A stretch of 20,136 nt of DNA, taken from positions 6,043 to 26,178 of the IMG/VR virus record IMGVR_UViG_3300030101_000243; one strand, given 5' to 3'. Shown piece after piece: positions 1 through 20,136 of the stretch. The DNA comes from a virus. A model generated the notes under the pieces. That model was not told the origin of the DNA and searched no databases. It was given only the letters and a program-made list of their open reading frames with translations. Numbering within the stretch: the stretch's first letter is position 1; each line of letters opens with the position of its first letter. A program made the translations under genes and the position numbers.

Positions 1-9
1 AGTTTTTTG

Positions 10-42
10 TTTACTATTAAGAAAGCTGAACTGCTTAGTAAA
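10..42 (-). repeat. Inverted repeat just past the DnaA-like gene
   Basis: TTTACTA at 10-16 is the exact reverse complement of TAGTAAA at 36-42, and AGC/GCT around a TGAACT loop can pair inside. It begins only five bases beyond the stop codon of the last gene, so it may be a 3'-end hairpin of the transcript. On the coding strand it is followed by an A-run rather than a T-run, so it is not a canonical intrinsic terminator. Confidence 0.3.
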
Positions 43-46
43 TGTT

Positions 47-553
47 TCATACAAAAATATTAATGTTATGCTCATAATTTATTAAAATTTTCTTAAGTTT
101 TTTAATTGTGTCAATTAAGTTATTAAGATTAGTTTGTAAACTATGCTCAAATCGTTTAGTCTCTACATTTAACACTATTTCTTCGTTATCTACTTTTTTT
201 ATATCTAACATTTTTAATTTTAATTTAAACTCTGTAAGTGACATACCATAATCGGCAACGTCTCTATACTCTGTTAAAATTTTATTATAAGTGTCTCTAT
301 ATAAACGCCACGTGTAGTAGTACTGATGGTGCATTTCTTTATAGTGATATATGTTGGTTCTGTCTCTGTTTAAATGTTTAGCTATTGTTTTATAGTTAAT
401 TTCTTCTTCTATTAATGCAATATTAGCTATAGCCATACGCATTACAATATAAGGTTGTTTACGTGAATTGGAAGTAATTTGTTTTAAATCTGTATTGCAC
501 GCTTGCGTTGATATATTACAAATACGCTGCATTAATCTATCTTCTAAATTCAT
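47..553 (-). CDS. DnaA domain IV-like DNA-binding protein (putative replication initiator)
   Basis: This 168-residue protein has a central block (about residues 29-72) resembling the DNA-binding domain IV of DnaA. SRKQPYIVMRMAIANIAL matches the arginine-containing helix that precedes the DnaA helix-turn-helix, and NYKTIAKHLNRDRTNIYHY sits where DnaA has its 'IG..FG.RDHTTV.H' signature. There is no AAA+ ATPase domain, so it cannot be a full DnaA. The C-terminal half (about 100-168) is Lys/Glu-rich and helical, with no recognised domain. DnaA-like stand-alone domains occur in phages as origin-binding or initiator proteins; that role here is inferred. It is the last gene of a five-gene set that starts at 1694 and is separated from the preceding gene by two bases. 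An alternative is a transcriptional regulator using the same fold. Confidence 0.7.
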   Translation of the reverse strand: MNLEDRLMQRICNISTQACNTDLKQITSNSRKQPYIVMRMAIANIALIEEEINYKTIAKHLNRDRTNIYHYKEMHHQYYYTWRLYRDTYNKILTEYRDVADYGMSLTEFKLKLKMLDIKKVDNEEIVLNVETKRFEHSLQTNLNNLIDTIKKLKKILINYEHNINIFV

Positions 554-555
554 AA

Positions 556-927
556 CTAGAAAGGTAGTTTTGTGCTAGATTTGCCAAAAACCCAGTCGTA
601 AAATATTTGTGCATTTTGTAATACGTCTTCAGTTGTACACGTTTTGTCATATTCTACTGCTGCTTTAAGACAAGACTGTTTTACTATAAGTTCTTGTCTG
701 TCGTCAGTAGATGTATTTTGTGTATATTGACTTGGTATGTCTCTTTGTATCTTAATAGTTCCTTTTTCGTTAATCGTATAAGTTACTGATTGACCTAATT
801 CTAAGCCGTGATTTTGTGACTTTTTGTAAATGTTACCTGTGTCACCATTGTCTAGTTCAACCTCAAACATAAATAGTTCTTTAAAATTTCCTGAAGGTTG
901 TACGCTTTTAATATTTGCAGTTTTCAT
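556..927 (-). CDS. Conserved small phage protein, possibly OB-fold nucleic-acid binding
   Basis: A 123-residue protein. Residues 1-62 look like a small beta-barrel of alternating strands (FMFEVELDNGDTGNIYKKSQ, then SVTYTINEKGTIKIQRD). Residues 76-118 are helical, with the pattern RQELIVKQSCLKAA. This two-part layout, a DNA-mimic-like or OB-like front followed by a conserved 'RQ..I.RQSC.KAA' helix, resembles small proteins next to replication genes in other phages of Bacteroidota. I place it there by pattern memory only. It sits directly before the DnaA-like gene, which is consistent with a DNA-replication accessory role such as single-strand binding. No catalytic motif is seen. Confidence 0.65.
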   Translation of the reverse strand: MKTANIKSVQPSGNFKELFMFEVELDNGDTGNIYKKSQNHGLELGQSVTYTINEKGTIKIQRDIPSQYTQNTSTDDRQELIVKQSCLKAAVEYDKTCTTEDVLQNAQIFYDWVFGKSSTKLPF

Positions 928-967
928 AATATTTAATTTAAAATTTTCCTACGTTAAAGGTGTAGGT

Positions 968-1255
968 TTACCTTATAATAATTGCTAATGCTTTATTATT
1001 ATTGTTTTTGTGCATATTTAAATAATAATCTCGCTTTTCACTATTTTGTAAATCATATTCGTAAACACCTCGCATTTCCCAGTCTTGGGTTGCTCTATAT
1101 TCTTCTATTTGTTTTTCTGTACCTATAAGTCTTACATAGTTTGCAAAACCTATATCGTTGTAATATTGGTTTGTAGCTACGTCTTGTCTTTGTACACCTA
1201 CTTGTACGCCTTGTTTAAGTAGGTAGTCTTCAGCTATTATTGTTAAATCGTCCAT
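968..1255 (-). CDS. Hypothetical protein
   Basis: A 95-residue soluble protein with no family I recognise. It is rich in Tyr, Gln and Asn, has no membrane segment, and ends in a short hydrophobic tail (LAIIIR) after an Asn run (KNNNNK). The ATG at 1255 lies inside the end of the preceding gene (13-base overlap), which suggests translational coupling. A 40-base gap separates it from the next gene; that gap holds only a weak 5-bp inverted repeat. Confidence 0.6.
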   Translation of the reverse strand: MDDLTIIAEDYLLKQGVQVGVQRQDVATNQYYNDIGFANYVRLIGTEKQIEEYRATQDWEMRGVYEYDLQNSEKRDYYLNMHKNNNNKALAIIIR

Positions 1256-1503
1256 AGTTCTTGTATTAATTTAGTTACTAAATAACCTAAAAGAAAAACA
1301 AAAGTAAACATAACAATCTTATAGTCGTATTTGTGCATAAATTGGTGAAACTTGTTTTTGTAAAAGGTTTCTATACGATATACAGGTTTATCGTGTGTGT
1401 GATTTGAGTTTGTTCTAAAGAATCTGTTAAGTTCTTTTGTAGTTAGGTTTCCTGCTACTAAATTGTTAGTAGACTTGTGGTATATATTGTGTAAAGTTTT
1501 CAT
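1243..1503 (-). CDS. Small basic protein with a C-terminal membrane anchor
   Basis: An 86-residue protein. Residues 1-60 are polar, basic and His-rich (NSNHTHDK, FHQFMHKYDYK). Residues about 63-81 form one hydrophobic segment (YKIVMFTFVFLLGYLVTKL), so it is predicted to be a tail-anchored inner-membrane protein with most of its mass in the cytoplasm. No function is recognised. It overlaps the next gene by 13 bases and follows the preceding one by two bases, so it belongs to the operon starting at 1694. Possibilities include membrane attachment of replication or superinfection exclusion; neither is shown by the sequence. Confidence 0.6.
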   Translation of the reverse strand: MKTLHNIYHKSTNNLVAGNLTTKELNRFFRTNSNHTHDKPVYRIETFYKNKFHQFMHKYDYKIVMFTFVFLLGYLVTKLIQELWTI

Positions 1504-1505
1504 AT

Positions 1506-1694
1506 TTATATTTTTGTAGTTTCTAATAATTTAAATAATTTTTCCCTCATTTCTATATATTGCAATTTATAAGTCTCATTGTTTTGTCTTAGTCTTGCGT
1601 TATCTATTTTGTATTCTTCTAATTCTTGTACAAGTTCTTCGTGTGAAAGTTGTAAAGGAGTATTAATACTGTTTTTTGGTATATAAGTTTCCAT
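1506..1694 (-). CDS. Short coiled-coil protein
   Basis: A 62-residue protein whose residues about 18-60 are strongly charged and heptad-like (EELVQELEEYKIDNARLRQ, then REKLFKLLE), predicting a single coiled coil. It is the first gene after the promoter-bearing gap at 1695-1782. The ATG at 1694 is preceded by an A/T-rich leader (ACAAAAATAATT) and no Shine-Dalgarno site, as is usual for Bacteroidota. No family is recognised. Confidence 0.55.
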   Translation of the reverse strand: METYIPKNSINTPLQLSHEELVQELEEYKIDNARLRQNNETYKLQYIEMREKLFKLLETTKI

Positions 1695-1715
1695 AATTAT
1701 TTTTGTTTTATGGTG

Positions 1716-1747
1716 CTAATATACAACTATATAAATAAGTTATCAAA
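1716..1747 (-). promoter_or_regulatory. Candidate Bacteroidota-type promoter for the 1694-47 operon
   Basis: On the coding strand, TTTG (1744-1747) is followed after 20 bases by TATATTAG (1716-1723). This fits the Bacteroidota pattern of TTTG near -33 and TAnnTTTG near -7 with one mismatch. The same bases also read as TTGATA, 17 bases, TATATT, close to a classic sigma-70 pair. It lies in an 88-base gene-free gap, and the expected transcript start is about 15 bases from the ATG at 1694. The match is seen; activity is inferred. Confidence 0.55.
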
Positions 1748-1782
1748 TTATTTTGTGTAAAAGTTATTAACAAATAGTTTGT

Positions 1783-2508
1783 TTATAACTCCATTAAGAG
1801 GTTAAGGGGTGTTTTACCGTTGTTTAGAATAACTGCACACCCTATTGCAGGTTTTTTACCTGCTTTAGCGTATGCAAAACTAAGGTTTGAAAAATTTATA
1901 CCTGTACCTACTTGACAACCATACACTCTAAAATTTCTACCTACGTAGTGTTCTGTGTAGCATTGTGTGTGTAAATGTCCTTGTACTGTGTTCATCATGT
2001 CTGCACGACATTTAGTACGAGCTGTACCACCTTCTCCGTGAACGTATTGTACATTATCTTGTACGTATCGTTCTACAAATTCCCAATTCGGTGTTCCTAA
2101 AACTTCACTATATGATTTTAACCATGCTGAAGGTATACCACCTGTCATAGCTTTACGTGCAGCCATGCGATCATGGTTTCCGATTATTACTTTAGTGCCT
2201 TCTTCGTTAAATTCATTATACCACCTCTGAACCCTTTTTATAGCAAAATTTAGTTCGTCACCTGCACTAGGTAAATCAGGGTTTTGTTCGTGATAAGAAT
2301 ACCCTGCTGAATCTAAAACGTCACCTATAAATATGACTTGGTTACAATTATATGTATCGTATTGTTCTAATACCCAAGGTAAATATTCGTCTAAATCCCA
2401 AGGACAATGAAGGTCACCGACAACTAAAACGTTTCTAGTGTCGGTTTCTCTCATTTTTTTTAGTGCTACTATTTCGTGTGGTTTTAGTCTGAATCTATTG
2501 GACTGCAC
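1783..2508 (-). CDS. Calcineurin-like metallophosphoesterase
   Basis: This 241-residue protein carries the full metallophosphoesterase motif set: GDLH (31-34), GDV (62-64), GNHD (110-113), VHGEG with His157, and GHLH (177-180). These supply the Asp, Asn and His ligands for a two-metal centre. The fold class hydrolyses phosphomonoesters, phosphodiesters or nucleotides; the substrate is not evident. Stand-alone enzymes of this type are common in phages and may act on nucleic-acid ends or cyclic nucleotides, but that is inference. The first codon is GTG (2506-2508), inside the end of the upstream holin-like gene; an ATG at residue 19 is an alternative start that keeps all motifs. It is the last gene before the promoter gap. 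Confidence 0.88.
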   Translation of the reverse strand: MQSNRFRLKPHEIVALKKMRETDTRNVLVVGDLHCPWDLDEYLPWVLEQYDTYNCNQVIFIGDVLDSAGYSYHEQNPDLPSAGDELNFAIKRVQRWYNEFNEEGTKVIIGNHDRMAARKAMTGGIPSAWLKSYSEVLGTPNWEFVERYVQDNVQYVHGEGGTARTKCRADMMNTVQGHLHTQCYTEHYVGRNFRVYGCQVGTGINFSNLSFAYAKAGKKPAIGCAVILNNGKTPLNLLMEL

Positions 2509-2686
2509 CTTTACCTAAATCTGCTACGCCTTGCGCACCTGTTAGAGTAACTAAAGCCCAAAATATCTCGCTTACTGCGTCTTCAGTAACACCTAATGCT
2601 CTAGCGACTGCAGGTATTACTATTGCAGCTATTGTAAACCATACTTTTTTTGACTTCAAAATTGTCATAATTAAATATTCTTTCAT
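2495..2686 (-). CDS. Small membrane protein, holin candidate
   Basis: A 63-residue protein with two hydrophobic stretches: about residues 16-32 (VWFTIAAIVIPAVARAL) and 41-57 (IFWALVTLTGAQGVADL). They are separated by an acidic turn (TEDAVSE), and the N-terminus is basic (LKSKK). This size and topology fit class II phage holins. It follows the M15 peptidase gene by 15 bases and overlaps the phosphoesterase start by 14 bases. Met7 is an alternative start. Holin function is inferred from position and hydropathy; no diagnostic holin motif is seen, and 'GAQGVADLGK' resembles small unassigned proteins of other phages. Confidence 0.6.
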   Translation of the reverse strand: MKEYLIMTILKSKKVWFTIAAIVIPAVARALGVTEDAVSEIFWALVTLTGAQGVADLGKGAVQ

Positions 2687-2701
2687 AATAAAAATTTAAG
2701 G

Positions 2702-3076
2702 TTAATAATCGTATGTCCAAATGACGTTCTGATCCTTTAAAGAATCTACGTCACAATGTATAAATGTTTCACCAATACCTATTCTATTTATACCTACAGA
2801 CATAAGTGAGTTAATTAATAGGTATCTTTCTCTACTTCCGTTATATGCTATATCTGCTGCTAGTCCTTTTTTGTGTGAACTGCCTACACGTGCTTTTAAA
2901 ACCTTGTCATTATAGTTTTCGGTTCTATATCCTGATGTTATTTTAAATATCATTTGTCCGTCTACTATATCACGTGCTTTGTCTAATAGTGCTACAAATT
3001 CCCGATTCATGTGTAAACCACTTTCAGGTTCGTCAGGACTTGAAAACTCATTTAAGTTAAAATACTTGTATGTCAT
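2702..3076 (-). CDS. M15-family peptidase, probable endolysin
   Basis: A 124-residue single-domain protein of the Peptidase_M15 (DD-carboxypeptidase/L-alanyl-D-glutamate peptidase) type. SGYRT (48-52) is the family substrate-binding motif. SSHKKGLAADIA supplies zinc ligands His68 and Asp75, and FIHCDVD supplies His107 with Asp109. Such enzymes cut peptide cross-links or stems in peptidoglycan and act as phage endolysins. There is no signal peptide, so it would need a holin, and small membrane-protein genes lie on both sides (3110-3262 and 2495-2686). It lacks a separate cell-wall-binding domain, as expected for a Gram-negative host. The start forms a TAATG overlap with a possible 13-codon ORF upstream. 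Confidence 0.9.
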   Translation of the reverse strand: MTYKYFNLNEFSSPDEPESGLHMNREFVALLDKARDIVDGQMIFKITSGYRTENYNDKVLKARVGSSHKKGLAADIAYNGSRERYLLINSLMSVGINRIGIGETFIHCDVDSLKDQNVIWTYDY

Positions 3077-3117
3077 TAATACATACTTTTTTTCTTCTTC
3101 TTTTTCTTTTTAGGCAT
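3076..3117 (-). CDS. Possible 13-residue polylysine micro-ORF
   Basis: ATG at 3117 opens MPKKKKKKKKSMY followed by TAA. Its start overlaps the stop of the preceding membrane miniprotein (ATGCCTAA), and its stop overlaps the start of the M15 gene (TAATG). The junction geometry fits a translational-coupling or leader ORF. Equally, the A/G-rich stretch may only be the unstructured A-rich translation-initiation region of the M15 gene, read by chance as lysines. The low score reflects that. Confidence 0.2.
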   Translation of the reverse strand: MPKKKKKKKKSMY

Positions 3118-3262
3118 TGTACTTTGTAAATTTATAAATAGTAAATGTTATTGCTAGAACTAAAGATACAAACGTAAGCATCTCATTGACTTGCGCCATA
3201 CTTAATCCTATTGCACTAACGTTTGCTAGTCCTACCTGTGCTGTGTCTTTTATCTCGTTCAT
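3110..3262 (-). CDS. 50-residue single-pass membrane protein, lysis-region miniprotein
   Basis: Read directly from the sequence: ATG at 3262, TAA at 3110-3112. Residues 1-28 are polar with small residues (MNEIKDTAQVGLANVSAIG, then SMAQVNEM). Residues about 29-43 are hydrophobic (LTFVSLVLAITFTIY), and the end is basic (KFTKYNA). That gives one predicted transmembrane segment. It lies directly upstream of the M15 endolysin and could be a holin or holin partner; an entry-exclusion or virion-associated role cannot be ruled out. The start overlaps the preceding 36-residue ORF, and A-rich sequence (TTTGAAAA) precedes the ATG. Confidence 0.65.
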   Translation of the reverse strand: MNEIKDTAQVGLANVSAIGLSMAQVNEMLTFVSLVLAITFTIYKFTKYNA

Positions 3263-3326
3263 TTTTCAAATAGCTTTTTAGTGCTTTTTCGTTTTTTAAT
3301 TTTGGTTTATAGTATTTTCTACTCAT
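3216..3326 (-). CDS. 36-residue basic protein, tentative
   Basis: ATG at 3326 overlaps the stop of the connector gene (ATGAGTAG, eight-base overlap), and the frame runs to TAG at 3216-3218. The product is very basic, starting MSRKYYKPKLKNEKALKSYL and ending HSTGRTSKR. The overlap suggests coupled translation from the connector gene. Its last 47 bases overlap the next small ORF (3110-3262) in another frame. No family is recognised; a nucleic-acid-binding or virion-packaged peptide would fit the charge, but that is speculative. Confidence 0.45.
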   Translation of the reverse strand: MSRKYYKPKLKNEKALKSYLKNERDKRHSTGRTSKR

Positions 3327-3885
3327 TTAGATCAGGTGTTAAAAAGTCGCTTAATTTAATACCACCTTGTCTGTCTCTTACCTTTTCTAAATTTAGACCT
3401 GAATAAAACGCATTTTTGGAAGGTGATATGTCTTCGTTAGTGTTTGTGTTCAATTCAGGGTAACTACTATTGTTATGTCTTAAATAGTCTATTAATCGTT
3501 CTGTATAGAACTCTGCAGTATTTCTTACTTCTTCACGTAGATCGTTTGCTTCTTGTCTACTTAATGGTGTACTGTTTTCTGCAGTTTTTTGTACTATGTT
3601 ATTGTTCATTACTTTAAATCGTAAAAACGGTATGCACTCAAAGAACGCCCAATGTACTAATGAGTCTGCAATATAATCGTCTACCAATGTTTGATAAACC
3701 CCTGATAACGTACCACCTGATATTTTTGTTTGTAACGCTTCAAAAAGGTCTGTACCTAATACACGTTCAATGTGTTTTTTTTGTGCTACTTTAAGATATG
3801 GTAAGATAAATTCAATATCAACATTACCACCTATAGCAGTAGAATCTTTTAACTTGTTTTCTGATATAAATAATACGTAACTCAT
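3319..3885 (-). CDS. Head-tail connector (adaptor), DUF6712-like
   Basis: A 188-residue, mostly helical protein that begins LFISENKLKDSTAIGGNVDIE and continues LPYLKVAQKKHIERVLGTDLFEAL. This is the typical opening of Bacteroidota phage connector/adaptor proteins ('I.E..LK....I..NVD...L.P....AQ...I...LGT.L'). In the assembled head such proteins form a ring below the portal that links it to the tail. The gene lies three bases after the portal gene, which supports the call. The C-terminal third (about 140-188) is Asn/Pro-rich and probably extended. Confidence 0.72.
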   Translation of the reverse strand: MSYVLFISENKLKDSTAIGGNVDIEFILPYLKVAQKKHIERVLGTDLFEALQTKISGGTLSGVYQTLVDDYIADSLVHWAFFECIPFLRFKVMNNNIVQKTAENSTPLSRQEANDLREEVRNTAEFYTERLIDYLRHNNSSYPELNTNTNEDISPSKNAFYSGLNLEKVRDRQGGIKLSDFLTPDLNE

Positions 3886-3888
3886 AAT

Positions 3889-5877
3889 TTAACTTTTTCT
3901 ACCTTGTCTAGGCATACGTTTCGGTGCTATTGCTACTCTTTTGTCGTTCTTCTTTGCAGTAAATCCTTCATTTCGTGCTTTTGTATATCCTATTAGTTCT
4001 GCGTCTTTAATCTTTGTACTAACGTCAATACCTAGTTTTGTTTTATAAATTTGTCTTAACCAATAATGATGACATTGTGCGCCCCCTTTAAATAAAAATT
4101 TATCATATCCTGCTTTTGAACCTTTTGGTGAAAACTCTTTATTTAGTTTAAACATTCTGTCAATGTCTTCTTTTCTGTATAGTTTTTTTGCAGCTAACAT
4201 TTTTTGGCAAAAGTCTCTTTTTTTACCTGTCTTACGTTTTAAAAATTCGTCTTCAGCGTAAATATATCTTACTCTAAAGTAGTCAAAGGTTTTTTTACTA
4301 ATTCCGTCTTGTTCACTCTTAGCGTCAGGTATTGCTCTACCTGTACTTAACTCTACTTTTTCTGTAGCTATTTTATTTAGTTCGCCTTCAAAATCAAATT
4401 CTACGTGTTCACCGTCTACTACTTCTTCTTCTACTAATTGCCAGTCTTCAGGTATGTCTTCTACAGTTTCTAAAAATAAATCTAGTTCTGTTTTTTCTAC
4501 ATTCATTCTAGTTTTTGTGTCTTCGTGTTTTGCACAAGGCATATATACCTTTTCACCATTTAGTTCGTGTTCGTGAAAACCCTCACAACCGAGTTCTTTT
4601 GCTTTTATTAACGCTTCTTCTACTGTACTATAAACAGGCATACCGTCAATATCACCTACTTTAGCTAGTTTTTCGCTTTCTAAGTTTTCTTGTTCTAACC
4701 TTTCTAAACCTAGTCTTTCACGTATTTCGTCTTTTGTCATTACATTACGCATATCTTCAACGGTAAACGTAGTCATAATTGGTGAAGATTGTACTATTTG
4801 TAAGTCTGCTTTTATATCGTTTACTAATAGTATTTTTTCTAGTGTTTTTAGTATATGTTCTTGGTAAGGTTTTACAACTGTGTTTTGGTATATCTCAAAT
4901 GCTTGCATAAGTTCATCACGACCACCTAATTGTCCCTCTGTCTTAACACCTAATAACATAGGACTTGTGACTCTATGACCTGTCATTATGTTTTGCACTA
5001 ATAACTCTTGTAATGCTAAGTATTGCTTGTCTGCGTTGCTAACGTCTATAGGTGTTATTTCTGCAGCTCTGTCTTTACTATCAGAGAAAGATAAAACAAA
5101 TTTACCTGCGTTACCAGAACCCGAAAATTTCTTTTCTATACTACGTTCTATTTGTAGTCTTTCTTCTGCAGTCGGTACACCATTATTCATATTAATAAAA
5201 TAAGAACCTGAAAAACCTCTTTCAATGTTACCTAAATGATACTCACTTACTTTTTGATCTATTAACGCCCAATTACACGCTGAACTATAATCAGGTGTAT
5301 AGTACATTTCCATATTAGGACTGTACAAACCTGTGTATAGTATTTGACTAGGTGTTGTTCTGTCTAGTGGGTTAAATGCTGCTACTTCTTGTGGTTTATT
5401 TCGTCTTACGTTACTCCAGTCTGCACAGATATAATATTTGTCTATTCTACCTAATTCGTTCGGCAAACCTACTCTAAGGCGTTCTACAGGCACATGATAT
5501 ATTTCTGCTACCTGTCCTGACTTTGAATATATAACATTCAATGCAAAACCACCCTGTAGTTTAAAATCAAATGCACATTTTTTAAGAACCTCGTGTAGTG
5601 TCTCTTTACTATTAGCGTTTTTAAAGAAGTTTTCTAGCTTTGCGTTTAACTCTACACTATCTGTATCTTTTGCAGTTATATCTTGTCCTGCTATCATTTG
5701 TGCAGTAGCGTTTATAATAGCTGAATGTGTGCCTGAATTATAGTATAAATCTATTATAAATTGTGGGTACAAGTTTTTGTAGTCGTCTGTACCGTATTCA
5801 ATCCAATTTTTACCACGTGCTTCTTGTATTTGTGGTGCAGTACTGTATTCTAAATTTATATTAATTAAATTTTCCAT
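3889..5877 (-). CDS. Portal protein with a C-terminal Cys/His extension
   Basis: 662 residues. Residues about 1-400 read as a phage portal: ARGKNWIEYG near the start, HSAIINATAQMIAGQ (51-65), LQGGFALNVIY (108-117), VPVERLRVG (129-137), then TSPMLLGVKTEGQLGGRDE (304-322) and the wing/stem-like TVVKPYQEHILKTLEKIL. The portal forms the dodecameric channel at the capsid vertex for DNA packaging. Residues 400-662 are extra. A compact GCEGFHEHEL plus YMPCAKH stretch (Cys431, His435, His437, Cys448, His451) could bind metal; an acidic linker follows (about 460-510). The last domain (529-662) has KKRDFCQKM and GGAQCHHYWLRQ and ends very basic. The end recalls, but does not clearly match, the C-termini of Mu F/SPP1 gp7-type minor head proteins. 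The start forms TAATG with the upstream gene. Confidence 0.85.
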   Translation of the reverse strand: MENLININLEYSTAPQIQEARGKNWIEYGTDDYKNLYPQFIIDLYYNSGTHSAIINATAQMIAGQDITAKDTDSVELNAKLENFFKNANSKETLHEVLKKCAFDFKLQGGFALNVIYSKSGQVAEIYHVPVERLRVGLPNELGRIDKYYICADWSNVRRNKPQEVAAFNPLDRTTPSQILYTGLYSPNMEMYYTPDYSSACNWALIDQKVSEYHLGNIERGFSGSYFINMNNGVPTAEERLQIERSIEKKFSGSGNAGKFVLSFSDSKDRAAEITPIDVSNADKQYLALQELLVQNIMTGHRVTSPMLLGVKTEGQLGGRDELMQAFEIYQNTVVKPYQEHILKTLEKILLVNDIKADLQIVQSSPIMTTFTVEDMRNVMTKDEIRERLGLERLEQENLESEKLAKVGDIDGMPVYSTVEEALIKAKELGCEGFHEHELNGEKVYMPCAKHEDTKTRMNVEKTELDLFLETVEDIPEDWQLVEEEVVDGEHVEFDFEGELNKIATEKVELSTGRAIPDAKSEQDGISKKTFDYFRVRYIYAEDEFLKRKTGKKRDFCQKMLAAKKLYRKEDIDRMFKLNKEFSPKGSKAGYDKFLFKGGAQCHHYWLRQIYKTKLGIDVSTKIKDAELIGYTKARNEGFTAKKNDKRVAIAPKRMPRQGRKS

Positions 5878-6572
5878 TATAAACTAGCTAATCTGTTATT
5901 TACTTTTGTTATAAAACCTGCAGTACTAAAACTAATGTCATCATATATTTGAACTTCAAAAATAGAACCTTCTAAATCATTTGCGTCTGTTGCTCTTACA
6001 CCTATTGCGTCTATTAAAAACGTACCTGTCCTTGTATTTGTGTCAGTTTGTTCTGTACCGTTAAAAAATATTTTAATTAATCCATCGTCATTACGTGAAA
6101 CTATTAAATTAAAGTTTGTTGCGTCTTGTATTGCACCTGAATTTAAATCAAAATCTTGTGCCGTACTACCTGCTATTCTAACTGTTATTGTGTCGGCGTC
6201 TTTAATTCTAATAAAGTGACCTGTTGTAGTGTTATCTGCTAAAACAACGTCATTATTAAAAGGTGTTTCTAAATTTAATCTTACTGCTATTGTAAATTGT
6301 TCGTCTAAAGATATGTCTGACGCAGTTTGTAAACTTTCATTTGCACCGTCAAAACTTACTGCACCTGTGCTTGCAGTATATTGTGGTTTTTCAGAGTCAG
6401 TTGCCTGTAACATATCAAAGTTACCTGTTTGGTCAGTCCAATTAGAAACGTTAGATATATCTGCACCTCCTAAACTTTTAAATTTATAAAATGCTTTTAT
6501 ATTAGGGTGTGTTGCAGGGTCAAATTCTGCTGAAACAGTAGAAGTTAAATTTTGCGATAAAGTTAATTTCAT
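5877..6572 (-). CDS. LamG/concanavalin-like structural protein, putative adhesin
   Basis: 231 residues of beta-rich sequence of the LamG_3/concanavalin A-like type: NWTDQTGN (44-51), AVSFDGANESLQT (71-83, the usual 'FDG.....' strand), FTIAVRLN, LIVSRNDDGLIKIFFNGTE (the '..R...G....YvNG' strand), and closing EVQIYDD (about 206-212). This jelly-roll fold often binds glycans. In a virion it could be a capsid decoration or head-fibre lectin, or a receptor-binding protein. It lies in a tight trio with two other small structural genes (TAATG at both ends), between the capsid block and the portal. Which virion part carries it cannot be told from sequence. Confidence 0.7.
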   Translation of the reverse strand: MKLTLSQNLTSTVSAEFDPATHPNIKAFYKFKSLGGADISNVSNWTDQTGNFDMLQATDSEKPQYTASTGAVSFDGANESLQTASDISLDEQFTIAVRLNLETPFNNDVVLADNTTTGHFIRIKDADTITVRIAGSTAQDFDLNSGAIQDATNFNLIVSRNDDGLIKIFFNGTEQTDTNTRTGTFLIDAIGVRATDANDLEGSIFEVQIYDDISFSTAGFITKVNNRLASL

Positions 6573-6847
6573 TACAGGGTGTCGTTCTTGTATATTAACG
6601 CTAAACCACTACTTATTTGAATTTGAGTAAATGATAAAAATAAAGTCGTGCCTGCACTATAAGATTGATGTAAGTTAGAATCTGTACCTGTAACGTTTGC
6701 ACCTGTGTCTAGATCGGTTACAGTAGTATCTATTGGGAAATGTACTGCGTAACAATTTAAACTACCGACTGCATTATCACTTGCTACTACTATTTGTACG
6801 CCACCTTTTCCTAACTGTTCTGATAATAATTCTTGTGTTGTGTCCAT
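6572..6847 (-). CDS. Small beta-rich virion protein
   Basis: A 91-residue protein. Residues about 15-91 are alternating beta strands (VQIVVASDNAVGSLNCYAVH, TLFLSFTQIQISSGLALIYK) with Gly/Ser/Thr-rich turns; the first 14 residues are polar and helical. The layout resembles small phage spike- or fibre-associated proteins near capsid genes in marine phages, but no named family is certain. It is coupled to both neighbours: it starts one base from the upstream stop and ends TAATG into the LamG gene. This suggests stoichiometric production of a three-protein complex. Confidence 0.6.
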   Translation of the reverse strand: MDTTQELLSEQLGKGGVQIVVASDNAVGSLNCYAVHFPIDTTVTDLDTGANVTGTDSNLHQSYSAGTTLFLSFTQIQISSGLALIYKNDTL

Positions 6848-7330
6848 TTAATTGATGTGTATATAATTTGTACTTGTTGTTTCTGTATATTGTGTGTATT
6901 TTACCTGCTCACTACCTACTGTTTCGCTTACTAATAGTTTGCCCTGTTCTACTAAACCTTTTACTACACCGTGTACACTACCTGTATTATTTGCTGCGTC
7001 TGTTTCGTTAATAGGTGCAGTATTTGCGTCTATTGTCGGTACTGTACCGTTAAAACTAACTTCATATACTTCGTATTTATAATATCCAAAAGGTGTTAAA
7101 TTAATAGCACCTGTAAAAACATTTTCTGTAGTGTTATGTGTAAAACTAAAATCTGTGTACCTTTCTCTAATTGTTTGACTTTGTCCGTATGCGTATTTTA
7201 CATTTCCTGATAAGTCATTTGTAAATTTTACTAAAAATCTAATTTGTGTACTTGGTACTGTTGTGTCTATTCTTTTGTCTTCTGTAGTCACATAAAAATT
7301 AGTTGTAGAACCGTAAGTTGCGTGTTGCAT
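6848..7330 (-). CDS. Beta-rich structural protein, first of the adhesion trio
   Basis: A 160-residue protein. Residues about 10-100 form an Ig-like or FN3-like beta sandwich (IRFLVKFTNDLSGN, then NLTPFGYYKYEVYEV, a typical closing-strand motif). Residues 118-160 contain GVVKGLVEQGKLLVSE and KYTQYTETTSTNYIHIN, a C-terminal pattern I associate with minor virion proteins of marine phages. It is the first gene after the terminator at 7369-7394, and its ATG lies two bases after a TCTATTATATA box, so it probably has its own promoter or a leaderless start. Role inferred: linker or base for the LamG protein. Confidence 0.6.
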   Translation of the reverse strand: MQHATYGSTTNFYVTTEDKRIDTTVPSTQIRFLVKFTNDLSGNVKYAYGQSQTIRERYTDFSFTHNTTENVFTGAINLTPFGYYKYEVYEVSFNGTVPTIDANTAPINETDAANNTGSVHGVVKGLVEQGKLLVSETVGSEQVKYTQYTETTSTNYIHIN

Positions 7331-7332
7331 AC

Positions 7333-7353
7333 TATATAATAGAAAAAGTTTGA
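7333..7353 (-). promoter_or_regulatory. TCTATTATATA box, copy 3 (short spacing)
   Basis: TCTATTATATA on the coding strand occupies 7333-7343. TCAAA (7349-7353) lies five bases upstream of it, ten bases closer than in the two other copies. The ATG of the 160-aa gene follows two bases later. The position between a terminator and a gene start suggests a promoter element. The element itself is seen; the function is inferred. Confidence 0.4.
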
Positions 7354-7368
7354 ATTTATTTTATAAGT

Positions 7369-7394
7369 AAAAAAAAAGGTGGTAAAATACCACC
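7369..7394 (-). terminator. Strong intrinsic terminator after the 197-aa structural gene
   Basis: On the coding strand a perfect 7-bp stem, GGTGGTA (7388-7394) and TACCACC (7378-7384), closes a three-base TTT loop and is followed by nine consecutive T (7369-7377). This is a textbook rho-independent terminator, about 24 bases past the stop at 7418. It separates the capsid operon from the LamG/portal operon. Confidence 0.9.
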
Positions 7395-7417
7395 CTTCTT
7401 TTATTTATGAAAACATA

Positions 7418-8011
7418 TTATGATGTTGTTACTGTTGCCGTAAACGCTGAGTTATCAAACGGTACGCTTGTATAGTCTGCTACAATACTAGCAGGGTAAC
7501 TTTCTTGTCCACTAAATGTCAAATCTGAACCTGCCATATCTCCTAATGCTGCACCTGAAACGTTTGTACCTGTATTTAATTGTAAACCGTTTTCTACTCC
7601 TAAAGCTACAATAACTCTTTTACCTGAACTATTGATTTGGTTTAACTCTACAAATATTATTAATCTGTTTTGTGATAATAGTTTTATTTCGTTTCTGTCT
7701 GTAACACTTAATTTATGTAATTTAATATTAACTGACTGGTCAAAGAATATTGTACCATTTTCTGTACTACCTGTGATAGTCTCTGTAAATGATCCTGTAC
7801 CCCTAACTAACTCGTACTTAAATAGCTCTTGTCCTGTACCACTACCTGATAAATCCAAGTCTGTGATAGTACCTGATGCTGGTTCAATACCTGCACCACC
7901 ATTTTGACCGTTTATACCTGCGTCTGCGTGTTGTACAAAGTATACTGCCTTTACACCACCTACGGTGTCCCTACAATCTAATTGTCTTCCTGTTGTTAAT
8001 TCACAAGCCAT
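7418..8011 (-). CDS. Major structural protein, tail-tube-like
   Basis: A 197-residue beta-rich protein that begins MACELTTGRQLDCRDTVGGV and continues KAVYFVQHAD. It contains YELVRGTGSFTETI and STENGTIFFDQSVNIKLHKL, then LNTGTNVSGAALGDM and TFSGQESYPAS. The 'C....LPC.D.VGGIK..Y' opening and 'RGTGS.TETI..S.ENGT' core recur in Bacteroidota phages directly after the capsid gene. Size and strand pattern would suit a major tail-tube subunit, and the gene is followed by a strong terminator, as are many highly expressed virion genes. A capsid decoration protein is the main alternative. Confidence 0.65.
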   Translation of the reverse strand: MACELTTGRQLDCRDTVGGVKAVYFVQHADAGINGQNGGAGIEPASGTITDLDLSGSGTGQELFKYELVRGTGSFTETITGSTENGTIFFDQSVNIKLHKLSVTDRNEIKLLSQNRLIIFVELNQINSSGKRVIVALGVENGLQLNTGTNVSGAALGDMAGSDLTFSGQESYPASIVADYTSVPFDNSAFTATVTTS

Positions 8012-8026
8012 ATTTATTATTTTAAG

Positions 8027-8062
8027 ACAGTTTAAGAGGGTTTTGACACCCTCTCTTACTGT
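8027..8062 (-). repeat. Intercistronic hairpin after the capsid gene
   Basis: AGAGGGT (8035-8041) pairs with ACCCTCT (8048-8054) around a six-base loop. ACAGT (8027-8031) and ACTGT (8058-8062) form an outer stem across three mismatched positions. It fills the gap between the capsid stop and the next start. No T-run follows on the coding strand, so it is more likely a transcript-stabilising, processing or partial-attenuation hairpin than a full terminator. Confidence 0.6.
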
Positions 8063-8072
8063 AAGTTAATTA

Positions 8073-8984
8073 TTAGTCTATTCTTACAATTTCGCCACCT
8101 TGTGCGTGCTGACAACCTGCAGTAAATTTAGCTACTACTCTGATGTTATCAGAACCGTCTAAGTCAGCCATATCTAACATTTTAAGTTCTGTGTGGTCAG
8201 AAACTAAGTCTGTACCAAAGAATAAATTTGACTGTTGTGCTGCTATCATTTTGTTTTCTACCATACCCGGACATACTGCGATCTTAACACCATTAAACAT
8301 AGGTACAAAATCGTCATTCATATTGAATAGTCTTTGATAACCTGAATTTGCTTGGTTCGCTAAGTAAAGTCTGTAAGAAGATACTGACATATAAATATAC
8401 AAATCTTCTTTTCTATATAATGCCGAAGGAATTGCGTTTACAAGTGCGTTTAGGTCGTCATCTATACTTGTTACAGTATAAGCTGAACCTGCACCTGCTG
8501 AATTATCTACATCTACAAGTGTGTCGCCTGCAAAAGTTCCGTCTGTTGGGTGCATAAAACCTGTAAATTCATTTGTGCCACCGTTTCCTGCCCAAATGTT
8601 AGTTTCTACATAGTCTGCAATAGTAGACGATAAGTAAGACATTACAAACGCTGCAAAGTCGTCAGACATTCCGTCATTGTGTCTACCTGCAGTCATTTGT
8701 GCAGATTGAAAATCTTGTAGTAAATCTTTCTTGCATAAATCTACGTTAATTTCTAATTGTTTTGGTGTTAATACTCTTTCAGTCAAAGTAAGTGTACCTG
8801 CGTCGTTAAAGTCGCAAGTTGCGTCTTTAATCATATTTGTTGTGCTTACTTTACTTATGTTTCTTTTGAATTTTATATTTTCTAATACTGTTAAAAACTC
8901 TAAAGATTTTGATGACTTTAATGCTGCACCTATATATTGTCCTGCGTGGTCACCTGAATAATTTGATGTTATTGAAAAACCCAT
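8073..8984 (-). CDS. Major capsid protein, HK97 fold
   Basis: A 303-residue protein preceded by a scaffold and protease gene, the classic head-assembly context. A helical N-terminal arm (about 1-40) leads to ERVLTPKQLEINVDLCKKDL (spine-like), a long helix DDFAAFVMSYLSSTIADYVE (108-127), a loop with WAGNGG (131-136), and a C-terminal beta domain. That domain contains LFFGTDLVSDHTELKMLDM followed by VVAKFTAGCQ, the usual 'NLF.GTDL..D...v..lDm....gs..vr....ft.G.q' end of Bacteroidota phage capsid proteins. Its length is normal for a capsid protein with a separate scaffold. It has a good A-rich start context and a downstream hairpin, consistent with high expression. Confidence 0.88.
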   Translation of the reverse strand: MGFSITSNYSGDHAGQYIGAALKSSKSLEFLTVLENIKFKRNISKVSTTNMIKDATCDFNDAGTLTLTERVLTPKQLEINVDLCKKDLLQDFQSAQMTAGRHNDGMSDDFAAFVMSYLSSTIADYVETNIWAGNGGTNEFTGFMHPTDGTFAGDTLVDVDNSAGAGSAYTVTSIDDDLNALVNAIPSALYRKEDLYIYMSVSSYRLYLANQANSGYQRLFNMNDDFVPMFNGVKIAVCPGMVENKMIAAQQSNLFFGTDLVSDHTELKMLDMADLDGSDNIRVVAKFTAGCQHAQGGEIVRID

Positions 8985-9002
8985 TTTATTATTATTTAGT
9001 TA

Positions 9003-9641
9003 TTATTTATTTAAGTTATAAAAAAACCTTTCTCTACTATTCATTCTAGCGTAAGGTTTTGTATTTGTTTTTGTTTCGTTGAATTTACTTACCTCAACAG
9101 GTTTTGTTGCAGGTTTTTTAGATAATTCTACGATTTGTGATTGTAATTCTTCTTTTTCAGTAGTTAGTTCACCGTTTATATCTTTCATTTCTTCAAGTTC
9201 TGCTGAAAGTCTTGACACGTCTGACCTTACTTCTTCTAAAAGTTCTTTAATTACTACACCTATTTCTTCAATAAGTGCTTTTTTGTCAAAGTTTTCGTTT
9301 TCTACTTCTTCTGACATTTCTTCTTCTTCTACTGCTTCAACTTCTTCTGTTTCTTCTGTTTCGTCTTCGTCTTCTTTTTCTACTTCTTTTTTCTCCATTG
9401 ACGCTACGATACCTTCTTTTTCTACTTTAAATTCAACACCGTCTTCTGTTTCGTAAGTTCCTACAGGAACAGGCATTGTACTTCCGTCTTCTGCTAATAT
9501 CATTACTTCTACGCCTTCTGCAAGTTCGTCTGCTTTAGAAACGACAATAGTACCGTCAATAAGTTTAGCTTGAAATTCTAGGTTTACTTCTTCTTGTTTG
9601 TCTAAACCTAATGCTGATAATATTTGTTTTTTTAAATCCAT
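9003..9641 (-). CDS. Capsid scaffolding protein
   Basis: 212 residues. The front third (about 20-80) is a small beta domain of the pattern 'AkLiDGT.v....eL.EG..V.i...DGs..PvP.GtYe.eDG'. Residues 84-116 are almost entirely Glu/Asp. Residues 121-175 form a coiled coil (EEVRSDVSRLSAELEEMKD), and the end is basic (180-212). Acidic, coiled-coil scaffolds with a basic capsid-contacting tail are typical, and the gene sits between protease and capsid. The beta front is shared with many Bacteroidota phage scaffolds. It is probably cleaved by the protease encoded at 10265-11167 during maturation. A TCTATTATATA box precedes it. Confidence 0.8.
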   Translation of the reverse strand: MDLKKQILSALGLDKQEEVNLEFQAKLIDGTIVVSKADELAEGVEVMILAEDGSTMPVPVGTYETEDGVEFKVEKEGIVASMEKKEVEKEDEDETEETEEVEAVEEEEMSEEVENENFDKKALIEEIGVVIKELLEEVRSDVSRLSAELEEMKDINGELTTEKEELQSQIVELSKKPATKPVEVSKFNETKTNTKPYARMNSRERFFYNLNK

Positions 9642-9657
9642 TTTTTAAAGTCTTTAG

Positions 9658-9692
9658 TATATAATAGAATTATTTATTTGTTGTTTGATTTT
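9658..9692 (-). promoter_or_regulatory. AAAATCAAA-N15-TCTATTATATA element upstream of scaffold
   Basis: On the coding strand AAAATCAAA (9684-9692, overlapping the stop of the upstream gene) is followed after exactly 15 bases by TCTATTATATA (9658-9668). The same two blocks at the same distance precede the protease gene. The spacer sequences differ, so this is not a simple duplication. A small palindrome, TAAAG-A-CTTTA (9646-9656), lies between the box and the ATG at 9641. It may be a promoter or regulator site for head-gene transcription. Confidence 0.5.
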
Positions 9693-10254
9693 AGTAATCA
9701 AAATCAATTTTATTTAAAGGGTTGTTTTGTTTTTTATTAAAGTTATTTATTATAGTTTCATATTGTGATACATTTACTTTAACACCTAAACTTTTTGCGT
9801 TTTTTTCTACAATAGATATAGCGTCTTCTAATTTGTCTGCTACATTTTCTGCTTTTTTATAATCAGCAATGTATTTATTATTTAATTTAAAAACTTTTTG
9901 TGCAGCTTTTTCTTGTTTATTACGTGCTGTGTCAAACTTTTTTTCAACTTTTAAATACGCTTTTTCGTCTTTTGCAAAATCTTGTTCTGCTTTTTTTATT
10001 TTTTCTTTTGAAATACTTAAATAATCTTCTGCTATGTCTAATTGTGCTGCTGCTTCATTTAATAATTGATTTACCCTGTCATAAGACGAAACTTCTGTTT
10101 TAATTTTACTGTCATCTAATTTATCTGTCAAAGTTTTTAGTTGTCCTGATAATTTATCTAAAGTTTTTATATCTTTTAAACTATATTTCTCTACCTTTTC
10201 ACCTTTTGCGTTAGATAGTATTGTGTTTAGTTTGTCTTCGTAATTTTTGTACAT
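9691..10254 (-). CDS. Lysine-rich coiled-coil protein of the head-assembly block
   Basis: A 187-residue, strongly helical protein with long heptad-like stretches (about 28-145), rich in Lys, Glu and Ala, with no hydrophobic segment. A C-terminal stretch, AKSLGVKVNVSQYETI, resembles AKELGVDIPKVNQYGNSL near the end of the protease encoded just upstream, so the two proteins may share a short binding module. The position between protease and scaffold suggests an internal head (core) protein or second scaffold component. No named family is recognised. Confidence 0.6.
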   Translation of the reverse strand: MYKNYEDKLNTILSNAKGEKVEKYSLKDIKTLDKLSGQLKTLTDKLDDSKIKTEVSSYDRVNQLLNEAAAQLDIAEDYLSISKEKIKKAEQDFAKDEKAYLKVEKKFDTARNKQEKAAQKVFKLNNKYIADYKKAENVADKLEDAISIVEKNAKSLGVKVNVSQYETIINNFNKKQNNPLNKIDFDY

Positions 10255-10264
10255 AATTTTTAAT

Positions 10265-11167
10265 TTATAATTTCATTGCATTGACGCTTTTTTTAACTAA
10301 ATTTTTTCCTGATGTTATTGCTTTTTTTAAACTATTTCCATATTGGTTTACTTTTGGAATATCTACACCTAATTCTTTAGCCATTTTTTTTGCTTTTTCA
10401 ATTTTTTCTAATTCGCTTTCAGCTTTTAATATTACAGATTTGCCAATATTTTCTGATTTTGCTCCTGCTCCATTTAATATGACAGAACCTCTTTTAAGTT
10501 CATCATAGATTTGTCCTATGTTTTTTTCAACATTATCTAATAAACCTAATTCAACTTTATTTATCTTACCTTCTTTTACTAACTCGTTGTATGCTTCTAC
10601 TATTTCTTCGTCTGTAACTGTTTTGCTCATTTTTTCCATTTTGTCTACAAAATAACCCTCTATTGATAAACCTTTTAATTCACCTGCTTTTATCTTTTCC
10701 CACAAGTCGTTATTTTCTATTTTCATTTTGACAAACCACGTACCATTTGGTAGATCGTAGCCATACATTTTAGACTTGTCTTGGTCGCCTTCTTTTATCC
10801 AACTTTCTACTGTCAATACTCCTGCTACTCTGTCTTCGTGTTGATATGTAGCTTTATGATGATTGTTGTATTTTAAGTATAATTCACTTGCTCTGCGTAC
10901 CGTGTTTTTAGAAAAAAATACGTAATACTCTGAATCTGTATTAGGGTTGTATCTAAATATCTGTTTGTTAGGTATTAGTGCAGGACTAATTAACATTCTT
11001 TTTTCTTCGTCAATCTTTGAGAATGTAAGATTATGCTTGTCTTTTCCAAAAAATACAAAATCTACTTCTATTGCAGGGCTTGTTACTAGACTTATTGCGT
11101 CTATAGATAGTTCTTCGTTATCGTCACTTATTACAAGTTCTGTGATCTTAGTAAGTTTTTTCTTCAT
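10265..11167 (-). CDS. Prohead serine protease, XkdF-like (S78-like)
   Basis: 300 residues. The N-terminal 175 match the XkdF/Peptidase_S78_2 pattern: IDAISLVTSPAIEVDFVFF (22-40), MLISPALIPNKQIFR (58-72), ATYQHEDRVAGVLTVESWI (106-124, with His110 as catalytic candidate), LPNGTWFVKMKI (139-150), and KAGELKGLSIEGYF (160-173, with Ser168 as nucleophile candidate). The enzyme would cleave scaffold and capsid precursors in the prohead. Residues 200-300 are an added Lys-rich helical tail with AKELGVDIPKVNQY, unlike the catalytic part; it may be a targeting or core segment removed on maturation. It is preceded by a TCTATTATATA box three bases from the ATG. Confidence 0.88.
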   Translation of the reverse strand: MKKKLTKITELVISDDNEELSIDAISLVTSPAIEVDFVFFGKDKHNLTFSKIDEEKRMLISPALIPNKQIFRYNPNTDSEYYVFFSKNTVRRASELYLKYNNHHKATYQHEDRVAGVLTVESWIKEGDQDKSKMYGYDLPNGTWFVKMKIENNDLWEKIKAGELKGLSIEGYFVDKMEKMSKTVTDEEIVEAYNELVKEGKINKVELGLLDNVEKNIGQIYDELKRGSVILNGAGAKSENIGKSVILKAESELEKIEKAKKMAKELGVDIPKVNQYGNSLKKAITSGKNLVKKSVNAMKL

Positions 11168-11170
11168 ATT

Positions 11171-11205
11171 TATATAATAGATTTAAATTAGTTTTATTTG
11201 ATTTT
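11171..11205 (-). promoter_or_regulatory. AAAATCAAA-N15-TCTATTATATA element upstream of protease
   Basis: On the coding strand AAAATCAAA (11197-11205, reaching into the tape-measure stop codon) is followed after exactly 15 bases by TCTATTATATA (11171-11181). The protease ATG lies three bases further. The arrangement is the same as upstream of the scaffold gene. With the -10-like TATTAT this close to the ATG, the transcript would be nearly leaderless if it is a promoter; an operator is the alternative. Confidence 0.5.
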
Positions 11206-12733
11206 ATATTGTACTACGTCTTCGTATTGTTTGTAGTCTGTCTTGACTGTTAGTAATATCGTCAGTTACTACAAATGCTCTAGGTGGTTCTGCTTCTTGT
11301 GGTGTTGTTAATGTAAATGCACCACTTGTCATTTGTGGTGAAGGTGCTTGACCTGTAGCTGACGGTATTGATCCACCACCACCTTTTTCTTTAGGTACTT
11401 TAGTTGCAAGTATTTTTCTAACGTTTGCTATACCTGCTAATGTTATTGCTGCACCTGTTACAAACCCTGCTACACCTGTTTGTGAAAATGCTTTTGTTGC
11501 ACCTGCAATAGTGTCTATTGTCGCTTGTGCTACTGCCATTGCTTTACTTTCGCCTAATAAATCTCCTAATGCACCACTTAATTGACTAAATGCAGCCATT
11601 TGTTCTTGTTTACGTTCTTGTTCAAGATCGTGCAATTCTTGTCGTTTGTCTGCTTCTTCTTTTATATTTTCTAACGCTTGTTCTTGTAGTTCTTTTTCTA
11701 AGTCTTGTTGTTCACGTTTAAGACTTATTGTGTTTGTTAATTGTTCGCTTTCAAAACCTGTAACTTGTGCTATAATACCTTCACGTTCTGCTATTGCTTC
11801 ATTAAGTGCTATTTGTAATTCAACGTTATCTTTGTTCTTGTCTAGTTCTTTTTGTGCTGCGTCTACTGTAATATCTGCATTCGCTAACATCAATTCTTTT
11901 TGTTCTTTAAGTAGTTCACCAAGTTTTTCGTTTGCTGCTATTCTTTCAGGCATTGATTTGCTTTCGTCATCTCTAATCTGTCTTTGTACTTCTGCTTGTC
12001 TGTCAAATTGTTCTAACAATATACGGTTTCTACTTTCTGCGAGTGCTGCTGACTTGTCAAGTTCTACGTTTGATTTTGCTGCGTCTAGAGTGCTTTTAGA
12101 AAAGTCTTTAATCTTATTTGTAACTTTTGTAATTGCGTTGTCCATTTGTGCAGTCTCTACAACGTTACCTGTAACCGTGTCTTTTAAGTTACCTAGTGCA
12201 GTTTTTGCCGTTTCGCTAGCTTCTTTAAAATCACCTTTAAATACTTGAAACAACGCCTTACCTAAACCCCCTATACCTTCTACAAGGTTTTTTACTCTAG
12301 TCATCACTTCAACCCCAAGTGTTCTACTAAAAGATAACGCATTTTTTACTGCTTCACTACCAAATAATTTACTCATAAAACTTGACGCTTTACCTGTGTT
12401 TTCTGATAAAAAACCAAAAAACTTATTGAAGGTTATGCTTAAAAACTCTGTAGCCGTTCTGAAACCGTCTGCTACTCTTTGATTTTGTCCAAATATTTCT
12501 TTGAGTTGTGTAAAAGCTGCAAGTATTAAACCGACACCTAATGCTTTTAAACCTGAACCTAGTTTTTTTACAGAACCTGTTAATCTTTTAAACCCTTTTC
12601 CACCTTCACTTGTTGCTTTAGTTAATTCTTGAGTTTCTTTTACACCACCTTTTAGTTCGTCTGCTAATTTTTCTACGTCTTTTGCAGCGTCTTTTATATT
12701 TCCTTTTATTTCAAATTCAAATGTTTCTTTCAT
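11204..12733 (-). CDS. Tail tape measure protein (short)
   Basis: 509 residues, almost all helical. It starts with KETFEFEIKGNIKDAAKDVE, the usual tape-measure opening. A hydrophobic helix lies at about 57-80 (LGSGLKALGVGLILAAFTQL), a long coiled-coil body at about 215-380, and a second Gly/Ala-rich hydrophobic segment at about 405-437 (GVAGFVTGAAITLAGIANV). After a GGGGS linker it ends in AFVVTDDITNSQDRLQTIRR plus RSTI, an Arg-rich tail typical of Bacteroidota phages. Tape measures set tail length; at about 1.5 angstrom per residue this predicts a short siphovirus tail of roughly 75 nm. No peptidase or lysozyme domain is seen. No frameshifted tail-assembly chaperone pair is found upstream. 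Confidence 0.82.
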   Translation of the reverse strand: MKETFEFEIKGNIKDAAKDVEKLADELKGGVKETQELTKATSEGGKGFKRLTGSVKKLGSGLKALGVGLILAAFTQLKEIFGQNQRVADGFRTATEFLSITFNKFFGFLSENTGKASSFMSKLFGSEAVKNALSFSRTLGVEVMTRVKNLVEGIGGLGKALFQVFKGDFKEASETAKTALGNLKDTVTGNVVETAQMDNAITKVTNKIKDFSKSTLDAAKSNVELDKSAALAESRNRILLEQFDRQAEVQRQIRDDESKSMPERIAANEKLGELLKEQKELMLANADITVDAAQKELDKNKDNVELQIALNEAIAEREGIIAQVTGFESEQLTNTISLKREQQDLEKELQEQALENIKEEADKRQELHDLEQERKQEQMAAFSQLSGALGDLLGESKAMAVAQATIDTIAGATKAFSQTGVAGFVTGAAITLAGIANVRKILATKVPKEKGGGGSIPSATGQAPSPQMTSGAFTLTTPQEAEPPRAFVVTDDITNSQDRLQTIRRRSTI

Positions 12734-12737
12734 AATT

Positions 12738-13631
12738 TTAAAAATCTATTGATGTTTTACAAGTCATCATTTTAACGTTTATATACCATTCTATATTTAC
12801 GTTAGACTTACCTACACATTGCACAGTTATACCACCTGCTCGTGGACTATCTGCAAGTACAGGGTTTGTTAAATCAGAGTTGTTTATTTTATATGTAGTG
12901 CTTTGTGTTATACTGTCTGTTGCAGTATCTGTACCTGTTTTATATGCACCTTCTATTTTAAATTGGTCAAATCTACCTGCTACACCACTACTACCACCAA
13001 ATTGCAACGCAATTACGTCTATTTCAAACATTTGTATTGATCCTGCTATTTGTTGAATGTAGTTTGATACGTCTAAATTCGTGTCTGTAAAGTCTATATC
13101 ACCTGTACGTTGTACCATAGCACTATTTGATTGTGTACCAATAGTAACCGTATTCATTAAAATAAAACTTGTTTGAAATACTGCTAAACGTTCTTCTATT
13201 GTGTCAGCAGTTTCTAAAAAAGTACCACCACCTAAACAAAACTCACCTTTATTTTTTGCTACTGCAAAAGTACCTGCAACTAGACAATTACTAACACCAT
13301 TTTCTATAATGTTATTTTGACCTATAATTAAAGAATTTTGATTATCACCTTTTGTTTTGTTTTCTTTTCCTGTTACTATTGTGTTTTCTGTACCGTCTTG
13401 TATTTCGTTTTCTACACCTTCAACTCTTGACGTTTGACTTTTGTTTGATTTGTATAAATTTCTAGGGTATTTAAATGCGTAACATATACCGTCTTTTTTA
13501 TCAAATTTATAACCATAAGCACGACAAGTAACTTCATTTGCAAACGTGTCGTTTGTACCGTCTGTAAATATAACTTCACCTGTTGGTGTTATTCTTTTTG
13601 GTTTTATTTTAAATCCTCTTTTAAATTCCAT
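12738..13631 (-). CDS. Tail fibre-like protein with YadA-type repeats
   Basis: 297 residues. The N-terminal domain (about 1-60) has the CRAYGYKFDKKDGICYAF signature that recurs in Bacteroidota phage fibres, with Cys36 and Cys50. Residues 70-135 carry short repeats of the form N-x-I-x-x-G (VENEIQDG, ENTIVTG, QNSLIIGQNN), like the left-handed beta-roll heads of trimeric autotransporters. Residues 150-297 are a beta-rich C-terminal domain. A trimeric receptor-binding fibre is the natural reading. It starts TAATG with the baseplate gene and ends four bases before the tape measure, so it belongs to the tail operon. Receptor unknown. Confidence 0.7.
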   Translation of the reverse strand: MEFKRGFKIKPKRITPTGEVIFTDGTNDTFANEVTCRAYGYKFDKKDGICYAFKYPRNLYKSNKSQTSRVEGVENEIQDGTENTIVTGKENKTKGDNQNSLIIGQNNIIENGVSNCLVAGTFAVAKNKGEFCLGGGTFLETADTIEERLAVFQTSFILMNTVTIGTQSNSAMVQRTGDIDFTDTNLDVSNYIQQIAGSIQMFEIDVIALQFGGSSGVAGRFDQFKIEGAYKTGTDTATDSITQSTTYKINNSDLTNPVLADSPRAGGITVQCVGKSNVNIEWYINVKMMTCKTSIDF

Positions 13632-16453
13632 TATGGTAGTAATATTAATTCTACAGTCGCTAGTTCGTCTTGTTTATATTCTATTTTATTTACTCTAAAA
13701 TCTCTGTTTTTGATTATAACACGATCATAAAAATTAAAATTAGTAATATCAGAAGGTGTTAAATTTATTTTTACTGTTAATGTTCTAGTGTCAGGGTGAT
13801 ATAGTTCGTCAAAATATCTGAACCAATATGTATTAAATAAATTATCTATAGGTGCTGCACCCATTGAAGAAACTAACATTGCACCACCAAAATTAAAGTC
13901 AATAGACTCATCTGCAGGTACATTTGTTGTATGTGAAAATTGTAAAAATTGTGTAAATGCACTAAAAAAAGAAGTGTTATTTTGTGCTACACTTGAATAG
14001 GTAGAACTAGGTAAATTAACAACGCCTATGTCGTACAATATTCTTGCTTCGTTTTCAAAATCTGTAGAGGTTTCGCCTTTCTGTGCAAAAATACTAGGTA
14101 CAGTAAATTCTGTGTCTACTGACTCCATTAAAGGTTTCATAAACGTAGGTGCAAAAACTTCTAGTTCTATATCTTTTTTTGTTTTAAGTAAATTGTACCT
14201 TTCGTTTAAAACAATTTTTTCACCATAATATTGATTTGTAAAGTTTTCGTAAGTAGATAAAGAAAAGTCGTTATCGTCTTTTTTGTAAGAAAACCTAGTA
14301 GACATATCTAAATTTTGAATCGGTCGTAACACGTGTTCAGAATCGTCAAGTTTATCTGTCCAATTATGTTCTTTAGCGTCTATAGTAGTAGTGTCAGCGT
14401 TGTCTATAAATATTTTATCATACGGTTCTATTATAATATTGAAAGGGTTTTCTTTGTCTTCTAAAAAAACAAGATTAAACATTTTTCGCAAGTCGTTTAA
14501 TATGTCAAATAGTTTTGTTTCACCTCTTTTTTTTGTTAGTAAATTTTGTAGTGTTTGACCTGTTGAGCTATATGTAAAAGTAACGTTACTTTGAAAGACT
14601 ACTTGATTGAAAGGTGCAGGGCTTATTCGTTGTCGTATAGTGTTAGAATCTGCTGCTTTTACTTGCAATTCTATATAATCACCTACTGCTAAATTTAGTT
14701 CTGCTGATCCTCTTATATCTTTCTCATTTAATTGTGTTGATGAAAAACTCCCTGCAATACTAAATATTTTTTTATTAATTACTGCCTTTAATACATTTGT
14801 AGCTGAATAGTGTGCTACTCTAAACCTGCCGTCTTTTTTTAAATTAGAATCATTTTCTAATGTAATTACATATCTGATATGTACGTTTAAGTTTGCAACA
14901 GTATTTACAAACCTATTTGATGTCAAATTAAAAAATGAGTTGCTTGCGTTTGTATTTATACTATCAAATTTATACGCCTGATAGCTACCTGTTGGGAAAA
15001 AATCTTGGTGGGTAAAATTAACTACTTCGTCACGTCCTGAACGGTCTATAGCAAAAGCACCTTCACCCCAATTAAAATCCATATATAGTCTTTTAAATTG
15101 ATCAGTATTAAAAAAGTCACTACTAAATGTAAAGTCTGTTTGTGCAAATATTTTATCTACTAAATATTTTATTTTAAGAAAAGGTCTAAATGCTTGTTCT
15201 AAATTTATTAATCTAATGTTATTTTGATTATTAACAAGACTACCTGTCCAATCACAAAAAGGATATTTTAATACATCTGTTGTCGTAGCACCTGTAGTTC
15301 CTGCAAAACTATTTAAGGGTAAGGGGTTGTCTAATTGTAAAACACCTGTAAAACTATTTACTATATTGTCTTTATTGTACTCGTGTTCTAATTCGTCAAA
15401 ATTTAAATGTGCTATTGTTTGATTTTCTAGTTTGTCTTTTAATGAAAGTGTGTTGGTAAAAAGGTTTACATTATATATTGTTTGATCGTCTTTTTTTATT
15501 ATGTCATTCAATTTTAAAAATCCGTCTAAAATAGTATATCCGTCATTTTTTAATACTGCCTTTGTCTTTATATATGGGTTAAAAATAGTTGTGTTAAAAA
15601 CAAAATCGTCAGTTTGACTTGACCGTGTTATTTCAAATATTTCGTTAAAAATTTTGTTGTTTCTACCTGTTGCAGGTAACATAAAATCTTTACTATAGCT
15701 TTTGGTTTGTTCTATTGTGTTCTTAAATTCGTCTACACTTAAATTTACAGGTATTGCTTCGTCATCAAATATGTCACAAATTACTTGACCGTCTTCTAAA
15801 TTTTCAAATGTTACATTGCTAAAATCTATTGTTTCAGATATAGTAACTTTGTCTATTTTAATTATTTCGTTATCTGTTGAACGAAAGGTTAAAATTATGT
15901 CTTCTGCACTACTAAAAGGTGTGTATAGTATTGTATGAATACCAACAGTTTGTATTGTGTTGTTTAATATGAACAAATTAGATGTGTTTGCAGGACTTAC
16001 AACGTTTACTTCTAATATAAAGGGGTTGGTAGGTATTTGATCTACTTTAATAGTCAAATCATAATCAGTACCTACGTTTAAATTTGTAATTCTTTGTGCA
16101 GCACCTGAAAGACCATCACTAAATATATTTGTGCTTGTACTTGTTAAAGTAAGTTTACTACCTGATACACTAGGTGCAGTTACGTTTGAAGTGTGAAATA
16201 ACTCCCAATTTCCTATTGGTACTAAAAAATTACCTGTAGATATTTGATGTACTGCAGCTATATAATCATTTGCGTCTAAACCAAAACCACTTGAACTACC
16301 TAAACCTATGTTTAATACTTGTAAAGCTGCACCGTCACCTGAAGAAAATATAAAATGGTGATTAGCTACATATTGTGATTGATCTACTATAGCAGTTGAA
16401 CTATATCTACCTTCATGTGATTGTGGAAATAATATTAGTTGTGTACTACGCAT
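13631..16453 (-). CDS. Large baseplate/distal-tail protein with inserted jelly-roll modules
   Basis: 940 residues, the largest gene here. The core resembles conserved baseplate proteins of Bacteroidota phages: DGQVICDIFDDEAIPVNLSV (221-240), TKSYSKDFMLPATGRNNKIF (250-269), then AFRPFLKIKYLVDKIF (421-436), FDILNDLRKMFNLVF (649-663) and a C-terminal beta region (from about 700). Two stretches look inserted. Residues about 82-208 have the rhythm of a family 4/9-like carbohydrate-binding jelly roll (AAQRITNLNVGTDYDLTIKV, ending IIKIDKVTISE). Residues about 490-628 resemble a C1q/TNF-like jelly roll (GSAELNLAVGDYIELQVKAA). The protein probably forms the tail tip ring or hub and may touch host surface glycans. 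No lysozyme motif is seen. Confidence 0.75.
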   Translation of the reverse strand: MRSTQLILFPQSHEGRYSSTAIVDQSQYVANHHFIFSSGDGAALQVLNIGLGSSSGFGLDANDYIAAVHQISTGNFLVPIGNWELFHTSNVTAPSVSGSKLTLTSTSTNIFSDGLSGAAQRITNLNVGTDYDLTIKVDQIPTNPFILEVNVVSPANTSNLFILNNTIQTVGIHTILYTPFSSAEDIILTFRSTDNEIIKIDKVTISETIDFSNVTFENLEDGQVICDIFDDEAIPVNLSVDEFKNTIEQTKSYSKDFMLPATGRNNKIFNEIFEITRSSQTDDFVFNTTIFNPYIKTKAVLKNDGYTILDGFLKLNDIIKKDDQTIYNVNLFTNTLSLKDKLENQTIAHLNFDELEHEYNKDNIVNSFTGVLQLDNPLPLNSFAGTTGATTTDVLKYPFCDWTGSLVNNQNNIRLINLEQAFRPFLKIKYLVDKIFAQTDFTFSSDFFNTDQFKRLYMDFNWGEGAFAIDRSGRDEVVNFTHQDFFPTGSYQAYKFDSINTNASNSFFNLTSNRFVNTVANLNVHIRYVITLENDSNLKKDGRFRVAHYSATNVLKAVINKKIFSIAGSFSSTQLNEKDIRGSAELNLAVGDYIELQVKAADSNTIRQRISPAPFNQVVFQSNVTFTYSSTGQTLQNLLTKKRGETKLFDILNDLRKMFNLVFLEDKENPFNIIIEPYDKIFIDNADTTTIDAKEHNWTDKLDDSEHVLRPIQNLDMSTRFSYKKDDNDFSLSTYENFTNQYYGEKIVLNERYNLLKTKKDIELEVFAPTFMKPLMESVDTEFTVPSIFAQKGETSTDFENEARILYDIGVVNLPSSTYSSVAQNNTSFFSAFTQFLQFSHTTNVPADESIDFNFGGAMLVSSMGAAPIDNLFNTYWFRYFDELYHPDTRTLTVKINLTPSDITNFNFYDRVIIKNRDFRVNKIEYKQDELATVELILLP

Positions 16454-17876
16454 TTTGTATTACTCTATTTTTACTACGTTCTATTTCTACTGTGTACTGA
16501 ATTAAATTGTCGTTTGCTTTAGTTTTTCTTGTGTATGTTTGTGAAGTTAGTACAACAGGTTGTACATATTTTCTTAAATATCCTGTGTCTGTGTCAGAAC
16601 TAAATTCATTCAAAATATATACTTCAGGACTTGTAAATAGTTGTTCAAACCATATTGCTTCAGCTTCTGACATATAGTCTGTGTTCAACGTAATACTTTC
16701 TTTTGCGTTTGCTCTAAATGTTTTACGTCCACCTTTATACCCATGCAGTCTAAAAACTGACTCATTCCAACTGCCTGAAAGTTGTTTGTATGTTACTCTA
16801 TTTGTAGATATGTTTCTTGTGTTTTTTCTAGTAAAGTTAAAGTAGTCCCATGCACCATGTCTATTTAGCCACGTTAATCTTATTTTTTCAAATCCTTTAC
16901 AATTATCGTCATCAATATTAAATATGTAATTTTTACTAATTGTGTTACCTCTGTCGTCTTGCATAACGATTATATAGCTTTTAGCACCTGACGTACTTAT
17001 AACACCTGTATTTTTAAAATTGCCTGTACCAACGCCTGTAAAGATAAGTCTTGAATTACTATCACTTATGTTACCACCTTTACCACCGTTTGCAGGTGTG
17101 TTAGTTATAAAATCAGTAGATAACAAACTACCTGTACCATTTATACCTGTAAATACTTGAATTGCTAATTGACTAACTTTAGGTCTGTTTGCGTTTGAAC
17201 CACCTATAGCAAAGTCTTCTTCATAATTGTTAAAAAAAGCTAACGTGTGATAATCTGAACTACCTATTTTTTGAGTAGTCGGACAGTCTGTTAAAAATTT
17301 AGAATCAGTATCATTTGGTATGTAATTAAATGCGTCTAGATCGTAGCCAAAATTTGTACCGTCACTTTTTAAAATGTCTTCTTCTTGTAGTGTACCGTTG
17401 TAAATGAAAAAGGTGTCACTTCTTTTTGCAATATTTGTGTCTATTGTAGGTGTGTCTAAAATAGAATTACTATACTGTACTTTAAAAATTATTCTTAATA
17501 ACCTTAAAGACTTTTCATTTGTACACATTGCGTCTATAGTGTGTAGACTGTGTGGGTTTTCGTCTGAAAAAATAGTACCTTTAAATGCACTTCCGTTGTT
17601 AGGGTTGCTTAAACCCACTCTACTACCTTGATTTTCACTTTCTACATAAGACTGTAAAACACTACTAAAGTCAAATATACCTACACCCTTACCGTTTGGT
17701 GTTACTTTTAATGTAATTATACTAGGTGCAGTTGAAATATTGTTTTTTGCTACACTTACTTCTGCAATAAATTTGACATTAAATTTGTTTGCTACTATTG
17801 TATTGTCTTCTACTACAAATATAATAGGTGAATAGACAGGTATAAGTTTATATTTTGGTGTTTGTTTAATAATCAT
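16446..17876 (-). CDS. Conserved baseplate/tail protein
   Basis: 476 residues, beta-rich. The N-terminus (KYKLIPVYSPIIFVVED) and the central motif RLTWLNRHGAWDYFNFTRKN (333-352), followed by NTDYMSEAEAIWFEQLFTSP (398-417), are shared by a widespread tail protein of Bacteroidota phages that always neighbours the larger baseplate protein. It is probably a distal-tail or baseplate wedge component. A Gly/Asn-rich segment at about 205-320 may be a separate beta domain. It overlaps the next gene by eight bases and the previous one as ATGA, so the pair is likely co-translated and assembles together. No enzyme motif is seen. Confidence 0.7.
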   Translation of the reverse strand: MIIKQTPKYKLIPVYSPIIFVVEDNTIVANKFNVKFIAEVSVAKNNISTAPSIITLKVTPNGKGVGIFDFSSVLQSYVESENQGSRVGLSNPNNGSAFKGTIFSDENPHSLHTIDAMCTNEKSLRLLRIIFKVQYSNSILDTPTIDTNIAKRSDTFFIYNGTLQEEDILKSDGTNFGYDLDAFNYIPNDTDSKFLTDCPTTQKIGSSDYHTLAFFNNYEEDFAIGGSNANRPKVSQLAIQVFTGINGTGSLLSTDFITNTPANGGKGGNISDSNSRLIFTGVGTGNFKNTGVISTSGAKSYIIVMQDDRGNTISKNYIFNIDDDNCKGFEKIRLTWLNRHGAWDYFNFTRKNTRNISTNRVTYKQLSGSWNESVFRLHGYKGGRKTFRANAKESITLNTDYMSEAEAIWFEQLFTSPEVYILNEFSSDTDTGYLRKYVQPVVLTSQTYTRKTKANDNLIQYTVEIERSKNRVIQNA

Positions 17877-18394
17877 TTTATTGTACTTATTTTATTTTTA
17901 AAATCTTCGCCAAACTTTAATAGTATTTCTTTAGGCAAGTCTTTTAAAGCTAGCCTAACAGGTGTAGTAAAAAAACTAATACCTTTTATACCGTTAAAAT
18001 ATATTTTTCTAGCTATCAAATATTGTAAACTTTTTCTACTCATAAATCTACCTTTTTCGTCACGTGGTGCTATACCACGTCTTACTATCCATTTGTCTAA
18101 TGCACTTGCAGGGGGTTGTAAGTTTTTGTATCTAAAAGGACTTTGTCGTCTTGTGTTATTTATGTCTTTGTAGTATTGTCTTTTGTTTTTACCACTTACA
18201 CCTTTGTCTACAAACTGACCGTGTCCTTCCATTGTAAATCTTACTTCAAAACCTTTGTTTGTTGATACAACTTTAAATTTTATAGAATTTAACAAACTAC
18301 CTGAAACTACCTTGTCACCTTGTTTAAGGTTAGTTTTCGCATTTCGTACGATCTTACGACCTACTGACTTTAAATAGTTTTCTACGTTACGCAC
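17873..18394 (-). CDS. HK97 gp10-like tail-completion (neck) protein
   Basis: 173 residues, basic. It has the family hallmarks: an N-terminal helix, VVSGSLLNSIKFKV (29-42), GHGQFVDKGVSG (57-68, the 'yg.fvd.G.sG' strand-turn), SPFRYKNLQPPASALDKWI (85-103) and IARKIYFNGIKGISFFTTP (127-145). These proteins cap the head-proximal tail end and join it to the connector. The start is GTG (GTGCGTAA, eight-base overlap with the upstream stop); an in-frame TAG two codons upstream rules out a longer form. The expected partner, the connector, is encoded about 14 kb further along at 3319-3885. Confidence 0.78.
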   Translation of the reverse strand: MRNVENYLKSVGRKIVRNAKTNLKQGDKVVSGSLLNSIKFKVVSTNKGFEVRFTMEGHGQFVDKGVSGKNKRQYYKDINNTRRQSPFRYKNLQPPASALDKWIVRRGIAPRDEKGRFMSRKSLQYLIARKIYFNGIKGISFFTTPVRLALKDLPKEILLKFGEDFKNKISTIK

Positions 18395-18857
18395 CTGCTA
18401 CAAATACTTCTACTGTTACATTTTGGTCTGCACTATCAACTATAATACTTTCTAAATCTTTCATTGAAGTTTCTATAGTTGCAGTTGAATCATTTACTGC
18501 TACTGCGTCATGTGGTGTACCCATCATAAAAGATTGTCCTGCAGGTAATGATATAGTTGCACTTCTTTCTGCTGCACTATCGTCATTGCCTGCGTCTATT
18601 TGTAAAGATAGATTGACGTTGTTTGTGCTATCTAAATTAGTAACTCTAATATATTTAGTGTCTTGTATATCTACTGCACCGTCAGAACTTGCAATAGTAT
18701 CTTTTGTCAATACTACTGTACCGTCTGAATTTGCAGGTATTGTTACTACTCTTTCATAAACACTTTCAACGCCTGTGATCGTTAATTGATTTGTTGAACC
18801 TCTAGTTGATCCATTTAGTATAAGGTCTTCTGTTATTGTTACTGTTAAATTTGCCAT
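18387..18857 (-). CDS. Small beta-rich virion protein
   Basis: 156 residues, Thr/Ser/Asp-rich and beta-predicted (MANLTVTITEDLILNGSTRG; RVVTIPANSDGTVVLTKD; KYIRVTNLDSTNNVNLSLQI; LPAGQSFMMG). The sequence resembles small structural proteins encoded with tail genes in flavobacterial phages, whose function is not settled; decoration, tail terminator or baseplate accessory are all possible. It is coupled to the tail-completion gene by an eight-base overlap and follows the DUF5824-like gene by nine bases. Confidence 0.6.
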   Translation of the reverse strand: MANLTVTITEDLILNGSTRGSTNQLTITGVESVYERVVTIPANSDGTVVLTKDTIASSDGAVDIQDTKYIRVTNLDSTNNVNLSLQIDAGNDDSAAERSATISLPAGQSFMMGTPHDAVAVNDSTATIETSMKDLESIIVDSADQNVTVEVFVAGA

Positions 18858-18866
18858 ATTAATTAA

Positions 18867-19637
18867 TTATTTTTTTGTACTTTTTGGGTGTTTCTTAGGT
18901 AGTAAGTCGTAGTCAGTAGTATATTTAGGGTTTTGTGGTCTACCATTTTTTACTAAATATAAATATGCGTTTACCCTTGCAAACGCCCAACGTGAAGGTG
19001 ATTTTATACGTGGACTATGTGACGTGTTAAACGCCCCTAGACCTCTTTGAAATACTGCCTTTAGTTGTCCTACTGTTACGCCATACCCTAATTTCTTTTT
19101 ATATCTTTCGTTAAAGTCATCTGACTTTTTTTGTAATGTTTTTAAGTCTTGTTTGCTTACTTTAGCACCTCTACTTGTGCTTGCGTCACCTTTTGCAGTA
19201 CCCTTACCTTTTGGTCTTGGGTTAGGTGTGTCTGACTTAGGTGCTTTAGGACTTTTTCTTACTCCACCTCGTTCACCTATTTCTGCAAGTTTTTGTTCAA
19301 TTTGATCTAACTTTCTTATTGCCCACTCTACACCCTCTGTACCACCCCATGCGTCGTACATTATACCACCACAACCTTCGTCATAAGGTACGTCTTTGTT
19401 TTGTTGGTGTCTTTTAAAACTAGCCATACGAGCTATAGTTTCTCTACTTATTTTTTCTCTACGTGCTAATTGTCCTGCACGTGTCCAACCTATACGTGTA
19501 CCACAAGTTGTGCCTTTTTCTTCTTTATATTTTATTGCTCTTTTTGCGTTATTGCTAGCTGCTTTTGGGTAGTCGTTATAAGTCTCAAACTTAACAACGA
19601 TTGCACGCAGCTTTGTCATTACAGTTGCATATTTCAT
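18867..19637 (-). CDS. Two-domain phage protein with DUF5824-like C-terminus
   Basis: 256 residues. Domain 1 (about 18-112) follows the pattern ETYNDYPKAASNNAKRAIKY, CGTRIGWTRAGQLA, ISRETIARMASFKRHQQN, CGGIMYDAWGGTEGVEWA. This conserved unit occurs in many phage head-maturation polyproteins; its function is unknown to me. A Pro/Lys/Gly-rich linker follows (126-160). Domain 2 (about 172-250) is DUF5824-like: GYGVTVGQLKAVFQRGLGAF, then SRWAFARVNAYLYLVKNG and DYDLLPKKHP. In other phages both domains travel with protease, portal or minor head proteins; here they are a stand-alone gene among tail genes. Met1 and Met7 are both possible starts; starting at Met7 still overlaps the 34-residue ORF upstream. 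Confidence 0.72.
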   Translation of the reverse strand: MKYATVMTKLRAIVVKFETYNDYPKAASNNAKRAIKYKEEKGTTCGTRIGWTRAGQLARREKISRETIARMASFKRHQQNKDVPYDEGCGGIMYDAWGGTEGVEWAIRKLDQIEQKLAEIGERGGVRKSPKAPKSDTPNPRPKGKGTAKGDASTSRGAKVSKQDLKTLQKKSDDFNERYKKKLGYGVTVGQLKAVFQRGLGAFNTSHSPRIKSPSRWAFARVNAYLYLVKNGRPQNPKYTTDYDLLPKKHPKSTKK

Positions 19638-19695
19638 AGCTTATTTTTGGTGGTATTAATGTTATTGTAAGTTTTCCTATTCTAAATTTTATCAT
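19591..19695 (-). CDS. 34-residue Cys-rich micro-ORF (CxC-x5-CxxC)
   Basis: ATG at 19695 overlaps the stop of the upstream gene as ATGA, and the frame ends TAA at 19591-19593. The product starts MIKFRIGKLTITLIPPKISY and ends ICNCNDKAACNRC, placing Cys at 23, 25, 31 and 34. Four closely spaced cysteines in so short a reading frame suggest a zinc-binding knuckle. It fills the otherwise empty 54-base gap and overlaps the start of the DUF5824-like gene in another frame by 47 bases. Function unknown; a chance ORF remains possible. Confidence 0.5.
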   Translation of the reverse strand: MIKFRIGKLTITLIPPKISYEICNCNDKAACNRC

Positions 19696-20136
19696 TTTCC
19701 TATTTGTGTTGTGGGTTGTGGTATATTACAACTTTCAAAAGCCTGTTCAACTATTATTGGTAAATTAAATACCCACCCTGTTACTGAATTATCAAATCTC
19801 TCTGTAAATGGTTCTAGCGTAAAATTGTCATCAACAAAATATTGTGGTGTATCACCGTGTGTAGCTAAATAATGATTAAGACTTTGCCCATGTTTAAATG
19901 TGCTTATAATGTCTGTAGATATACTTAAACAGTCACTTAATACTTCTTGTTCATTACTTTCGTCAGGTTCTACTAAGTCCATAATAAATATTTGAAAATT
20001 AAATGTAAACTGTGATTTACTTGCAATAACGTTTACGGGGTTTATATGTAGTAGAGGGAATAAAGTGTTTTTTTCTAAATCTAATTCAAACACGTCACCT
20101 GTGCTTACTGTTTTGATTTGTAAATGATTAGTACCA
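19692..20136 (-). CDS. Conserved tail/virion protein, 5' end cut by the window
   Basis: The frame stays open to the window edge. Codons upstream of the GTG at 20093 read GTNHLQIKTVSTGD and continue smoothly into VFELDLEKNTLFPLLHINPV, so the GTG is internal and the true start lies beyond 20136. The visible 147 residues contain FNFQIFIMDLVEPD, VLSDCLSISTDIIS and a final PFTERFDNSVTGWVFNLPII, followed by SCNIP. This end resembles a minor tail protein recurrent in Bacteroidota phages ('f.PF.ERFdN.v.GW....'). It is the first visible gene of the tail operon. Exact role not known. Confidence 0.68.
   Translation of the reverse strand, partial: GTNHLQIKTVSTGDVFELDLEKNTLFPLLHINPVNVIASKSQFTFNFQIFIMDLVEPDESNEQEVLSDCLSISTDIISTFKHGQSLNHYLATHGDTPQYFVDDNFTLEPFTERFDNSVTGWVFNLPIIVEQAFESCNIPQPTTQIGK

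Follow-up and report, generated by a model that had tools for sequence, protein, structure and literature searches.

The repeated two-box element upstream of head genes in this phage appears to represent a set of late promoters that are read by a phage-encoded, ECF-like sigma factor, a reading to which we assign a probability of about 0.83 from sequence comparisons. The element was found at the starts of packaging, head and tail genes only, its two boxes have a rigid layout, an intrinsic terminator precedes the copy at 7333, and its position is conserved in relatives. These features bore out the proposal of an earlier note on this DNA that the element is a phage-specific late promoter. The same note had more broadly suggested a protein-binding site; the late promoter half of that suggestion stood, and the alternative of an operator became the less likely one. 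The host of the phage is probably a member of the Bacteroidota.

Copies of the element in the phage genome

The window (the whole stretch of DNA analyzed, 20,136 nucleotides, GC content ~32%) contains three exact copies of the 11-mer TCTATTATATA on the minus strand, which is the coding strand, at 7333-7343, 9658-9668 and 11171-11181. The gaps between the 11-mer and the ATG are 2, 16 and 3 bases, respectively; exact matching thereby confirmed the coordinates, strand and start codon distances reported earlier. Two further exact copies are present in the same record beyond the window, one at record 2526-2516 preceding the small terminase gene, and the other at record 921-911 preceding the gene after the large terminase. 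All five copies in the 26,178-base record are on the coding strand and intergenic, and the concern that the 11-mer might be equally common inside genes can be set aside, as there were 0 intragenic copies. The ends of the record repeat over 99 bases with one mismatch and the record is, therefore, probably a near-complete genome.

The earlier note had also described an upstream block, AAAATCAAA, at 15 bases from the copies at 9658 and 11171. The block is exact in both, and the gapped pair AAAATCAAA-N15-TCTATTATATA was expected only 0.03 times in window shuffles. As the conserved upstream box, AAAATCAAA was rejected because only two of the five copies in the phage's own genome carry it, and comparison with relatives identified the real box as (A/C)AA(A/C)(T/C)(A/G)A. 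We likewise discarded the suggestion that the block lies ten bases closer, or one helical turn, at the 7333 site: the box there, AAAATAA at 7356-7362, has the usual 12-base spacing and the nearer TCAAA is a chance match. The features of the window relevant to our interpretation are:

11194..11200, minus strand: box 1 (-35-like) CAAATAA of putative late promoter 1; fixed 12-base spacing in relatives
11171..11181, minus strand: box 2 (-10-like) TCTATTATATA of putative late promoter 1, ahead of the protease gene; exact match and relatives
10265..11167, minus strand: head maturation protease gene, first gene of promoter 1; Peptidase_S78_2, 1.7e-16
9681..9687, minus strand: box 1 CAAACAA of putative late promoter 2; fixed spacing in relatives
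9658..9668, minus strand: box 2 TCTATTATATA of putative late promoter 2, ahead of the scaffold-like and major capsid genes; exact match and relatives
9003..9641, minus strand: scaffold-like gene, first gene of promoter 2; named from position and composition only, with no confident family match in the profile family comparison
8073..8984, minus strand: major capsid protein gene; PHROG 11320, a weaker hit to a family of major head proteins, homolog in phage P12024S
7369..7394, minus strand: intrinsic terminator, GGTGGTATTTTACCACC plus T run, directly upstream of promoter 3; read in the sequence
7356..7362, minus strand: box 1 AAAATAA of putative late promoter 3, standard spacing; relatives
7333..7343, minus strand: box 2 TCTATTATATA of putative late promoter 3, ahead of a three-gene unit leading into the portal gene
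6848..7330, minus strand: gene at the head of the promoter 3 unit; retained by 18 of 20 relatives
1716..1747, minus strand: candidate host-type promoter TTTG-N20-TATATTAG, start of the early region; full version there in five relatives
47-553: gene for a DnaA-C-like helix-turn-helix protein; present in 20 of 20 relatives

A two-box layout shared by relatives

A capsid search of IMG/VR provided 80 related loci, in which exact copies of TCTATTATATA numbered 79 in the forward and 6 in the reverse orientation. The copies were at equivalent gene boundaries even where capsid identity had fallen to ~50%. Column statistics of 58 distinct sites revealed AAA(T/C)A at -18 to -14, usually with C before it, and the complete box 1, (A/C)AA(A/C)(T/C)(A/G)A, occupies -19 to -13 relative to the 11-mer, leaving a spacer of 12 bases. 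Box 1 was called present when a site departed from one of five forms at no more than one of the 7 letters (background rate, 3-4%). By this rule it was identified at the exact spacing in 233 of 236 distinct coding-strand TCTATTATATA sites of relatives versus 0 of 20 on the opposite strand. The two-box element is common to hundreds of relatives.

The proximity of box 2 to the start codon, with the ATG 2 bases on in 100 of the 233 sites, and the report that Flavobacterium uses bases directly upstream of the start codon (PMC6847099) would both be in keeping with a translation-initiation signal in the mRNA, acting in hosts that lack Shine-Dalgarno sequences. However, the gap from box 2 to the ATG ranges from 2 to 38 bases and the spacing of box 1 follows box 2, not the ATG. 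In addition, only a few gene starts per genome carry the element and, as described below, box 2 shifts genome-wide in step. We consider a translation signal very improbable.

Where relatives lack the 11-mer, a different box 2 takes its place in an unchanged layout, and every genome has one version that recurs at the same boundaries. These versions included CCCTTTATATA, TCTCTTATATA, TCTATTATACT, TATATACTTTA, TCTATTACTAA and TATATTTTATA, among others. The earlier concern that relatives might lose the element while keeping the flanking genes was, thus, not realized, as those with these genes kept either the element itself or a variant used throughout the genome. Box 2 identity was 92% between sites within a genome versus 68% between genomes at the same site, and the within-genome value was reached by 0 of 200 sets of mixed pseudo-genomes given the same treatment. 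There was no such effect in the 12-base spacer (43% within a genome versus 47% between genomes). All box 2 copies of one genome therefore change together, and this unity alongside a diverged spacer is as would be produced by a trans-acting, co-evolving reader protein.

These data also bear on whether the repeats arose by chance in an A/T-rich genome (the GC content of the window noted above would favor this) or are linkers that remained after gene modules had recombined. Only 0.035 copies of TCTATTATATA were expected on the coding strand under an order-3 Markov model, against the 5 seen (Poisson P ~4e-10), and its strand bias in relatives was 300 to 24, neither of which fits chance. At the slot before the scaffold-like gene the upstream sequence of relatives differs right up to the box 1 region, and the copies may consequently serve as crossover points, as a linker might. 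Yet the boxes stay while the spacers diverge, and linkers would carry their spacers along. Chance or linkers struck us as the least credible of the explanations considered.

A candidate sigma factor

The candidate reader of the element is a 184-aa protein encoded at record 3741-4295, outside the window and downstream of the start of the early region. It matched sigma region 4 weakly, and phage and ECF sigma families were also among its matches. The scores for the protein of the window phage were below the curated cut-offs both for Pfam region 4 (19.8 of 25.7 bits) and for TIGR02937 (29.4 of 42.9 bits, E 5.5e-7); the homolog in relative L115 passed TIGR02937 with 45.5 bits. Among 14 members of the family, Pfam identified region 4 in 13, albeit weakly, and region 2 in 3. 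The Xpf and ArpU families of PBSX-type late regulators were not named among the Pfam, PHROG and NCBIfam matches, and a solved-structure sequence search with the sigma profile gave no useful match.

Structural comparison was more informative. The top 50 Foldseek matches to the AlphaFold2 model were all sigma factors or complexes holding them, with ECF sigma factors first, and the match to the latter was end-to-end (best Foldseek E 1.1e-3; VIA Z ~10 to 1or7). A linker at residues 91-118 of the model is disordered and the placement of the domains relative to each other is unreliable (rmsd 13-20). At 184 aa, the protein has the size expected of an ECF sigma factor consisting of region 2 and region 4 only (~160-200 aa).

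Of 36 contigs tested, 27 encode a homolog of the protein, and the nine that gave no match were all fragments, 12-20 kb in length. Every one of the 20 long relatives compared has a homolog, even though the terminase genes have been swapped in most of them. A tblastn search against cultured phages gave no match, and a scan of bacterial genomes identified one MAG contig, which is probably a mis-binned phage. Together, these data indicate that the 184-aa protein is probably a phage ECF-like sigma factor that reads the late promoters.

Sigma region 2 and box 2 vary together

In a Mantel test of 21 genomes the link between the whole sigma and box 2 was only suggestive when capsid and portal were controlled for (r 0.21, p 0.07); box 2 had been set by hand for this test in G011 and G027, where its automatic choice in the within-genome comparison above was wrong, and in G023, where it was partly wrong. 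The set was consequently enlarged to 95 dereplicated loci for a Mantel-type comparison of regions 2 and 4. Box 2 distance tracked sigma region 2 when region 4 and a neighboring gene were controlled for (partial r 0.235, p 0.003), and did so without the most divergent clade (partial r 0.319, p 0.0015). Region 4 added nothing (r -0.085, p 0.90). Box 2 was correlated, too, with the neighbor protein encoded after the large terminase (r 0.448; partial 0.141, p 0.02). The contrast between the two sigma regions is consistent with recognition of the -35-like box, which is constant, by the conserved region 4 and of the variable -10-like box by region 2.

Two residues of region 2 accompany individual bases of box 2. 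Residue 82 is R or K with C at base 2 (121 loci) and N, T or H with A or T (43 loci), while at residue 83 S accompanies T at base 3 (159 loci) and N accompanies C (5 loci, two lineages). Both pairings agreed in 164 of 165 loci; L440 was rejected as a true mismatch because its box had been mis-registered and its sequence contains TCTATTATATA. When columns 76-86 were left out of the sigma tree, parallel changes were counted, four each in the class of residue 82 and in base 2, and two each in residue 83 and base 3, and every independent residue-base pair was concordant. Well-supported branches hold only one of the four base 2 switches. The residue code rests on approximately six independent switches, too few for significance alone. 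The column of residue 82 was first spotted by eye, before a scan of all pairs in which its raw mutual information was the highest and its rank with average-product correction was sixth.

In the AlphaFold2 model two helices, 51-79 and 84-93, are joined by a loop of residues 80-83. In ECF sigma H, a region 2 "specificity loop" holds a flipped base of the -10 element (PMC6411747), and residues 80-83 of the phage sigma would occupy the same place if the model is correct. The loop is therefore a credible candidate for the part of the protein that reads bases 2 and 3 of the -10-like box and, if it does so, promoter and sigma would have switched specificity together. We put slightly better than even odds on the following set of proposals: that residues 82 and 83 set -10-like bases 2 and 3, that the family has undergone several such switches, each involving all 4-5 late promoters in step, and that many late mRNAs start within 3 bases of the start codon.

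A proposed early-to-late transcription programme

In the programme we propose, the early genes, the sigma gene included, would be transcribed from the host-type promoter TTTG-N20-TATATTAG. A full TTTG-N20/21-TAnnTTTG is present 4-6 kb upstream of the sigma gene in five relatives, at the place equivalent to window 1747-1716, and in relatives the strict intergenic matches were limited to that region. The strict TAnnTTTG-type promoter was absent from the late sites. The earlier view that the element is unlike the Bacteroidota TTTG/TAnnTTTG promoter was correct to this extent, with a promoter of that kind apparently starting the early region.

The late sites would then most likely be read by host RNA polymerase carrying the phage sigma, and we infer both this use and its timing. 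The late promoter would comprise a -35-like (A/C)AA(A/C)(T/C)(A/G)A, 12 bases, and a -10-like TCTATTATATA(nTA), with the conserved region 4 presumably contacting the former directly. Five late units would be served: the small and large terminases; the conserved gene after the large terminase; the protease; the scaffold and capsid; and a three-gene unit running into the portal gene. Three of the five start in the window. Promoter 3 would restart transcription past the terminator, an arrangement that recurs in many relatives.

The likely start site lies close to box 2. With the first T of the box numbered 0, T occupies position 12 in 85% of sites and A occupies position 13 in 89%; of the 133 sites that have no ATG at this place, 85 likewise carry nTA after box 2. 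Since the ATG is often 2 bases past the box, leaders of 0-3 bases are expected for transcripts from these gap-2 promoters. Leaderless mRNAs account for only 5.5% in Flavobacterium psychrophilum (PMC9723704).

Alternatively, the two boxes could be the site of an activator or repressor that acts with the host primary sigma. Rigid spacing and a diverged spacer are also compatible with an operator, and the DnaA-C-like protein at window 47-553, which has a DnaA-type helix-turn-helix and is as widely conserved as the sigma in the 20 relatives, would be a possible binder. Its distances do not track box 2, however (Mantel r 0.177, partial 0.013), whereas the residues of the sigma loop do track box 2 bases. 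There is also no host-type TAnnTTTG box near the sites, and only ~40 bases lie between the terminator and the ATG at the 7333 site. We therefore regard an operator as unlikely and favor late promoters read by the phage sigma.

If correct, this assignment supplies an early-to-late transcription programme for a large, mostly uncultured family of marine phages in which most genes are unannotated, and late operons could be found from sequence alone via the two-box element. The residue-base code would provide a natural series of sigma-promoter pairs that differ in specificity and presumably function with the RNA polymerase of Bacteroidota, and it would become possible to test whether a regulator and all its sites co-evolve in concert.

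Comparison with known systems

Phage late sigma factors are known; what appears to be new is the family, the switching of promoters in concert, and the residue code. We found no relevant paper on the motif or on late promoters of Bacteroidota phages in the open-licence literature, and prior work may exist. The Bacteroidota primary promoter differs from the element in its placement, with one copy at the start of the early region and none at the late sites.

The closest cultured comparison is with the Nonlabens phages P12024S and P12024L, whose host belongs to the Flavobacteriaceae. The capsid protein of P12024S (genome, 35.7 kb) is a distant homolog of that in the window (25% identity), and P12024S_33, which exceeds the curated Pfam cut-off for sigma-70 region 2 (E 1.4e-5), is encoded directly before the terminase genes. 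It is only 17% identical to the sigma of the window phage. Six late genes of P12024S, which start at 179, 3031, 5412, 23961, 25201 and 26802, are preceded on the coding strand by a AAAACAAA-like box and CGTTA(A/C)TA, with the ATG 4 bases on; three minus-strand matches to the motif all lacked both the upstream box and an ATG. Its box 2 is CCGTTAATATA-like, its spacer is about two bases shorter than that described here, and the motif is apparently undescribed in its record. The similar arrangement in this distant, cultured phage brings an experiment within reach.

T4 late promoters consist of the TATAAATA -10 element alone, and the element described here differs in having the -35-like box in 233 of 236 sites. 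With the sigma factors T4 gp55 and SPO1 gp28/gp34, the RNA polymerase of the host is redirected to middle or late genes (PMC9429907). By analogy, a phage-encoded sigma for late genes is proposed here, although it would differ from these proteins in being two-domain and ECF-like and in using a promoter with a rigid -35-like box.

Among bacterial proteins, the phage sigma is most similar to ECF factors. No anti-sigma gene was recognized adjacent to its gene, and the spacer, which measures 12-16 bases according to where the -35 hexamer is placed, is rather short for ECF promoters. It also differs from bacterial ECF sigmas in being a phage gene, in the A/T-rich boxes and in its inferred late-phage role. 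Nevertheless, like E. coli sigma E and M. tuberculosis sigma L and sigma H, it has region 2 and region 4 only, with a full-length fold match, and it would share with bacterial ECF sigmas both the region 2 loop as specificity determinant and stringent two-box promoters.

Exchange of gene modules between late promoters

The small and large terminase genes (record 1022-2483, L006) were common to only two of the 20 related phage contigs, and the genes flanking this pair on either side were retained in the relatives. Together, these data indicated that the terminase module has been swapped while the surrounding late promoters were left in place.

Between the protease and scaffold genes is a cargo-gene slot of variable content (window 9691-10254), with equivalent slots in loci L010-L017. 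The 187-residue gene of this slot was present in only 3/20 relatives. The differing slot genes terminated exactly at the box 1 (-35-like) region of promoter 2, the late promoter preceding the scaffold-like and major capsid genes, so the promoter copies look as if they had been acting as crossover points.

Genome ends and additional genes

A 99-base repeat, with one mismatch, was identified between record 1-99 and 26080-26178 (window 20038-20136). Based on this terminal repeat, the contig, despite its linear classification, probably represents a nearly complete genome of ~26.1 kb. Within the end repeat, TCTACTACATA (window 20045-20055), accompanied by a box 1 matching at 6/7 positions, is followed downstream by a conserved 96-residue gene; this site is possibly a weak sixth late promoter.

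A DnaA-C-like helix-turn-helix protein (window 47-553), found in all 20 relatives at ~33% identity, is a possible replication initiator or regulator. A sigma with 60% identity to the ECF-like protein proposed to read the late promoters is encoded by L198, a contig from a metagenome-assembled genome labelled Pseudooceanicola; L198 is probably of phage origin and was mis-binned.
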